Program-made: the position numbers and the translations under genes | The notes under the pieces: model-generated | Told to the model about the DNA's origin: nothing | Databases searched by the model: none | What the model saw: only the letters and a program-made list of their open reading frames with translations | Assembly (NCBI RefSeq): GCF_017355885.1 | Contig: NZ_JAFEUU010000005.1 | Coordinates: forward strand, 62,001-126,000 | Length of the DNA stretch: 64,000 bases | Reading direction: 5' to 3' | From: Sabulicella rubraurantiaca | GTDB taxonomy: Bacteria; Pseudomonadota; Alphaproteobacteria; Acetobacterales; Acetobacteraceae | Shown here: positions 1 to 64,000 of the stretch, in pieces | Position numbering within the stretch: position 1 is the first letter of the stretch | How the letters are laid out: every line of letters starts with the position of its first letter

Positions 1-1
1 C

Positions 2-661
2 GGGCGCGACGCCGCCCGTTCCGCCTTCGAGCCGGATGCCGGGCTGTGGGAGTACCGGGAGCGGGAATCGGTCCATACCTATTCCACCGCCATGTGCTGG
101 GCCGCGGTGGACCGGCTTGCCGGCATCGCCCGCCGCGTTGGGCTCTCGGAGGATGCGAAGGGCTGGGAGGTCCAGGCCGCCGGCATCCGCGAACGGCTGC
201 TGCGCGAGGCGGTGGTGCCCGAGGAAGGCTGGGTCGCGAGCGCGCTGGGCGGGCGCAGCGTGGACGCCTCCTCCCTGCTGCTGCCGGAGATCGGCCTGCT
301 ACGCGCCAACGATCCGCTCTTCCTGCGCACGTTGGACATCACGGAGCGGCGCCTCGTGCGCGACGGCTTCGTGAAGCGCTACGACGAGGCCGATGATTTC
401 GGGCTTCCTGAAACAGCCTTCATTGTTTGTTCATTCTGGTATATTGATGCCCTCGCACGTGTTGGCCGACGCGAGGAAGCGCGGGCCGTGTTCGAAACGG
501 CGCTGTCGTGGCGCAACCATGTCGGGTTGCTGGCGGAGGATGTGGACCCCCGGACCGGCCTGCTTTGGGGCAATTTCCCGCAGACCTATTCGCAGGTTGG
601 GCTGATACTGTCGGCCATGCGGCTGTCCCGTTCCTGGGAGGAGGGTCTGTGGCGCGGCTAG
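2..661 (+). CDS. GH15-family glycoside hydrolase, C-terminal part (glucoamylase/trehalase-like)
   Basis: The reading frame is open from the first bases of the window, so only the last ~219 residues are present and the start lies upstream. The visible part has the run GLWEYRE followed by HTYSTAMCWAAVDRLA, typical of the (alpha/alpha)6 barrel of GH15 proteins, and a C-terminal FPQTYSQVGLILSA-type segment usual at the end of this family. GH15 enzymes act on glucans or trehalose; the substrate cannot be decided from this fragment. The stop overlaps the start of otsA by 13 bases, so the two are translationally coupled. Such GH15-otsA pairs are common in Proteobacteria and point to trehalose or glucan metabolism, which is an inference from context. 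Confidence 0.85.
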   Translation, partial: GRDAARSAFEPDAGLWEYRERESVHTYSTAMCWAAVDRLAGIARRVGLSEDAKGWEVQAAGIRERLLREAVVPEEGWVASALGGRSVDASSLLLPEIGLLRANDPLFLRTLDITERRLVRDGFVKRYDEADDFGLPETAFIVCSFWYIDALARVGRREEARAVFETALSWRNHVGLLAEDVDPRTGLLWGNFPQTYSQVGLILSAMRLSRSWEEGLWRG

Positions 662-2016
662 TCATCGTTTCCAATCGTGTGCCGGTGCTGGGCCGGCGCG
701 CGCAGGCAGGCGGGTTGGCCGTGGCGCTGCAATCCGTCGCGTCGCCGGGAACGCTGTGGTTCGGCTGGAGTGGGCAGACCGCGCACGAAACCTCCAGCAC
801 GCCGAAGATCGGCGAGGCACGTGGCGTCAGCTACGCCACGCTCGACCTCTCGGCCTCCGACTACCAGCATTTCTATGTCGGCTTTTCCAACGCGACGCTC
901 TGGCCGCTCTTCCATTTCCGCACCGGGCTGATGCGCTACAGCCGCGACGACTACGCAGGTTACCGCTCGGTGAACCGTTCCTTCGCCGAGGCGCTGCTGC
1001 CGCTGCTTCGCCCGGACGACCTGGTCTGGGTGCATGACTACCACCTGATCCCGCTCGCCGAGGAGCTGCGGCGCCTGGGCTACACGGGGCGGCTGGGCTT
1101 CTTCCTGCACATCCCCTTCGTGCCGCCCGCCGTTCTGCAGGTCCTGCCGCCTGCCGCCGAGCTGGTGCGGATGCTGTGTGCCTATGATTTGGCCGGCTTC
1201 CACACCCGCCGCTTCGCGCAGGACTTCCTGGCGAGCGCCAAGGACTTGGCCGGCGCGCAGGTGACGGAGGATACGGTGCGCCTCGACGGGCGGGTGACCT
1301 CGGTGGGCGCCTTTCCCATCGGCATCGACCCGGCCGCCTTCGCCCGCAGTGCCGTGCGCGCCATGGAAACGGGCTACATCGCGCGCGTCCGCGAAAGCCT
1401 GCAGAGCCGCGCCCTGATCGTCAGCGCCGACCGGCTCGACTACTCGAAGGGTTTGCCGAACCGGCTGGAAGGGTTCGGGCGCCTGCTCGCGCGCTTTCCG
1501 CAGCATCACCGCAAGGCGAGCTTCCTCCAGATCGCCGCGCGCTCGCGCGAGGACGTGGCGGAATACCAGTCGCTCCGGCGCGAGCTGGATCGCATGACCG
1601 GCGACCTCAATGGCCGCTTCTCGCATTTCGACTGGGTGCCGCTGCGCTACATGACGCAGATGGTGCAGCGCCCGCGGCTTGCGGGGCTGTTCCGCATGGC
1701 GCGGATCGGGCTGGTGACGCCCTTGCAGGACGGCATGAACCTCGTCGCCAAGGAGTTCGTCGCGGCGCAGGACTCCGAAGATCCGGGCGTCCTGGTTCTG
1801 TCACGCTTCGCCGGCGCGGCGGAGCAGCTGCGCGACGCGCTGATCGTGAACCCCTACGACTCGGACGAGATCGCCGACGCCATGCACGCGGCGCTGGAGA
1901 TGCCGCTGGAGGAGCGCCAGCGCCGCCATGACTCGCTGCGCGAGGCGGTGTTCCAGGGCACCGCCGCCCAGTTCTGCGCCTCCTACCTCGAAGCGTTCCA
2001 GGCCGTTCCGATCTAA
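649..2016 (+). CDS. otsA: trehalose-6-phosphate synthase
   Basis: This protein transfers glucose from UDP-glucose (or another NDP-glucose) to glucose-6-phosphate to make trehalose-6-phosphate in the cytoplasm. It is a GT20 enzyme of 455 residues, close to the E. coli OtsA length of about 470. Visible family motifs are the N-terminal VIVSNRVPVLG, VWVHDYHLIPLA, LHIPFVPP, GFHTRRF, VGAFPIGID, the donor-site segment SADRLDYSKGLPNRL, and the C-terminal PLQDGMNLVAKE. The GTG at 649 is chosen because VARLVIVSNR aligns with the family N-terminus and GGGAGGAGG lies about 5 bases upstream. The frame stays open further upstream, but that part reads as noise overlapping the GH15 gene. No otsB is seen in the window. 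Confidence 0.95.
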   Translation: MARLVIVSNRVPVLGRRAQAGGLAVALQSVASPGTLWFGWSGQTAHETSSTPKIGEARGVSYATLDLSASDYQHFYVGFSNATLWPLFHFRTGLMRYSRDDYAGYRSVNRSFAEALLPLLRPDDLVWVHDYHLIPLAEELRRLGYTGRLGFFLHIPFVPPAVLQVLPPAAELVRMLCAYDLAGFHTRRFAQDFLASAKDLAGAQVTEDTVRLDGRVTSVGAFPIGIDPAAFARSAVRAMETGYIARVRESLQSRALIVSADRLDYSKGLPNRLEGFGRLLARFPQHHRKASFLQIAARSREDVAEYQSLRRELDRMTGDLNGRFSHFDWVPLRYMTQMVQRPRLAGLFRMARIGLVTPLQDGMNLVAKEFVAAQDSEDPGVLVLSRFAGAAEQLRDALIVNPYDSDEIADAMHAALEMPLEERQRRHDSLREAVFQGTAAQFCASYLEAFQAVPI

Positions 2017-2022
2017 GAGTGA

Positions 2023-3090
2023 CTACTCGCGTTCCGCCAGGAATGCGCGCAGATCCTCCGCCCAGAATCGCGCCTGACCCGTGGTGCCGTGGCCCAGGCT
2101 TTCGGCGCTCGCGGGGATGAGGAGGAGGCGCCCGCGCGGCACGCGCCGCATGGCTGCCTCCATCAGACCGGTTTCCGGCGGGTTGCGCTCGTCATCCGCG
2201 GCGTTGATCGCCAGTACGCGCGCCCGGATGCGATCGAGCAGCGGCTCGGGATCGTAGTCGCGCGAGGAATCCCACTGGTAGACGAAGTCGTTGGCGTCGG
2301 CCGTCACCCGCGCCGCGAGGCGGGCCTCCACCAGACGGTCCGCTGCCTCGCGCGTCGCGGCCTGCCGCTGGAGGTTCAGCGTGCCGCCATTGGTGCCCGT
2401 CGCGTACAACACGTTGGCGAGGCGCAGCGAGGGAGGCTGCGTGGTGTAGTTGCCGTCCTGATAGGCCGGGTCCTGCCGGATGGATTCCACCAGCAGGCGC
2501 CGCATCATCCAGTTCCGCCCCGACATGGCGGTGGGCTGCGACGCCATCGGCACGATTGCCTCCATCATGTCGGGATAGGTGACGCCCCACATCCAGGCAT
2601 GCATCCCGCCCATCGAATTGCCGAGCACCAGACGCAGCCGCTCGATCCCCAACCCTTCCGTCACCAGGCGGTGCTGGGCCGAGACCATGTCGGCGTAGTT
2701 GTAGCGCGGGAAGCGGGCGCGCAGCCCGTCCGAGGGCTTGGAGGAGCGGCCCGCGCCCAGCGCATCCGGTAGGATGATGAAGTGGCGCGCGGCATCCAGC
2801 GGCTGGCCCTGCCCGAAAAGCTGCCCGGCGAAGGCCGGGGTGAGTAAGGATCGCGCCGATCCCGCCGTGCCGTGCAGCACGAGCACCGGCGCCCCGCGCG
2901 GGTCGCCGATCGTCGTGTAGTGCAGACGAAGCTCCGGCATCACCTCGCCGGTGTGGAAGCGGAAGTCGCGAGCGATCCAGCTTCCCTCCTGCGGGGTTGG
3001 GTAGGATTGCGCCTTGGCCGCCCAGGGGAGGGCGGCAAGGCCGAGGCCAAGCGCCAGGGCGGCGCGGCGTCCGGAGAGGGAAGGTGGCAT
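2023..3090 (-). CDS. secreted alpha/beta-hydrolase, homoserine O-acetyltransferase-like fold
   Basis: This is a 355-residue protein with an N-terminal signal peptide: basic RRA, a hydrophobic Leu/Ala stretch and an AKA-Q type cleavage site near residue 27, so it is probably periplasmic. After it come the oxyanion-side LVLHGTAGSA and the nucleophile elbow GNSMGG with Ser159. A C-terminal Asp (in NAADDE) and His (in SLGHGT) complete a likely triad. GNSMGG and the general layout match the MetX/homoserine-acetyltransferase branch of alpha/beta hydrolases. Export argues against a methionine-biosynthesis role, so a secreted esterase or hydrolase is more likely. The gene is convergent with otsA (6-base gap) and divergent from the ThDP-enzyme genes. 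Substrate unknown. Confidence 0.8.
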   Translation of the reverse strand: MPPSLSGRRAALALGLGLAALPWAAKAQSYPTPQEGSWIARDFRFHTGEVMPELRLHYTTIGDPRGAPVLVLHGTAGSARSLLTPAFAGQLFGQGQPLDAARHFIILPDALGAGRSSKPSDGLRARFPRYNYADMVSAQHRLVTEGLGIERLRLVLGNSMGGMHAWMWGVTYPDMMEAIVPMASQPTAMSGRNWMMRRLLVESIRQDPAYQDGNYTTQPPSLRLANVLYATGTNGGTLNLQRQAATREAADRLVEARLAARVTADANDFVYQWDSSRDYDPEPLLDRIRARVLAINAADDERNPPETGLMEAAMRRVPRGRLLLIPASAESLGHGTTGQARFWAEDLRAFLAERE

Positions 3091-3208
3091 GGCGTTGCGC
3101 TCCCGTTTCGTTGTCGCGAGGCTAGCGGAGCGGGGGAAGCGGGGGCCAGGGGTTTCCGAGCGCGCTCACGGACCTATCATCGGCGCTGCGAATCAAGGGG
3201 GAAGACGG

Positions 3209-3736
3209 ATGGCGGAAGCAGCCACGGCTTGGCACGAGGTCATCACGGAGGTGTTGCGGCGGAACGAGGTCAGCCTCGTCACCTATGTGCCCGACAACGT
3301 GCTGCGCCCCCTGATCGGCGCCATCGAGGCGGACCCCTACTTCACCGCCTTCCCCGTCGCGCGGGAGGAGGAGGGGGTGGGCATCGTCTGCGGCGCCTGG
3401 ATGGGCGGGATGCGCGGCATCCTGCTGATGCAGACCAGCGGCTTCGCTACCCTGGCCAATGTCATCGCCTCGCTGCCCTGCGCGGCGCAGATCCCGGCCG
3501 TCTTGATGGTGTCGGAGCGCGGGACGCTGGGCGAGTTCAACCTGGGCCAAGCGCTGGTGTGCCGGACCATGCGGCCCGTGCTCGATGCGCTGGCGATGGA
3601 GCACCATACCGTCACGCGCCTGGACGAGGCGGAGTTCATGGTGGAGCGCACCTTGCGCCAGGCCTTCGCGACCCAGGCCCCGGCCTGCCTGATCCTTTCG
3701 CCGCTGCTGACTGGCGGCAAGACCGTGAAGGCGTGA
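3209..3736 (+). CDS. ThDP-dependent decarboxylase, PYR-domain subunit (ComD/phosphonopyruvate decarboxylase-like)
   Basis: This 175-residue protein is the pyrimidine-binding half of a split thiamine-diphosphate enzyme. It contains the acidic REEEGVGIVCGAW segment, in which a glutamate (about residue 53-55) normally activates the cofactor aminopyrimidine, and the following QTSGFATLANVIASL. The split into a small PYR subunit followed directly by a PP subunit is the arrangement of sulfopyruvate decarboxylase (ComD/ComE). Phosphonopyruvate decarboxylase-like proteins are related. The ATG at 3209 has AAGGGGGAAG about 7 bases upstream. The stop overlaps the ATG of the next gene in TGATG, which implies equal expression. 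The substrate is not evident; a neighbouring Bug receptor suggests an imported organic acid, which is an inference. Confidence 0.8.
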   Translation: MAEAATAWHEVITEVLRRNEVSLVTYVPDNVLRPLIGAIEADPYFTAFPVAREEEGVGIVCGAWMGGMRGILLMQTSGFATLANVIASLPCAAQIPAVLMVSERGTLGEFNLGQALVCRTMRPVLDALAMEHHTVTRLDEAEFMVERTLRQAFATQAPACLILSPLLTGGKTVKA

Positions 3737-4335
3737 TGACCATGGAAGCCCTGCACAACGCCAAGGTGATGAACCGCTTCGACCTGACGAAGCGCCTCGT
3801 CGCGAAGCTGAAGGACGAGGCCGTGATCGGCGGCATCGGCAACAGCAATTTCGACCTCTGGGCCTCGGGCCACCGGCCACAGAACTTCTACATGCTGGGC
3901 TCCATGGGCCTCGCCGCGCCCATCGCGCTGGGCTTTGCCTTGGCGCAGCCGCAGCGGCGCGTCTTTGCGCTGGAAGGCGACGGGTCGCTGCTGATGCAGC
4001 TTGGCTGCCTGTCCACCATCGCCACGCGGGCGCCGCGCAACCTTTGCGTCATTCTGTGGGACAATGGCGTCTACCAGATCACCGGGTCGCAGCCGACGCC
4101 GGCCGCAACCGCGCGCACCGACTTCGTCGCCATCGCGCGGGCCAGCGGCCTGTCGCAGAGCCACTGGGCCGCGGATGAAGCGGAGTTCGAATCGCTGGTG
4201 GACGCTTCGCTGGCAGGCGAAGGGCCGTTCTTCATCGGCGTGCGCGTGGACAGCCAGCCCGCCGTCGCCCAGCCCGAGCGCGACCCGTCGCGCATCCGCG
4301 ACTCCTTCATGCGCGGGGTCGGCAGCAAGGGCTAG
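3736..4335 (+). CDS. ThDP-dependent decarboxylase, PP-domain subunit (ComE-like)
   Basis: This 199-residue partner of the preceding subunit binds the diphosphate of thiamine diphosphate. The metal/ThDP motif is visible as GDGS at residues 81-84 followed by DNGVY (Asn110) with the usual ~26-residue spacing. NSNFDLW and GSMGLAAPIALGFALA match the same family upstream of the motif. The two chains together would make an alpha/beta enzyme related to sulfopyruvate, phosphonopyruvate or acetolactate-type decarboxylases. The start at 3736 shares its A with the stop of the previous gene; an ATG two codons later is possible. There is no sign of coenzyme M or phosphonate genes nearby, so the true 2-oxo acid is open. 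Confidence 0.82.
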   Translation: MTMEALHNAKVMNRFDLTKRLVAKLKDEAVIGGIGNSNFDLWASGHRPQNFYMLGSMGLAAPIALGFALAQPQRRVFALEGDGSLLMQLGCLSTIATRAPRNLCVILWDNGVYQITGSQPTPAATARTDFVAIARASGLSQSHWAADEAEFESLVDASLAGEGPFFIGVRVDSQPAVAQPERDPSRIRDSFMRGVGSKG

Positions 4336-4391
4336 GGCGATCCGTCCCGCTGCGGCATGATCGCCTTGGGAACGTCACCGGGAAATCCATC

Positions 4392-5342
4392 ATGCGCCGA
4401 CCCCTTCTTGCCTTCGCTGCCGCTCTGCTGCTGTCCGGCACCGCGCTGGCGCAGCAGACCCAGCCGCCCATGCGCCTCATCGTCGGCTTCCCGCCGGGCG
4501 GCGGCATCGACCTCCTGACTCGCGTCATGGGGGAGGAGCTGGGCAGCCGCTTGGGCCGCGTCGTGGTGGTGGAGAACCGGACCGGCGCGGGCGGCAACAT
4601 CGCCACCGACGCCGTGGCCAAAGCTGCGCCAGATGGCAACACGCTGGGCGCGGTGCCGGCAGGCCCGCTGGTGATCAACCGGCACCTCTACCGCACCATG
4701 CCCTTCGACCCGCTGAACGACCTTGCGCCTGTCAGCCGCTTCGCCGCCATTCCGGTGATCTTCATGAGCGCACCCAATTCCGGCATCACCGACATGGCCG
4801 GGCTGCGGGCGGCGCTGGCGCGCGGACCCGTACCCTGCGGCACGCCGGGGGCAGGGACCACGCAGCACCTTGCGACCGCGCTGCTGATGCGCGCGCTGGA
4901 GCGGGACTGCACCATCGTCCATTACCGCGGCACCGGTCCGGCCCTGCCGGACCTGCTGAACGGCACCATCACCACCTACACCGACACGGTGGTGACCGGG
5001 CTTCCGCCGACGCGTGACGGCCGCGCACGCGCCCTGGCCATCGCCTCGCCGCAGCGCCTGTCCTTCGCGCCCGACGTGCCCACCGTGGCCGAGACGATCC
5101 CTGGCTTCGCGGCCGAAACCTGGCTGGCGCTGATGGCGCCGCGCGGGACTCCCGAGCCCATCCTGGCGCGGCTTGAGCAGGTGATGCGCGAGATGGCGCG
5201 TGAACCGCGCGTCGTGGCGCGGCTGCGGGAGCTTGGGGCGGAGGCGGTGGGCTCCACCCGCGCCGAACTGGCCGAGACGATCCGCAGCCAGGACGCCATG
5301 TGGGCGCCGGTCGTCCGCGCCGCGGGCGTCTCGGCAGACTGA
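4392..5342 (+). CDS. Bug/TctC-family extracytoplasmic solute receptor
   Basis: This is a periplasmic solute-binding protein of 316 residues from the tripartite tricarboxylate transporter (TTT) receptor family. It has a Sec signal peptide ending ALAQ near residue 20, then family hallmarks RLIVGFPPGGGIDLLTR, VVVENRTGAGGNIA, and a central HYRGTGPALPDLLNG segment that in this family lines the carboxylate pocket. Such receptors bind carboxylic acids, but the ligand cannot be read from sequence. No TctA or TctB membrane gene accompanies it, as is common for orphan Bug receptors. It follows the ThDP enzyme genes by 56 bases on the same strand and may serve the same substrate, which is an inference. 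A short hairpin at 5358-5372 separates it from the convergent kinase gene. Confidence 0.9.
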   Translation: MRRPLLAFAAALLLSGTALAQQTQPPMRLIVGFPPGGGIDLLTRVMGEELGSRLGRVVVVENRTGAGGNIATDAVAKAAPDGNTLGAVPAGPLVINRHLYRTMPFDPLNDLAPVSRFAAIPVIFMSAPNSGITDMAGLRAALARGPVPCGTPGAGTTQHLATALLMRALERDCTIVHYRGTGPALPDLLNGTITTYTDTVVTGLPPTRDGRARALAIASPQRLSFAPDVPTVAETIPGFAAETWLALMAPRGTPEPILARLEQVMREMAREPRVVARLRELGAEAVGSTRAELAETIRSQDAMWAPVVRAAGVSAD

Positions 5343-5390
5343 AGCGGCAGGTCTCACCGCCGGCTGCCGGCGCTTCCGGCTTGCTCGCCG

Positions 5391-6461
5391 TCAGGGCCCG
5401 GTGACGGGAAAGCGGACGGTCCATCCGGTGCCGGGCGTGCCATCATCGCCGCTGCGGCCCGGGCCCTGCACCACCCGTCCGCCGAGCTGGGCGGCCAAGG
5501 TCCTCACCACCCGTGAGCCAAGCCCGGTGCCCTGGGGCGAAGCGGCCGGGTCGCAACCTATCCCATCGTCCTCCACCGTCAGCACCATGTCGTCGCCCTC
5601 CTGGCGAAGGCACACCCAGACGCCTCCCTCCCGATCGCCCGGGAAGGCGTATTTGAGGGCGTTGACGACCAACTCGTTGACGATCAGCCCGACCGGGACG
5701 GCTCGCTCGATATGCAGGGAAAGGGGCTCGGCATTGACATGCAGGGCAACGGGACGCACTGCCGCGATGCCGCTGCGCAAGTCGGCCACGAGCCCATGCA
5801 GGAACTCGTTCATCTCCACCACGGCATCGGATCGCCAGTAGATCTCGAGATGCTGATTGACCCGGGCCAAGGCCGCCACCTGCTCAGCGACCTGCCCGAG
5901 CGCCTCCGCGGCGCTGGAGGAAGTGGCCGGAGCCGCCGCCCGAAGCTGGATCGTCGCCAGGAGGCGCTGGCTGTCATTGCGTGAGCGGTGGACCATCTCC
6001 TGCAGCAGCGTCTCGCGGTCCGAGGCAGCCTTGGCGAGGGCCCAGGCATCCTGTTCGGCTTGCTCGCGGTGCTCTGCGACCTCCTTGAGGGCTGCATGCA
6101 GCGCTTCCAGCAGGGAGATGACCAGAAGCGCCGACAGGATGAAGTAGGTCAGCGCCGCCGCCTCACTGAGACGAAAAGCAAAGGATCCGGCTGGCTCCAC
6201 AAAAGCCCAGACCGCCACCAGGGCGCTGAGAGCGATCGCATAGAAGCCGCTGCCCCGGTCGAACACGACCGCCGTGATGACGATGGCCGGATAGAAGGTG
6301 AAGTAGGGCCGACCTGGCTCTGGACCGAAGAGCGCGAGCCGGATCAGTGCGGCCAGGGCGACGAGAGCCGTGGCGGCGGTGTAGCGGATCCAGTTGGGAA
6401 GCGCCCTGGTGGTGGCTGTCAGCATGAAGAGCTGGACCATCGGGCTCGATGCGACAGCCAT
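5391..6461 (-). CDS. membrane sensor histidine kinase, HWE/HisKA_2 type with DUF4118-like input
   Basis: This is a 356-residue sensor kinase. The N-terminal ~120 residues hold about four hydrophobic helices with PYFTFYPAIVITAVVFDRGSG, resembling the DUF4118 membrane input region. A short coiled linker (EVAEHREQAEQDAW) leads to the phospho-acceptor EMVHRSRND (His158), followed by an ATPase domain with VNELVVNALKYAFPG, DDGIG and GTGLGSRVV. The layout is that of alphaproteobacterial HisKA_2/HWE kinases, several of which feed the PhyR-EcfG general stress response; that link is not shown here. The ATG at 6461 has a strong GAGGAGGAG 8 bases upstream. The frame remains open 31 codons further up. It is divergent from the kinase-KaiC-regulator genes. 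Confidence 0.88.
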   Translation of the reverse strand: MAVASSPMVQLFMLTATTRALPNWIRYTAATALVALAALIRLALFGPEPGRPYFTFYPAIVITAVVFDRGSGFYAIALSALVAVWAFVEPAGSFAFRLSEAAALTYFILSALLVISLLEALHAALKEVAEHREQAEQDAWALAKAASDRETLLQEMVHRSRNDSQRLLATIQLRAAAPATSSSAAEALGQVAEQVAALARVNQHLEIYWRSDAVVEMNEFLHGLVADLRSGIAAVRPVALHVNAEPLSLHIERAVPVGLIVNELVVNALKYAFPGDREGGVWVCLRQEGDDMVLTVEDDGIGCDPAASPQGTGLGSRVVRTLAAQLGGRVVQGPGRSGDDGTPGTGWTVRFPVTGP

Positions 6462-6798
6462 CCGAGACTCTCCTCCTCTTTGCGCAAAGATCTGGAATTC
6501 GGACCGAAACCAAAAACATCCATTAGCGCTTGCGGTTGGAACGAGAGCCGACATCGATTATGGGCGGGGCGCTGCAGGTCGAGGATGAGGCCCTGATTGC
6601 CTTGAGGAGTTGTGCGGCTTTCTAGATGATTTGGTTTTGAGTTCGCGGATTCGTGTGCGCGGACGGCACTCTCTGCGCCGGATGGAGTCAGATACGCCGC
6701 TGCCGGCTTGCCTCGGTTCCTGTGCAGCGGCAGTGTCGGTTCAGTCCGGCGGCGGCCCGTAGGGATTTTGGCTGCTCAACACTCGGTTGGGGAACCAA
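6462..6798. other. divergent intergenic region between two kinase genes, with an inverted repeat
   Basis: No protein gene is supported in these 337 bases. They must contain the promoters of both the membrane kinase (minus) and the kinase-KaiC-regulator genes (plus). I see no convincing -35/-10 pair and no GGAAC...CGTT pair of the EcfG type. An inverted repeat with 8-bp perfect arms is present: GCCGCTGC at 6696-6703 and GCAGCGGC at 6724-6731. It lies about 70 bases before the downstream kinase start and could be an operator or a leader hairpin. Confidence 0.5.
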
Positions 6799-7593
6799 AT
6801 GGCGGATAGGAGCGGCAGCCCGGATGGGGTTCCTTGCGAACCCGATAAGGACCGCCTGATCGAGGAGCTGCGCGAGGCGGTGCGGGCGCGCGACGAGTTC
6901 GTCGCCGTCGCCGCTCACGAGCTGCGCAACCCGATGACCCCGATCCTGATGCAGGTCAGCGGCTTGCTCATGGCGGCGCGGGACCCGGTTCGGTGCCGCC
7001 CGGAATTGCTCGCACCCCGCCTCGAACTTCTGGAGCACGCCGTACGGGAGTTCGTGCGGCGCTCGACCGTGCTCCTGGACGTCTCGCGGATCGCAGCGGG
7101 GAATGTGCGGCTCGAACTGGCCGATGTCGCCCTCACCGAGGTGGTCCGCGACGTCGTGGACAGCGCAAGCACGGCGGCACAGATGGCGCGCTGTCACATC
7201 GAGGCGGAATTGCAGGAGCACGTTGTGGGCCGGTGGGACCGGCTCGCGCTGGAGCAGGTGGCCGAGAACCTGCTGTCGAACGCCATCAAGTTCGGCGCAG
7301 GCAAGCCTGTGGCCGTCACCTTGACGTCCGACGGCAGCACCGCTCGGCTGACGGTCCGTGACCAGGGCATCGGCATCTCGGAACAGGACCGTGTTCGCAT
7401 TTTCCAGCGCTTTGAGCGCGCCGTGACTCGCGGCGAGCAGGGCGGATTCGGCATCGGCTTGTGGCTGGCGAACCAGCTCGTGGTAGCAATGGGCGGTGGC
7501 ATTTCCGTCGAAGGTGCGCCCGGTGCCGGAACGACATTCACCGTCACGCTGCCGCTCGGCGGCCCACGGCAAGCAGGGGCGAGCAAGTCATGA
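6799..7593 (+). CDS. soluble histidine kinase (HisKA-HATPase)
   Basis: This is a 264-residue kinase with no membrane segment and only a short N-terminal region before the dimerisation domain. The phospho-acceptor is His40 in VAAHELRNPMTPI. The ATPase domain shows the N box AENLLSNAIKFG, the G1 box DQGIGIS, an F box IFQRFERA and the G2 box GGFGIGLWLANQLV. With no sensor domain of its own, it probably receives its signal from a partner. The stop overlaps the start of the KaiC-like gene (ATGA), which makes the latter the obvious candidate. ATG 6799 is chosen over an in-frame TTG at 6787; GGTTGGGG lies upstream. The three-gene order kinase, KaiC-like ATPase, receiver suggests a dedicated signalling module. 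Confidence 0.9.
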   Translation: MADRSGSPDGVPCEPDKDRLIEELREAVRARDEFVAVAAHELRNPMTPILMQVSGLLMAARDPVRCRPELLAPRLELLEHAVREFVRRSTVLLDVSRIAAGNVRLELADVALTEVVRDVVDSASTAAQMARCHIEAELQEHVVGRWDRLALEQVAENLLSNAIKFGAGKPVAVTLTSDGSTARLTVRDQGIGISEQDRVRIFQRFERAVTRGEQGGFGIGLWLANQLVVAMGGGISVEGAPGAGTTFTVTLPLGGPRQAGASKS

Positions 7594-9074
7594 ATGATCT
7601 GCAGCGGATCGAACGGATCCCGAGCGGCGTCCCGGGTCTGGATACAGTGTTGGACGGAGGTTTCCCTCGGGGTGGGATCCATATCCTCCAAGGCACGCCT
7701 GGGGCGGGCAAGACCACGCTCGGCAACCAGATCTGCTACCACCACGTCGCCACTGGTGGCCGGGCCCTCTATGTCACGCTGCTCTCCGAGAGCCACGCGC
7801 GCATGCTGCTGCATCTCAGCACCCTGCGCTTCTTTGACGCGGCGCGACTGCCGGACCAGATCACCTATATCAGCGGCTTCGGCACGCTTCAGGACGAAGG
7901 ATTATCAGGTCTGGTGACGCTGCTGCGACGCGAGGTCGCCGCAAGCAAGGCGAGCGTGCTGATGCTGGACGGGCTCGTGGCGGCCGAGGCCCAGGCGAAA
8001 TCGGACAACGAGTTCAAGGCCTTCATCCAGGAGCTGCAGACCCAGGCCGGAATGCACGGCTGCACGGTGTTCCTGCTCACCACCGCGAAGGGTCAGACAG
8101 TTCCACCGGAGCATACGATGGTGGATGGCATCATCGAGCTGACGGAGCTTCGCTACGGTTCGCGCACGGAACGCGGGCTGTTCGTCAACAAGCTTCGCGG
8201 CAGCGATTATCTGCATGGTCGCCACCCCTTCCGCATCACCGAGCAGGGCATGGTGGTCTATCCAAGGGTCGAGGCTGCCTTTCGCTTCCCCACGCGCCCG
8301 GATGAAGCGAAATCCGGACGGGTGAGGACCGGCGCAAGCGATTTGGATGCGATGCTGGATGGTGGTCTGATAGAGGCGACGGTCACCGGTCTCCTCGGCC
8401 CGTCGGGCATCGGCAAGACGACGCTCGGCCTGCACTACCTGTGTGGGGCAGGTCCCTCGGAGCCGGGGCTTTTGTTCGGCTTCTACGAGACGCCGCCACG
8501 CTTGCTGCAACAGGCCGCGACCCTCGGCCTCGATCTCGCAGGGGCCGTCGGTCGGGGTGAGGTCGAGATCCTCTGGCAACCCCAAGGCGAGTACATCCAG
8601 GACGCGCTGGCGCACCGACTGCTCGATGCGGTGGAGCGGCGCGGCGTCAAGCGGCTGTTCCTCGACGGGCTCGGTGGCTTCATGGAAAGCTCCGTCGAGC
8701 GCGAGCGCCTCAGTCGGTTCTTTTCCGCACTCGCGCACGAGTTGCGGGTTCGCGGGGTCACCACCATGTACACGCTGGAAACCCGCGACGTGGTTGGCCC
8801 CGGCATCGAGCTGCCCTTGCCGGGAATCTCCTCCCTAGCGGAGGGTCTGATTGCGCTGCGCTTCGTGGAACGTCACGCGCGATCGCGGCGGCTCCTTTCC
8901 GTGGTGAAGCTCCGTGGCAGCGGCTTCGACCCGGCACTTCGGGAGTTCGTGATCGAAAGCGGCCGCGGCATTTCGCTCCTTGGTGCGTTTGAAGGTGCGG
9001 AGGAGCTTCTGAGCGGCTTCGCACGGGATCGCCCTGCATATGGCCGGTCATCCTCCGGGCCGGAGGAGAAATGA
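7590..9074 (+). CDS. double-domain KaiC-like RecA-superfamily ATPase
   Basis: This 494-residue protein has two tandem KaiC domains. The first Walker A is GTPGAGKT (residues 35-42) and the second GPSGIGKT (about 270-277), each followed by a Walker B-like aspartate (VLMLDGL, RLFLDGL). The double-domain layout and size match cyanobacterial KaiC (about 519 residues). The C-terminal segment GISSLAEGL lines up with the KaiC region that carries the autophosphorylated Ser-Thr pair, here Ser-Ser. The catalytic Glu-Glu pair after Walker A is not fully kept: VTLLSES in domain 1 and GFYETP in domain 2. No kaiA or kaiB is nearby. Non-cyanobacterial KaiC proteins are often linked to histidine kinases and stress responses, as here. 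The start overlaps the kinase stop and the stop overlaps the receiver start. Confidence 0.9.
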   Translation: MNDLQRIERIPSGVPGLDTVLDGGFPRGGIHILQGTPGAGKTTLGNQICYHHVATGGRALYVTLLSESHARMLLHLSTLRFFDAARLPDQITYISGFGTLQDEGLSGLVTLLRREVAASKASVLMLDGLVAAEAQAKSDNEFKAFIQELQTQAGMHGCTVFLLTTAKGQTVPPEHTMVDGIIELTELRYGSRTERGLFVNKLRGSDYLHGRHPFRITEQGMVVYPRVEAAFRFPTRPDEAKSGRVRTGASDLDAMLDGGLIEATVTGLLGPSGIGKTTLGLHYLCGAGPSEPGLLFGFYETPPRLLQQAATLGLDLAGAVGRGEVEILWQPQGEYIQDALAHRLLDAVERRGVKRLFLDGLGGFMESSVERERLSRFFSALAHELRVRGVTTMYTLETRDVVGPGIELPLPGISSLAEGLIALRFVERHARSRRLLSVVKLRGSGFDPALREFVIESGRGISLLGAFEGAEELLSGFARDRPAYGRSSSGPEEK

Positions 9075-9439
9075 CCACCATCCTCGTCGTTGACGATGAG
9101 CCGCTGATCGCTATGGCCCTCGAAGCCGAACTGGCTGATGCCGGCTACCAGGTGGTCACGGCGGCCAATGGGCGACAGGGGCTCGACCGCTTGGCCGAGA
9201 CTCCCAAGCCGGACCTGGTCCTGAGCGACATGATGATGCCGATCATGGGCGGCGCGGAGCTGGTCGCAGCCATGGAAGCCGACCCAAAGCTTCGAGGGAC
9301 GCCCGTCATCATCGTGAGTTCCCTGCCCGAGGCCGCCGTGCAGATGCGAGTGAACAGCGTCGCTGCGATTCTTCGGAAGCCATACACCGCCGCTCAGATC
9401 CTGAACGCCGTGGCTCGAGTGCTGGGGAACAGCAAGTAG
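9071..9439 (+). CDS. single-domain response regulator (CheY-like receiver)
   Basis: This is a 122-residue receiver domain without an output domain. The acidic pocket is DD at residues 8-9 in VVDDEPLI, the phospho-acceptor is Asp53 in LVLSDMMMP, and the conserved switch lysine lies in ILRKPYT. The start codon overlaps the stop of the KaiC-like gene (ATGA), so all three proteins of the unit are translationally coupled. The most economical reading is that the upstream HisKA kinase phosphorylates this receiver, with the KaiC-like ATPase as regulator or target. As a stand-alone receiver it must act by protein contact rather than DNA binding. A similar chain in other bacteria is annotated simply as a response regulator. 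Confidence 0.92.
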   Translation: MTTILVVDDEPLIAMALEAELADAGYQVVTAANGRQGLDRLAETPKPDLVLSDMMMPIMGGAELVAAMEADPKLRGTPVIIVSSLPEAAVQMRVNSVAAILRKPYTAAQILNAVARVLGNSK

Positions 9440-9842
9440 AGCAGGCCAGACTCTTCCTGTTCCTCCTGCTCGCGGGTCGATCAGTGAAGAACCCATCCGT
9501 GGTCATACGAATGGCGCGGTGGCCATGGACGCGCGAAAAGAAGGCACCGCCCCGGGTTGCGAGACCCCAGCGGGCGATGCGGCGGCGCCGCACTAGCGCC
9601 GGATGCAATGGCCTCGTTCGGTCATGGCGTTTCCTCCCAATGTGCAAACTTCCCGGCCGCTCGCGAGAGCGCGCCGGGACCTTTCGCGTTGGCGAAGCCG
9701 ATACCGCACATCTTCCGAACCGCGCTTGAGTGCGCCCGATGGCCCAGCGATTCCGGTCCCGGTGGTTACGAACCACGTCGCATTATATGCGAGACGTGAC
9801 GTGATCCCGTCGCTCAGCAGTAATCTCCACCCGGACCGACAG
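9440..9842. other. gene-free region with adjacent palindromes
   Basis: No coding region is supported here; the short open frames lack start signals and family resemblance. Two adjacent palindromes stand out: GTGGTT-ACG-AACCAC at 9762-9776 and CGCAT-TAT-ATGCG at 9779-9791. The second contains TATAAT on the minus strand (9788-9783), but no matching -35 is visible 16-18 bases away. A GC-rich imperfect hairpin lies around 9655-9681. The region separates the receiver gene from a candidate small RNA on the minus strand. Confidence 0.5.
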
Positions 9843-9980
9843 CCAAAAAGAAGGCCGCTAACCCATTGGGGTAGCGGCCAAGTCATACAGGGAGGCTTCA
9901 CGTCTGGGAGACGTGGGACCCGAAGGCCCCGACGACGCTCGCGCGTCGTTGGAAGGATGAATACCTCACCCACCGATATG
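9843..9980 (-). ncRNA. candidate structured small RNA with its own terminator
   Basis: Reading the minus strand from about 9980 down, four hairpins follow one another. The first is ACGACGC-GCGA-GCGTCGT, a 7-bp stem with a GNRA tetraloop (9950-9933). The second is GGGGCC-TTCG-GGTCCC, a 6-bp stem with a UUCG tetraloop and one G-U pair (about 9931-9916). The third is CACGTCT-CCC-AGACGTG (9916-9900). After a linker containing CCTCCC, which could pair with a Shine-Dalgarno sequence, comes an 8-bp intrinsic terminator stem followed by TTCTTTTT. No reading frame with a usable start covers the segment. The 5' end is not defined because I see no convincing promoter. I do not recognise the family; identity is inferred only from structure. 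Confidence 0.6.
9846..9879 (-). terminator. intrinsic terminator of the candidate small RNA
   Basis: On the minus strand GGCCGCTA (9879-9872) pairs with TAGCGGCC (9860-9853), with three further possible pairs inside the loop, and is followed directly by TTCTTTTT. On the plus strand the hairpin is not followed by a T run, so the direction is leftward. No protein gene lies just upstream on that strand: lysR ends at 10059 and about 180 bases separate them. Confidence 0.8.
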
Positions 9981-10058
9981 CGGAATCAGCAAAACATCGC
10001 TTCAGTCATGCACACGGCGCGGGGCGATTTCCAGGATGTGGAAAGTGGCTGGACGGGC

Positions 10059-10955
10059 TCAGCCGCCGCCCGGATTCGTCAACTCGGAAACGAGGAAATC
10101 CCGGAAGACCGAGACCCGCTTCGAGGCGCGCATCTCCTCCGGATACACGAAATAGGCGTTGATCTTCGGCGCCTTGAGTTCCGGCAGCACGGTCAATAGC
10201 CCTTCGAGCTCCGGCCCCATGTAGTCGGGCATGGCGGCGAGGCCGAGGCCCGACTGCACGGCGCGCAGCATTCCGATCAGGCTGTTGCACTCCACCGTGC
10301 CGCGACGGCCCTGGCCGGGCTTGCGGCCAATCTCGGCCAGCCAGTTGATCTCCTCGATCGGCGGGCGGTAGTCGCCCCAGACGATCAGGCGGTGCGCGTC
10401 CAGCTCCTCCGGCCGCTGCGGGATACCGTGGCGCTTCAGGTATTCGGGCGCGCCGACGATACGCCAGCCGAAGGTGGCGACATGGCGCTGGATCAGGTCT
10501 GGCTGGCGGGGCGGGTGCAGGCGGATGGCGACATCCGCTTCGCGCATCGCCAGATCAAGGTCGGCATCATCCAGGATCACGGACACGTTGATGTCCGGAT
10601 AGGCCTCCAGGAAGCGGTGAAGGCGCGGCGCCAGCCAAGTGGATCCGAAGCCCGTCGTGGTCGTCACCTTCAGCCGCCCGGCCGGGCGCTCCCGCCCTTC
10701 GGTCAGCAGCGCCTCGGTCATCGCGAGCTTGGCGAAGACCTCGCGCACCGTGCGGTTCAGCGTCTCGCCCGCCTCGGTCAAGATCAGGCCGCGTGCATGG
10801 CGATGGAAGAGAGGCACGGACAGCGCCTCCTCCAGGGCCTGGATCTGCCGCGACACCGCGCTCTGCGACAGGGCCAGCGTCTCGCCTGCATGGGTGAAGG
10901 AACCGGCTTCCGCAACGGCATGGAAGACGCGCAGCTTGTCCCAGTCGAGCGGCAT
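10059..10955 (-). CDS. LysR-family transcriptional regulator
   Basis: This 298-residue regulator has a winged helix-turn-helix in the first ~60 residues (FHAVAEAGSFTHAGETLALS then QSAVSRQIQALEEAL) and an effector domain with the usual GRLKVTTTTGFGSTWLAP start and GLGLAAMPDY near the end. The start at 10955 shares one base with the stop of trxB (TGATG), with GGAGAGGG upstream, so it is co-transcribed with and coupled to trxB. The pairing of a LysR gene behind trxB with a divergent lrp is a recurring arrangement in Alphaproteobacteria. The target genes are unknown; LysR proteins often regulate a neighbouring gene, but here the only divergent neighbour lies beyond trxB. Confidence 0.9.
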   Translation of the reverse strand: MPLDWDKLRVFHAVAEAGSFTHAGETLALSQSAVSRQIQALEEALSVPLFHRHARGLILTEAGETLNRTVREVFAKLAMTEALLTEGRERPAGRLKVTTTTGFGSTWLAPRLHRFLEAYPDINVSVILDDADLDLAMREADVAIRLHPPRQPDLIQRHVATFGWRIVGAPEYLKRHGIPQRPEELDAHRLIVWGDYRPPIEEINWLAEIGRKPGQGRRGTVECNSLIGMLRAVQSGLGLAAMPDYMGPELEGLLTVLPELKAPKINAYFVYPEEMRASKRVSVFRDFLVSELTNPGGG

Positions 10956-11956
10956 CACGCGACCCTCTCCTTGCTGGTTTCCGTTCCATAGGAGGCCGGC
11001 GACGGCGCCGAGGCAGCGCGGTGCGCCAGCCACTTCTCGGCATCCAGCGCCGCCATGCAGCCCGTTCCGGCAGCGGTCACCGCCTGGCGGTAGATGCGGT
11101 CGGCCACGTCGCCTGCCGCGAAGACGCCCGGGATGCTCGTGCGGGTCGAGCCCGGTTCCACCAGCAGGTAGCCGCCCTCATCCATCGCAAGCTGGCCACG
11201 GAACAGCGCGGTCGCCGGCTCATGGCCGATCGCGACGAATACACCGTCCACCGGCAGTTCCCGCTTCTCGCCGCTTCGCGCATCGCGCAGCAGGAGGGCG
11301 CGGGCGATGGGGCGGGACGCATCGGTGCCGAGCATTGCCTCCGTCGCCTGGTTCCACAGGATGGTGACGTTCTCCTTGGCGAAGAGGCGCTGCTGCAGGA
11401 TCTTCTCAGCCCGCAGCGAGTCGCGTCGGTGCACCAGCGTGACGTGCCGCGCGAGGTTGGAGAGGTAGAGCGCCTCCTCCACCGCGCTGTTGCCGCCGCC
11501 GATCACTGCCACGTCCTTGCCGCGGAAGAAGAAGCCGTCGCAGGTGGCGCAGGCGGAGACACCGAAGCCCGAAAGTTCCTTCTCTCCGGGGATGCCGAGC
11601 CAGCGCGCCTGGGCGCCGGTGGCGATGACGACCGCCTCGGCTTCGTAGCGGTCCCCCGAATCGCATTCGGCCACGAAGGGATGGCTGGAGAGGTTCACGT
11701 GGGTCACGAGGTCGTAGACCAGCTTCGTGCCGACATGCTCCGCCTGGGCGCGCATCTGCTCCATCAGCCACGGGCCTTGCACCGCTTCGGCGAAGCCGGG
11801 GTAGTTCTCGACATCCGTCGTGATGGTCAGCTGACCACCTGGCTGCATTCCCGCGACCAGCACGGGCGCGAGCCCGGCGCGAGCAGCGTAGATGGCGGCC
11901 GTGTAGCCGGCGGGGCCTGCACCGATGATCAGCAGGCGGGTCGTATGTGTGGGCAC
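10955..11956 (-). CDS. trxB: thioredoxin-disulfide reductase
   Basis: This flavoenzyme reduces thioredoxin with NADPH in the cytoplasm. It contains the FAD-binding start LLIIGAGPAGYTAAIYAAR, the redox-active pair in SACATCDGFF (Cys-Ala-Thr-Cys, as in E. coli), the NADPH motif GGGNSAVEEALYLS and the C-terminal GVFAAGDVADRIYRQAV. From GTG 11956 it has 333 residues, close to the family's ~320. The in-frame ATG at 12001 would add 15 residues without family support and would run closer to the lrp promoter. lysR follows with a one-base overlap. lrp is divergent, 107 bases away. Confidence 0.93.
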   Translation of the reverse strand: MPTHTTRLLIIGAGPAGYTAAIYAARAGLAPVLVAGMQPGGQLTITTDVENYPGFAEAVQGPWLMEQMRAQAEHVGTKLVYDLVTHVNLSSHPFVAECDSGDRYEAEAVVIATGAQARWLGIPGEKELSGFGVSACATCDGFFFRGKDVAVIGGGNSAVEEALYLSNLARHVTLVHRRDSLRAEKILQQRLFAKENVTILWNQATEAMLGTDASRPIARALLLRDARSGEKRELPVDGVFVAIGHEPATALFRGQLAMDEGGYLLVEPGSTRTSIPGVFAAGDVADRIYRQAVTAAGTGCMAALDAEKWLAHRAASAPSPASYGTETSKERVA

Positions 11957-12027
11957 GGTTGAATCCGGGGCGTCGTGTGCGTTGCGTGCATATCTGCCCA
12001 TCGAGCCATGTGGGACAAGCCCGGAGC

Positions 12028-12059
12028 TTGCCTTTCTCTGCATCCGCAATGATATTGCG
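12028..12059 (+). promoter_or_regulatory. predicted lrp promoter with a palindrome over the -10 box
   Basis: TTGCCT at 12028-12033 and GATATT at 12051-12056 are separated by 17 bases and fit a sigma-70 type promoter. The palindrome CGCAAT-GAT-ATTGCG (12045-12059) covers the -10 box. Lrp/AsnC proteins commonly repress their own gene by binding such sites, so autoregulation is likely. Transcription would start at about 12062-12063, one or two bases before the ATG at 12064, which would give a leaderless message. No Shine-Dalgarno sequence is seen before that ATG. Confidence 0.55.
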
Positions 12060-12063
12060 CGCC

Positions 12064-12567
12064 ATGCCCGGTACCAGCAAGGAAACGACAGCCCGAATCC
12101 GGGCTGATTTGGACGCCATCGACCTGCGGATTCTGGCCGAACTGCAGGCGGATGGGCGGATCACCAATGTCGACCTCGCGCAGCGCGTAGGTCTGTCCGC
12201 GCCGCCCTGCCTCCGCCGCGTCCGCCGCCTGGAGGAGACGGGCGTGCTGCGCGGCTACCATGCCGATATCGAACCGGCGGCGCTGGGCTTCGATGTCACC
12301 TTCTTCGCCATCGTGGGGCTGGAGTCGCAGAAGCAGGCGGTACTGGATGCCTTCGAGGCGGAGGCGACTTCCTGGCCAGAGGTGCGCGAGTGTCACATGA
12401 TCCGCGGTGGCGGCGACTTCCTGCTGCGCCTCGTCGCGCGGGACACGCCGCACGAGAACGAACTGACCTCCCGCCTGACCGGATCACCCCACGTGCTGCG
12501 GGTGCAGACGCTGCAGACCATCCGCATCGGCAAGAGCGAGGCCGGGGTTCCCGTCGCGCAGTCCTAG
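12064..12567 (+). CDS. Lrp/AsnC-family transcriptional regulator
   Basis: This 167-residue protein has the family layout. The N-terminal helix-turn-helix shows LDAIDLRILAELQADGRI, then VDLAQRVGLSAPPCLRRVRR. The C-terminal RAM/ACT-like domain has VRECHMIRGGGDFLLRLVA and ends in a segment common to many alphaproteobacterial Lrp proteins. Lrp-family regulators sense amino acids and usually control their transport or use, and often their own gene. ATG 12064 is chosen because it follows a well-placed -35/-10 pair; an in-frame ATG at 12049 lies inside that promoter. It is divergent from trxB-lysR. Confidence 0.9.
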   Translation: MPGTSKETTARIRADLDAIDLRILAELQADGRITNVDLAQRVGLSAPPCLRRVRRLEETGVLRGYHADIEPAALGFDVTFFAIVGLESQKQAVLDAFEAEATSWPEVRECHMIRGGGDFLLRLVARDTPHENELTSRLTGSPHVLRVQTLQTIRIGKSEAGVPVAQS

Positions 12568-12831
12568 GCCCGTTTCACCGCATCCCGACGCGGTAGGCGG
12601 GTCTGTTTTGTCGTCTTCACGCGTCTTCCAAGCCGCCCAGCGATTTCACTCGGCTTGAAGATGCTGTGGTGCCCGCTGGGCCATCCACGCCTCCGAACTC
12701 CATTCGATTGCGACGCTGGACCAGCACGCCGCTCGACGTCGGGTGAAGTGCGGGAAATTCCGACATGGCCCGGCGCAGCGCATTCCATGCCGCCACGCGC
12801 GGTCGATGGGGCCGGCATCCTGATCGCTCGG
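12568..12831. other. convergent spacer with a stem-loop
   Basis: This 264-base spacer lies between the 3' ends of lrp and the PEP-CTERM gene. An inverted repeat with one bulged base is present: TCTTC-c-AAGCCG at 12624-12635 pairs with CGGCTTGAAGA at 12651-12661. There is no adjacent T run, so it is at best a weak terminator. Nothing else is recognised. Confidence 0.4.
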
Positions 12832-13437
12832 CTAAGAGTGCGAACGCAACGATATTGAATGCATGTGCCGCCGCCTCGCTGCAGCCAAGCCGAGCAGGCC
12901 GACGATCAGCAGGGCCGCCGAGCCGGGTTCGGGCAGGTTCACAGCCCCCGGATCCCGGACCGTGATGAACCCGAAGCCGGCTGTCGTGGTGGCCGTCACG
13001 TTTTCTTGGAAGGCCGTGAAGAACTGGAGACGCACTGTTCCCTCGTCCATGTTCTCGACTGGCAGCAGGCGCGTCGTGAAAGGAAATTCAAGCGTGCAGG
13101 CGCCGCCCGGCTGGAGCTTGACCCCCGCCCCACCCGGGAAGTTGGCGAAGCAAGTCCCCCCACCGATCCGGAGGTTCTGTGGAACGTCGTTTGGATCGCC
13201 GCCAATGAAGGTCTCCTGGAACCTGAGAACGCCGGCGAAAGTGGCAGCTGTATCTGTACTGGGGTTTCGGATGTTGAAGATAAGTTTGTGCGGGCCGGTG
13301 CCTTCAAGGACGACGATCGCCTGGTTGGTGTTGGTGATGTCCGGCGGGAGCAGCGCTGCATCCGCCTCCAACCGCCCGCAGAAGGCAGCCAGATACGAGA
13401 GTGTCATTGTTGCGGCGAGACGCCAGAACGCCGTCAT
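12832..13437 (-). CDS. PEP-CTERM sorting-domain protein, exported
   Basis: This 201-residue exported protein starts with a signal peptide, followed by a beta-rich region (for example TNTNQAIVVLEGTGPHKL and GGDPNDVPQNLRIGGGTC). It ends in the tripartite PEP-CTERM signal: LPEPGSAALLIVGLLGLA then a basic AARRRR-like tail. Proteins of this class are processed by an exosortase (EpsH/XrtA type) and placed at the cell surface or in the exopolysaccharide matrix. No exosortase lies in the window. ATG 13437 has GAGAGGAGG 6 bases upstream; an in-frame ATG seven codons earlier lacks such a site. The gene stands alone. The body of the protein has no recognised function. Confidence 0.8.
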   Translation of the reverse strand: MTAFWRLAATMTLSYLAAFCGRLEADAALLPPDITNTNQAIVVLEGTGPHKLIFNIRNPSTDTAATFAGVLRFQETFIGGDPNDVPQNLRIGGGTCFANFPGGAGVKLQPGGACTLEFPFTTRLLPVENMDEGTVRLQFFTAFQENVTATTTAGFGFITVRDPGAVNLPEPGSAALLIVGLLGLAAARRRHMHSISLRSHS

Positions 13438-13744
13438 GGTCACCTCCTCTCTCCACACAAGAGGAGTATCTAAGGAGGCAATACTATTGCTTGACCGTTG
13501 CTTGGCTGAACGGATGCGTGGAAAAAGTTTAACCTATTGCAGTAACCCGTCAGGTTTCGCGACGCGAGAAGCGGACCGCCAAGGGCGTGGCTGAGGGTGC
13601 TATTCGCTGCGATACGGGCTGGGTCAACCGTCAGCCCGCTAGCGTCTCGACGTGAACGCAGGCGGCGTCCCCGCTCCTGAAGACAGTCACGGTCTCCTCG
13701 GCCTTGACGCGTCTTCGCCGGAGAAGTGGCTTACTCCAGCGAAT
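13438..13744. other. upstream region of the PEP-CTERM gene
   Basis: No gene is supported in these 307 bases. The part next to the PEP-CTERM gene (13470-13560) is clearly richer in A and T than its surroundings, as expected for a promoter, but no -35/-10 pair is convincing. A stem-loop CGGGCTG-N10-CAGCCCG lies at 13615-13638. It has no T run, so it is not a clear terminator for the upstream threonine dehydratase gene. Confidence 0.4.
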
Positions 13745-14950
13745 TCAGGGCGACCGGCGCACCACGTAATCGCCAGCTTCCAGCGCCGCGACGATGGCAT
13801 CGGCCTGGATACGGTCGCGCACCTCGATCATCAGCTCCAACTCGGCCGTTTGGACGGAGGGGGCGGCAAAGAGGCGCTGGTGGCTGACCTCGATCACGTT
13901 GCCGCCCGCCTCGGCCACGCGAGTGGCGATGTCGGCCAGCACGCCCGGGCGGTCCGGAATGTCCAGGTGCAAGCGCAGGAGACGCCCGTCGCGGAGCAGG
14001 TTGCGCAGCAGCACGTTGGACAGGATGCGCGGATCGATATTGCCGCCGCAGATCGGCGTGCCGACCCGCTTGCCGGCGAAGCGCTCGGGGAAGGATAGGA
14101 TGGCGGCGAGGCCGGCGGCGCCTGCGCCTTCCGCGACCACCTTGGCGCCCTCGGCCAGCAGGGCGATGGCCTGCTCCACGGCGCGCTCCGGCACCACCAA
14201 CACCTCGGCACCGTGCTTGCGGAGCAATTCCAACGGCAGTTCGCCCACGTCGCGTACGGCAATGCCCTCGGCGATGGTCGGGCCGCCCACCTGCACCGGC
14301 CGTCCCGCAAGGCGCTGCGCCATGGCCGGGTAGCCCTCCACCTCCACGCCGAAGACTGGCAGGCCGGGACGCAGCGCCGCGGCCGCGACGGCACAACCGG
14401 CGACGAGGCCGCCGCCGCCCGTAGGCAGGACCAGCGCATCAAGCTCCGGCGCTTCCTCCAGCATCTCGAGGGCGAGCGTGCCTTGGCCGGCCAGGACGCC
14501 GGGGTCGTCATAGGGATGGATGAAGACGAAGCCGTGCTCGCGCGCCAGCGCATAGGCGTGGGAGGCAGCCTCGGCCAGCGTCTCGCCATGCAGCACCACC
14601 CGCGCGCCGAACTCCTCGGTGCGGAGCACCTTGGTGGCCGGGGTGAAGCGCGGCATGACGATGGTGGCGGCAATGCCCATCAGCGTCGCGTGGCGCGCCA
14701 CGGCCTGGGCGTGATTGCCGGCCGACATGGCGATCACGCCCGCCTCCCGCTCTCGCGGGGACAGCAGGGCAAGGCGGTTGGCCGCGCCGCGCTCCTTGAA
14801 GGCGCCCGTGGCCTGGAGGTTGTCGAGCTTCAGCAGCACCGTCGCACCCGCGGCGCGGGACACGGAAGGCGCCTCGATCAGCGGCGTGCGGAGGACGCGC
14901 CCGGCGATCCGGCCAGCGGCCGCCTGGATGTCAGCGAGGGTGACGGGCAT
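13745..14950 (-). CDS. threonine ammonia-lyase (threonine dehydratase) with C-terminal ACT domain
   Basis: This PLP enzyme converts threonine to 2-oxobutyrate and ammonia, the first step towards isoleucine or a catabolic route. It has 401 residues. The PLP lysine is Lys52 in TGAFKERGA, the phosphate-binding loop is PTGGGGLVAGCA, and SAGNHAQAVA matches the Asn loop. A single ACT domain (from about residue 325, LHLDIPDRPGVLADIA) is the layout of the ~400-residue class rather than E. coli IlvA with its two ACT-like repeats. ilvA and tdcB names are both used for such proteins, so no symbol is given. It is last in the minus-strand run behind greA, 45 bases downstream. Confidence 0.92.
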   Translation of the reverse strand: MPVTLADIQAAAGRIAGRVLRTPLIEAPSVSRAAGATVLLKLDNLQATGAFKERGAANRLALLSPREREAGVIAMSAGNHAQAVARHATLMGIAATIVMPRFTPATKVLRTEEFGARVVLHGETLAEAASHAYALAREHGFVFIHPYDDPGVLAGQGTLALEMLEEAPELDALVLPTGGGGLVAGCAVAAAALRPGLPVFGVEVEGYPAMAQRLAGRPVQVGGPTIAEGIAVRDVGELPLELLRKHGAEVLVVPERAVEQAIALLAEGAKVVAEGAGAAGLAAILSFPERFAGKRVGTPICGGNIDPRILSNVLLRNLLRDGRLLRLHLDIPDRPGVLADIATRVAEAGGNVIEVSHQRLFAAPSVQTAELELMIEVRDRIQADAIVAALEAGDYVVRRSP

Positions 14951-14995
14951 GGGTCAGGCTTTCCGGCCGCCTGTCGCCAGGCGGCCGAGGGGCGG

Positions 14996-15466
14996 TCAGA
15001 AATTGACCTGGGTGATCTCGACGGCGCGGGAGCCGCCAGGGGCGGGGACCTCGACGCTGTCGCCGACCTTCTTGCCCATCAGCGCCTTCGCCAGCGGCGA
15101 GGACAGGGAGATGGAGTTGGTCTTCATGTCGGCCTCGTACTGGCCGACGATGCGGTAGGTCTGCTCCTTCTCCGTCTCCTCGTCCAGGATCGTGACCCTG
15201 GCGCCGAAGCGCACCTGGTCGCCGGTCATGCGGGAGGTGTCGATCACCTCGACGGAGGGGATGATGGATTCGAGCTCGCTGATGCGGCCCTCGATGAAGG
15301 ATTGCCGCTCGCGAGCCGCGTGGTACTCGGCATTTTCGCTCAGGTCGCCATGCGCGCGGGCCTCGGCGATGGCGCGGATGATGGCCGGGCGCTCCTCGCT
15401 CTTGAGGAGGCGCAGTTCCTCTTCCAGCTTGGCCAGACCTTCGGCGGTCATGGGGAACTTCTGCAA
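14996..15466 (-). CDS. greA: transcription elongation factor GreA
   Basis: GreA rescues backtracked RNA polymerase by stimulating transcript cleavage. The 156-residue protein shows the coiled-coil N-domain (TAEGLAKLEEELRLL, then IAEARAHGDLSENAEYHAA with the acidic tip residues) and the C-domain ending with SPLAKALMGKKVGDSVEV. The usual family N-terminus MQKFPMT aligns to a TTG at 15466, with AAGGA about 8-12 bases upstream, so a TTG start is chosen; there is no ATG at this place. It lies about 100 bases behind carB, with a strong hairpin between, and 45 bases before the threonine dehydratase gene. Confidence 0.93.
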   Translation of the reverse strand: MQKFPMTAEGLAKLEEELRLLKSEERPAIIRAIAEARAHGDLSENAEYHAARERQSFIEGRISELESIIPSVEVIDTSRMTGDQVRFGARVTILDEETEKEQTYRIVGQYEADMKTNSISLSSPLAKALMGKKVGDSVEVPAPGGSRAVEITQVNF

Positions 15467-15537
15467 GGCTCCAGTCCTTCGCAATTCTTCCCCGCCGGGG
15501 CCAATGACCCGTTCCTTCGCTCCGGCGGTGAGGGGTG

Positions 15538-15563
15538 GGGAGGGGGCCTGATCGCCCCCTCCC
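15538..15563 (-). terminator. strong hairpin behind carB
   Basis: GGGAGGGGGC (15538-15547) and GCCCCCTCCC (15554-15563) form a perfect 10-bp GC stem with a 6-base loop directly after the carB stop. No T run follows on the minus strand, so it may act as a pause, an mRNA-stabilising 3' end or a weak terminator before greA. Confidence 0.5.
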
Positions 15564-15567
15564 GTGG

Positions 15568-18828
<3,261 letters not shown>

Positions 18829-18833
18829 GGGAG

Positions 18834-19091
18834 TCAGCCTTTCTGGGCGCGCTTGGCGCGGAAGAGCAGGAGAGGCAGCAGCAGCATGTGCGGCACGCCC
18901 CAGAAGAGAAGGGCGACGAGGCGGTACTCCCCGTCGAGGCTCAAGAGCGTGACCGCGTGGACGGCCACGGAAATCGCGAAGGCCGTGACCGCGGCGCGCA
19001 TCGGCGCGTAGAGCTTGCGCAGCGCATGCGCGAGCCAGAACAGCACCACGGCCGAATAGGCGAAGGCCAGGAGCGGCACGGCGAAGTTCAT
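18834..19091 (-). CDS. small integral membrane protein of unknown function
   Basis: This 85-residue protein has three hydrophobic helices ([20 protein letters not shown], then [19 protein letters not shown], then [20 protein letters not shown]), with a basic tail RAKRAQKG. I do not recognise the family. It sits 5 bases before carB and 26 bases after the SDR gene, so it is almost certainly co-transcribed with carA-carB. Coding is supported by operon position, tight spacing and a membrane-protein profile; similarity evidence is absent. A shadow frame cannot be fully excluded. Confidence 0.65.
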
Positions 19092-19117
19092 GACCTGTCC
19101 TGCCGCCCCTCGTCCGC

Positions 19118-19870
19118 TCAGCCCATCGCCGCGAAGCCGCCATCCACGGGGATGGCGGTGCCGGTGACGAAGGCAGCGGCGTCGGAGGCGAGGAAGGCGG
19201 CGATGCCGCCCAAATCGTCCGGCCTACCCCAACGGCCCATCGGCGTGCGGGCGGCCTGCCGCTCATAGAGGCCGGGGACGGTGGCGCGGGCGCCGTCGGT
19301 CAGCTCGGTCTCGATCCAGCCGGGCAGCACCGCGTTCACCGTGATGCCATCCGCGGCCCAGGCCGTGGCGAGGGACTTGGTGAACTGCACCACCGCCCCC
19401 TTGGACGCGCCATAGGCCGGCGAGAAGGGCAGGCCAAAGATGCTGAGGATGGAGCCGATATTGATGACGCGCCCGACGCCGTGCTGCTTCAGCATGGGAT
19501 AGGCGCCGCGCGTCACCCGCATCAGCGAGCCGAGATTGGTGTCCAGCACCGTGTCCCACTCGTCATCCGTCACTTCTTCGGGCCGCTTGCGGATATTGGT
19601 GCCGGCGTTGTTCACCAGGATGTCCAGGCGTCCGTGACGGCTGCGCACCTCGTCCAGCACGCGCTCATGCGCGCCCTTCGCGGTCAGATCCGCCTCAAGG
19701 ACCAGCGTGCGCTCCGGCAGTTCCTTCGCCGCCGCGGCGTTCTTGGTGGCGTTGCGGCCGGTGATGACGAGGGCGGCGCCATTGGCCGCCAACGCCTTCG
19801 CCATGCCGAGGCCGATGCCCCCATTTCCGCCGGTGACGAGCGCGACGCGCCCGGACAGGTCCCACATCAT
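19118..19870 (-). CDS. SDR-family NAD(P)-dependent oxidoreductase
   Basis: This is a classical short-chain dehydrogenase of 250 residues. It has the nucleotide-binding [15 protein letters not shown], the NNAGTN segment, a catalytic Ser region ([10 protein letters not shown]) and the Tyr-Lys pair in YGASKGAVV, and ends [12 protein letters not shown]. Similar proteins act as 3-oxoacyl-ACP reductases, gluconate 5-dehydrogenases or KduD-like sugar dehydrogenases, so the substrate is open. ATG ATG tandem codons begin the gene; the first is at 19870 and overlaps the carA stop by 4 bases. Translational coupling to carA is therefore likely, although no functional link to carbamoyl phosphate is known to me. 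Confidence 0.88.
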
Positions 19871-21228
19871 CCTTTTGTTTCCTCCATCAGCTTCACGAAG
19901 CGATGGAAAAGGTAGTGGCTGTCCGAAGGCCCTGGCGAGGCTTCCGGGTGGTACTGCACGGAGAAGGCCGGGCGATCCTTCGCCGCAATGCCCTCGTTCG
20001 ATCCGTCGAAGAGCGAGCGGTGCGTCACCGTCACGCCTTCGGGCAGGCTGGACTCATCCACCGCGAAGCCGTGGTTCTGCGAGGTGATCTCCACCTTGCC
20101 GGTCTGCAGGTCCTGCACCGGCTGGTTGGCGCCGCGATGGCCGCGATCCAGCTTGTAGGTCTTCGCCCCCAGCGCGAGGGCGAGGAGTTGGTGGCCCAGG
20201 CAGATGCCGAAGACCGGCACCTTCTTGTCCAGAACCGCGCGGATCGCTGGGACGGCGTATTCGGCGGTCGCCGCCGGGTCGCCGGGGCCATTGGACAGGA
20301 ACACCCCGTCCGGGTCGTGGCGGAGGATCTCCTCCGCCGTGGCGGTGGCGGGCAGGACCGTCACCTCGCACCCGGCATCGGCCAGGCAGCGCAGGATGTT
20401 GCGCTTGGCGCCGTAATCCAGCGCGACGACGCGCTTGCTCGGGCTCTCCTGCTTGCCGAAGCCGGCGCCCCAGGCCCAGCGCGTCTCGTTCCACCGATAG
20501 GCCTGCCGGGCCGTGACTTCCTTGGCGAGGTCCATTCCCTCCAGCCCCGGCCAGGCCTTGGCCTGGGCCAGCAGCGCAGGAATGTCGAAGCGGCCATCGG
20601 CGGGGAAGGAGATGACGCCGTTCGGCGCGCCGCCATCGCGGATGCGGGCGGTCAGGGCACGGGTATCGAGGCCCCCGATGCCCGGGATGTCATGCCGCTT
20701 CAGCCATTCCTGGAGGTCCATGGTGGCGCGGTAATTGGAGGGCTCCGTCACGTCCTGCTTGACGATCAGGCCCCGCGCGACCGGCGTCGCCGCCTCCATA
20801 TCCTCAGGATTCGCGCCGACATTGCCGATATGCGGGAAGGTGAAACAGATCACCTGGCCGGCATAGGACGGGTCGGTCAGCGTCTCCTGATAGCCGGTGA
20901 GGCCGGTGTTGAAGCAGATCTCCGCGACCTGCGTGCCATGGGCGCCGAAGCCCACACCCCAATGCACCGTGCCGTCATCCAGGACCAGGACGGCGGTGGC
21001 GCCAGGAGGGACTTCATCGGCCATAGGGACGGCTTCCTTGTTCTCTTGCGGGACGCCAGCGAGGTCTGCCAGGGAAAGCCCGGTGGCAGCCAGGATGGCG
21101 GGCCAATGCTTCGGGGGGATGGAACGGGACTGACGCCACTTCCGGATGGCTTCGGTGCCGACCTGGCAATGGGCGGCGGCGGCCTCGGCCCCGCCCAGCA
21201 GGGCAAGGATATCTTCCACGGAGCGCAT
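19867..21228 (-). CDS. carA: carbamoyl-phosphate synthase small subunit with an N-terminal helix-turn-helix domain
   Basis: This glutaminase subunit feeds ammonia to CarB. The CarA body has ICFNTGLTGYQE, the class-I amidotransferase nucleophile in FGICLGHQLLALA and the His-Glu pair in QYHPEASPGP. From ATG 21228 the protein has 453 residues. The CarA part starts at about residue 69 (MADEVPPG), leaving ~65 extra N-terminal residues with a compact helical look (SVEDILALLGG, then AIRKWRQSRSIPP, then LSLADLAGVP) like a Cro/YdaS-type DNA-binding fold. I recall protein databases naming such a domain carph-isopro after this very fusion. ATG 21228 has no Shine-Dalgarno and sits at the predicted transcription start. 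Met69 (21024) has AAGGAAG upstream, so a second, domain-free CarA may be made. Confidence 0.9.
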   Translation of the reverse strand: MRSVEDILALLGGAEAAAAHCQVGTEAIRKWRQSRSIPPKHWPAILAATGLSLADLAGVPQENKEAVPMADEVPPGATAVLVLDDGTVHWGVGFGAHGTQVAEICFNTGLTGYQETLTDPSYAGQVICFTFPHIGNVGANPEDMEAATPVARGLIVKQDVTEPSNYRATMDLQEWLKRHDIPGIGGLDTRALTARIRDGGAPNGVISFPADGRFDIPALLAQAKAWPGLEGMDLAKEVTARQAYRWNETRWAWGAGFGKQESPSKRVVALDYGAKRNILRCLADAGCEVTVLPATATAEEILRHDPDGVFLSNGPGDPAATAEYAVPAIRAVLDKKVPVFGICLGHQLLALALGAKTYKLDRGHRGANQPVQDLQTGKVEITSQNHGFAVDESSLPEGVTVTHRSLFDGSNEGIAAKDRPAFSVQYHPEASPGPSDSHYLFHRFVKLMEETKG

Positions 21229-21235
21229 GGTGGCG

Positions 21236-21264
21236 GCATAAGGGAAAAGACTTCCCACTGGCAA
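21236..21264 (-). promoter_or_regulatory. predicted carA promoter, leaderless type
   Basis: On the minus strand TTGCCA (21264-21259) and TTATGC (21241-21236) are 17 bases apart. Transcription would begin within a base or two of the carA ATG at 21228. The 17-bp spacer is almost filled by the palindrome GGGAA-N5-TTCCC, so binding of a protein there would block RNA polymerase. Confidence 0.5.
21242..21256. promoter_or_regulatory. operator-like palindrome, copy 1 (carA promoter spacer)
   Basis: GGGAA-AAGAC-TTCCC lies between the predicted -35 and -10 boxes of carA. A second copy with the same arms occurs 38 bp away. The HTH domain fused to CarA is an obvious candidate to bind it, but that is an inference. 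Confidence 0.5.
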
Positions 21265-21279
21265 GCGGAAACAGCGGGT

Positions 21280-21294
21280 GGGAAATTCTTTCCA
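21280..21294. promoter_or_regulatory. operator-like palindrome, copy 2 (carA-yqeY intergenic)
   Basis: GGGAA-ATTCT-TTCCA repeats the half-sites and spacing of the copy at 21242-21256, with one mismatch. A centred reading GGAAA-TTC-TTTCC is perfect. It lies 26 bases before the yqeY-type gene on the plus strand, so it could affect both divergent genes. Confidence 0.45.
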
Positions 21295-21319
21295 ATTTGA
21301 TTCGAAAGGGAAACGAAAC

Positions 21320-21772
21320 ATGGATCTGCGGGAACGCTTCACCAACGAATTGAAGACGGCGATGCTGGCCAAGGACGCCCCGCGCGTGGCGACCCTCCGC
21401 ATGATCACCGCCAAGCTGAAGGACGCCGATATTGCCGCGCGCCCTGGCCCGCCGCTCGATGAGGCCGGAATTGTGGGGATGCTGCGCGGCATGGCCAAGA
21501 GCCGCCGGGAAAGCGTGGAGCTTTATCGCCAGGGCAACCGGCCGGAACTGGCGGAGAAGGAAGAGGCGGAGATCTCGGTGATCGAGGCCTTCCTGCCCCA
21601 GCAGATGGATGCTGCGGCGATGGAGGCGGCGGTGCGCGAGGCCGTGGCCGAGACCGGCGCCGCCGGCCCCAAGGACATGGGCAAGGTCATGGCCGCGCTG
21701 AAGGCGAAGCACGCGGCCAGCCTGGACATGAGCAAGGCCGGGCCGCTGGTGAAGGCCGCGCTGGGCGGCTGA
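21320..21772 (+). CDS. GatB/YqeY domain-containing protein
   Basis: This 150-residue helical protein of the YqeY family resembles the tRNA-binding tail of the GatB amidotransferase subunit. Visible family features are LRMITAKLKDADIA, the SRRESVELYRQGNRPELAEKE segment and GAAGPKDMGKVMAAL near the end. It is proposed to help glutaminyl-tRNA transamidation, but its role is not settled. ATG 21320 has AAAGGGAAA upstream. Together with the following dnaG and rpoD it forms the alphaproteobacterial macromolecular synthesis neighbourhood, divergent from carA. Confidence 0.9.
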   Translation: MDLRERFTNELKTAMLAKDAPRVATLRMITAKLKDADIAARPGPPLDEAGIVGMLRGMAKSRRESVELYRQGNRPELAEKEEAEISVIEAFLPQQMDAAAMEAAVREAVAETGAAGPKDMGKVMAALKAKHAASLDMSKAGPLVKAALGG

Positions 21773-21799
21773 GGGCGGGACGGACCCGCCCCCGCGGCG

Positions 21800-22006
21800 T
21801 CAGAGATCCTCGGAAAGGACGGTGATCGTGACGTGGTAGGCGACCTCGCCTTCCTCCTCGTCGCGATCCACCGTCCCGATCGTCTCGCCGTCCACCAGCA
21901 GCTCCACCGGACCGCCGCGATTGGCGGCGGCACGGATATGGAGGCGCTGGGAGCCCAGCAGCTTGCGGAGATGGGCCTGCACGGCCTGGATTTCGTTCGG
22001 CTTCAT
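21800..22006 (-). CDS. DUF3126 family protein
   Basis: This 68-residue protein begins MKPNEIQAVQAHLRKLLGS and has the conserved DGETIGTVDRDEEEGEVAY segment of the DUF3126 family. The family is small, found in Alphaproteobacteria and of unknown function; no catalytic residues are evident. It lies on the opposite strand between yqeY and dnaG (28 and 52 bases away), so it has its own promoter within or beyond the dnaG start region. Recognition is from memory of family sequence, not a search. Confidence 0.85.
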   Translation of the reverse strand: MKPNEIQAVQAHLRKLLGSQRLHIRAAANRGGPVELLVDGETIGTVDRDEEEGEVAYHVTITVLSEDL

Positions 22007-22058
22007 GGGTCGCTCCTACCGCCTCCGCGGGCTTTGCTCTACCCTTGGAAGCATCCCC

Positions 22059-23831
22059 ATGGCGTTGCCTCCCACCTTTCTTGACGAGCTGCGGCTCCGC
22101 ACTCCGCTGCCCGGGCTGATCGGGCGGCGCACGCGTCTCACCAAGGCCGGGCGGCAATGGAAGGGATGCTGCCCCTTCCACAATGAGAAGAGCCCGTCCT
22201 TCTACGTCTATGACGAGCACTTCCACTGCTTCGGCTGCGGCGCGCATGGCGATGCCTTCGCCTTCCTCATGCGCTCGGAGGGCGCGAGCTTTATGGAGGC
22301 GGTGGAGCGCCTCGCGGCCGAGGCAGGGATGGAGGTCCCAATGCCCACCCCGCAGGCGAGGGAGCGGGAACGGCGCGCCCGCGACCTCCAGGATGTGATG
22401 CAGGCCGCGGAAGCCAGCTTCAGCCGCCGCCTGCGCGCATCCGAGGGGGCCGAGGCCCTGTCCTACCTGCGCGGCCGTGGGCTGTCCGACGAGACCATCG
22501 CCCGCTTCGGCCTGGGCTGGTCCGGTGCCGGGCGCGGCGCCCTGCTGGCGGAATTGAAGGAAGACGGGATCGAGGCCCCGCAATTGGTCGAGGCCGGGCT
22601 GATGCAGGCGCGGGAGGAGGGACGCCTCACCGACCTGTTCTTCAACCGCGTCATGTTCCCGATCCGCGACCGGCGTGGCCGCACCATCTCCTTCGGCGGG
22701 CGCATCCTCGGCGACGGCCAGCCCAAATACGTCAACGGACCGGAGACGGCGCTCTTCTCCAAGCGGCGTTCCCTCTATGCGCTGGACTTGGCGCGGGAGG
22801 CGGTGTTCCGCGGCGCCGCCCTCGTGGTGGTCGAGGGCTACATGGACGTGATTGCTCTGCACCAGGCGGGGTTCGGCGGCGCGGTTGCGCCCCTCGGCAC
22901 GGCACTGACCGCGGAACAGCTGACGGAACTCTGGCGCGTTTCCGCCGAGCCGGTGCTGTGCTTCGACGGCGACGCCGCCGGGGCACGGGCGGCAGGGCGC
23001 GCGGCGGAGGTGGCGCTGCCCCTGCTGACGCCCGAGCGCTCGCTGCGCTTCGCCACCCTGCCCAGCGGGGAGGACCCGGACAGCCTGATCCGGCGCGACG
23101 GACCGCGCGGCATGCAGGCCATCCTCGACGCGGCCCAGCCGATGGGCGAGGCGCTGTTCGGCCTCATCGCCGGGAATGCCCTGCCGGACCGGCCCGAGGC
23201 GCGGGCGCTGATCCGCAACCGGCTGATGGCCGCTGCCGGTGCCATTCCGGACAAGGCCCTGGCCGCCGAATACCGGCGCGTCCTGCTCGACCGCTTCTTC
23301 GCCCAGTCGCGCCGGCCCGGGCTGAAGGCGCCGCCGCGCCATGCCCGGCCCGTGCCGGACGAGGGAAAGGTCAGGGAAGGGCGGGCCGCCATCCTGCTCG
23401 CCATCTGCCTGCGCCACCCCCACCTGCTCCCCGAGGTGGAGGAGCCCCTGGCCATGCTGGAGTTTCCGGAGGGCAGGCTGCGGCAGGCGAGGGATGCCGT
23501 TCTCGCGTGGCTTCCATCGGCGGAACGCCTTGACTCGGCGGAACTTCTTGCCCACCTCGCGAACTTGGACGTGGCGGTGGATGTCCTGCGCCGGCCGGAC
23601 CTTCCGCCGGGCGCACATCCCGATGCAACCCCGGCGGAGGCGCTGGAGGCGTTCTGGCAGTTCTTCGGCTTCCTGCGCGGAGAGAGCGAGCTGGTGGAGG
23701 ATCTCCGGCTCGCCGCGGTGCAGTTGACCGAGACGGCCGATGCCGGGGCGCAGACCCGCGTCATCCGTCTGGCCGCCGCGCTCGATGCGCTGCGCCGGGG
23801 CGAGGCGGAAGAGCCGGCGGAAGGGGCCTAG
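22059..23831 (+). CDS. dnaG: DNA primase
   Basis: DnaG makes RNA primers for replication. The 590-residue protein starts with the CHC2 zinc ribbon (CPFHNEKSPSF with Cys38 and His41, then CFGCG with Cys57 and Cys60). The catalytic core has FGGRILGDGQPKYVNGPET, and the TOPRIM fold shows VVVEGYMDVIALHQAG with the metal-binding glutamate and LCFDGDAAG. The C-terminal third is a helicase-binding region with little sequence identity in general. ATG 22059 places MALPPTFLDELR at the normal start. It is followed by rpoD after 63 bases that contain hairpins. Confidence 0.96.
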   Translation: MALPPTFLDELRLRTPLPGLIGRRTRLTKAGRQWKGCCPFHNEKSPSFYVYDEHFHCFGCGAHGDAFAFLMRSEGASFMEAVERLAAEAGMEVPMPTPQARERERRARDLQDVMQAAEASFSRRLRASEGAEALSYLRGRGLSDETIARFGLGWSGAGRGALLAELKEDGIEAPQLVEAGLMQAREEGRLTDLFFNRVMFPIRDRRGRTISFGGRILGDGQPKYVNGPETALFSKRRSLYALDLAREAVFRGAALVVVEGYMDVIALHQAGFGGAVAPLGTALTAEQLTELWRVSAEPVLCFDGDAAGARAAGRAAEVALPLLTPERSLRFATLPSGEDPDSLIRRDGPRGMQAILDAAQPMGEALFGLIAGNALPDRPEARALIRNRLMAAAGAIPDKALAAEYRRVLLDRFFAQSRRPGLKAPPRHARPVPDEGKVREGRAAILLAICLRHPHLLPEVEEPLAMLEFPEGRLRQARDAVLAWLPSAERLDSAELLAHLANLDVAVDVLRRPDLPPGAHPDATPAEALEAFWQFFGFLRGESELVEDLRLAAVQLTETADAGAQTRVIRLAAALDALRRGEAEEPAEGA

Positions 23832-23837
23832 GTCGGA

Positions 23838-23870
23838 CCCCATAATATAGGGGGGCTTTTTTCGGCCCCC
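23838..23870 (+). promoter_or_regulatory. alternative hairpins between dnaG and rpoD
   Basis: GGGGGC (23851-23856) pairs with GCCCCC (23865-23870) around a T-rich loop. The same G run can instead pair with CCCC at 23838-23841 across ATAATATA. The two structures exclude each other. This could set the ratio of rpoD to dnaG message or be a processing site, as known between these genes in E. coli. It may also contain an AT-rich -10-like box, but I see no matching -35. Confidence 0.4.
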
Positions 23871-23894
23871 GGACTCGAACGGAGCGTGACGCGG

Positions 23895-25814
23895 ATGGCG
23901 AGCAAGACGGCGAATGGCGGCGAGACGGCCGAGGCCCGCGAGGAAGCGGTGGAGGGTGTCCTGCTGGACGTGACCTCGGCGGCGGTCAAGAAGCTGATCG
24001 CCCGCGGCAAGGAGCGCGGCTACGTCACGGTGGACGAGGTAAACCAGGCCCTGCCGCAAGAGCAGGTGTCGAGCGAGTTCATCGAGGACACCCTGGCTGC
24101 CCTTTCCGAGGCCGGCATCAACGTCGTCGAGAACGAGGAAGCCGAGGACGGCGAGACCCAGAAGGCCGCCCGCTCGGAGGATGGCGAGGAGAAGGACGAG
24201 GAGGAGTCCGGCGGCAACGTGGACGAGGAGACCCTCGGCCGCACCGACGACCCCGTCCGGATGTATCTGCGCGAGATGGGCTCGGTCGAGCTGCTCTCGC
24301 GCGAGGGCGAGATCGCGATCGCCAAGCGCATCGAGGCCGGGCGCGACATGATGATCGGCGGGCTGTGCGAGAGCCCGCTGACCTTCAAGGCCATCATCGC
24401 CTGGCATGACGCGCTGAAGGCCGAGCCGCCGCGCATGCTGCTGCGCGACGTGATCGACCTCGAGGCCACCAACAACGCCGACAACCCCGAGGGCGCCCCG
24501 GCCGAGCCGGAGGAGTTCGAGGAGGGCGAGGAAGGCGAGGGCGTCGGCCTGTCCCTTTCCGCGCTGGAGGAGAAGCTGAAGCCGGAGGCGCTGGCCGCCT
24601 TCGACGCGATCCGTGACGCCTATGGCAAGCTGCAGAAGCTCTCCTCGAAGCGCATGGACGCCTACACCTCGGGTGGGGAACTGGCCGGGCGGTCGGAGAA
24701 GACCTACGAGAAAGCCCGGCAGGAGCTGGTGGCGCTTGTGGGCAAGGTCCACCTGCACAACAACCGCATCGAGGAGCTGGTCGAGCAGCTCAAGGGCCTC
24801 AACAAGAAGCTGACCACGCTGGACGGGCAGGTGCTGCGCCTTGCCCTCGCCAACAAGGTGAAGCGTGAGGAGTTCCTGGAGCACTGGATCGGCTCCGAGC
24901 TGGATCCGGGCTTCCTGGAGCGCGTCAGCAAAATCAAGAACAAGTACTGGCAGGCCTTTGCGGCCAAGTCGCGCGAGCAGCTGGAGGATATCCGCGCCGA
25001 GATCGCGCAGGTGGCCACCGCCTCGGGCCTGCCGGTCGGCGAGTTCCGGCGCGTCTACAAGACGGTCGCCGAGGGCGAGCGCGACATGAACCGCGCGAAG
25101 AAGGAGATGATCGAGGCCAATCTCCGCCTCGTGATCTCCATCGCCAAGAAATACACCAATCGCGGCCTGCAGTTCCTGGACCTGATCCAGGAAGGCAATA
25201 TCGGCCTGATGAAGGCCGTGGATAAATTCGAGTACCGCCGCGGCTACAAGTTCTCCACCTACGCCACCTGGTGGATCCGGCAGGCGATCACCCGCTCCAT
25301 CGCAGACCAGGCGCGGACCATCCGCATCCCGGTCCACATGATCGAGACGATCAACAAGCTGGTCCGCACCTCCCGCCAGATGCTGCACGAGATCGGCCGG
25401 GAGCCGCAGCCGGAGGAGCTGGCCGAGAAGCTCGGCATGCCGCTCGAGAAGGTGCGGAAGGTGCTGAAGATCGCGAAGGAGCCGATCTCCCTCGAGACGC
25501 CGATCGGCGACGAGGAGGACAGCCACCTCGGCGACTTCATCGAGGACAAGAACGCCGTCATCCCGCTGGATGCCGCCATCCAGGCGAATCTGCGCGAGGC
25601 GACGACGCGGGTGCTGGGCTCCCTCACCCCGCGTGAGGAGCGCGTGCTGCGGATGCGCTTCGGCATCGGCATGAACACGGACCACACGCTGGAGGAAGTC
25701 GGCCAGCAGTTCAACGTGACGCGCGAGCGCATCCGGCAGATCGAGGCCAAGGCTTTGCGCAAGCTGAAGCATCCGAGCCGCAGCCGGAAGCTTCGCTCCT
25801 TCCTGGAGCATTGA
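23895..25814 (+). CDS. rpoD: RNA polymerase primary sigma factor (sigma-70/RpoD)
   Basis: This housekeeping sigma factor has 639 residues. Region 1.1 is followed by a Glu/Asp-rich stretch. Region 1.2 shows [17 protein letters not shown], region 2 shows [37 protein letters not shown] split by normal spacing, region 3 shows [14 protein letters not shown], and region 4.2 shows [18 protein letters not shown] and ends [12 protein letters not shown] long non-conserved region lies between 1.2 and 2, as in other Proteobacteria. ATG 23895 has GGAG 10 bases upstream; a GTG at 23886 is in frame but too close to it. The stop overlaps the ATG of a GNAT gene. Confidence 0.97.
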
Positions 25815-26386
25815 TGTTCCTGGCCGAGCCCGTCACCCGCATCGCGGTGGACGTGACATTCCTGCGTATGGACCGTAGCCCCCAGGGGCCGGTCCCCGGC
25901 CTGCCCGCCGGGGTTACGGTGGAGCGGCTGCGTCCTCGCGCCTCGGTGGAGGAATATCGACGCCTCTATGACGAGGTGGGGCGCGACTATGTCTGGTGGC
26001 TGCGCCGCACCCTGTCAGACGCGGAACTAGACGTGATCCTGGCTGACCGTCGCATCAGCATCCATGTCGCGCGCGACGCGGCGGGGGAGGATCTGGGCTT
26101 CTATGAGCTGGACCGCCGCCCCTGGCCCACGATCAACCTCGCCTATTTCGGCCTCCTGCCGCAGGCGATCGGCCAGGGGTTGGGCATGGCGCTGCTGCAC
26201 CACGCGATCCGCGCGGCCTGGGACGAGGGCTGCGCGACCCTGACGGTCAATACCTGCACCGCCGACCACCCGCGCGCCCTGCCGAACTACGAGAAGGCCG
26301 GGTTCCGCCGCCTCCGCACCGTGCGCGAGGAATGGCCGGTGCCGGACCGGCTGGGCCTCCCGATCCCGGACCACCTCAAGATCTGA
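25814..26386 (+). CDS. GNAT-family N-acetyltransferase
   Basis: This 190-residue acetyltransferase has the acetyl-CoA loop in [18 protein letters not shown] (pattern Q-x-x-G-x-G/A), followed by [23 protein letters not shown], the usual motif B with Asn, Tyr and Phe. The target amine is unknown. The ATG at 25814 shares its A with the rpoD stop codon, so it is coupled to the sigma factor gene. The 3' end overlaps the end of the convergent dsbD gene by 11 bases. Confidence 0.85.
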
Positions 26387-28370
26387 GGGCGGAGAGCGCC
26401 TCCAGCATCGTGCCCTCAGTGAGGAGCTGGGGCAGGATGGTGGGAGCGCCACCTGCCGCCGGATACAGCAGGTAGAGCGGCACGCCATCGCGGCCATGCG
26501 CGCGCAGCAGCGCCGTGATAGCCGGGTCGCCTCGGGTCCAGTCGCCCACCAGCACCGCCACGTTTCGCGCTACGAGGGCGGCGCGCGTCGCCTCTGTGTC
26601 GAGGGCGATGCGCTCATTCACCTTGCAGGTGATGCACCACGCGGCGGTCAGGTTCACGAAGACCGGCCGCCCCTCGGCCCGCAGCGCGGCCAAGCGGTCG
26701 GGCGACCAAGCCTCGCCGGACAGGGCGGGGCGCGGAGCGGCTGCGGGCGAGCCCTCCAGCCCGGGCAGCAGGGCGATGGCCAGGGCGGCGGCAGCCACGC
26801 CCAGCAGGCGGCCGGGCCGGGCACCGGTGCCGAAGGCCCAGGCGGCCAGGGCGACCAGCACGCCTCCGGACAGCGCCACCAGCACCCCATCCGGGCCGGC
26901 TTGCTGCGCCAGAACCCAGACTAGCCACGCCGCCGCGCCGTACATGGGGAAGGCCAGGACCTGACGCAGACGCTCCATCCACGGGCCAGGGCGGGGGAAC
27001 AGGCGTGCGAGCGCCGGGAAGGCGGCCAGCGCGCCATAGGGCAGGGCGAGGCCCAGCCCCATCGCGGCGAAAACCAGCAGTGCTCCCCAACCCGGCAGCA
27101 GCAGCGCCGCACCGATGGCAGTCGCCATGAAGGGCGCCGTGCAGGGCGTCGCCACCACGACCGCCAGTAGGCCGGTGCCGAAGGCGCCGCGCGCGCCGCC
27201 CAGTGCCGGGCCACGGATGGCGAAGACACCGGAGAGGTTCAGGCCCACCAGCAGCATCACCCAGGCCATGGCGGCCACGAAGGCCGGATGGGTGAACTGG
27301 AAGCCCCAGCCCGCCGCCGCGCCGCCGGCGCGAAGTGCCAGCAGCGCCGCTCCCAGCGCGGTGAATCCCGCCAGCACGCCAAGCACGTAGCCCAGCGCAT
27401 CGCCGCGCACCGCCTTGGCTTCCGCTCCACCCAGACGGGCCAGCGCCATCGCCTTCATGGCCAGGACCGGGAAGACGCAGGGCATCAGGTTCAGGATCAG
27501 CCCGCCCAGCAGCGCCAGCGCCAGGGCCTGCCACAGCCCTGTGGCCCCGGCCGGGATGGTGGGACCGGGTTCAGCGCGCAGGGTAAAGGAGGCGCGCTGG
27601 CCACCCGCATCCGTCAGCACCAGCACGCCCTCGGCGGCACTGGGCTCCGCACCCGGTGCGGAGGAAAGGGCCAGGGTCAATCCGCCCTCGCGGAGGGCGA
27701 GGCGCTGCGGCGGCGGGTTGAGGAAGCGCGCCTGCTCGAAGGGAAAGAAGGTGGCGTTGCGCACCGCGCCGGGGGTGATTGCCTCGCCCTCGACGGTCAG
27801 CACGCCTTCGGGGGAGAGCCGCGCCGCAAAGGGGGAGGGGCGGGGCATCGCTGCCTCGGCCGCCATGAAGCGGGGCAGATTGGCGGGGCTGGCCGCAGCT
27901 TCCACCGGAAGGGACAGGGTGAAGCGCCCTTCCTCCGGAATGCAGACATCGGCGCAGGCGAGCCATGTGGCCTCGGCCTCGATCGCCACCGTCTCGCCAG
28001 GGCGGAGCGTCGCAGGAGCAGTGACCGGCAAGGGAAAGCCGACCTCGCCCTTGTAGCCGAAATTCATCAGGGGCCCGAAGGGGATGCGCTCGGGGGCGGG
28101 AAATTGCAGGTCACCGGCGGACCAGCCTTCGGGGAGGCGCAGCGCCACCTCGGGCGGGGCGCCGGCATCGCCAGGGTTGGACCAGTAGCTGTGCCAGCCG
28201 GGCGCGAGGCGCAGGAACAGCATCAGCCGGAATTCCTCGCCCGGCGCGATGGCGGCGCGGTCGGCGAGCAAGGTGGCCGTCGCGCGCGGCGAGGTGACGG
28301 GAGCCGACTCCACGGCCAGCGCGCGCAGGGGCAGCAGGGCCAGGATCAGCAGGAACAGGAAACGCGCCAT
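26376..28370 (-). CDS. thiol:disulfide interchange protein DsbD/ScsB-like
   Basis: This inner-membrane protein moves reducing power from thioredoxin to the periplasm. It has 664 residues: a signal peptide, a large periplasmic N-terminal domain with the pair CADVC, and a membrane domain of about eight helices containing MPCVFPVLAMKAMALA and VVVATPCTAPFMATA, whose two cysteines form the transmembrane redox pair. A C-terminal periplasmic thioredoxin-like domain has AAWCITCK. The long N-terminal part resembles ScsB-type proteins more than E. coli DsbD (565 residues). ATG 28370 begins a clean signal peptide; upstream in-frame codons do not. It is divergent from ompA-like gene 1. Confidence 0.9.
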   Translation of the reverse strand: MARFLFLLILALLPLRALAVESAPVTSPRATATLLADRAAIAPGEEFRLMLFLRLAPGWHSYWSNPGDAGAPPEVALRLPEGWSAGDLQFPAPERIPFGPLMNFGYKGEVGFPLPVTAPATLRPGETVAIEAEATWLACADVCIPEEGRFTLSLPVEAAASPANLPRFMAAEAAMPRPSPFAARLSPEGVLTVEGEAITPGAVRNATFFPFEQARFLNPPPQRLALREGGLTLALSSAPGAEPSAAEGVLVLTDAGGQRASFTLRAEPGPTIPAGATGLWQALALALLGGLILNLMPCVFPVLAMKAMALARLGGAEAKAVRGDALGYVLGVLAGFTALGAALLALRAGGAAAGWGFQFTHPAFVAAMAWVMLLVGLNLSGVFAIRGPALGGARGAFGTGLLAVVVATPCTAPFMATAIGAALLLPGWGALLVFAAMGLGLALPYGALAAFPALARLFPRPGPWMERLRQVLAFPMYGAAAWLVWVLAQQAGPDGVLVALSGGVLVALAAWAFGTGARPGRLLGVAAAALAIALLPGLEGSPAAAPRPALSGEAWSPDRLAALRAEGRPVFVNLTAAWCITCKVNERIALDTEATRAALVARNVAVLVGDWTRGDPAITALLRAHGRDGVPLYLLYPAAGGAPTILPQLLTEGTMLEALSALRS

Positions 28371-28500
28371 GACAAGGCGATACAAGGCGCGGCTGTGGCT
28401 TTTATGCAACCCCGTGAAAGGTTGCGACGCGATGCAGCAACTCCATTCGCAAGTTTGGGTTCGGCCCGGCATGATCGCTCAACTCCGAGGGGAGACTGCC

Positions 28501-29667
28501 ATGTCCCGCATCAAGTCCACGCTTCTGGCCGGGGCCGCCGTGCTCGCCCTGCCGGGCGTCGCCGCTGCCCAGGGCTTCATGGACGGCTTCCGCGTGCCGC
28601 AGCAGCAGGCAGTGACCGGCTTGTACATCGGCGCCGGCGCCGGTGTGAACTTCCACAACAACGTGCGCGTCAGCCCCGACCGCACCCTGGCCAGCGGCCT
28701 CGCCGCGACGGGTGTGACGGGTCGCGGCACGGCGGTGTTCGAGCCGGGCTTCGTCGGCGTCGGCGCCATCGGCTGGGGTCTGGGCAACGGCCTGCGCTTC
28801 GAGATCGAGGGCAACTACCGCGAGAACGATATCGAGAAGATCCGCGGCTTCCCCGGCGCCAACCTCGCCGGCCGCTCCTCCGGCCTCCAGCGCACCTATG
28901 GCGTGATGGGCAACGTCTATTACGACTTCGTGATCCCGGGCGTGCCGGCCTTCGTCCCCTATATCGGCGGTGGCGTCGGCTATGCCTGGCGCGAGTGGGA
29001 TCAGGTGAACGCCCGCAACGTTGCCGGCACCGCGGCACTCCGCTCCCGCGCGACCGAGGGTGGCTTGGCCTGGCAGGGCATTATCGGCGCGGCCTTCCCG
29101 ATCGCGGCGGTGCCTGGCCTGGCGATCACCACGGAGTATCGCTACTTCGGCATGGAGCCGCAGCGCTTCAACACGCGCGCTGTGACCACGCCGGGCAATG
29201 TCGGCTTCGCGGGTGGCACGCTGAAGTCGGAGAGCCACAACCACTCCGTCCTGCTCGGCGTGCGCTACGCCTTCAACCAGCCGCGTCCGGCGCCGGTCGC
29301 CGCCGTCGCGCCCGCCCCGGCCCCGGTTCCGGCCCCGGCGCGCACCTACCTGGTGTTCTTCGACTGGGATCGCGCCGACCTGACCGACCGCGCCCGCCAG
29401 ATCATCAGCGACGCGGCGCAGAACTCGCGCCGGGTGCAGTCCACCCGGATCGAGGTCTCGGGCCATGCCGACCGCTCCGGCACGCCGCAGTACAACCAGC
29501 GCCTGTCCGAGCGCCGCGCCGAGGCGGTGGCGGCGGAGCTGGTCCGCAACGGCGTGTCGCGGGGCGAGATCACGGTGCAGGCCTTTGGCGAGAGCCGCCC
29601 GCTGGTCCCGACGGCAGACGGCGTGCGCGAGCCGCAGAACCGCCGCGTGGAGATCGTCCTGCGCTAA
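28501..29667 (+). CDS. OmpA-family outer-membrane protein (copy 1)
   Basis: This 388-residue protein has a signal peptide ending AAAQ, an N-terminal eight-stranded beta-barrel (GLYIGAGAGVNFHNN at its start, SVLLGVRYAFN at its end), and an Ala/Pro linker. Its C-terminal OmpA peptidoglycan-binding domain has IEVSGHADRSGTPQYNQRLS and ends NRRVEIVLR. It anchors the outer membrane to the wall. GAGGGGAGA precedes ATG 28501. A paralogue at 40086-41249 on the other strand is nearly identical in the C-terminal domain, and the DNA match runs through the stop codon into the terminator. A strong intrinsic terminator follows. Confidence 0.93.
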   Translation: MSRIKSTLLAGAAVLALPGVAAAQGFMDGFRVPQQQAVTGLYIGAGAGVNFHNNVRVSPDRTLASGLAATGVTGRGTAVFEPGFVGVGAIGWGLGNGLRFEIEGNYRENDIEKIRGFPGANLAGRSSGLQRTYGVMGNVYYDFVIPGVPAFVPYIGGGVGYAWREWDQVNARNVAGTAALRSRATEGGLAWQGIIGAAFPIAAVPGLAITTEYRYFGMEPQRFNTRAVTTPGNVGFAGGTLKSESHNHSVLLGVRYAFNQPRPAPVAAVAPAPAPVPAPARTYLVFFDWDRADLTDRARQIISDAAQNSRRVQSTRIEVSGHADRSGTPQYNQRLSERRAEAVAAELVRNGVSRGEITVQAFGESRPLVPTADGVREPQNRRVEIVLR

Positions 29668-29696
29668 GCAGGGCGGCCTTCCGAGGCACAGGGAAA

Positions 29697-29721
29697 GGGG
29701 CGCCTCCGGGCGCCCCTTTTT
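29697..29721 (+). terminator. intrinsic terminator of ompA-like gene 1
   Basis: GGGGCGCC (29697-29704) and GGCGCCCC (29709-29716) form an 8-bp stem with a TCCG loop followed by TTTTT. Confidence 0.92.
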
Positions 29722-29734
29722 CTTTGCGCGCCCG

Positions 29735-31426
29735 TCAGGAGGCGAGGGACTGGACCAGGCGGCCGTGCCGCTCCAGCACCTGGCGACGCTTCACCTTCAT
29801 GGTGGGCGTCATCAGCCCGTTCTCCACGGTGAAGGGCTCGGGCAGGACGGCGTGGCGCCTCACCCGCTCGACCGGAGAGAGCTTCGCGTTTACGCGGCGG
29901 ATCGCCTGCTCCACTTCCGCCGTGCGCCCATCGGCGGCGACCACCAGGGCCACGACCCCGGCCAGGCCCTCGCCCGCCGCCACGGCTTGGGCGATCTCGG
30001 GTTCGCCTGCCAGCAGGGCCTCGATTTTGGCGGGGGCGACCATGTCGCCGCCCTTCAGCTTGATGAAATCCCGTTTGCGGTCGGTGATGTAGAGGCGCCC
30101 GTCGCGCATCTCCGCCACGTCGCCCGTATGCAGCCAGCCTTCGCGCAGCGCGGCCTCCGTCGCCGCCGGATTGTTCCAGTAGCCGTCCATCACCAGCGCG
30201 CCGCGGACCAGCAACTCGCCATCCTCGCCCAGCCGCGTCTCTACGCCCTGCAACGGGCGGCCTACGCTGCGCCGGTCATTGTCCCAGGGCAGGTTGACGC
30301 TGATCACCGGCCCGGCCTCGGTCTGGCCGTAGCCCTGGATGACCGGAATGCCGAGCGCCAGGAAGAAGCCCGACAAGGCCGGGTCGAGCCGTGCACCGCC
30401 CGAGACCAGCGCCTCCAGCCGCCCGCCGAAGCGATCGCGCACCTTGTTGCGGACGAGGCGGTCCAGCGCCGCGTCCTCCAGCTTCTCGAGCAATCCCAGC
30501 GGCGGGCCGTCCATGCGCCGCATCCCCAGCGCCAGCGCGCGTCCGAACAGCTTCGCGCTCAGCCCGCCCGCTTTCTCCACTTGCGTTGTGATCCGCTCGC
30601 GCAGCACCTCGAACAGGCGCGGCACGGCGGTGATGACATGCGGGCGGTGCTGCCCGAATTCCTGCGCCAGCCGCTCCGCTCCGCGCGAGAACACGACCTC
30701 GACTCCGGCCGAGGGCATGATGAAGCCGCCCACCGTGTGCTCGTAGGAATGGGACATGGGCAGGAAGGACAGGTAGGTCGCTTCGCGCGGCACGCGCAGG
30801 AGCTTGCTCAGCAGAGCGTTGACCGCCCGGCAATTCGCCAGGAGCGCCCGGTGCGGCAGCATCACGCCGCGCGGCGTTCCCCCCGTGCCCGAGGTGTAGA
30901 CGAGGCAGGCGAGGCGGCCTTCGGGGATCTGCTCCACCTCCGCGATCAAGGCCGCGGCGTCGGCGCGCGTGCCGGTCAGTTCCAACCAGGGCAGGGCGCC
31001 GGCGGGTGGGTCGTCCATGCAGACCAGCAGGTCGAGTTCCCCTGCCTGACGCAGACGGGCGGCGAGGGCAGGGGTGGAGACGATCGCCGCGCGTGCACCC
31101 GAATCGCGCAGGATATGCGCGTGATCGGCGACGGTGTTGGTGACGTAGGTGGGCACCGTGACGGCGCCGATCGCCATGACGGCATTGTCCGCGATCATGA
31201 ATTCGGGCCGGCTCTCGGCCACCAGCACGACGCGATCACCGGGCATCACCCCCTGGGCGCGCAGCCCCGCGGCGGCATCCGCGACGGCCTGGGCGAAATC
31301 CCCGCGTGGCATCCGCCGCCAGGCGCCATCGCGCCAATAGCCGAGCATGGACCGTGCCGGGTCCTCCAGCGCCAGCCCCAGCAGCAGCCCCGGCAGGCTC
31401 GTCGCGTTCGCCAGACCTCGCCCCAT
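29735..31426 (-). CDS. AMP-dependent long-chain acyl-CoA synthetase/ligase
   Basis: This 563-residue adenylate-forming enzyme activates a (probably long-chain) fatty acid to acyl-CoA. The AMP-binding P-loop is LVYTSGTGGTPRGV, then GYGQTEAGPVIS, the WLHTGDVAEMRDGRLYI motif and RKRDFIKLKGGDMVAP with the hinge. The C-terminal catalytic lysine lies in TPTMKVKRRQVLE. Domain order and the FLPMSHSYEHT motif resemble the FadD15-like long-chain ligases. ATG 31426 has GGGGAGGA 7 bases upstream. It converges on the ompA-like gene 1 terminator and is divergent from pepF by 48 bases. Confidence 0.92.
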   Translation of the reverse strand: MGRGLANATSLPGLLLGLALEDPARSMLGYWRDGAWRRMPRGDFAQAVADAAAGLRAQGVMPGDRVVLVAESRPEFMIADNAVMAIGAVTVPTYVTNTVADHAHILRDSGARAAIVSTPALAARLRQAGELDLLVCMDDPPAGALPWLELTGTRADAAALIAEVEQIPEGRLACLVYTSGTGGTPRGVMLPHRALLANCRAVNALLSKLLRVPREATYLSFLPMSHSYEHTVGGFIMPSAGVEVVFSRGAERLAQEFGQHRPHVITAVPRLFEVLRERITTQVEKAGGLSAKLFGRALALGMRRMDGPPLGLLEKLEDAALDRLVRNKVRDRFGGRLEALVSGGARLDPALSGFFLALGIPVIQGYGQTEAGPVISVNLPWDNDRRSVGRPLQGVETRLGEDGELLVRGALVMDGYWNNPAATEAALREGWLHTGDVAEMRDGRLYITDRKRDFIKLKGGDMVAPAKIEALLAGEPEIAQAVAAGEGLAGVVALVVAADGRTAEVEQAIRRVNAKLSPVERVRRHAVLPEPFTVENGLMTPTMKVKRRQVLERHGRLVQSLAS

Positions 31427-31474
31427 GCATCGTCCTCCCCTTGCGGCGCTTGGCCCGGCCGCTGCTCCGCTTAT

Positions 31475-33313
31475 ATGGAAGCCATGCAGCCTCGCCAAAG
31501 CCTCCTCCCCGCCCTCCTCCGCGCTCCTCTCGATGCAGCGGGGGGCGATCCAGGGCTTCCGTCCTGGGATCTGGCGGATCTCTACTCCGGCACCGAAGAC
31601 CCCCGCATCGTCGCGGATCTCGACCGGGCGGAGGCCGAGGCCCGGGCCTTCGAGGATCGGCTCTCCGGCAAGCTCGAATCCCTGTCCGGCGAGGCGCTGG
31701 CCCAGGCGCTGACGGATTACGAACGCATCGAGGAGGTGCTGGGCCGGGTCATGAGCTTCGCCCAGCTTCTCTTCGCCTCCGATGCACAGGATCCGGAGCA
31801 TGGTCGCTTCCAGCAGACGATGAGCGAGCGGGTGACGGGGATCTCCTCCCATCTCGTCTTCTTCACGCTGGAGCTGAACCGCATCCCGGAGACGGCGCTC
31901 GAGGCGAAGCTGGCGGAAAGCGAGGCGCTGGAGGCGTGGCGCCCCTGGCTGCGCGACCTGCGCGTGTGGCTGCCCCACCAGCTTTCCGACGAGATGGAGA
32001 AGCTGCTGCACGAGAAGGAGGTGACGGGCCGCGCCGCCTGGAACCGCCTCTTCGACGAGACCATGGCGAACATGACCGTCCCTGTGGACGGCAAGGAGCT
32101 TTCCGTCTCGGCAGCGCTGAACAAGCTCTCCGATGCCGACCGTTCCGTGCGCGAGGCGGCCGCCAAGGGCATTTCCGAGGCGTTCGGGTCGCGGATCCGG
32201 CTGTTCAGCCTGATCACCAACACGCTCGCCAAGGACAAGGAGGTGATGGACAAGTGGCGCCGCCACCCCCGCCCCGGCAGCTCCCGCAACCGCGCCAACA
32301 TGGTGGAGGACGAGGTGGTGGACGCCCTCGTCACCGCTGTGGCCGAGAGCTTCCCGCGCCTGTCACATCGCTACTACGCCATGAAGGCGAAGTGGCTCGG
32401 CCTGCCGAAGATGATGCACTGGGATCGCAACGCGCCCCTGCCGCGTGACGACGACAGCACCATCCCCTGGCCGGCGGCGGTGGAGCGGGTGCGCGCCGCC
32501 TATGGCGCCTTCTCGCCGGAGCTGGAGCGCGTGGCCGCGCCCTTCTTCGAGCAGCCCTGGATCGACGCGGCGCTGCGCCCGGGCAAGGCCTCGGGCGCCT
32601 TCGCCCATCCGACCGTGCCCTCCGCGCACCCCTATCTGCTGCTGAACTACCACGGCAAGGCGCGCGACGTGATGACGCTGGCGCATGAGCTGGGCCACGG
32701 CGTCCACCAGCGCCTCGCCGCCGAGCAGGGCTATCTGCGTTCCTCCACGCCGCTGACCCTGGCCGAGACGGCAAGCGTCTTCGGCGAGATGCTGACCTTC
32801 CGCGCCATGCTGGATGCCGAGAAGGACCCGGCGAAGCGGCGACTGCTCCTCGCCGGCAAGGTGGAGGACATGCTCAACACGGTGGTGCGGCAGATCGCCT
32901 TCTACCGCTTCGAGACGCGGCTGCACGAGGAGCGGCGCCAGGGCGAGCTTTCCGCCGAGCGCATCGGCGAGATCTGGATGGATGTGCAGACGGAGAGCCT
33001 CGGCCCCGCCTTCGAATTCACGCCGGACTATGCCTGCTACTGGGCCTATATCCCGCACTTCGTGCACACGCCCTTCTACGTCTATGCCTATGCCTTCGGG
33101 GATTGCCTGGTGAACGCGCTCTATGGCGTGTATCGCGAGGGATCGGTGCCGGATTTCGAGCGGAAATACCTGGAGATGCTGCGTGCCGGCGGCACGCTGC
33201 GTCACAAGGAGCTGCTGGAGCCCTTCGGCCTCGATGCCTCGCAGCCGGATTTCTGGAAGCGCGGCCTGGACGTGATTGCCGGCTTCATCGACGAGCTTGA
33301 GGCCACTCAGTGA
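31475..33313 (+). CDS. pepF: M3-family oligoendopeptidase F
   Basis: This cytoplasmic zinc metallopeptidase has about 612 residues. The zinc-binding motif is HELGH at residues 404-408 (LAHELGHGVHQRLA), with the third ligand in ETASVFGEML. The C-terminal HFVHTPFYVYAYAFGD is typical of M3 PepF proteins. These enzymes degrade short peptides of about 7-17 residues. The start is ambiguous: ATG 31475 or, three codons later, ATG 31484; neither has a clear Shine-Dalgarno. The stop overlaps the GTG start of the next gene (GTGA), so the two are coupled. Confidence 0.93.
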   Translation: MEAMQPRQSLLPALLRAPLDAAGGDPGLPSWDLADLYSGTEDPRIVADLDRAEAEARAFEDRLSGKLESLSGEALAQALTDYERIEEVLGRVMSFAQLLFASDAQDPEHGRFQQTMSERVTGISSHLVFFTLELNRIPETALEAKLAESEALEAWRPWLRDLRVWLPHQLSDEMEKLLHEKEVTGRAAWNRLFDETMANMTVPVDGKELSVSAALNKLSDADRSVREAAAKGISEAFGSRIRLFSLITNTLAKDKEVMDKWRRHPRPGSSRNRANMVEDEVVDALVTAVAESFPRLSHRYYAMKAKWLGLPKMMHWDRNAPLPRDDDSTIPWPAAVERVRAAYGAFSPELERVAAPFFEQPWIDAALRPGKASGAFAHPTVPSAHPYLLLNYHGKARDVMTLAHELGHGVHQRLAAEQGYLRSSTPLTLAETASVFGEMLTFRAMLDAEKDPAKRRLLLAGKVEDMLNTVVRQIAFYRFETRLHEERRQGELSAERIGEIWMDVQTESLGPAFEFTPDYACYWAYIPHFVHTPFYVYAYAFGDCLVNALYGVYREGSVPDFERKYLEMLRAGGTLRHKELLEPFGLDASQPDFWKRGLDVIAGFIDELEATQ

Positions 33314-34665
33314 GCGACCGGCGCGAGAACTCGCTGTTCGGCGAGGTGCGGCGCATGGTCCGCACCTCCGGCGCCGTCACCGGCATCGCCGCCCGCGTGG
33401 CCGGCGAGCGCTTCCTGGGCATCAAGACCGACAAGGGCGCGCATGCAGAGGACCTGAAGCAGATCCTCGGCGGGCTGAAGGGCCCGATGATGAAGGTGGC
33501 GCAGTTCCTTTCCACCGTGCCGGACGCGCTGCCCGAGGAATATGCGCGCGAGCTGGCGACGCTCCAGGCCAATGCGCCGGCCATGGGCTGGGCCTTCGTG
33601 AAGCGCCGCATGTCGGCCGAGCTCGGCCCCAACTGGCAATCCCGCTTTGCCGAGTTCGGGCAGGAGGCGGCGGCGGCCGCCTCGCTCGGGCAGGTGCACA
33701 AGGCGCGGCTGCCGGACGGCACGCAAGTCGCATGCAAGTTGCAATACCCCGACATGCCGAGCGTGGTGGAAGCCGATCTCCGCCAGCTTCGCCTCGCCAT
33801 GCAACTGTATCGCCGCATGGATTCCGCCCTGGACAACGAGGAGGCCTATGCCGAGCTCTGCGTCCGCCTGCGCGAGGAGCTGGATTACGAGCGCGAGGCG
33901 GCGCAGCAGCGCCTCTACGGCATCATGCTGGCCGACGAGCCGAGCGTGCGGGTTCCGACCGCTATCCCGGAACTGACCACGCGCCGCCTCCTCACCATGA
34001 CTTGGCTGGACGGGCGGTCCATCCTGCGCCGCATCGAAGAGAACCCGGATCTGGAGGAGCGTAATTCCTACGCGCGCGCCCTCTTCGCAGCTTGGTACAA
34101 GCCGCTCTACCGCTACGGCGTCATCCATGGCGACCCACATCTGGGCAACTACCAAGTCCGGCCAGAGGATGGCGGCATCAACCTATTGGATTTCGGGACG
34201 ATCCGCGTCTTCCCACCCTCCTTCGTCACCGGTGTCATCACCCTTTACGAGGCGGTCCGCGACGGGGACGAGGAGAAGGCAGCCCATGCCTTCGAAACCT
34301 GGGGTTTCCGCAACCTGTCGCGCGAAACCATGCTGGTGCTCAAGAAGTGGGCCGACTTCCTCTACGAGCCGCTGATGCAGGACCGGGTGCGGCTGATCCA
34401 GGAAACCGACGACCCGAATTTCGGCCGCCGCGTCGCCGAGGAGGTGCATCGCGGGCTGAAGCGCACGGGCGGCGTCCGGATCCCGCGCGAATTCCCGCTG
34501 ATGGACCGTGCCGCCATCGGCTTGGGCAGCGTGTTCCTGCGGCTGCGCGCCGAGTTGAACTGGCATCGCATGTTCATGGAGCTCATCCAGGACTATGACG
34601 AGGCGAAGCTGGCCGCGCGGCAGGAGGAGGCGCTTTCGGCTGCCGGGGTTCCCCGCCCGGCCTGA
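33310..34665 (+). CDS. ABC1/UbiB/AarF-family atypical kinase
   Basis: This 451-residue member of the ABC1 (ADCK/UbiB) family shows the family signature near GPMMKVAQFLSTVPDALPEE (the KxGQ-type region, here KVAQ), an Ala-rich nucleotide loop AAAASLGQVHKARL, the lysine in QVACKLQYPDM, the catalytic HGDPHLGNY and the metal-binding LLDFGTIR. These proteins support ubiquinone biosynthesis or lipid handling through ATPase activity. There is no C-terminal pair of membrane helices as in E. coli UbiB, so no symbol is given. It starts with GTG in the four-base overlap with pepF. A COQ9 family gene 4 kb downstream also relates to ubiquinone. Confidence 0.9.
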   Translation: MSDRRENSLFGEVRRMVRTSGAVTGIAARVAGERFLGIKTDKGAHAEDLKQILGGLKGPMMKVAQFLSTVPDALPEEYARELATLQANAPAMGWAFVKRRMSAELGPNWQSRFAEFGQEAAAAASLGQVHKARLPDGTQVACKLQYPDMPSVVEADLRQLRLAMQLYRRMDSALDNEEAYAELCVRLREELDYEREAAQQRLYGIMLADEPSVRVPTAIPELTTRRLLTMTWLDGRSILRRIEENPDLEERNSYARALFAAWYKPLYRYGVIHGDPHLGNYQVRPEDGGINLLDFGTIRVFPPSFVTGVITLYEAVRDGDEEKAAHAFETWGFRNLSRETMLVLKKWADFLYEPLMQDRVRLIQETDDPNFGRRVAEEVHRGLKRTGGVRIPREFPLMDRAAIGLGSVFLRLRAELNWHRMFMELIQDYDEAKLAARQEEALSAAGVPRPA

Positions 34666-34725
34666 GCCTCCCAGCGCGTCAGGGTTGTCCTGTATATTGC
34701 GCGGCGCGGCAAGCCATGCCTAAGC

Positions 34726-34757
34726 AAAAGGGTTCCCATTCACGACGGAGCCCTTTT
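34726..34757 (+). promoter_or_regulatory. SD-sequestering hairpin / terminator-like element in the pntAA leader
   Basis: AAAAGGGTTCC (34726-34736) and GGAGCCCTTTT (34747-34757) form an 11-bp helix with one G-U pair and a 10-base loop. The right arm contains GGAG, the only Shine-Dalgarno candidate for pntAA, whose ATG begins one base after the helix. The A-run/T-run flanks also give it the form of an intrinsic terminator for the upstream pepF-ABC1 operon. TATATT at 34693-34698 could be the -10 of a pntAA promoter. Confidence 0.6.
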
Positions 34758-34758
34758 C

Positions 34759-35871
34759 ATGCGTCTTGCGGTCCTGAAGGAAAGGCGCGCGGGCGAAACC
34801 CGCGTCGCGGCCACGCCGGAGACGGTGAAGAAGCTCAAATCCATAGGCCTCGACGTGACGGTGGAGCAGGGGGCGGGCCTCGCCTCCGGTTTCCCCGATG
34901 CTGAGTATGCCGCGGCGGGGGCCGAGCTTGCGCCCGATGCCGCCGCCGCCCTGGCCGGTGCGAACATCGTCTTCGCGGTGCGCGCGCCCGAGGCGCCGTT
35001 GCCGCGCGGCGCGATGCTGATCGCCACGCTGGGCGCCGATGCCGACGCCACGCGGCGCTACGCCGAAGCTGGCGTCGAGGCCGCTTCCATGGAACTCCTG
35101 CCCCGCATCACCCGGGCGCAGAGCATGGACGTGCTCTCCTCCCAGGCGAATCTCGCCGGGTATCGTGCCGTGATCGAGGGCGCTGCGGCCTTCGATCGCG
35201 GCTTCCCCATGCTGATGACCGCGGCCGGCACCGTGCCCGCCGCCAATGTCTTCGTCATGGGCGCGGGCGTTGCGGGCCTCCAGGCCATCGCCACCGCCCG
35301 CCGCCTGGGCGGCCGCGTTTCCGCCACCGACGTCCGCCCCGCCGCCAAGGAGGAGATCAAGTCCCTCGGCGCCTCCTTCGTCGGCTACGAGGACGAGGAA
35401 AGCCGCCAAGCCCAGACCGCCGGCGGCTATGCCAAGCAGCTTTCCGCCGAGTTCTACGCCAAGCAGGCCGAGGTGGTGGCTGCCCACATCGCCAAGCAGG
35501 ACGTGGTGATCTGCACCGCGCTGGTTCAGGGCCGCAAGGCGCCGATTCTGGTGACCAAGGCTATGGTCGCCAGCATGAAGCCCGGCTCGGTGATCGTGGA
35601 CATCGCATCGGATGCCGGCGGCAATTGCGAGGAAACGCGCCCCGGTGAGATGCACGTGACGGAGAATGGCGTGAAGGTGCTGGGCTGGACGAACTGGCCC
35701 GCGCGCATCCCTGCCGCCGCCAGCGCCCTCTATGCGCGCAACCTGCTGACCTTCCTGTCCACCTTCTGGGACAAGGAGGCGAAGGCCCCCAAGCTCCCGC
35801 CCGAGGACGAGATCGTGCAGGGCGTGACCCTCACCCGCGGCGGCGCCGTGGTCCACAAGAACTTCGCGTGA
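34759..35871 (+). CDS. pntAA: proton-translocating NAD(P) transhydrogenase, subunit alpha part 1 (domain I)
   Basis: This is the soluble NAD(H)-binding subunit of the transhydrogenase that makes NADPH from NADH using the proton gradient. The 370-residue protein is related to alanine dehydrogenase. It has RLAVLKERRAGETRVAATP at the start, the active-site-like segment SRITRAQ in variant form LPRITRAQSMDVLSSQAN, the NAD-binding VFVMGAGVAGLQAIATARR and a C-terminal TRGGAVVHKNF. The split into pntAA, pntAB and pntB is that of Rhodospirillum rubrum. A leader hairpin covers its ribosome-binding site. pntAB follows after 13 bases. Confidence 0.95.
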   Translation: MRLAVLKERRAGETRVAATPETVKKLKSIGLDVTVEQGAGLASGFPDAEYAAAGAELAPDAAAALAGANIVFAVRAPEAPLPRGAMLIATLGADADATRRYAEAGVEAASMELLPRITRAQSMDVLSSQANLAGYRAVIEGAAAFDRGFPMLMTAAGTVPAANVFVMGAGVAGLQAIATARRLGGRVSATDVRPAAKEEIKSLGASFVGYEDEESRQAQTAGGYAKQLSAEFYAKQAEVVAAHIAKQDVVICTALVQGRKAPILVTKAMVASMKPGSVIVDIASDAGGNCEETRPGEMHVTENGVKVLGWTNWPARIPAAASALYARNLLTFLSTFWDKEAKAPKLPPEDEIVQGVTLTRGGAVVHKNFA

Positions 35872-35884
35872 ACGGAGGCCCCCG

Positions 35885-36283
35885 ATGAATCCCAACGTGA
35901 TCGCGGTGGAGGCCCAGGCGCTGGCCGACCGCGCCCAGGCCCTGGCCCTGCAGGCGCGCGCCATGGCCGACACCGTCGCCCCCGTCGCAGCGGCGGCTGA
36001 GCCCTTCCTCCTGCTTTTGACGATCTTCCTGCTGGCCTGCTTCGTCGGCTACCACGTGGTCTGGAGCGTCACCCCGGCGCTGCACTCGCCGCTGATGGGC
36101 GTCACCAACGCCATCTCCTCCGTCATCGTCGTGGGCGCGATCCTCGCCGCCGGCCTGGCCGAGAGCGGCGTGGCGCGGTTCTTCGGCTTCCTGGGCGTGA
36201 TGCTGGCCTCGGTGAACATCTTCGGCGGCTTCCTCGTCACGCGGCGAATGCTGTCCATGTTCCAGTCCAAGAAGAAGGGTTGA
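35885..36283 (+). CDS. pntAB: NAD(P) transhydrogenase, subunit alpha part 2 (membrane)
   Basis: This 132-residue membrane subunit forms the first part of the proton channel (domain IIa). It has three clear hydrophobic helices (LLTIFLLACFVGYHVVW, SSVIVVGAILAAGLA and FFGFLGVMLASVNIFGGFLV) and the conserved TPALHSPLMGVTNAISS segment. It ends with RRMLSMFQSKKKG, typical of the family. The N-terminal ~35 residues are Ala-rich and helical. It lies 13 bases after pntAA and 5 bases before the pntB start, in one operon. Confidence 0.95.
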   Translation: MNPNVIAVEAQALADRAQALALQARAMADTVAPVAAAAEPFLLLLTIFLLACFVGYHVVWSVTPALHSPLMGVTNAISSVIVVGAILAAGLAESGVARFFGFLGVMLASVNIFGGFLVTRRMLSMFQSKKKG

Positions 36284-36288
36284 CCGGG

Positions 36289-37695
36289 ATGACCACCCTC
36301 ACGACCCTCGCCTATCTCGTCGCTTCCGTCCTGTTCATCCTGGCGCTGCGCGGCCTCTCCCACCCCGAGACATCCCGGCGGGGCAACCTCTTCGGCATGA
36401 TTGGCATGGCGATCGCCATCGTAGCCACGCTGCTGCGGCCGGGCATGGATCTGGGCGGCGTCGCCCTGATCATCGCCGGCCTCGTCATCGGTGGCGGCAT
36501 CGGCGCCTATGTGGCCGGGCGCATCCAGATGACCGCGCTGCCGCAGCTTGTCGCCGCCTTCCACTCCCTGGTCGGCATGGCCGCGGTCTTCGTCGCGGCG
36601 GCGGCCTTCTACAGCCCCGAGAGCTTCGGCATCGGCGTGCGCGGCGACATCAAGCCGGCCTCCCTCGTCGAGATGTCGCTTGGCCTCGCCATCGGTGCCA
36701 TCACCTTCTCCGGCTCCGTGATCGCCTTCCTGAAGCTGGATGGGCGCATGTCGGGCGCGCCCATCCTGTTCAAGGGCCAGCATATGCTGAACGCCGCGCT
36801 CGGCGTGCTGCTGCTGGTGCTGGTCATCGCCTTTGTCGCCACCGGCTCGGACCTGCTGTTCTGGATGATCGCCCTGCTGTCCTTCGCGCTGGGATTCCTG
36901 CTGATCATCCCCATCGGTGGCGCGGACATGCCCGTCGTGGTGTCTATGCTGAACAGCTACTCGGGCTGGGCGGCAGCGGGCATCGGCTTCACCATCGGCA
37001 ACCTGCTGCTGATCGTGACCGGCGCGTTGGTCGGCGCCTCGGGTGCCATCCTCTCCTATATCATGTGCAAGGGGATGAACCGCTCGATCATCAACGTCCT
37101 CCTCGGCGGCTTCGGCTCCGACGCCGGCGGCGTGGCCGCACCGGGCGGCGGGGCGGCGGACCGGGCGCCGGTCAAGGCCGGCTCCCCTGAGGATGCCGCC
37201 TACATCATGAAGAACGCGCAGAAGATCATCGTCGTGCCGGGCTATGGCATGGCGGTGGCCCAGGCCCAGCAGGTGGTGCGCGAGATGGCCGACCTGCTGA
37301 AGAAGGAAGGTGCCGAGGTCTCCTACGCCATCCACCCCGTCGCGGGCCGCATGCCCGGCCATATGAACGTGCTGCTGGCCGAAGCGAACGTCCCCTATGA
37401 CGAGGTGCATGAGCTGGAGGAGATCAACCCCGAATTCGCCGATGCCGACGTGGCCTACGTGATCGGGGCGAATGACGTGACCAATCCGGCGGCCAAGACG
37501 GACAAGTCCTCGGCCATCTACGGCATGCCGATCCTGGATGTAGAGCGCGCCAAGACCGTGTTCTTCGTCAAGCGCGGCATGGCCTCGGGCTATGCAGGTG
37601 TGGAGAACGAGCTGTTCTTCCGGCCCAACACCATGATGCTCTTCGGCGACGCCAAGAAGGTGACGCAGGAGATCGTGCAGGCGCTCCAGCGCTGA
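36289..37695 (+). CDS. pntB: NAD(P) transhydrogenase, subunit beta
   Basis: This 468-residue subunit combines the rest of the proton channel (about nine helices, including GQHMLNAALGVLLLVLVI and NSYSGWAAAGIGFTIGN) with the C-terminal NADP(H)-binding domain III. Domain III shows IIVVPGYGMAVAQAQ, the HPVAGRMPGHMNVLLAEA motif, GANDVTNPAA and the final LFGDAKKVTQEIVQAL. ATG 36289 has GACCGGG close by and gives a normal start; the pntAB stop is 5 bases upstream. A strong bidirectional terminator follows at 37762-37791. Confidence 0.96.
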   Translation: MTTLTTLAYLVASVLFILALRGLSHPETSRRGNLFGMIGMAIAIVATLLRPGMDLGGVALIIAGLVIGGGIGAYVAGRIQMTALPQLVAAFHSLVGMAAVFVAAAAFYSPESFGIGVRGDIKPASLVEMSLGLAIGAITFSGSVIAFLKLDGRMSGAPILFKGQHMLNAALGVLLLVLVIAFVATGSDLLFWMIALLSFALGFLLIIPIGGADMPVVVSMLNSYSGWAAAGIGFTIGNLLLIVTGALVGASGAILSYIMCKGMNRSIINVLLGGFGSDAGGVAAPGGGAADRAPVKAGSPEDAAYIMKNAQKIIVVPGYGMAVAQAQQVVREMADLLKKEGAEVSYAIHPVAGRMPGHMNVLLAEANVPYDEVHELEEINPEFADADVAYVIGANDVTNPAAKTDKSSAIYGMPILDVERAKTVFFVKRGMASGYAGVENELFFRPNTMMLFGDAKKVTQEIVQALQR

Positions 37696-37761
37696 AGCCT
37701 GATGCGGGGCCGCGCCGTGCGGCCCCGCACTAGCCCTTGCAGCCTCACGCAAGCGAGAAAA

Positions 37762-37791
37762 CCCGCCGCGGCAATGCCGGGCGGGATTTTT
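37762..37791 (+). terminator. bidirectional intrinsic terminator between pntB and rpsU
   Basis: CCCGCC-g-CGGC (37762-37772) pairs with GCCGGGCGGG (37776-37785) around AAT, a 10-bp stem with one bulge, followed by ATTTTT on the plus strand. On the minus strand it is followed by TTTT, so it can end both convergent transcripts. Confidence 0.88.
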
Positions 37792-37832
37792 CTGTCCGGA
37801 CGGGCAGGGGGCGGGAGGACCGCCCCGAGGGC

Positions 37833-38036
37833 TCAGAAGCCCTCGCGCTCGATCCGCTTGCGCTCGACCTTGCGGGCGCGGCGCACGGCCTCGGCGGCCT
37901 CGCGGGCGCGGCGCTCCGACGGCTTCTCGTAGTGGCGGCGCAGCTTCATCTCGCGGAACACGCCCTCGCGCTGAAGCTTCTTCTTGAGCGCCTTCAGCGC
38001 TTGGTCAACATTGTTGTCCCGAACGACGACTTGCAC
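37833..38036 (-). CDS. rpsU: 30S ribosomal protein S21
   Basis: This small basic ribosomal protein has 67 residues and begins [20 protein letters not shown]. The central [21 protein letters not shown] and the Lys/Arg-rich C-terminus are diagnostic for S21. It starts with GTG at 38036, with AAGGAG about 11 bases upstream. The upstream gene def is divergent with 143 bases between. It shares the terminator at 37762-37791 with pntB. Confidence 0.97.
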
Positions 38037-38139
38037 GCGGCGCGATCTCCTTGACGGCCAGAATCGATGAACTCAAACGAGCATAGGCCACGGTGCGACA
38101 GCCGCCCGTGACCCCTGTCATTGGGATAGCACTGCCCGC

Positions 38140-38160
38140 CCCCTTCGCAAAGGGGTTTTT
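38140..38160 (+). terminator. terminator-like hairpin upstream of def
   Basis: CCCCTT (38140-38145) and AAGGGG (38150-38155) enclose CGCA and are followed by TTTTT on the plus strand, 20 bases before the def start. No plus-strand gene lies just upstream, because rpsU is on the other strand. It must therefore either attenuate def, end a short antisense or leader RNA, or prevent read-through after pntB. Confidence 0.65.
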
Positions 38161-38179
38161 CGCGCGCATGTGAGGGTTC

Positions 38180-38680
38180 ATGGCGCTTCTCAAGATTGCC
38201 CGAATGGGGAACCCCATCCTGCTCGGCCGCGCGGCCGAGGTCGCGGACCCGACCGCACCCGCCATGCGCCGCCTCGTCGCCGACATGGCGGAGACGCTGG
38301 TCGATGCGGGCGGCATCGGGCTGGCGGCGCCCCAGGTCCATCAGCCGCTGCGCTTGTTCCTATGGCGCGATGGGGAGGCTCTGCGCGTCCTGTTCAACCC
38401 CCGCATCGAACCCATCGGCGAGGAGGTGGCGAGCGCCTGGGAGGGCTGCCTGTCCATTCCCGGGCTGCGCGGCCTTGTCGAGCGGCCGGCCCGGGTGCGC
38501 TGGAGCGGGCTGGACGAGGAGGGCCGCCCCGTTTCCGGCGAGGCGGAGGGTATGTCGGCCCGTGTCCTCCAGCACGAGAACGACCATCTGGACGGCATCT
38601 TCTACCTAAGCCGGATGCGTGACCTGTCGCAGCTTGGCTTCGTCGAGGATCTGGCCCGCGCCATGGAGAAGAACGCATGA
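38180..38680 (+). CDS. def: peptide deformylase
   Basis: This enzyme removes the formyl group from new protein N-termini. The 166-residue protein has all three metal-site motifs: GIGLAAPQ, EGCLSIPG (metal-binding Cys) and QHENDHLDG (His-Glu-x-x-His with the two His ligands). ATG 38180 has GAGGGTT upstream. No fmt gene follows as in E. coli; instead a COQ9 family gene overlaps by 4 bases (ATGA). The protein is at the short end of the family but complete. Confidence 0.94.
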   Translation: MALLKIARMGNPILLGRAAEVADPTAPAMRRLVADMAETLVDAGGIGLAAPQVHQPLRLFLWRDGEALRVLFNPRIEPIGEEVASAWEGCLSIPGLRGLVERPARVRWSGLDEEGRPVSGEAEGMSARVLQHENDHLDGIFYLSRMRDLSQLGFVEDLARAMEKNA

Positions 38681-39234
38681 CCGAACCGCATTTGATCCGC
38701 GCCGCCGTCGCCATCGCCAATTTCGACGGCTGGAGCGAGGCGACGCTGCGCGCCGCTTGCCGTGAGGCAGGCGAGGACCCGGTGCTGCTCGACAGCCATT
38801 TCCCGCGGGGCGTCACCGGCGCCATCGATGATTGGGCGGCCCTGGCCGATGCCGAGATGGACCAATCCGCCGCCGCAGCGGGCGTGGAGGCGCTGCGCGT
38901 TCCCAAGCGCATCCGCCGGGTGGTGGAACTGCGCCTGCGCGCGACGGAGCCGGACAAGGAGGCCCTGCGAGGGGCGCTGCGCGTGCTGGCGCTGCCCTGG
39001 AACCTGGGCTTGGCGGCCCGGATCACGGCGCGCACCGCTTCCGCCATGTGGCACGCCGCGGGGGACAGCTCGTCCGACTTCTCTTGGTATACCCGCCGGG
39101 CCACACTGGCCGCCATTTACACTGCGACGATTGCGTACTGGCTCTCCCCCCGGGACCCGGATATCGAGCAAGCCCTTGCTTTCCTTGACAGGCGCCTCGC
39201 CGACATCGCCCCGCGTCGCCGGGCGGCGGCGTAA
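38677..39234 (+). CDS. COQ9 family protein (ubiquinone biosynthesis)
   Basis: This 185-residue all-helical protein with a TetR-like fold begins with an N-terminal helix-turn-helix-like part (ATLRAACREAGEDPVLLDSHF). Its C-terminal segment SSDFSWYTRRATLAAIYTAT then YWLSPRD is the hallmark of COQ9. COQ9 binds lipid and helps the COQ7 hydroxylation step of ubiquinone synthesis at the membrane. The gene overlaps def by 4 bases, so it is coupled to it. The start matches typical alphaproteobacterial COQ9-like proteins of 180-220 residues. Confidence 0.88.
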   Translation: MTEPHLIRAAVAIANFDGWSEATLRAACREAGEDPVLLDSHFPRGVTGAIDDWAALADAEMDQSAAAAGVEALRVPKRIRRVVELRLRATEPDKEALRGALRVLALPWNLGLAARITARTASAMWHAAGDSSSDFSWYTRRATLAAIYTATIAYWLSPRDPDIEQALAFLDRRLADIAPRRRAAA

Positions 39235-39345
39235 TTCAGGCTTCGCGTTTTCACACGGCAGGTGTAGAAGCGCCCCGACCCCATTGGCTCCGCTTCATTT
39301 TGCCCGGATTGTCCAGGCAGGAGCCGGGAGAGGAGATCGGGCGCA

Positions 39346-39936
39346 ATGACGCCTCTGCGTAGCCTTCTTGCGGGCGCCGCCGCGCTCGTCCTGACGCCGA
39401 CCCTGGCTTCCGCGGCAGCCTGCCTGCAGCCGGCCGAGCAGACGCACTTCCAGGTGCGCGCCCTGCAGAGCCAGCTCATGGTGGTCGCCATCTCCTGCGA
39501 ACTGCAGGACGATTACAACCGCTTCGTGACGAAGTTCCAGCCGCAGCTGGCTACCGCTTTCCGCGGTATCCAGAGCCATTTCCGCCGCTCGGCAGGCTCG
39601 GCGGGCCAGCGCCAGACCGACCAGTACATCACCAACCTGGCGAATGGTCAGTCGCAGGCCGGCATCGCGCAGGGCACCCTGTTCTGCCGCAACCAAGCGC
39701 CGCTGTTCCAGGAGGCGATCGCCGCCCCCAACGTCCAGGCCCTGGCGCAGCTGAGCGTGGCTCGCGAGATTCCGCGCTTCTACGACGTGCCGGCCTGCGG
39801 TACCTCCAGCCCGCAGCGGGCGCAGGGCCAGCAGCGCGCGGAGCGTCCCCGCAGCCAGCAGCCGCAGCGTGCGCAGGGTCAGCGTTCGCAGGGCCAGCAG
39901 CGTGCCCAGGGTCAGAGCCAGACCGCGACGCGCTGA
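39346..39936 (+). CDS. exported protein of unknown function with a Gln-rich repeat tail
   Basis: This 196-residue protein has a signal peptide ending LASAAA (cleavage near residue 24). The mature part is helical with several cysteines (ACLQPAEQ, ISCELQDDYNRFV, FCRNQAPLFQEA, PACGTS), suggesting disulfides in the periplasm. The last ~45 residues are a low-complexity basic tail of repeated RAQGQQ/RSQGQ units. I do not recognise a family. GAGAGGAGA lies 9 bases before ATG 39346, and a strong terminator follows, so it is a real single-gene unit. The repeat tail may bind wall or nucleic acid, which is a guess. Confidence 0.8.
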   Translation: MTPLRSLLAGAAALVLTPTLASAAACLQPAEQTHFQVRALQSQLMVVAISCELQDDYNRFVTKFQPQLATAFRGIQSHFRRSAGSAGQRQTDQYITNLANGQSQAGIAQGTLFCRNQAPLFQEAIAAPNVQALAQLSVAREIPRFYDVPACGTSSPQRAQGQQRAERPRSQQPQRAQGQRSQGQQRAQGQSQTATR

Positions 39937-39967
39937 TCTCCGGCGATTTTGCTGGACCAGTAGGAAA

Positions 39968-39990
39968 GGCGGCCTCCGGGCCGCCTTTTT
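39968..39990 (+). terminator. intrinsic terminator of the Gln-rich exported protein gene
   Basis: GGCGGCC (39968-39974), TCCG loop and GGCCGCC (39979-39985) form a 7-bp stem followed by TTTTT. Confidence 0.9.
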
Positions 39991-40031
39991 CATGTCCGCG
40001 ATCCGCACCCTTCGGTGGTGGGATCCCAAAG

Positions 40032-40056
40032 AAAAAGGGGCGTCCGAAGACGCCCC
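40032..40056 (-). terminator. intrinsic terminator of ompA-like gene 2
   Basis: On the minus strand GGGGCGTC, a TTCG tetraloop and GACGCCCC form an 8-bp stem followed by TTTTT. Both this hairpin and the ~30 bases between it and the stop codon match the region behind ompA-like gene 1. Confidence 0.93.
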
Positions 40057-40085
40057 TTTCCCTGTGCCCCGGAAGGCCGCCCTGC

Positions 40086-41249
40086 TTAGCGCAGGACAAT
40101 CTCCACGCGGCGGTTCTGCGGCTCGCGCACGCCGTCGGCCGTCGGGACCAGCGGGCGGCTCTCGCCGAAGGCCTGCACGCCGATCTGGCTGCGGGCGACG
40201 CCACGACGGACCAGTTCTGCCGCCACCGCCTCGGCGCGGCGCTCGGACAGGCGCTGGTTGTACTGCGGCGTGCCAGAGCGGTCAGCGTGGCCCGAGACCT
40301 CGATCCGGGTCGCGCCGACGCGCTGGGAGTTCTGCGCCGCCTCAGCGATGATCTGGCGGGCGCGGTCGGTCAGGTCGGCACGATCCCAGTCGAAGAACAC
40401 CAGGTAGGTGCGGGCCGGAGCCGGGGCCGGAGCCGGAGCCGGAGCCACGGCAACCGCCGGGGCAGGACGCGGCGCGTTGAACGCGTAGCGCACGCCGAGC
40501 AGGATGCTGTGGTTGTAGTTCTCAGGGGTCGACTTGTAGGTCGCGACCTGCGTGCGAGACGCGATGGGCTGCGTCGGCAGGAAGGCAGCGCTCGCGGTGG
40601 CCAAGTGCGGCTCCAGCGTACCCATGAAGCGGTACTCGGCCGTGATCGCGAGGCCGGGGACCACAGCGCCAAGGTTGTACGCCACACCGGCGATCGCCTG
40701 ATAGGCGAAGCGACCGTCACGGTCATTGATGAACACGGAGGCCGCGCGGTTGCCCGGCAGGGCCGCCCCGCCGCCGACGCTGCGCCAGTCGTTCCACACG
40801 TAACCAGCGCCGATACCGAGGTACGGGGTGATGCCGGGGATCGGGCTCATCGCCGCGAAGGCGTTGAAGTCATAGTAGGCATTCGCCATCACACCGTACT
40901 GGTGAATGCGGCCACGCGAGCTGCCCGTGCCGCCGAGGATGCGGACGTTGTCCACCTCGTTCTGGCGGTAGTTGCCCTCGATCTCGGCGCGGATGCCGTT
41001 ACCGAAGCCCCAGCCGATCGCGCCCACTGCGGCATAGCCCCAGTTGGTGCGGACGCGGACGTTGCCGCCGATGCCGGCCCCAGCCAGCTCAGCGGCGCCA
41101 ATCGGCGTCGTGGCGTAGCTGAACTCGCTCTGCTGACGAAAGTTCGTGCCCGCGCCGGCGCCAATGTAGAGGCCGGTGACCGGCTGGGCCTGGGCGGCCA
41201 CGGGCAGCGACAGAACGGTCGCGGCCAGAAGGGCCTTCTTGAGGCTCAT
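40086..41249 (-). CDS. OmpA-family outer-membrane protein (copy 2)
   Basis: This 387-residue paralogue of the protein at 28501-29667 has a signal peptide ending AQAQ and a beta-barrel beginning GLYIGAGAGTNFRQQ. An Ala/Pro linker (APAPAPAPAPA) leads to a C-terminal OmpA domain with IEVSGHADRSGTPQYNQRLS and the ending NRRVEIVLR. The barrels of the two copies differ in sequence while the C-terminal domains and 3' ends are nearly the same at DNA level. This suggests an old duplication with later gene conversion or strong constraint. TTAGGAGAA precedes ATG 41249. The two copies are in inverted orientation. Confidence 0.93.
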   Translation of the reverse strand: MSLKKALLAATVLSLPVAAQAQPVTGLYIGAGAGTNFRQQSEFSYATTPIGAAELAGAGIGGNVRVRTNWGYAAVGAIGWGFGNGIRAEIEGNYRQNEVDNVRILGGTGSSRGRIHQYGVMANAYYDFNAFAAMSPIPGITPYLGIGAGYVWNDWRSVGGGAALPGNRAASVFINDRDGRFAYQAIAGVAYNLGAVVPGLAITAEYRFMGTLEPHLATASAAFLPTQPIASRTQVATYKSTPENYNHSILLGVRYAFNAPRPAPAVAVAPAPAPAPAPARTYLVFFDWDRADLTDRARQIIAEAAQNSQRVGATRIEVSGHADRSGTPQYNQRLSERRAEAVAAELVRRGVARSQIGVQAFGESRPLVPTADGVREPQNRRVEIVLR

Positions 41250-41451
41250 CCTCGTTCTCCTAATTCCAAACTCGTTCGTTCGGTCGCTGCGTGGTGCACC
41301 CCGATGGGAGCGATTCCTCGCTGCGTGGGGGAACCCTAACACCATCGTCTGACCCCTTGCACCACCTTGCCCGGCATTTCCCAGAGGATGTTGCGGAAAC
41401 GCCACAGGGCGGTTTGGCACATTTGCAACAGGGGGTAACGAAGCAGCCAAG

Positions 41452-42534
41452 CTATTGGAAAGTCAGGAAATTCACATGGCCCAGCTTGCGTCCCGGCCGG
41501 GCTTCGCCCTTGCCGTACCAGTGTGCGACAGCGTCTGAACGGCCCAGCAGGGGGGGCCAAGCGGCCAGCCCTTCTGGTCCGATCAAGTTCTCCATCACCA
41601 CGTCGCAACGTCGCTCGACAGGCCCGAGCGGCAGCCCCGCCACGGCGCGGATGTGCTGCTCGAACTGGGAGCAGGTGCAGGCGTCCATGGTCCAATGGCC
41701 GGAATTATGCGGCCTTGGGGCGATTTCGTTGCCCAGGAGCCGCCCATCCGGCAGCAGGAACATCTCGAGCGCCACGACTCCGACCAGGTCGAGTCCCTCG
41801 GCGACGCGCGTGACGAGGCGCCGTGCCTCCTCGGCGACCTCCGGCGCCACGCGGGCCGGCACCACCGAGCGGTGCAGGATGTGGTGGCGGTGCTCGTTCT
41901 CCGATGCCTCGAACACCGCGACCGTCCCGTCGGCGCCGCGCGCGCCGACCGCCGAGATTTCATGGGTGAAGGGGATGAAGCCCTCCAGCACCAGCGGGTG
42001 CGGCGCTAGCCGGGCAAAGGCGCTGCGGGCCTCCTCCAGGGTGCGGATCACGGCCTGCCCGCGCCCGTCATAGCCCAGGCGCGTCGTCTTCAGCACGGCG
42101 GGTAAGCCCACCGAATCCAGCGCGGCTTCCAGGCTGGCGCGGTCTGTCACTTCCCGCCAGGGCGCGACGGGGACTCCGGCGGCTTCGAGGAAGCGCTTCT
42201 CCGCGACGCGGTCCTGGCAGATGGACAGGGCACGCAGGCCGGGGCGGCACTCCACGCGGCCTTCCAGCGCCGCCAGCGTCGCGGCGGGCACGTTCTCGAA
42301 CTCGAAGGTGACGACGTCCACCGCGTTGGCGAAGCGGCGAAGCGCCTCAGCATCGCCGTAATCGGCGACGGTGCGGATCGCGGCGACCTGCATGCCCGGT
42401 CCGTCCGCCTCGGGGCCGAAGACATGGGCTCGATAGCCCAGCCGCGCCGCCGCCATGGCCGACATGCGCCCGAGCTGGCCGGAGCCGAGGATGCCGATTC
42501 GTGCGCCCAGGGGGAGGGGCTCAGGCCGGGTCAT
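41452..42534 (-). CDS. purK: N5-carboxyaminoimidazole ribonucleotide synthase
   Basis: This ATP-grasp enzyme carboxylates AIR with bicarbonate and ATP in purine synthesis. It has 360 residues. [20 protein letters not shown] forms the start, [11 protein letters not shown] and the ATP-grasp segment [12 protein letters not shown] follow, then [13 protein letters not shown] and [13 protein letters not shown] with the metal-binding part. ATG 42534 overlaps the purE stop by 14 bases, giving a purE-purK operon with tight coupling. The C-terminal ending [18 protein letters not shown] is typical. Confidence 0.95.
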
Positions 42535-43009
42535 GCGGCACGCCCTCGGTCTGCGCCGAACGCCAGGCATCCAGGCGCGACGCGAGCGCCGGGTCCGATA
42601 GAGCCAGAATGGAAGAAGCGAGGAGCGCTGCATTGATCGCGCCGGCCTTGCCGATGGCCAGCGTGCCAACCGGCACGCCGCCCGGCATCTGCACGATGGA
42701 CAGCAGGGAATCCATGCCCTTCAGCGCATGACTTTCCACCGGCACGCCGAGGACGGGCAGGGGGGTCATGCTGGCTGCCATGCCAGGCAGGTGGGCCGCG
42801 CCGCCGGCCCCCGCGATGATGACCCGGATGCCGCGGCCGCGCGCCGCTTCCGCGTAATCGTAGAGGCGGCGGGGCGTGCGATGCGCCGAGACGACGCGCG
42901 TCTCGTGTGGCACTTCCAGGCGCTCCAGCGTTCCCGCCGCATGGCGCATCGTCTCCCAGTCGGAGCGGCTGCCCATGATGATGCCGACCAGCGGCGCTTG
43001 TCCGCTCAT
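42521..43009 (-). CDS. purE: 5-(carboxyamino)imidazole ribonucleotide mutase
   Basis: PurE moves the carboxyl group from N5-CAIR to C4 of the imidazole. The 162-residue protein has [14 protein letters not shown] at the start with the substrate-binding Ser-Asp, the catalytic His in [22 protein letters not shown], and [20 protein letters not shown]. It is class I, matching the presence of purK directly downstream. The start at 43009 shares bases with the stop of the preceding YdcH-like gene, so the three genes form one unit. Confidence 0.96.
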
Positions 43010-43206
43010 GCGATGATGTCGGGCACGAGGCGCCCTTCCAGCCAGGAGATTTCGTCCTTCAGCTTCAGCTTGCGCTTCTTCAGGCGCTGGATCTGAAGCT
43101 GATCGGAGGGACTTCCCTCCAAACGCGCGATGACCGTGTCCAGGTCGCGGTGTTCGCTGCGGAGTTCATGCAGGCGGCGCAAGAGGGATTCGCGGTCTTC
43201 CAGCAT
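43006..43206 (-). CDS. YdcH/DUF465 family small coiled-coil protein
   Basis: This 66-residue protein is almost wholly helical: [24 protein letters not shown], then [22 protein letters not shown]. The paired-helix pattern with the RLKKxKLxLKDEI core is the DUF465 signature. Function is unknown. The start is uncertain: ATG 43206 gives the usual family length, while a GTG at 43242 would add 12 residues; neither has a clear Shine-Dalgarno. Its stop overlaps the purE start. A second family member is divergent at 43390. Confidence 0.8.
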
Positions 43207-43389
43207 CGTCTCGTGCAGCCATCCAGGAACAGGAACGATCACCCGGCGAATCGGCGTTCGCCTGCAAGAAATCGTTCACTTTTGATGGGCATGAGCGTTA
43301 GCATGGCGGCTGCGGATGCAACAGCCGGGACATTCCCGCACGGCGAGGTCCGGCCCGCATTCCGCCATCCCGAGAAAGGAAACAGCTGC

Positions 43390-43566
43390 ATGATGCATGC
43401 GCCCAGAATCCGCAGTCTCGAATCCCGTCACCAGAGCATCGAAAGCCAAATCGCCGCAGAAGGGTCGCGGCCACGGCCGGACGACGCGGTGCTGACGCGA
43501 CTGAAGCGCGAGAAGCTGGCGCTCAAGGAAGAGCTGGAGCGACTCCGGACGAGCCGGGGTCACTGA
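43390..43566 (+). CDS. YdcH/DUF465 family small protein, second copy
   Basis: This 58-residue protein has LESRHQSIESQIAAEGSRP, then VLTRLKREKLALKEELERLR, the same helical hairpin layout as its divergent neighbour at 43006-43206. GAAAGGAA precedes the double ATG at 43390/43393. The two are only distantly alike, so this is a pair of family members and not a recent duplication. A 7-bp GC hairpin without a T run (43578-43596) separates it from the convergent trcR gene. Confidence 0.85.
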   Translation: MMHAPRIRSLESRHQSIESQIAAEGSRPRPDDAVLTRLKREKLALKEELERLRTSRGH

Positions 43567-43596
43567 GAGATTGAGGGGGCGCCCCGAAAGGGCGCC

Positions 43597-44160
43597 TCAC
43601 TCCGCCGTCGGCTCGGGCAGGGGCTTGCCCTGGGCGGTGATCCGCTCCCGAGCCGCGGCGACCAGCGCATTCAGTGCGCTTTGCGTGCAGAGACCAAGGA
43701 TCACAGGGTCGCGCGGCTTGATGTTCGCGCTGTTCAGGTGGGTGCGATCGCGCACCTTCTCGATCGTCTCCTTGGTTGTGCCGAGGAGTTTTCCGATCTC
43801 CGCCACCGTCAGCTCGGGATGGTTCCGCAGGAGCCACGCCACGCCATCCGGCTTGTCCTGCCGCTTGGAGATGGGGGTGTAGCGGGCGCCCTTGCCGCGC
43901 GACTTGGCGGCGGGGATGGCGTTCGCAGCCAAGTGCAGCCGGGCGTTCGGGTCTGCCTCGCAGCGGGCGATATCCTCGCGCGAAACTTGGCCGTTCTGCA
44001 CCGGGTCGTAGCCGATGATACCCTGCGCGACCTCGCCATCCGCGATCGCCTGCACCTCCAGCGGGTGCATCTGCACGAAATCCGCGATCTGGTCGAAGGA
44101 GAGCGAGGTCTTTTCGATCAGCCACACGGCGGTTGCCTTGGGCATCAGGGGCTGGGCCAT
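43597..44160 (-). CDS. trcR: cell cycle transcriptional regulator TrcR (DUF1013)
   Basis: This 187-residue DUF1013 protein starts MAQPLMPKATAVWLIEKT and has the segment SLSFDQIADFVQMHPLEVQAI, a helix-turn-helix-like region. It then has IIGYDPVQNGQVSREDI and WLLRNHPELTVAEIGKLLGTT with a second helix-turn-helix. Proteins of this family bind DNA and regulate cell-cycle genes in alphaproteobacteria (described as TrcR in Brucella/Rickettsia-type systems, from memory). Conservation across the class is high, so the call is firm even if the regulon is not known here. It is divergent from a DUF1192 gene. Confidence 0.88.
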   Translation of the reverse strand: MAQPLMPKATAVWLIEKTSLSFDQIADFVQMHPLEVQAIADGEVAQGIIGYDPVQNGQVSREDIARCEADPNARLHLAANAIPAAKSRGKGARYTPISKRQDKPDGVAWLLRNHPELTVAEIGKLLGTTKETIEKVRDRTHLNSANIKPRDPVILGLCTQSALNALVAAARERITAQGKPLPEPTAE

Positions 44161-44270
44161 GGTGATCTCTCAAAAGGTCGAACGGCAACGGTGCCGAATG
44201 GGCACGCGCGCCCGGCTGGGTTGCCCTATAATCGCAGCCCGCCAGGGGGCCAACCCCCAAGGAGGAGCCG

Positions 44271-44459
44271 ATGTTCGAGGAAGAGCCGCGCCCGAAGCGA
44301 CGCCAGGGGCTGGAGCCTGCCAAGCTGGAGGGCTGGGATGTCGGCGAATTGCGGGACTATATCGAGGCGCTAAGGGCCGAGATCAACCGCGCCGAGGCGG
44401 CTCTGGCCAAGCAGGACGGGCATCGGAGTGCGGCAGAGGCGTTCTTCCGGCGCCCATAA
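44271..44459 (+). CDS. DUF1192 family protein
   Basis: This 62-residue protein has the DUF1192 core LEGWDVGELRDYIEALRAEI, followed by a helical Ala-rich stretch and a final AEAFFRRP. The family is small, alphaproteobacterial and uncharacterised. GGAGGAG lies 6 bases upstream of ATG 44271. It is divergent from trcR, as in related genomes to my recollection, and converges on the Hsp20 gene; a terminator hairpin starts 3 bases after its stop. Confidence 0.87.
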   Translation: MFEEEPRPKRRQGLEPAKLEGWDVGELRDYIEALRAEINRAEAALAKQDGHRSAAEAFFRRP

Positions 44460-44461
44460 CG

Positions 44462-44489
44462 AAAAAGGCCGGGGGAAATTCCCCCGGCC
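44462..44489 (-). terminator. intrinsic terminator of the Hsp20 gene
   Basis: GGCCGGGGG (44467-44475) and CCCCCGGCC (44481-44489) form a 9-bp stem with a 5-base loop. On the minus strand it is followed by TTTTT (44466-44462). Confidence 0.92.
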
Positions 44490-44504
44490 CTCGTGGAAGC
44501 CTGA

Positions 44505-44969
44505 TTAGGCAGCTTCCTGGGTCAGCACCGGCTGGCGGGGCTGCGCGGCCTCGATCGCGATGCGGCGGGGCTTCAGAGCCTCCGGCACCTCACGACGCAG
44601 GGAGACGTGCAGCAGGCCATTCTCCATCCGCGCACCCTCGACCACGAGGTGGTCGGCGAGGACGAAGCGGCGCTCGAAGGCGCGGCCAGCGATGCCGCGA
44701 TGCAGGTAGCGGCGCTGCTCACCGTCCTGCGCCTGAGGCGCCTTGCCGGTCACGGTGAGGGTGTCATCCTTCACCACCAACTCAATGTCGTCCGAGCCGA
44801 AGCCGGCGACGGCCATGGTGAGGGTGTAGCGGTCCTCGCCCGTCACTTCGATGTTGTAGGGCGGGTAGGCCTGGCCTTCGGACTGCAGGCGCGCGCCGTC
44901 GAGCAGACGGGCGAAGCGGTCAAAGCCGATGGCAGTGCGCAGAAGCGGGGAAAAATCGATCGCGTTCAC
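44505..44969 (-). CDS. small heat-shock protein Hsp20 (alpha-crystallin family)
   Basis: This 154-residue chaperone holds unfolding proteins in the cytoplasm. The start MNAIDFSPLLRTAIGFDRFARLL is typical of the IbpA-like class in alphaproteobacteria. The alpha-crystallin domain runs from YPPYNIEVTGEDRYTLTMAV to ENGLLHVSLRREVPE, including AFERRFVLADHL. It begins with GTG at 44969 (GGAGG 6 bases upstream). The Shine-Dalgarno is locked in a hairpin resembling a ROSE thermometer, which predicts translation only at high temperature. A terminator follows. Confidence 0.94.
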   Translation of the reverse strand: MNAIDFSPLLRTAIGFDRFARLLDGARLQSEGQAYPPYNIEVTGEDRYTLTMAVAGFGSDDIELVVKDDTLTVTGKAPQAQDGEQRRYLHRGIAGRAFERRFVLADHLVVEGARMENGLLHVSLRREVPEALKPRRIAIEAAQPRQPVLTQEAA

Positions 44970-45000
44970 GAAGAACCTCCTTCAGGAGCAAGGTCCAGGA
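44970..45000 (-). promoter_or_regulatory. ROSE-like RNA thermometer of the Hsp20 gene
   Basis: Just before the GTG start the minus strand reads TTGCTCCTGAAGGAGGTTC. CTCC (44988-44985) pairs with GGAG (44980-44977) around TGAA, burying the Shine-Dalgarno. The UUGCU...AGGAGG arrangement is the conserved 3' hairpin of ROSE elements that control Hsp20 genes in alpha- and gammaproteobacteria. Further ROSE hairpins would be expected between here and about 45070. Confidence 0.65.
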
Positions 45001-45093
45001 ACAGCAAGCAACCCGTCGCGGCCCCCCCGATCGGGCAGGGCCCCGGATGCTCGCGCCGGAGCCCACAAGGGCGCTCCGACAGCGCAGAAATGG

Positions 45094-45125
45094 AAAAGGC
45101 CGCCCCCTCGTTCAAGGGGGCGGCC
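45094..45125 (-). terminator. intrinsic terminator of rpmE
   Basis: GGCCGCCCCC (45098-45107) and GGGGGCGGCC (45116-45125) form a perfect 10-bp stem. On the minus strand TTTT follows. A second hairpin, CGCCAAA-AAAA-TTTGGCG (45136-45153), lies directly behind the rpmE stop. Confidence 0.88.
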
Positions 45126-45154
45126 CTTCAGCCTTCGCCAAAAAAATTTGGCGC

Positions 45155-45382
45155 TTACTTCCGCTTGGCGCCGAGGCCCGCGAACTTCTTGTTGAACTTC
45201 GCCACCTGGCCGCCCGTGTCGATGATGCGCTGCACGCCGGTCCAGGCGGGATGCGACTTCGGATCGATGTCGAGGCGCAGCGTGTCGCCCGGCTTGCCGC
45301 CGGCGGTGCGCGTCGTGAAGGTGGTGCCGTCGGTCATGATGACGTTCAGCTCATGGTAGGCGGGATGGGTGTCGGGCTTCAT
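45155..45382 (-). CDS. rpmE: 50S ribosomal protein L31
   Basis: This 75-residue ribosomal protein begins [20 protein letters not shown] and has [20 protein letters not shown] and a basic C-terminus GLGAKRK. It lacks the four zinc-binding cysteines of E. coli L31, so it is a C-minus, zinc-independent form as in many alphaproteobacteria. ATG 45382 is the only start that fits. A terminator follows, so it is a single-gene unit. Confidence 0.95.
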
Positions 45383-45536
45383 GGCAGGGCTCTCGGGAAT
45401 GCGGCAGGCCACGATGGCGGCCCGGCCGTGAAGCGGGCCACATAGGGCAAGAGCGGCGGAACGGCAAGGCAGGGCAATTGGCAGCGGCCGCGGCATGCCC
45501 TATCGCCGCAGCCTGGCTTCTGGGAAACCTGCCCGC

Positions 45537-45782
45537 ATGACCGACGCGACCCTGCCCGACCGGCTCTCCACCGACCCCTCCAGCCCCTTCCACGACGCCG
45601 ATTTGCTGGCGCGCGGCATCGGCATCCGCTTCCGCGGGGTGGAGCGGACGAATGTGGAGGAATACTGCGTTTCCGAGGGATGGGTGCGCGTCAGCCTGGG
45701 CAACAAGGTGGACCGCAAGGGCAAGCCGCTGACCATGAAGCTGACCGGCCCCGTGGAGCCGTATCTGCGCGAACAGGGCTGA
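45537..45782 (+). CDS. DUF3297 family protein
   Basis: This 81-residue protein shows PDRLSTDPSSPFHDADLLARG, then GIGIRFRGVERTNVEEYCVSEGWVRV and KVDRKGKPLTMKLTG. This highly conserved core marks DUF3297 glutathione-peroxidase-like fragments in Proteobacteria; function is unknown. ATG 45537 fits the family N-terminus; upstream in-frame codons fall in the rpmE promoter region. It converges on the receptor gene at 45795 with 12 bases between. Confidence 0.87.
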   Translation: MTDATLPDRLSTDPSSPFHDADLLARGIGIRFRGVERTNVEEYCVSEGWVRVSLGNKVDRKGKPLTMKLTGPVEPYLREQG

Positions 45783-45794
45783 AGACCCTCCGCC

Positions 45795-46745
45795 TCATTG
45801 GGCCTGGATGTTGGCGCGGCGGATCGTGTCACCCCAGGCCTGGCGGTCGCGCTGCATGCGCACGGCAAAGCGCTCCGGGCCCTCGAAGCTGGGCGTCAGC
45901 CCGTTCTCCAACAGGCGCTGGCGCACCGTAGGGTCGCGCAGAGCGGCCTCCACGGCGCCGGACCAGCGACGGATCGCCTCGGGCGCCATGCCGCGCGGGC
46001 CGCAAAGCCCAAACCAGCCCGCCACCTCCAGCCCCGGCACTGCCTCGGAAAGCCGGGGCGCGGAGGCGAATTCGGGTACGCCCTCTGCGTCCGCAAGGGC
46101 CAGAAGGCGCAACTCCCCGCCCTGGATCTGCCGCACGACGTCGCCAAGATTGGTGATGAGCAGGTCGGTCCGCCCGGCGATCACGTCCACCGCGGCGGGG
46201 GCCGCCCCGCGATACGGCACATGGACGAGGTCCAGTCCCGCCATGGCGGCCAGCCGTGCGCCGGTGAGGTGCTGCGCCGAGCCGACGCCCGCGCTCGCAT
46301 AGCTGACCGTGCCCGGCCGCGCTCGTGCGGCCGCGAGCACATCCTGCATCGAACGGTAGGGGCTGCGCGCCCCGACGACGGCGCCGTAGGAGGAAAGGGC
46401 GATGTTGGCGACCGGCACCAGATCGGTCCGCGGGTCCACCGGCAGCACGGCGCCCGGCAGTTCCGGCGAGATGGTCATGGTGCCCATCGGGCATTGCAGC
46501 AGGCTGGAGCCATCGGCCGGGCCGCGCGCCACCGCCTCCGCCGCGATGAAGCCATTGGCGCCGGTGCGGTTCTCCACCACCACCCGCGCGCCGAGATGCG
46601 GTCCCGCCGCCTCCGCGATGAGGCGGGACACGAGATCGGCCGTCCCGCCCGGCGCGAAGCCGGAGACGATCCGCATCGTCCGCTCCTGCGCGGAAGCGGT
46701 AATCGGCAGAAGGGCGGCAAGGGCGGCGAGAAGCAGGCGTCGCAT
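45795..46745 (-). CDS. Bug/TctC-family extracytoplasmic solute receptor
   Basis: This 316-residue periplasmic receptor has a signal peptide ending ASAQ, then RIVSGFAPGGTADLVSRLIA, VVVENRTGANGFIAAEAVA and HVPYRGAAPAAVDVIAGRTD. It is the last gene of the carboxylase operon and is closely similar in order and motifs to the receptor just upstream, from which it is separated by 5 bases. The pair is probably an in-place duplication. The ligand is probably a carboxylic acid related to the carboxylase substrate, by context only. GGAG lies 8 bases upstream of ATG 46745. Confidence 0.9.
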   Translation of the reverse strand: MRRLLLAALAALLPITASAQERTMRIVSGFAPGGTADLVSRLIAEAAGPHLGARVVVENRTGANGFIAAEAVARGPADGSSLLQCPMGTMTISPELPGAVLPVDPRTDLVPVANIALSSYGAVVGARSPYRSMQDVLAAARARPGTVSYASAGVGSAQHLTGARLAAMAGLDLVHVPYRGAAPAAVDVIAGRTDLLITNLGDVVRQIQGGELRLLALADAEGVPEFASAPRLSEAVPGLEVAGWFGLCGPRGMAPEAIRRWSGAVEAALRDPTVRQRLLENGLTPSFEGPERFAVRMQRDRQAWGDTIRRANIQAQ

Positions 46746-46750
46746 GGGGG

Positions 46751-47713
46751 TCACTCCGCGCGGATGTTGCCGCTCCGGATCACCGCGCCCCAGGCGGCGC
46801 GGTCGGCGGCGATGGTCTGGCTGAAGCGGGCAGGGTCCTCGAAGCGGGGCACGAGGCCGTTCTGGAGCAGGCGCTGGCGCGTGGCCGGATCCTCGGTGGC
46901 GGCACGGATGGCATCAGCCCAGCGCGCCACCACTGGCTCGGGCGTGCCGCGCGGGGCGCAGTAGCCGAACCAGCCCGACACGGCGTAGCCCGGCACGGTG
47001 TCGCCGACCTGGCCGACCCCCGAGAACCCGTCCATGCCGATGCCGTCCGCGAAGGCGAGGAGGCGCATCTCCCCGCCGCGCACCTGCTGGGCCACGTCAC
47101 CCAGATTGGTGATGATCGTGTCCACGCGGCCCGCCAGCACGTCGAGCACGCCCGGCGCCGCGCCGCGGAAGGGAACGTGGACAAGACGCACGCGCGCCAT
47201 CTGCTCCAGCCGCGCCCCGGACAGGTGGGAGACGGAGCCGATGCCCGCGCTGGCATAGGTCAGCGTGCCGGGCCGTGCGCGGGCGGCGTCCAGGAACCCC
47301 GCCACTGTCTGGTGGGGCGAGTTCGCTGTGACCGCCATGACCTGCGTCGAATGCGCAAAATTGGCGATGGGCAGGAGGTCGCGCGCCGGGTCGATCGGCG
47401 TCTGTACCCCCGGCAGTTCGGGCGAGATGGTGAGCATTCCAGTGGAGCACTGCACGATGGTGTGCCCGTCAGGGGCGGAGCGCGCGGCCTCGGCGGCGGC
47501 GATGAAGCCATTGGCCCCCGTCCGCACCTCCACCACCGGGCGCTGGCCCAGGGTCTGGGTCGCGCTCTCGGCCAGGATGCGGTTGACGATGTCGCTGGTG
47601 CCCCCGGCCGCGAAGCCGCCCAGGATGCGCGGTGGCCGCTCCGGGAAGCCCTGCGCGGCGGCGAGGGCGGGCAGGAGGCAGGCGGCAAGCAGGGGAAGCC
47701 AGCGTTTCCTCAT
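46751..47713 (-). CDS. Bug/TctC-family extracytoplasmic solute receptor
   Basis: This 320-residue periplasmic receptor has a signal peptide ending ALAAAQ, then RILGGFAAGGTSDIVNRILA, VVEVRTGANGFIAAAEAA and HVPFRGAAPGVLDVLAGRVD. Its ATG at 47713 overlaps the stop of the carboxyltransferase gene by 4 bases, so a transport component is translationally tied to a cytoplasmic enzyme. No TctA/TctB gene is present nearby. The next gene is its close relative. The pairing supports shared use of one imported acid, which is an inference. Confidence 0.9.
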   Translation of the reverse strand: MRKRWLPLLAACLLPALAAAQGFPERPPRILGGFAAGGTSDIVNRILAESATQTLGQRPVVEVRTGANGFIAAAEAARSAPDGHTIVQCSTGMLTISPELPGVQTPIDPARDLLPIANFAHSTQVMAVTANSPHQTVAGFLDAARARPGTLTYASAGIGSVSHLSGARLEQMARVRLVHVPFRGAAPGVLDVLAGRVDTIITNLGDVAQQVRGGEMRLLAFADGIGMDGFSGVGQVGDTVPGYAVSGWFGYCAPRGTPEPVVARWADAIRAATEDPATRQRLLQNGLVPRFEDPARFSQTIAADRAAWGAVIRSGNIRAE

Positions 47714-49266
47714 GGACGCATCCTCAATCTGGATGGAGTGGGGGAGAGCAAGGGAAGCGCCAGATCGGCGAATTCGCAGAGGAGGCGCCGCGTGTCGCGC
47801 GGGTCGATGATCTCCTCGACCCAGAAGGTCTCGGCGGTGCGGAAGGGGGAGCGCAGCCTGTTCAGCCGATCCTCGATCTCCGCCAGCTTGGCCTCCTTGT
47901 CCTCGGCGGCGGCGATGTCGGCGGCGTAGGCGGCCTCGATCCCGCCTTCCAGCGGCAGAGATCCCCAGCGAGCCGACAGCCAGGCGTAGCGCAGGGAAAG
48001 CCGCCCGGCCGGGGCATGGGCCGCGCCGGCCACCCCGAAGGCGTTGCGGATAATGATCGTGCACCAGGGCACGGTGGTCTGCCCCATCGCCGCCATGGCC
48101 CGCACGCCGAGGCGGATGGTCGCCGCCTTCTCCGCCTCCAGCCCCACCATGAAGCCCGGGCAGTCGCAAAGATACACGACGGGCAGGTGGAAGGTCTCGG
48201 CGAGGTCGAGGAAGCGGATGATCTTGGCGCAGGCATCGGCGGTCCAGGAGCCGCCATAGAAGAAGGGGTCGCTCGCCATCAGCGCCACCGGCACGCCCTT
48301 CAGCCGGGCGAGGCCGGTGATGATGGGGCGGCCGAACATCCGCCCCATCTCGAAGAAGGAGCCGCGATCCACCACCGACTCCACGATGGGACGCATCTGG
48401 TAGACGCGGCGCCGGTCGCGCGGGATGGCGGAGAAGAGCTTCTCGTCACGTCGTGCCGGGTCGTCCTCGCTGGGCGTAACGGGTGGCAGGGCATGGACCG
48501 AGGAGGGGAGGTAGGACAGGAAGCGGCGCGCGGCGGCGAAGGCCTCCTCCTCCGTGTCCACGGCATTGTCCACGGCGCCGGACTTGGTCTGGATCTCCCA
48601 GCCGCCCAGCTCCTTCTTGGACAGGTCCTGGCCGAGGCGCGCCACCACGGGCGGCCCGGCCACGAACATCGCGCTTTCCTTGGTCATGACGGAGAAATGC
48701 GCGGCGGCAAGGCGGGCCGCGCCAAGCCCGGCGACGGAGCCGAGGCCCAGCCCCACCACCGGCACATGAGACAGGTTTTCTGTCGTCAGGTGGAAGAGCT
48801 GCGACATCCCGACCCCGCCGGGCAGGTTGGCGCGCCCTGTCGTCTCGATCGTCTTGACGGAACCGCCGCCACCCGAGCCCTCAATGACACGCAGGATGGG
48901 CAGGCGGAATTCCTGTGCCAGACGCTCCGCCATCACCGGCTTCTCACGTATGGTGGCGTCGGCGCTGCCGCCGCGTACGGTGAAGTCGTCGCCCACGATC
49001 ACCACGGGGCGTCCATCCACGCGCGCGCGGCCCATGACGCAGTTCGAGGGGGTCAGGCGCTTCAGGTCGCCGGCTTCGTCATACTCCGCGCGTCCGGCGA
49101 TGGCGCCCGTCTCGTGGAAGGAGCTCGGATCGGCCAGCTTCTCGATGCGCTCGCGCACCGTGAGGCGGCCGCCCGCGTGCTGGCGCGCCACCTTGTCCGG
49201 CCCGCCCATCTCGTGCGCATGGGCTTCGCGTAGTCGCAACTCGTCCAGTTCGGGTTGCCAGTTCAT
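47710..49266 (-). CDS. acyl-CoA carboxylase, carboxyltransferase (beta) subunit
   Basis: This 518-residue carboxyltransferase belongs to the propionyl/methylcrotonyl/acetyl-CoA carboxylase type. It carries both crotonase-like halves: the N-terminal GGRLTVRERIEKLADPSSF and IEGSGGGGSVKTIETTG, and the C-terminal DCPGFMVGLEAEKAATIR and IIIRNAFGVAGAAH. It moves CO2 from carboxybiotin to an acyl-CoA; which one is not clear. ATG 49266 overlaps the biotin carboxylase stop by 4 bases. The operon order biotin carrier, biotin carboxylase, carboxyltransferase, two receptors is unusual in including receptors. Confidence 0.9.
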   Translation of the reverse strand: MNWQPELDELRLREAHAHEMGGPDKVARQHAGGRLTVRERIEKLADPSSFHETGAIAGRAEYDEAGDLKRLTPSNCVMGRARVDGRPVVIVGDDFTVRGGSADATIREKPVMAERLAQEFRLPILRVIEGSGGGGSVKTIETTGRANLPGGVGMSQLFHLTTENLSHVPVVGLGLGSVAGLGAARLAAAHFSVMTKESAMFVAGPPVVARLGQDLSKKELGGWEIQTKSGAVDNAVDTEEEAFAAARRFLSYLPSSVHALPPVTPSEDDPARRDEKLFSAIPRDRRRVYQMRPIVESVVDRGSFFEMGRMFGRPIITGLARLKGVPVALMASDPFFYGGSWTADACAKIIRFLDLAETFHLPVVYLCDCPGFMVGLEAEKAATIRLGVRAMAAMGQTTVPWCTIIIRNAFGVAGAAHAPAGRLSLRYAWLSARWGSLPLEGGIEAAYAADIAAAEDKEAKLAEIEDRLNRLRSPFRTAETFWVEEIIDPRDTRRLLCEFADLALPLLSPTPSRLRMRP

Positions 49267-50651
49267 GGTGTGGCGGGTTCCTTTGTCAGCGAGTCGAGCA
49301 GGCGCTTCCGCGCCGCCTCCAGGAAGCACGTGTCCATCCGCCCCTCCCGCATCTCGGGCGAGCGCAGGGCGGCAGCGAGAAAGGCGGCATTCAGCTTCAC
49401 CCCCTCTGCCACGCAGCCATTCAGCGCCACCGCCAGCTTCTCCAACGCCGCCTCGCGCGTCGGCGCGTGGGCGATGACCTTGGCGAGCATTGAATCGTAG
49501 AAGGGCGAAAGCGTGTCCCCCTGGCGAATGCCCGCATCCAGTCGCAGCCCCTCGGCTTCTTCCGGCAGGCGCAGGCGCGCGAGGCGGCCGGGCGAGGGGA
49601 GGAAGCTGCGCGCCGGATCCTCGGCGCAGAGCCGTGCCTCCACCGCATGGCCGCGCCAGGCGATGTCCTCCTGCCGAAAGGGCAGCGCCTCTCCGGCGGC
49701 GATGCGCAACTGCCATTCGACGATGTCGAGTCCGGTCACCATCTCCGTCACCGGATGCTCCACCTGGAGGCGCGTGTTCATCTCCATGAACCAGACGCGG
49801 TCCGGGTGCAGCGGCGCCTCGGCGATGAACTCCACCGTGCCGGCGCCGACATAACCGACGGCGCGAGCCAGGGCACAGGCGCGGCGTCCCAACTCCTCGC
49901 GCAGCGCCTCGCTCATCCCGGGAGCGGGACATTCCTCCACCGGCTTCTGGTGGCGGCGCTGCAAGGTGCAGTCCCGCTCGCCCAGATGCAGCACGTGGCC
50001 CTGCGCGTCACCGAGGATCTGCACCTCGATGTGGCGCGCGGATGGCACGGCGCGTTCCAGCATCACCCGGTCATCGCCGAAGATCGCGGCCTCGCGCCGC
50101 GCGGCGGCCAGGGCGGCGGAAAAGCCCTCCGGGGATGGAACAAGACGCATACCGCGCCCGCCCCCGCCGCCGATGGCCTTGATCATGACGGGAAAGCCGA
50201 TGCGCGCGGCGGCTGCCTCCAGCGCTTCAGCCGATTGGTCCGCGCCGGGATCGCCGGGAAGGCAGGGCAGGCCCGCTGCTTCGGCCAGGGCTCGCGCCTC
50301 GGCCTTGCCGCCCATGGCGCGAATGGCCTCGGGAGAGGGGCCGACGAAGATCAGCCCCTGGCGCGCACAAGCCTCGGCGAACTCGGCGCGCTCCGACAGG
50401 AAGCCATAGCCGGGATGGACCATGCGCGCGCCCGAGCGCCGCGCGGCGTCCATCAGCGCCGGGATGGACAGGTAGCTTTCGCGCGGATGCGCCGGTCCGA
50501 TCGGCTCCGCCCGATCGGCGGTGGTGACGTGGAGCGCGCCCGCATCCGCCTCCGAGAAGACCGCGATGCACTCGACGCCCAGGCGGCGGCAGGTGCGAGC
50601 GATGCGCGCCGCCACCTCGCCCCGGTTGGCAATCAGGACAGGACCCAGCAT
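49263..50651 (-). CDS. biotin carboxylase subunit of an acyl-CoA carboxylase
   Basis: This 462-residue ATP-grasp protein carboxylates biotin. VLIANRGEVAARIARTCRRLG begins it, then MVHPGYGFLSERAEFAEAC, the ATP-binding KAIGGGGGRGM, RHIEVQILGD, MEMNTRLQVEHPVTE with metal-binding residues, and GHAVEARLCAEDP. It lacks the C-terminal carrier domain of propionyl-CoA carboxylase alpha; the carrier is encoded by the preceding small gene. It has AccC length. Because a main accABCD set would be expected elsewhere, this is probably an accessory carboxylase. It overlaps the neighbours by one and four bases. Confidence 0.92.
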   Translation of the reverse strand: MLGPVLIANRGEVAARIARTCRRLGVECIAVFSEADAGALHVTTADRAEPIGPAHPRESYLSIPALMDAARRSGARMVHPGYGFLSERAEFAEACARQGLIFVGPSPEAIRAMGGKAEARALAEAAGLPCLPGDPGADQSAEALEAAAARIGFPVMIKAIGGGGGRGMRLVPSPEGFSAALAAARREAAIFGDDRVMLERAVPSARHIEVQILGDAQGHVLHLGERDCTLQRRHQKPVEECPAPGMSEALREELGRRACALARAVGYVGAGTVEFIAEAPLHPDRVWFMEMNTRLQVEHPVTEMVTGLDIVEWQLRIAAGEALPFRQEDIAWRGHAVEARLCAEDPARSFLPSPGRLARLRLPEEAEGLRLDAGIRQGDTLSPFYDSMLAKVIAHAPTREAALEKLAVALNGCVAEGVKLNAAFLAAALRSPEMREGRMDTCFLEAARKRLLDSLTKEPATP

Positions 50652-50878
50652 CAGCGCCGCAGCGTGGCGAGGGGCTGACCTTCCTCCACCTGCTGGCCTT
50701 CCTCCACCAGCAACTCCAGAACCCTCCCGGCATGAGGGGCGAGAACGGGGATTTCCATCTTCATGGACTCGAGGATCAACACCGGCTCCTCCTCCGCGAC
50801 TTCTGTGCCGGCGGGAGCGGTGATCTTCCACACGGCGGCACCGATCTCGGCACGGATGGTGGTGACGCCCTCGGCCAT
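50651..50878 (-). CDS. biotin carrier protein (single biotinyl domain)
   Basis: This 75-residue protein is a bare biotinyl domain with the biotinylation site ESMKMEIP (Lys40), preceded by VWKITAPAGTEVAEEE and followed by LAPHAGRVLELLVEEGQQVEEGQPLATL, a standard lipoyl/biotinyl fold. It is the carrier for the next two enzymes. ATG 50878 has GAGGA 7 bases upstream; an ATG at 50896 six codons earlier is possible. It is first in the operon, downstream of the palindrome at 51011-51030. Confidence 0.9.
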   Translation of the reverse strand: MAEGVTTIRAEIGAAVWKITAPAGTEVAEEEPVLILESMKMEIPVLAPHAGRVLELLVEEGQQVEEGQPLATLRR

Positions 50879-51010
50879 GAATGTTTCCTCGTCCATTGTG
50901 GCCCGTCGCCGTGTCGCGCGGGCGGTTGGCCAGGAGCGTCGGGCGGCTGCCCGAAGCTGTCAACGCGGGCGCGGGGGAGGCTAGAGCGGCCGGCAGTGCC
51001 TCCGCAAGCT

Positions 51011-51030
51011 CCGACCGACCGGTCGGTCGG
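51011..51030. promoter_or_regulatory. perfect 20-bp palindrome, operator candidate
   Basis: CCGACCGACC followed by GGTCGGTCGG is a perfect 20-bp palindrome in the 214-bp region between the biotin carrier gene (minus) and a Bug receptor gene (plus). The ACCGACCGGTCGGT core has the look of TetR-family operators. No TetR gene is in this part of the window; the nearest regulator is the ModE-like gene at 52116. Confidence 0.65.
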
Positions 51031-51092
51031 GCCTGGACGCGGGTCGGTGCGCTGTCTAGCGTGACGGCAACAAACCAGATGAGGGTGGAGCC

Positions 51093-52076
51093 ATGTCCGC
51101 AACGGCAATGATGTCGCGCCGCGTCGCGCTGGGCGCGGCCCTGGCCATGCCTCTGGTCGCGACGGGGCGCGCGCAATCTTTCCCAAGCCGTCCGCTGCGC
51201 CTCGTCGTGCCCTTCGTGCCGGGCGGCGGGGCTGACACCACGGCGCGCTTCGTGGCGGAACCGCTGGGGACAGAGCTTGGGCAGAGCGTGGTGGTGGAGA
51301 ACCGCGGCGGGGCCGGCGGCACCATCGGCACTGTGGCGGTGGCACAAGCACCGGCGGATGGGCACACGCTGCTCTACGGCACGCCAGGGCCGCTGATCAC
51401 TAACCCTTTCCTGATGCAGAACCTGCCCTATGACGCGGAGCGCGACTTCGCGCCGGTGAGCCTGCTGACGCGCGGCGCCTATCTCCTGGCCGTGCATCGT
51501 GACGTCCCGGTGCGCACGGTACGGGAACTGATCGACCTCGCGCGGCGCCGGCCGGGCGAGCTGTCCTATGCCAGCGCGGGCGTGGGCGCAGGCAGCCACC
51601 TCGCCGGGGAGCTGCTGTGCCTGGAGACGGGCGTGCGCATGTCGCACGTGCCGTATCGCGGCACGGCGCAGGCGGTGCAGGATGTGGCGGCCGGGCGCGT
51701 GACCATGTCCATCGACACCTATGGCGTAATGATCCCGATGATCCAGGCCGGCAATCTCCGCCCCATCGCGGTGACGAGCCGCGAGCGCTATCCGGATCTG
51801 CCGGACGTGCCCACCATCGGCGAAACGCTGCCCGGCTTCGAGGTGGGTGTGGTGAACTATGTCTGCGTCCGCAACGGCACGCCACGCCCGGCGATCGAGC
51901 GGCTGAACCAGGCGCTGGTGAAGGTGCTGGCCGATCCCGGCCTCCATGCCCGGATGCGCGAGGCCGGCAGCTCGCCGCCACTGTCCAGCACGCCGGAGGA
52001 ACTCGGCGACATCCTGCGTTCCGAGCGCGAGAAATGGGGCACGGTGATTCGCCGCGCCAATATCCGCGCCGGCTAG
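51093..52076 (+). CDS. Bug/TctC-family extracytoplasmic solute receptor
   Basis: This 327-residue periplasmic receptor has a twin-arginine-like start (MSRRVALGAALAM), a signal ending GRAQS, then RLVVPFVPGGGADTTARFVA, VVVENRGGAGGTIG and HVPYRGTAQAVQDVAAGRV. It is divergent from the carboxylase operon across a perfect palindrome, so both may be controlled together. GGTGGAG lies 6 bases upstream of ATG 51093. A small ModE/LysR-type regulator gene follows after about 40 bases. Confidence 0.9.
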   Translation: MSATAMMSRRVALGAALAMPLVATGRAQSFPSRPLRLVVPFVPGGGADTTARFVAEPLGTELGQSVVVENRGGAGGTIGTVAVAQAPADGHTLLYGTPGPLITNPFLMQNLPYDAERDFAPVSLLTRGAYLLAVHRDVPVRTVRELIDLARRRPGELSYASAGVGAGSHLAGELLCLETGVRMSHVPYRGTAQAVQDVAAGRVTMSIDTYGVMIPMIQAGNLRPIAVTSRERYPDLPDVPTIGETLPGFEVGVVNYVCVRNGTPRPAIERLNQALVKVLADPGLHARMREAGSSPPLSSTPEELGDILRSEREKWGTVIRRANIRAG

Positions 52077-52115
52077 CGAGTTCCGAAGCAGGGGGCTTCC
52101 GTGCTTCCTTGCTGC

Positions 52116-52490
52116 ATGGCCGACGACACGCCCGGTTCCCCGCAGAGGCATCGCCTGCGCATCCGAATCATGCTCGGCAAGGGCGCGCCCTTCGGGCCGG
52201 GCAAGGCCGACCTTCTTGAGGCCGTGCGCGAGACCGGGTCCATCGCCGCGGCCGGGCGGCACCTCGGCATGTCCTACCAGCGTGCGCATGACCTGGTGTC
52301 CGCGATGAACGCGCATTTCCGCGAGCCGGTCGTGGCGCCAGCCAAGGGCGGGGCGCGCGGCGGAGGCAGCCAGCTCACCCCCTTCGGCGAGGAGGTGCTG
52401 GCTGCCTATCGCCGCATCGAGGCGCTAGCCGAGACGGCCGCGGCCGAGCCGCTGCGCTGGCTGGAGGCGCGCCTCGCCCCCGCGCCCTAG
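52116..52490 (+). CDS. winged-helix regulator, ModE/LysR N-terminal type
   Basis: This is a 124-residue DNA-binding protein without an effector domain. RIRIMLGKGAPFGPGKADLLEA leads into the helix-turn-helix TGSIAAAGRHLGMSYQRAHD, as in ModE N-terminal domains, and QLTPFGEEVLAAYRRIE is typical of the wing and dimer helix. Stand-alone proteins of this class regulate molybdenum or other metabolic genes. The target here is likely local (receptors or carboxylase), by context. The start could also be GTG 52101, which has AGGGGG upstream. The 3' end overlaps the convergent receptor gene by 4 bases. Confidence 0.82.
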   Translation: MADDTPGSPQRHRLRIRIMLGKGAPFGPGKADLLEAVRETGSIAAAGRHLGMSYQRAHDLVSAMNAHFREPVVAPAKGGARGGGSQLTPFGEEVLAAYRRIEALAETAAAEPLRWLEARLAPAP

Positions 52491-53458
52491 TCGGCGCGGA
52501 TACCGACGCGGCGGATCAGATCGCCAAGCCGTGCGAACTCGGCGGCGTTGCGGGCCTGATAAGCCTCGGGCGTGCCGGGTATCGGTCGCGCTCCCAGCTC
52601 CGCGAGGCGCGACACCATCTCGGGCTTCTCCAGCCCGGAGCGCAGCGCCGCGTTGATGCGGGCGATCACCTCCGGCGGGGTACCGCGCGGCGCCACCAGC
52701 CCGAACCATGCCACCACCTCGTAGCCCGGCAGCGTCTCGGCGATGGCTGGGATCTCCGGCGCGGCGGGCCAGCGCGAGGTCGAGGTGACGCCAATCGCGA
52801 CCAGCGCGCCAGAGCGGATATGCGGCAGGATGGAGGGCAGATTATCCGTGCCGAAGTCGATGCGCCCGGGCAGGAGGTCGGTCATCATCGGCGCACTGCC
52901 GCGATAGGGCACGTGCGTCGCCTGGATGTCCGCCATCACGCGGAACAGTTCCGCGGCGAGGTGGGTGGAGCCTCCGATGCTCGTCTCTCCATAGGAAAGC
53001 CGGCGCTGCTTCGCCAGCGCGATCAGCCCCGCGGCGTCGCGCACGCCGAGGCTGGGATGCGCGGCGATGAGGTTCGGCACCTCAGCGATCTGGCTGATCG
53101 GGAGGAAGTCGGTGAGCGGGTCGTAGCCGGCATTGCTGTAGAGATGCGGATTGATCGCGTTGGTTCCCGGCGAGCCGAGCAGCAGCGTGTAGCCATCCGC
53201 GGGTGAGCGCAGCACGGCCTGCGCCGCGATGTTGGAGCCGGCACCGGGCCGGTTCTCCACGATGAAGGATTGGCCCAGCGCCTCCTGCAGGACCTGAGCG
53301 GCGAGACGGCCGAGGATGTCGGTGGTACCGCCCGCGGGGAATCCCACGACGATGCGAACAGGGCGCTGCGGCCAAGTGCCCTGCGCCAGGGCAGGTGCGG
53401 CAAGCATCGCGCTCGCCCCCGCCAGGATGCCGCGCCGCGTCGCGTTCCGGTGACCCAT
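52487..53458 (-). CDS. Bug/TctC-family extracytoplasmic solute receptor
   Basis: This 323-residue periplasmic receptor has a start with ATRRGILAGASAMLAAPALAQ as signal, then RIVVGFPAGGTTDILGRLAA, FIVENRPGAGSNIAAQAV and HVPYRGSAPMMTDLLPGRID. It is the fifth receptor of the family in the window. It is divergent from a mandelate-racemase-type gene 130 bases away, and a shared substrate is plausible: enolase-superfamily genes are often found with such receptors in related bacteria. The stop overlaps the regulator gene at 52490. Confidence 0.9.
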   Translation of the reverse strand: MGHRNATRRGILAGASAMLAAPALAQGTWPQRPVRIVVGFPAGGTTDILGRLAAQVLQEALGQSFIVENRPGAGSNIAAQAVLRSPADGYTLLLGSPGTNAINPHLYSNAGYDPLTDFLPISQIAEVPNLIAAHPSLGVRDAAGLIALAKQRRLSYGETSIGGSTHLAAELFRVMADIQATHVPYRGSAPMMTDLLPGRIDFGTDNLPSILPHIRSGALVAIGVTSTSRWPAAPEIPAIAETLPGYEVVAWFGLVAPRGTPPEVIARINAALRSGLEKPEMVSRLAELGARPIPGTPEAYQARNAAEFARLGDLIRRVGIRAD

Positions 53459-53588
53459 GATTTCCTCCCAGTTCCCTGTTGGTCGTGAGTATCGGGACGC
53501 GGCGCGGGGGACGTCAAACAGGGAGCATCCGTTGCCGCTGCCGATGCCCTCCGGCAAGGTCGCTCGGAAAGGACGAAGGGCGGGAAGA

Positions 53589-54680
53589 ATGGCGTCGGCG
53601 TTCACGATTGCGGCGGTCGAGGTGCGGGCGGTGGACGCGCCGCTCGACCCGCCCTTGCGCAACAGCCTCAACACGATCACTCGCGCCCCGCTGGTGATCG
53701 TGAATCTCCGCACGCGCGAGGGCGCCAGCGGCACCGCCTATGTCTGGCCCTATGCGGTGGAGGCGCTTGGGCCCACTGCCGCTCTGACGCGCGATATCGG
53801 CGTGAGCCTCGTCGGCCGCGACCTGGCCCCCACGAGCCTCTGGATGGAACTGCACAACCGCTACCGCCTGCTCGGCGCGGAAGGGCTGGTCGGCATCGCG
53901 CTTGCCGCACTGGACATGGCGATGTGGGACGCGCTGGCGCGCGCGGCGGAGTTGCCGCTCTGCCGCCTGCTGGGTGCGGAGCCACGCCCGCTTCCCGCCT
54001 ATGCCTCGCTGCGCGGCTGGGGGCCGCGGATGCTGGAGCGCGAGGCCGGGGAGGCCGTGGCGCGGATGGGGGTGGGGGCGGTGAAGTTCAAGCTGGGCCA
54101 ACCAAAGCTGGAGGACGACCTGGACACAGTGCGCGCCGTGCGTGCAGCGGTCGGCGATGGGGTCGAGATCCTCGTGGACTACAACCAGGGGCTTTTGCGC
54201 CCTGAGGCAGAGCGGCGCGGCCGTGCGCTGCAAGCGCTGGATGTCCGTTGGCTGGAGGAACCGCTGCACGTCCATGACGATGAGGGGCTCGCCGCGCTGG
54301 CGCGCAGCCTGTCCCTGCCGGTGCAGGGCGGCGAGAACTGGTGGGGTCCCGCCGGCATGGCGCGTTCGGTCGCCGCCCGCGCCACGGATCTGTGCATGCC
54401 CGACGTGATGAAGATCGGCGGCGTGACGGGCTGGATGAAAGCCGCTGCCATCGCCGAGGCGGCGCGGATCCCCATGTCGTCGCACATCTTCGTGGAAGCG
54501 AGCGCGCAGCTCCTGCCCGCGACGCCCACCGCGCATTACCTGGAGCATTTGGACATCGCCGGCCCGCTGCTGCGCGAAGCCCTGCGCGTCGAGGGCGGCA
54601 TGGCGATCGTGCCGGAACGGCCCGGCCTGGGCCTCGAATGGGACGAGGGGACGTTGCGCCGCTACGCTGCGTCGGTGTGA
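53589..54680 (+). CDS. enolase-superfamily enzyme, mandelate racemase type
   Basis: This 363-residue protein has the complete mandelate racemase catalytic set at matching spacing. The base pair Lys166 and Lys168 lies in AVKFKLG. The metal ligands are Asp197 (VDYNQG), Glu223 (LEEP) and Glu249 (GGENWW), with Asp272 beside His299 (MSSHIF) and Glu319. Compared with Pseudomonas mandelate racemase (Lys164, Lys166, Asp195, Glu221, Glu247, Asp270, His297, Glu317, from memory) every residue is shifted by two. The reaction may be racemisation or dehydration of a 2-hydroxy acid. Its 3' end is 4 bases from the convergent enolase-family gene. Confidence 0.9.
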   Translation: MASAFTIAAVEVRAVDAPLDPPLRNSLNTITRAPLVIVNLRTREGASGTAYVWPYAVEALGPTAALTRDIGVSLVGRDLAPTSLWMELHNRYRLLGAEGLVGIALAALDMAMWDALARAAELPLCRLLGAEPRPLPAYASLRGWGPRMLEREAGEAVARMGVGAVKFKLGQPKLEDDLDTVRAVRAAVGDGVEILVDYNQGLLRPEAERRGRALQALDVRWLEEPLHVHDDEGLAALARSLSLPVQGGENWWGPAGMARSVAARATDLCMPDVMKIGGVTGWMKAAAIAEAARIPMSSHIFVEASAQLLPATPTAHYLEHLDIAGPLLREALRVEGGMAIVPERPGLGLEWDEGTLRRYAASV

Positions 54681-54684
54681 ACCA

Positions 54685-55836
54685 TCACCCCAGGCGCGGA
54701 TCGAGCCAGGGCTGCGCCATCACCACCCAGGGCGCGGCGCGCGCCTCGTCCTCAAGCAGCCTGACGCCGAGGCCGGGCGAGGCGGACAGGGCCGCGATGC
54801 CGCCGGGGAAGTGCAGATCCTCGCCCTCGACGAGGCTGAAGAAGCGCTCTGTCTCGCCGAATTGCACTTCCAGCCAGAGGAAGTTCGGCAGCGTAGCGCA
54901 GAGATGCACCGAATGGGCGTGGCAGACCGGGCCGGTGGGGTTGTGCGGCGCCACCTCCACCCCCGCGCTCTGCGCCAGTGCGGCGATACGGCGGATCTCC
55001 TCATGCCCGCCCGCATGCTTCACATCGGGCATCAGCACGTCGTAGCAGCCGGTTTCCACCAATGGCCGATAGGCAGCCAGGCCTGCGAGTGTCTCCGCCC
55101 CCGCAAGGCGCATGCCGCGCTCATTGGCCATGGAGCGCAGGCGGCGGATCTCGGCGTGGTTCGCCTCGGCCACCGGGCACTCCAGCCAGAACAGCTTCAG
55201 CGGTGTGAGGTCGCGGATCAGCGCCGCGGCGCCACCCGGCGAGAAGCGCCAATGCGCATCCACCATCACCTCCACGCCCGGCCCGACCGCATCGCGCACC
55301 GCCGCGATGCGCGCGATCCCCTCCGCATAGGCGGCGCGTTGCGCAGGGTCGGACGCGTCCTCCCACACCAGCGGCTCGAAGGGCGCGAGCTTGACGGCCC
55401 GGAACCCCTCCGCGACGGCGCGGCGCGTTGCCGCGGCGAAGCCTTCCGGCGTGCGCGGGTTCGCACCACGATTGATGTTCGCATAGAGCGTGACGGAATG
55501 GCGCAGCGCCCCGCCCAGCATCCGGTATAGCGGCTGCCCGGCCTCCTGCCCCGCGAGGTCCCATAGCGCCTGCTCCAGCGCGGACAGGACGGTGTGCGCG
55601 ACGAGGCCACCCGGCGCATGCGGCAACAGCCGGGCGAGGCGGTTGCGGTCCCGTGCATCAGCGCCGAGCAGGGAAGGGGAAATGCGCGCCGCCTCGGCCT
55701 CCAGCAAGGCTTCCTGGCCGGAAAGCGTGCATTCGCCGGTGCCAGTGCGCCCATCCTCCGTCCGCACCAGGAGGAAGCACCAATTGGTCTTGGGCGTGAC
55801 GTTGACGCCCAGGAACTCGACCGAGGCGATCCGCAT
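54685..55836 (-). CDS. enolase-superfamily enzyme, acid-sugar dehydratase type (galactonate dehydratase-like)
   Basis: This 383-residue protein has the layout of the GalD/DgoD branch. The first metal ligand and acid lie in VDAHWRFS (Asp193 and His195), the other ligands are Glu219 (WLECP) and Glu248 (AGAETL), and Asp271 (PDVKHAGG) precedes His298 (VAPHNPTGP). Only one lysine occurs at the KxK position (VKLAP). These residues support dehydration of a sugar acid such as galactonate, but the substrate cannot be fixed. GAGAGGATT precedes ATG 55836. It is convergent with the mandelate-racemase-type gene and 23 bases before the bcsC stop, reading the same way as bcsC. Confidence 0.88.
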   Translation of the reverse strand: MRIASVEFLGVNVTPKTNWCFLLVRTEDGRTGTGECTLSGQEALLEAEAARISPSLLGADARDRNRLARLLPHAPGGLVAHTVLSALEQALWDLAGQEAGQPLYRMLGGALRHSVTLYANINRGANPRTPEGFAAATRRAVAEGFRAVKLAPFEPLVWEDASDPAQRAAYAEGIARIAAVRDAVGPGVEVMVDAHWRFSPGGAAALIRDLTPLKLFWLECPVAEANHAEIRRLRSMANERGMRLAGAETLAGLAAYRPLVETGCYDVLMPDVKHAGGHEEIRRIAALAQSAGVEVAPHNPTGPVCHAHSVHLCATLPNFLWLEVQFGETERFFSLVEGEDLHFPGGIAALSASPGLGVRLLEDEARAAPWVVMAQPWLDPRLG

Positions 55837-55859
55837 GAAATCCTCTCGCAGGCCGTGGG

Positions 55860-58800
55860 TCAGAACCGGTTGCGCAGCCGCAGCATGACCTGCGTCTCGT
55901 CGAATTGCGGCGCCTTGTCGAAACGGATGGCACCCAGCAGCGACAGGTTGGGCGTCAGGTTTATGTCCAGCTCGCCGCGCACCCCCGCCACCACGCCGGA
56001 TCGCGTGCGGTCCGGCAGGCGCGCCTGCACGGTCGGGTCCAGCCGCGCCCGCGCCTCCACCGCCGATTGCAACGAGGCGCTGGTGGGGAAAAGGGGTGAG
56101 GAATCCTCGCGATAGGTGGCGTAGCCGAGGCTGCCGCCGACGCGCCACGCAACGTTGCCCGAGCGCCCGCGGTAATCCACGGGGATGTTCATCGCGAAGT
56201 ATTGCTGCGGCGAGAAATAGCCGCCCTGGCCGAAGGTGAACTCGCGCAGGTTGCGGTCGAAGCCGAAATACACGAGGTCCACGCCGGCGGTCAGCTCCGC
56301 GCCGTCCCTCCGGATGATGGGCATGGAGAAGCCGGCCCCCGCCTCGATCCGCGAATTGTTCTGCACGTTGGTGCCCGCGTATTGCGCGTATCCGCCGCCG
56401 ACATAGACGGCGCCGGCCCCCAGCGGCATCTCGATCTGCGCCCGGCCGCCAGAGCGCACCACGTTGCCCCAGAAGGCGCCGGTGCGCCCGTCGCGCAGCC
56501 CGGCATAGGAGAGCAGGCTGTCGGTGACCGAGCGACGCTCACCCAGCACGCGCAGGCGCAGCGTGTCGGTGATGCGCGGTGCGACCTCCAGCGCGCCGAG
56601 CACCGTGGTCTGCCGGAAGCCGAGCGGGCTGGTTCCCACCTCCGCCCGGATCCAGTCACCCCGCTGATAGCCGAGCGAAAGCGTGACGCCCGAGGCCGAG
56701 GAGGCAGGCCGCGCCACCGGGCCGCCCACCGCGTTGATGCCGAAGCGGTTCAGCGTCGCAGCGTCGCCGCCAAGATTGCCCGATTGCAGCGTCACGCTCT
56801 GCGCCCTTGCGGTCAGGCGGCCACCGATCCCCGGCGCGGCCACGCTGCCCTCCACCCCCGCACCGAACTCCTGCAGGCGGTCCAGCCCCGCCGAGCCGGA
56901 GCGGATGCGACCATTGGCCAGCAGCGCGGCGGTCGGCGCCGTCTCGCCGCGCACCAGCGCCAGTTCCTGCGCGATCTCCCGCGCGACCGCGTCGCTGGGC
57001 GCGGCTTGCGGCGCTGCGCTTGCAAGCGTGCCTTGCGTGCCGCGGGCGAAGGGATTCTCCAACGTGCCGGAGAGCACGGGCAAGGCGTTGGTCGCCTGCG
57101 GCAGGGCAGGCCTCCCAAGCTCTGCCTGCCGCTGAAGTTGGGCCTGTTCCAGCAATTGCTGGGCGCGGAGGTCATCGCCGAAGCCCCGCGCGACCCGCGC
57201 CTCTAGCAGCAGGGTGCGGCTGTCGCGCGGCGCCAGGGCCTGCGCCTCGCGCAGCAGCGCCTCGGCCCGCTGCCGGTCACCGAGCGAGATCGCCGCCTGG
57301 ATGGCGCCTGATCGCGCCTCGGCATTGCGCGGGTCGCGGCGCAGCACCGCCTCGGCGACGCGCAGCGCCTCCGAAGGCTGGCGCGCGCCCTGGTAGAGCC
57401 GCGCCAGGGCAAGGTTGGCGGCGGCGTTCTGTGGGTCGCCGGACAGCACGGGACGCAGCCGCTCGAACCCGCCCGCCTGGTCCCCGCTGGCATTCAGCCG
57501 GTCGGAGGCGCGGATGGCGAGGCCGGAGCGAAGCCCGGCGAGGGACGCGCGCTGCTCCGGCGTCAACGCCGCATTGTCCGTCGCATCCACGAGCGCCGTC
57601 GCCTCGGCATCCAGCCCGGCTGACAGGAGCGCGCCCGCCAAGGCGATGCGATGCGCCGGCCCGGCGGTTCGGTTCGCTGCCTGGGCGACGCGCGCCGCCT
57701 CCGCCGCACCGAAATTGTCGTTGTTCGCCGCGAAGGCGCGAATCACGGCCGCGCCGGTCGAGCCGCTGGGGTCGGGCCGTGCCGCGAGAGTCAGTAGCGC
57801 GGTGCGTGCATCCGGCCCGCCCGCACGCAGCCCGGCAGCGGCCGTCGCCACCTCCCGCTGGGCCCGCAGCCGTGCGGCGAGGCGCTGCATGTCGACGCTG
57901 CGCGAACCGGCCGGGATGCGGGCCAGGAAGGCCTCCGAATCACCCGGGCGGCCATCCTCCTCAGCGAAGAGCGCGGCGGCATAAAGGCCGTCCGCCGTGC
58001 CGGCGCGCACGCCTTCCTCGGCCACGGCGCGCGCTTCGCCCAGGCGGCCGGCGCGGCGCAGTGCGCGCGCGAGGTCGAGGCGCAGCCACGGGTCGTTCGG
58101 TGTGTTCTCCAGCGCCCCGCGAAGCAGCGCGACGGCGACGCCGGGATCCTGGGTCCGTGCGGCTTCGGCGCGCAGCCCGGTGAGGGCAGGTGCGGCCGAA
58201 TTCCCGGCAGGCGCGGCGGCGGTGCGCGGGATCTCCGCAATCCGGCCCTGCGCGCGCAGGGCGGCGTTCAGCCCCTGCTGCGCGGGCGCGAAGCCGGGAC
58301 GGCGGGAGAGCGCCGCGCGGAAGCGCTGCTCCGCCCCGGCGACGTCGTTGCGGCGCAGGGCGATATCGCCCAGCAGCACGTCGGCATCAGTAGTGTCCTC
58401 CGCGTCGCGTCCGCGGGCGCGGCGTGCTGCGTCCTCGGCGGCATCCAGCGCGCCGCGCCGCAGTGCCGCGCGGCCTTCCGCCAGCTCTTCCGAGTAGAGC
58501 GCGCCGTCCAGGGCGCGCTGCCATTGCGCCCGTCCGGCCGGGTTCGCGGCGATGGCGCGCTCCAGCAACTGGCGCGCCTCGGCGGTGCGGCCTTCGCGCA
58601 GTCGGACAAGGCCAAGCCCACCCAGCGCATCGGCATCCTGGGGGTTCTGCGCCAGGGCCTGGTCGAAGCGCTGCGCCGCCTGGCGTGCCGCGCCCGCCTC
58701 AAGCTGCTGGAATCCCTCCTGGCGCAGCGCGGCCGTGCCCTCGCGCGCCGCCGCCTGCTGTGCGGCCGCCGCGCGCTGGCGCATCTCCGCATCATCAGGG

Positions 58801-59525
58801 AAGCGCCGCAGATAGGCGTCGAGCGAGGGCTGGAAGGCAGGGTCCCCGCCCGCCCAGATCAGCGCCTGCCGCCAGGCCTCCCGCGCTTCCATCCCCACAT
58901 CGGGGCGGTCCACGAGACCCGCAAGGCGGCGCACGCCCTCCGCGCGGCCGCCCGGCTGGAAGGTGAGGGTCTGCGCCGCCGCCAGCTGTGCCCGCCCGTC
59001 TGCGTTCGGTACGGCGGCAAGGCGTTCGAGGCCGCGCTGCCCCTCCTGCGCGGTGGAGCGGTTCCCGGCGAGGGTCTGGTAGTATTCCAGCGCGAAGGCA
59101 GGAGGCGGCTCCATGCCGAACAGGCTCCGATAGCGCGCGGCGGCATCGGCGCCCCTGCCCTCACGCGCAAGGCGCCTCGCATCCTCCAGAGCAGCACGGT
59201 CGATCGTGCCGGCGCGCAGCGCGCCTTCCGCCTCCGCCACCTGCTCCGCGGTGCCACCCACTTCCCGCAGCCGCGCGAGATAGCGGTTCGCGACGTCGCG
59301 CCGGTTGCGCGCCGCTTCGGCCCGGGCCCCCAGAGCCAGCGCCTCGCGCGAGCGGGGTTCGGCGACCAGCGCGCGCTCCACCGACAGGGCGGCAAGGTCG
59401 GGCCGGTCCTGGCGCAGCCAGTTCTCCGCCTGCCGCAGCAGGACGCCCAGTGCCGCCGAGGGCGCCTCTTGCGCCAGGGCAGGAGGGGCGGCGGCGACCA
59501 GAGCGAGAAGCGCGAGGCGACGCAT
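55860..59525 (-). CDS. bcsC: cellulose synthase outer-membrane export protein BcsC
   Basis: BcsC guides the cellulose chain through the periplasm and outer membrane. The 1221-residue protein has a signal peptide (MRRLALLALVAAAPPALAQ) and about 850 residues of Ala/Arg-rich TPR repeats (for example FDQALAQNPQDADALGGLGL and AVLRRDPRNAEARSGAI). The C-terminal BCSC domain begins near residue 880 (VEGSVAAPGIGGRLTA, then LGYQRGDWIRAEVGTSPLGF) and ends in a beta-barrel with a final aromatic residue (MLRLRNRF). ATG 59525 overlaps the stop of the bcsA-bcsB fusion by 1 base. A cellulose crystallisation gene (bcsD) does not follow; an enolase-family gene does. Confidence 0.93.
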   Translation of the reverse strand: MRRLALLALVAAAPPALAQEAPSAALGVLLRQAENWLRQDRPDLAALSVERALVAEPRSREALALGARAEAARNRRDVANRYLARLREVGGTAEQVAEAEGALRAGTIDRAALEDARRLAREGRGADAAARYRSLFGMEPPPAFALEYYQTLAGNRSTAQEGQRGLERLAAVPNADGRAQLAAAQTLTFQPGGRAEGVRRLAGLVDRPDVGMEAREAWRQALIWAGGDPAFQPSLDAYLRRFPDDAEMRQRAAAAQQAAAREGTAALRQEGFQQLEAGAARQAAQRFDQALAQNPQDADALGGLGLVRLREGRTAEARQLLERAIAANPAGRAQWQRALDGALYSEELAEGRAALRRGALDAAEDAARRARGRDAEDTTDADVLLGDIALRRNDVAGAEQRFRAALSRRPGFAPAQQGLNAALRAQGRIAEIPRTAAAPAGNSAAPALTGLRAEAARTQDPGVAVALLRGALENTPNDPWLRLDLARALRRAGRLGEARAVAEEGVRAGTADGLYAAALFAEEDGRPGDSEAFLARIPAGSRSVDMQRLAARLRAQREVATAAAGLRAGGPDARTALLTLAARPDPSGSTGAAVIRAFAANNDNFGAAEAARVAQAANRTAGPAHRIALAGALLSAGLDAEATALVDATDNAALTPEQRASLAGLRSGLAIRASDRLNASGDQAGGFERLRPVLSGDPQNAAANLALARLYQGARQPSEALRVAEAVLRRDPRNAEARSGAIQAAISLGDRQRAEALLREAQALAPRDSRTLLLEARVARGFGDDLRAQQLLEQAQLQRQAELGRPALPQATNALPVLSGTLENPFARGTQGTLASAAPQAAPSDAVAREIAQELALVRGETAPTAALLANGRIRSGSAGLDRLQEFGAGVEGSVAAPGIGGRLTARAQSVTLQSGNLGGDAATLNRFGINAVGGPVARPASSASGVTLSLGYQRGDWIRAEVGTSPLGFRQTTVLGALEVAPRITDTLRLRVLGERRSVTDSLLSYAGLRDGRTGAFWGNVVRSGGRAQIEMPLGAGAVYVGGGYAQYAGTNVQNNSRIEAGAGFSMPIIRRDGAELTAGVDLVYFGFDRNLREFTFGQGGYFSPQQYFAMNIPVDYRGRSGNVAWRVGGSLGYATYREDSSPLFPTSASLQSAVEARARLDPTVQARLPDRTRSGVVAGVRGELDINLTPNLSLLGAIRFDKAPQFDETQVMLRLRNRF

Positions 59526-62500
59526 CAGCGCGGTTCCTTCGGGGTGCGGGCGCGCAGGCGGGACGCCGCCTTGCGCCGCATGATCCAGTACCAGGGCAGC
59601 CCCAGCAGGAAGGCCGCCGCCACGAGCGCGATGGCAAGGCGTTCGAAGCGTCCCTGCATCCAGGCCTGCGGCACCAGCCACCAGGGCAGGTCGCCGACGC
59701 CATAGGTCGCGCCGGTGCGGAAGGCGGCGATGCCGGTGCCGGAGAGAACCGTGAGATCGCCCTGGATCTGCGCGACCCGCGCGGGGTCGAGCAGGGCGGA
59801 CACCACCTCGCCCATCGCGGCGGGGGTCGCGCCGGTCACCGCCACGACGGAGCGGGAGGCGCTGAGCGGGCTGCGCGCGCCGATCAGCGCGCCCATGCCC
59901 TCGCCAACGGAGGCGAGATGGGCCGTGGCGCGGTCGCGCTCGGCCCGGCTCGGTGCATCGAAAAGCAGGGCCCGCACGTCCTGCAGCATCGGCGGCAGGG
60001 CGACGGAAAGGCGGTCGCCCTGCATCTGCATCGGCGTGTCGACCAGCAGCGTCGCCAGGGCCGGCTGGCGGCCCAGCGTGCCGAAGACCAGCAGGTCGCG
60101 CCCGGCGGCAGCCTGCACCCCGCCCGGCCCGGCGACCTGGAGCCCTGTGGCCGCCATCCCGACATGCGCGGCCAGCCCGCCGACGAGGTCGAGGAAGGCG
60201 CCGATCTCCACGGCGTTGGGTCGGTCGGGCAGGATGGCCGTTGTCTCGCTGAGATCCGCCATGCGGGTGAAGGGGAAGCCCGCGGAAGCGAAGAAGCCGA
60301 GATTGGGCAGGCGCGCATAGCGATAGGCGGCAGAGAGATCCACGCGACTGGTCGGATCCAGTGCGGCGCGGATGTCGCCCGGCACCGCCACGCAGTCGCC
60401 GCGGTTCATCGGGCGCATGTCGAAGCGCAGTTCGAGATCCTCGCGGCCCAGCAGCGAATAGGTCGGGATGTCGACGCGTCCGCGCCGCACATCGGCATTG
60501 GCGCCGACTTGCCGCATCAACCAGGCCCACCAGGCCGACCGTTCCGGTTCTCCGAGCGGGAAAGAGCGGAGGTAGTTGCTCGAGACCAGCACGTCGAAGC
60601 GCGAAGAGCCGGTGTCGATCACAGGCCCCGGCGGGGCACGCCAAGCGAGGTCCACGGGGATGCCACGATTCCGCCAAGTGTAGAGGTCAGGGGCGGTGCG
60701 CAGCGGCACCCGGATGGGGCCAGGCTGGTAGCCGGCCGCCTGCAGGTGCTCGGCGGGCAGCAGCTCGCCCACCGAAACGGCGCGGTCGGGCGGTAGCCAG
60801 AGTGGCGCGTCATAGGGGCGGCGGGGTGCCGGCCGCACGTCACCCAGCGTCGCCAGAGGGCCGGACAGTCCGGGGCGCGCGACGGCGAGGCCTATCGCGG
60901 CTTGCGCCGCCTCCGCCTCCGATCGCCCCGCCACCACGAGCAGCGAGCCGAACGGGTCGTTCGGGTTCACCACCACAGCGAGGGTCGGGCCTTCGAGCCG
61001 CGGCAGGCTCAGCTCGGGCCAAGCCTCCGCTCCAACGGCGAAGAGGATCGCGTTGCCGCGCATGGGGATTGCGCGTTCCACCGGGAAGCGGGCGCCGCGA
61101 TATCCGGCCTGCACCGCGAACCAGGAGGTCGCGATGGCCGCGGCACGCAGCGCCTGCGGCCCGGCACTCTCGGCCAGCACCACCGGCAGGCGCAGCGCGG
61201 AGCGGAGGTCGCGCGGGTCGAAGAGCGGCTCGGGCAAGCGGGCGAGGTCGCGCTGCGGCGGCAGGCGCTCCACGCGCAGTGTCACCGTCGAGCGCTCGGA
61301 CACCGTGGCCCAGAGCAGGCCGGAAAGCGGGTCGTTGCACTCCACGGCGTAGCGGCCGGAGAAGCGAAAGTTTAGCCGGTTCAGCTCGGTGAAAGCGACG
61401 GGGTCGAGTGGGAATTCGAGCGGCCCAAAGGCGGGGCGGGTCGGGTCAGGGGTGATCTGTCCGACCGGCTGCTCATTCAACGTGATCGCCAGCTGCGACA
61501 GCGAAGGCAGGAGCGAAGGCGACGCGGCACCGGACAGGCTGAGCCGGCCCTCCGTCACCACCTCATCCGCGCGGATGCCAAACAGGACGCCTTGCAGGTC
61601 GGCCGTGCCGCGCAGCTGCATCGGGCCTTGCTGCCCCAACTCGCGCAGCGTCAGCCGGATCTCCCGCCCGGAGGCCGCGGGCAGCGCCAGCGGTGCGGGC
61701 GAGGGCGCAGGTAGGGGCGCAAGCGCGGGCGGAAGCTCGGCCGGCATGGGCGCCGGGGGGAGGCGGACTTGCGAAAGGGCCGGGGCGATTCCTGCCAACA
61801 CCAGCGCAAGCGTGGCAATGGTAGTAGCCCCGGCGCGGCGCGGCCGCACGACGTCTGACACGCGCGCGGTCTTGGCTGGGGTGGGCCCGCTCTGCGCGTT
61901 CTTCGGCGCCTTGCTGATGGCGAAGCGGTAGCGGCGGAATACCGCATCCGCTGTAGCACGGACCACCGTGCCCAGGGCGTGCAGCGGACGGTCCGCTGGC
62001 CACTTGTCCCAATTCAACCACGCATCCGGGCGACCGAAGAAAACGCGGACGATCGCCGCTTCGTCCGCGAGGCTGGAAGGGGTGAAATGCAGTGTGGCGA
62101 CGCCTTCCTGCCAAGCGACGATGCGAGCGGGCACGGTCACCCATTCGCCACCAGCGTGGAAGGAAACCCTGGTGATGTCACATTCCTCGCCACCTGGGGG
62201 GCGATCGATCTTCAGGCGCGCACCGGACAACGAAATGTCGGAACTCTGTCCCACAGCCTCGGTGCCGTCCGGCATCCGGAGCACAGAAGGAATCTGAACC
62301 GGCGCCCGCGCGCGCTGGCGAGACTGCTCGCGCTCCCGCCCCACAGCGATCGAGGCAGAAAGCGGGACAAGGCACATGCCAGCCCAGATGGTATTGAGCA
62401 AATAGGCATGAAACTCCAGCGTGCCGACGGTTGAAGTCATGGACCCCGCCACCCCCACGCAGAAACCCGTAAAGACCAAGAAAAACAACGTCAGCGACGG

Positions 62501-63991
62501 CCAAATGACCCGGAAATCCAAGTACTCCTCGTCCAGCACGCCGCCCTTGTTGGTCACGTTGAATTTGCCGCGATTGGGATCAAGCAAAGTGATAATGGTC
62601 ACAGGAAGAAGCTGGATCGCGATGGATGTTTCATAGATTTCTGACCAGAAGGAGTGACGATTGCCCCCGCTGAGCCGTGCCGAGGTCGCAACGGCGTGGA
62701 ACAGATGCCCCCCCGCATAGGCTAGGATCGCCAGCGGCGAAGCGGCGATGACCGACTGCCCAAAGAACAGGAAGGCGAGCGGCGAGGTGAGGAAGACGAG
62801 CCGCGGCAGTGCGAACAAATAAGAGAAGGAGGCGGTGAAGTAGCAGAGCCGCTGTGTCAGGGTCAGTGTGCGAGCGAAAAGTGTGTTCTCCCGCCGCAAG
62901 ACCTGGATCATGCCGCGCGCCCAGCGCATGCGCTGGCCAATGTGGATCGCCAGTCTCTCCGTCGCGAGGCCGGAGGCGAGCGGCACCCGCAGATAGGCGG
63001 TGTGCCACCCCTTGGACTGCATTCGGAAGGAGCAGTGGCAATCCTCCGTCACCGTCTCTTGCGGGACGCCACCTACCTCCTCTAGCGCCTCGCGCCGGAT
63101 CACGGCGCAGGAGCCGCAGAAGAAGGCGGCATTCCAGGTGTCGTTTCCGTCCTGGATCAATCCGTAGAAGAGAAGTCCCTCGTTTGGCACAGGGCGCCCG
63201 CGTGCGAGGTTGCGCTCGAACGGATCGGGCGAGTGGAAGTAGTGCGGCGTCTGCACCATGGCGATGCGGGAATCGCGCTCGAGCCAGCCCAGCGTCATCT
63301 GCAGGAAGGCGCGGGTGGGGGCGTGGTCGCAGTCGAAGATGACGATGTACTTGCCGTCCGTGTGGCGCATCGCGTGGTTAAGGTTGCCCGCCTTCGCGCC
63401 CTTGTTGTCCGGCCTGATGATGTAGCCGCAGCCTGCCTCCTCCGCGAAGACCCGGAACTCGGGGCGGCGCCCGTCATCCAAGATCCAGACATTCAGCTTG
63501 TCCTGTGGGTAGTCCATCTGCATGCAGGCCAGCACAGTCGGCCGCACGATCTCCAGATCCTCGTTGTAGGTGGGGACATAGACATCCACCGTCGGCCACT
63601 CATCAGGGTTGGGCGACAGCGGCACGGGCTTGCGGCCGAGCGGCCATGCGCCCTGGAAATACGAAAGGAACAGGAGGATCGCGGCATAAAGCTCGGCGCA
63701 GACCAGCCCGGTGCCGAGCAGGGTCTGCCAGAACCCTTCGAATTCCAGCGTGTCGGTCGCGCGCCAGAACAGATAGCGAAGCGTTATCATGCCCGAGAGA
63801 GCGACCAGCACCAGCGAAGCGGCCCGGGACTTGAAGCGATTCACCACCAGGAACACGGCGATGCCGAGCAGGGTCAGCAGCCCCTGCTGCGCCGCGTCCA
63901 GCGGCAAGGTGATGACGGAAAAGGCGAGCAGCAGCCCTGCTGCGACCGAGGCCCCCCGCAGGATCCGGCCGTGCGCCGCACGGATCCTCAT
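59525..63991 (-). CDS. cellulose synthase catalytic and c-di-GMP-binding subunits, BcsA-BcsB fusion (AcsAB type)
   Basis: This 1488-residue fusion begins with BcsA. Four N-terminal helices lead into the GT2 domain with DDG (172-174, LDDGRR), DCD (220-222), TED (315-317) and QRMRW (353-357), then more helices. A PilZ domain follows with RQRAR (558-562) and DISLSG (585-590), the c-di-GMP contacts. From about residue 700 a linker and signal-like segment (TIATLALVLAGIAPAL) lead into BcsB, with two carbohydrate-binding/flavodoxin-like modules and a C-terminal membrane anchor (LAIALVAAAFLLGLPWYW). Such fusions occur in Komagataeibacter (AcsAB). The ATG at 63991 lies 9 bases from the window edge, so the true start could be further upstream. 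Confidence 0.93.
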   Translation of the reverse strand: MRIRAAHGRILRGASVAAGLLLAFSVITLPLDAAQQGLLTLLGIAVFLVVNRFKSRAASLVLVALSGMITLRYLFWRATDTLEFEGFWQTLLGTGLVCAELYAAILLFLSYFQGAWPLGRKPVPLSPNPDEWPTVDVYVPTYNEDLEIVRPTVLACMQMDYPQDKLNVWILDDGRRPEFRVFAEEAGCGYIIRPDNKGAKAGNLNHAMRHTDGKYIVIFDCDHAPTRAFLQMTLGWLERDSRIAMVQTPHYFHSPDPFERNLARGRPVPNEGLLFYGLIQDGNDTWNAAFFCGSCAVIRREALEEVGGVPQETVTEDCHCSFRMQSKGWHTAYLRVPLASGLATERLAIHIGQRMRWARGMIQVLRRENTLFARTLTLTQRLCYFTASFSYLFALPRLVFLTSPLAFLFFGQSVIAASPLAILAYAGGHLFHAVATSARLSGGNRHSFWSEIYETSIAIQLLPVTIITLLDPNRGKFNVTNKGGVLDEEYLDFRVIWPSLTLFFLVFTGFCVGVAGSMTSTVGTLEFHAYLLNTIWAGMCLVPLSASIAVGREREQSRQRARAPVQIPSVLRMPDGTEAVGQSSDISLSGARLKIDRPPGGEECDITRVSFHAGGEWVTVPARIVAWQEGVATLHFTPSSLADEAAIVRVFFGRPDAWLNWDKWPADRPLHALGTVVRATADAVFRRYRFAISKAPKNAQSGPTPAKTARVSDVVRPRRAGATTIATLALVLAGIAPALSQVRLPPAPMPAELPPALAPLPAPSPAPLALPAASGREIRLTLRELGQQGPMQLRGTADLQGVLFGIRADEVVTEGRLSLSGAASPSLLPSLSQLAITLNEQPVGQITPDPTRPAFGPLEFPLDPVAFTELNRLNFRFSGRYAVECNDPLSGLLWATVSERSTVTLRVERLPPQRDLARLPEPLFDPRDLRSALRLPVVLAESAGPQALRAAAIATSWFAVQAGYRGARFPVERAIPMRGNAILFAVGAEAWPELSLPRLEGPTLAVVVNPNDPFGSLLVVAGRSEAEAAQAAIGLAVARPGLSGPLATLGDVRPAPRRPYDAPLWLPPDRAVSVGELLPAEHLQAAGYQPGPIRVPLRTAPDLYTWRNRGIPVDLAWRAPPGPVIDTGSSRFDVLVSSNYLRSFPLGEPERSAWWAWLMRQVGANADVRRGRVDIPTYSLLGREDLELRFDMRPMNRGDCVAVPGDIRAALDPTSRVDLSAAYRYARLPNLGFFASAGFPFTRMADLSETTAILPDRPNAVEIGAFLDLVGGLAAHVGMAATGLQVAGPGGVQAAAGRDLLVFGTLGRQPALATLLVDTPMQMQGDRLSVALPPMLQDVRALLFDAPSRAERDRATAHLASVGEGMGALIGARSPLSASRSVVAVTGATPAAMGEVVSALLDPARVAQIQGDLTVLSGTGIAAFRTGATYGVGDLPWWLVPQAWMQGRFERLAIALVAAAFLLGLPWYWIMRRKAASRLRARTPKEPR

Positions 63992-64000
63992 TCCGCGAGG

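Follow-up and report, generated by a model that had tools for sequence, protein, structure and literature searches.

The CarA protein encoded in the window, the whole 64-kb stretch of DNA analysed here, is very probably an enzyme subunit that carries its own repressor head. As read from this sequence and those of its relatives, the head would exert autogenous feedback through a palindrome in the carA promoter, with a leaderless start for the headed protein and an internal start for a plain one. A DNA-binding domain and a catalytic domain are combined in one chain, and on the best reading CarA would stand with PutA among the autogenous repressor-enzymes, though with another DNA-binding fold. 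The relevant features of the window are the following.

15568-18828 (-): carB-like gene, downstream of carA and on the same strand; identified by reading the sequence
18834-19091 (-): small ORF between carA and carB
19118-19870 (-): ORF for an SDR-type reductase between carA and carB; name from reading the sequence
19867-21228 (-): carA, fused form (Cro-like domain, linker and CarA), 453 aa; ORF and NCBIfam
19879-20997 (-): CarA core, residues 78-450; alignment to E. coli CarA 1bxr
20998-21060 (-): variable linker, residues 57-77; low pLDDT and divergence among relatives
21022-21024 (-): internal ATG, Met69, predicted start of a plain CarA isoform; conserved Met with Shine-Dalgarno sequence
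21035-21039 (-): AAGGA, Shine-Dalgarno sequence for Met69; sequence and conservation
21061-21219 (-): Cro-like helix-turn-helix domain, residues 4-56; NF046037, AlphaFold2 and Foldseek
21226-21228 (-): first ATG, probably of a leaderless message; separated by 7 nt from the predicted -10 box and lacking a Shine-Dalgarno sequence
21236-21241 (-): predicted -10 box TTATGC, aligned with a loosely conserved (G/C)ATAAG
21241-21257 (-): proximal putative operator TGGGAAGTCTTTTCCCT in the promoter spacer; sequence, conserved in relatives
21259-21264 (-): predicted -35 box TTGCCA; C, T, T, G conserved in near-type loci
21279-21295 (-): distal putative operator TTGGAAAGAATTTCCCA, located 38 bp farther upstream; sequence, second copy common in relatives
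21320-21772 (+): divergent ORF for a YqeY/GatB-like protein; name from reading the sequence

The CarA protein and its N-terminal head

Searched as a whole, the CarA protein matches the NCBIfam models CPSaseIIsmall (470 bits) and carphisopro (62 bits). About 70 residues precede the CarA core, and residues 78-450 align with residues 4-376 of E. coli CarA (1bxr and others, E 8e-127). The core retains the glutaminase motifs GICLGHQ and HPEA, which we take to be those with the catalytic residues of CarA, and these motifs are present in all 76 proteins of the fused set for which the C-terminal end was read.

The N-terminal extension, described in the sequence-only reading as some 65 extra residues with a helix-turn-helix look, is recognizable as a domain. 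A search with residues 1-69 gave a match of residues 4-56 to NCBIfam NF046037 (carph-isopro) with 67.3 bits, above the curated cut-off of 38; the scores for the Pfam families YdaS (23.3 bits, gathering threshold 30) and P22_Cro (19.0 bits, gathering threshold 30.2) fall short of Cro/YdaS membership in Pfam. A profile search of the PDB with the head returned XPH1 (0.0015), Xfaso1 Cro (0.0027) and N15 Cro (0.015). The AlphaFold2 model of the head as a monomer (mean pLDDT 80, 32 sequences) consists of helices at residues 4-11, 14-21, 25-34, 39-49 and 53-56, and its top Foldseek matches were operator-bound N15 Cro, free N15 Cro and Xfaso1 Cro, with P22 Cro lower. The structure prediction that had been proposed as a check on the extension thus returned a Cro-like helical fold, a type that binds DNA, with Cro matches of probability 1.0 and TM (query) of 0.58-0.67 at weak E-values of 0.02-0.17, none below 0.001.

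The helix at residues 25-34 (TEAIRKWRQS) is presumed to be the recognition helix. Residues E26, A27, R29, K30, W31, R32 and Q33 of the head are invariant across the 32 aligned sequences, and K replaces R32 in the heads of loci L109 and L174. The N-terminus of CarA is predicted to be a tethered Cro-like DNA-binding head, which resembles the phage Cro proteins (N15, Xfaso1, P22) and YdaS in predicted fold and helix-turn-helix sequence. The phage Cro proteins, however, are free regulators, whereas the head of CarA is part of a housekeeping enzyme.

The linker between head and core differs strongly among relatives, its constant elements being an internal Met and the Shine-Dalgarno sequence of that Met, and residues 58-69 have a pLDDT below 50 in the full-length CarA model. 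At three loci (L122, L124 and L126) the linker is extended by in-frame tandem repeats of RAPEG or RAPAG units. At another locus (L123, genome G372) the head lies in another frame than CarA with both palindromes intact, reflecting either a sequencing error or separate products.

Association of the head with a palindrome

The sequence-only reading had placed GGGAA-N5-TTCCC between the predicted -35 and -10 boxes of carA with a second copy 38 bp away, and this arrangement holds, with 17-mers at 21241-21257 and 21295-21279 that each fit 11 of the 12 fixed positions of TGGGAA-N5-TTCCCA. The GGGAA-N5-TTCCC at 21242-21256 is the sole copy in the window, where 0.06 would be expected, and one of four in the 5.0-Mb genome. 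Two of the three further sites in this genome fall within ORFs (L117 and L119). The remaining one (L118, contig C3 66605-66619) lies between same-strand ORFs, 20 bp ahead of a possible gene start, and from its position is a possible second target.

The best 80 of 216 loci were fetched as relatives, with L065 dropped because its sequence ends before the site, and the same palindrome is visible in the upstream alignment of these 80. Scored over the 12 fixed positions of TGGGAA-N5-TTCCCA at no more than 300 bp from the start, the palindrome reaches at least 10/12 in all 91 domain-bearing carA loci (window included), and a second copy reaches at least 9/12 in 85 of them. In reciprocal fashion, it is found in none of 43 domain-less carA loci. 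Random 160-bp stretches from the same loci scored at least 10/12 in 10 of 2102 cases. The proposed comparison of carA genes with and without the fusion therefore came out as a repressor-like head would lead one to expect, and a specific operator in the gene's own promoter is indicated by sequence. The domain-less set comprised 40 of the 103 genomes of other families with a match, mostly the best-scoring and one of them short (L164), together with three genomes from within the family. More specifically, head and site are both missing from the 40 carA upstream regions taken from alphaproteobacteria of other families, and likewise from the in-family genomes G484, G317 and G399, which represent two lineages (G317 and G399 are of one genus). 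Eight loci (L124, L176, L177 and L181-L185) were incomplete or without a carA start and were left unscored, and L175 and L180, where head and site are present, lie outside the 91 counted because the scoring pattern missed them. Some family members, whose matches begin at about residue 70, seemed to be headless; this was rejected for those with legible sequence, of which seven are long-linker forms with head and sites and three more, L173-L175, likewise have a long linker.

Many of the 91 loci are closely related (L007 shares 96% identity with the window over the query, and the sequences of the pairs L125/L068 and L178/L069 suggest in each case one species sampled twice), and the Fisher value for the comparison of headed with headless loci ignores this relatedness. 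On the tree, head and site may reflect one gain and two losses. The locus counts are thus not independent, and because a single gain is possible the argument from linkage rests also on the placement of the site and on its privacy.

This privacy is revealed by a scan for the exact 17-mer through 60 genomes of the family, with the window's genus represented twice and every other genus once. TGGGAA-N5-TTCCCA occurs 54 times in 39 of these genomes, adjoining carA at 49 sites and lying elsewhere at 5, and the other 21 genomes, the window's included, lack the exact form. A reversed control pattern occurs 6 times in the same 60 genomes, and a wider regulon was rejected since the exact sites away from carA are at this control level. 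These counts also bear on the alternative that a separate transcription factor binds the palindrome and that the head of CarA is unrelated to it, which we consider improbable. The one site before another possible gene in the window's own genome (L118) would suit such a factor. However, with so few exact sites away from carA it would serve almost carA alone, and the site is absent from every headless locus scored. The palindrome is thus best read as the operator of the head, being nearly private to one promoter and present only where the gene has a repressor-like head.

Promoter architecture and placement of the sites

A strict sigma-70 scan of positions 18700-21900 found zero promoters, and the carA promoter call thus rests on conservation across relatives. 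In 73 near-type loci, those in which the site is close to the ATG (chosen by site score), the bases C, T, T and G stand directly ahead of the site in 64, 71, 64 and 59 loci, respectively, and a looser ATAAG-like box follows it, so that the operator makes up the 17-bp promoter spacer. The -35 boxes of Gluconobacter oxydans are given as 'ttGnnn' in a transcript-mapping study (PMC5756330).

In 71 of 87 loci the proximal site has its centre 21-23 bp ahead of the ATG, and the distance to the neighbouring gene varies. Acetobacter, Komagataeibacter and Asaia have their proximal site about 66-84 bp from the ATG and in no obvious spacer. Of the 80 loci that have both copies, 40 space them 38 bp apart and most others 37-40 or 43-44 bp apart. 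Since these two ranges differ by about half a helical turn, they speak against rigid cooperation on the same face of the DNA, and helical phasing of the two sites is unsupported by the observed spacings. The ATG of the YqeY/GatB-like gene starts 25 bp from the distal operator, and among 87 loci that include the window, 68 have yqeY in divergent orientation at 82 to 1378 bp from carA. The idea that the distal copy is a yqeY element was rejected because the 38-bp spacing persists in 16 of 19 loci without an upstream yqeY match.

The placement of the site bears on whether the head represses. An unlikely alternative, though one somewhat less so than the separate factor, is that the head binds the site but turns carA on, or serves to anchor the enzyme on DNA. 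MerR-type activators bind within the promoter spacer and provide a precedent, and the distal copy is common, as such a role would allow. Against this, in the near-type loci, 73 in all, the site takes up the whole stretch between -35 and -10, a position from which a bound Cro-like dimer should keep the polymerase out, and a spacer of the normal 17 bp would need no MerR-like correction. Repression is the reading preferred here, and the suggestion that CarA represses its own operon gains support from the predicted fold, the linkage of head and site, and the position of the palindrome.

Two predicted translation starts

The predicted -10 box ends 7 nt from the first ATG, and no Shine-Dalgarno sequence precedes this ATG in 71 of the 73 near-type loci. 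The message for the long form would thus probably be leaderless, and the head-bearing CarA would be translated from it; the earlier proposal of a message that begins at the ATG is in this way strengthened by conservation. Leaderless transcripts amount to 62 of 1344 mapped transcripts (5%) in Gluconobacter oxydans, in a main text that makes no mention of carbamoyl (PMC5756330).

The internal Met69 was proposed at the outset as a start for plain CarA, and its conservation is consistent with this role. AGGA, GGAG or GAGG precedes 69 of the 72 Mets of the linker but 5 of the 280 that lie in the enzyme body, and synonymous shuffles gave a mean of 27 (sd 3) for the linker Mets; the other 3 of the 72 lack a Shine-Dalgarno sequence. 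This count covers the 87 loci minus L007, L085, L128 and L130, with L039 tallied as Met-less although it has a Met, and where a linker contains several Mets the one with a Shine-Dalgarno sequence was preferred, which biases the count toward two starts. Ten loci have no internal Met and retain head and site. From this pattern two isoforms of CarA, headed and plain, are likely, yet the plain form would not be essential, as the ten Met-less loci keep head and site.

The same observations weigh on the possibility that the extension is misannotated or unused and that the real CarA begins at Met69. The good and conserved Shine-Dalgarno sequence at Met69 and the lack of one at the first ATG speak for it. 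The protein sequence of the extension is nevertheless conserved, the aligned sets showing helix residues that never vary, and in the ten loci without an internal Met only the long form could start from a Met. We regard a start at Met69 alone as highly improbable and prefer the reading with two starts.

Proposed mechanism

From the domain, its predicted fold, the sites, their placement and their linkage to the head, all of which were computed, we infer binding, dimerisation and repression by the head, leaderless initiation and two products. A dimer of the Cro-like head would bind the 17-bp TGGGAA-N5-TTCCCA, and because the proximal palindrome forms the spacer between -35 and -10, the bound head would block RNA polymerase, with the distal copy increasing occupancy. 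When CarA is abundant its head would shut the carA promoter, a negative feedback on the amount of enzyme, and CarA and the genes through carB would be held at a set amount if they form one operon. The first ATG on the leaderless message would yield head-bearing CarA, and the internal ATG with its Shine-Dalgarno sequence, probably the ancestral carA start, would yield plain CarA. Only part of the subunits would then repress, since plain subunits from the internal start would be mixed with those that carry the head. Within the gene cluster, the start of the SDR-type reductase gene overlaps the stop of carA.

Comparison with known systems

The closest working analogue of the headed CarA is PutA, described in PMC5293562 as an enzyme that contains a DNA-binding domain and acts as the repressor of its own genes. 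The two differ in that PutA has a ribbon-helix-helix head, proline-driven switching and a different enzyme, whereas the head of CarA is Cro-like; further, the CarA site occupies the spacer of the promoter, and a headless second form of CarA is likely. In E. coli, carAB is controlled by PepA, ArgR, RutR, PurR and IHF, with PepA a trigger enzyme (PMC6245113); control is thus transcriptional there too, but by regulators that are separate from CarA. The carAB operon of V. cholerae is autoregulated by CarZ, a small RNA from the 3' UTR (PMC7398697); it shares carAB autoregulation, with an RNA as the agent in contrast to the protein proposed here. BzdR joins a DNA-binding domain to a shikimate-kinase-like domain whose ancestral enzyme activity is lost (PMC3602430). 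It thus resembles CarA in the joining of a DNA-binding domain to an enzyme-derived one; BzdR, however, is a dedicated regulator, while CarA retains its catalytic motifs.

The head of CarA is a member of carph-isopro (NF046037) by score, and the database entry offers a name only. This name occurs in no paper of the literature searched, and a CarA head fusion is described as a regulator in none of the titles and abstract openings among the matches listed, both within a literature that leaves most subscription papers outside. If the proposed mechanism is correct, the enzyme would itself contain the control of carbamoyl phosphate supply, where arginine and pyrimidine synthesis branch, throughout a family to which the acetic acid bacteria belong, and carph-isopro, found only as a database name, would gain a likely function and an operator. 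The leaderless (repressing) start and the Shine-Dalgarno (plain) start would together set the repressing share of the enzyme.

Related heads on other proteins

Matches to NF046037 at E <=0.001 occur in 85 of 289 genomes of the class, 54 of them above the cut-off. Among 30 such loci fetched, carA is represented by the window's own (L106) and by L109 of the same family. Seven other headed ORFs were, according to Pfam, mitofilin (three), a crotonyl-CoA carboxylase/reductase (this partner being named by NCBIfam), Nnr, a NarJ/TorD-like chaperone, and one without a named partner; Nnr denotes NAD(P)H-hydrate repair. The chances seem about even that Cro-like heads have been joined repeatedly to unrelated alphaproteobacterial proteins (CarA, Nnr, the NarJ/TorD-like chaperone, perhaps mitofilin, and others) and that every such gene has a private 6-N5-6 palindrome in its promoter and a half-site matching its own recognition helix, the two starts of CarA giving a repressing and a non-repressing form. 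The palindromes upstream of other headed genes support DNA binding as the job of the domain and suggest a module. This would point to a general route by which housekeeping proteins acquire phage repressors as controls of their own.

For headed Nnr (L216-L222, L228 and L229, all of one order), GTACGT-N5-ACGTAC is present upstream at at least 10/12 in 8 of 9 genomes at a near-constant distance, the consensus having been derived from the same loci; of random 85-bp windows, 34 of 2700 reached at least 10/12 with the true sites left in. Two unheaded Nnr relatives of one genus have neither a perfect 6-N5-6 palindrome nor GTACG/CGTAC upstream. No conspicuous palindrome lies upstream of the crotonyl-CoA carboxylase/reductase fusion (L113).

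In the window's own genome, the head of a NarJ/TorD-like chaperone (Pfam Nitrate_red_del; L002/L186, contig C61 321403-322167) passes the YdaS cut-off and fails that of NF046037, and a perfect palindrome, GTGCAG-AATTT-CTGCAC, lies 45 bp upstream. A perfect 6-N5-6 palindrome occurs within 150 bp at 5 of 9 headed chaperone loci (L190, L196, L211 and L212 being excluded for unclear heads) versus 4 of 16 unheaded ones and 13% of random windows. As this count is weak alone, the argument rests more on recurrence: a GTGCAG or GTGCAA half-site is found at two headed loci, CATAAG-N5-CTTATG is common to L189, L191 and L198 (one at the edge of its stretch), and a tenth headed locus, L200, has CATAAG-N5-CTTATC. 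Four headed loci are without a palindrome, and the palindromes of unheaded relatives are mostly G+C-rich and non-recurring.

Twenty-five loci of the FGGIRPMA type, within L087-L116, were treated as mitofilin fusions, three of the four scanned with Pfam matching Mitofilin. Their upstream regions follow no 6-N5-6 rule. GTACG/CGTAC is present in 13 of the 25, with 51 occurrences in 6400 bases versus 1.9 per kb, an enrichment of about four-fold.
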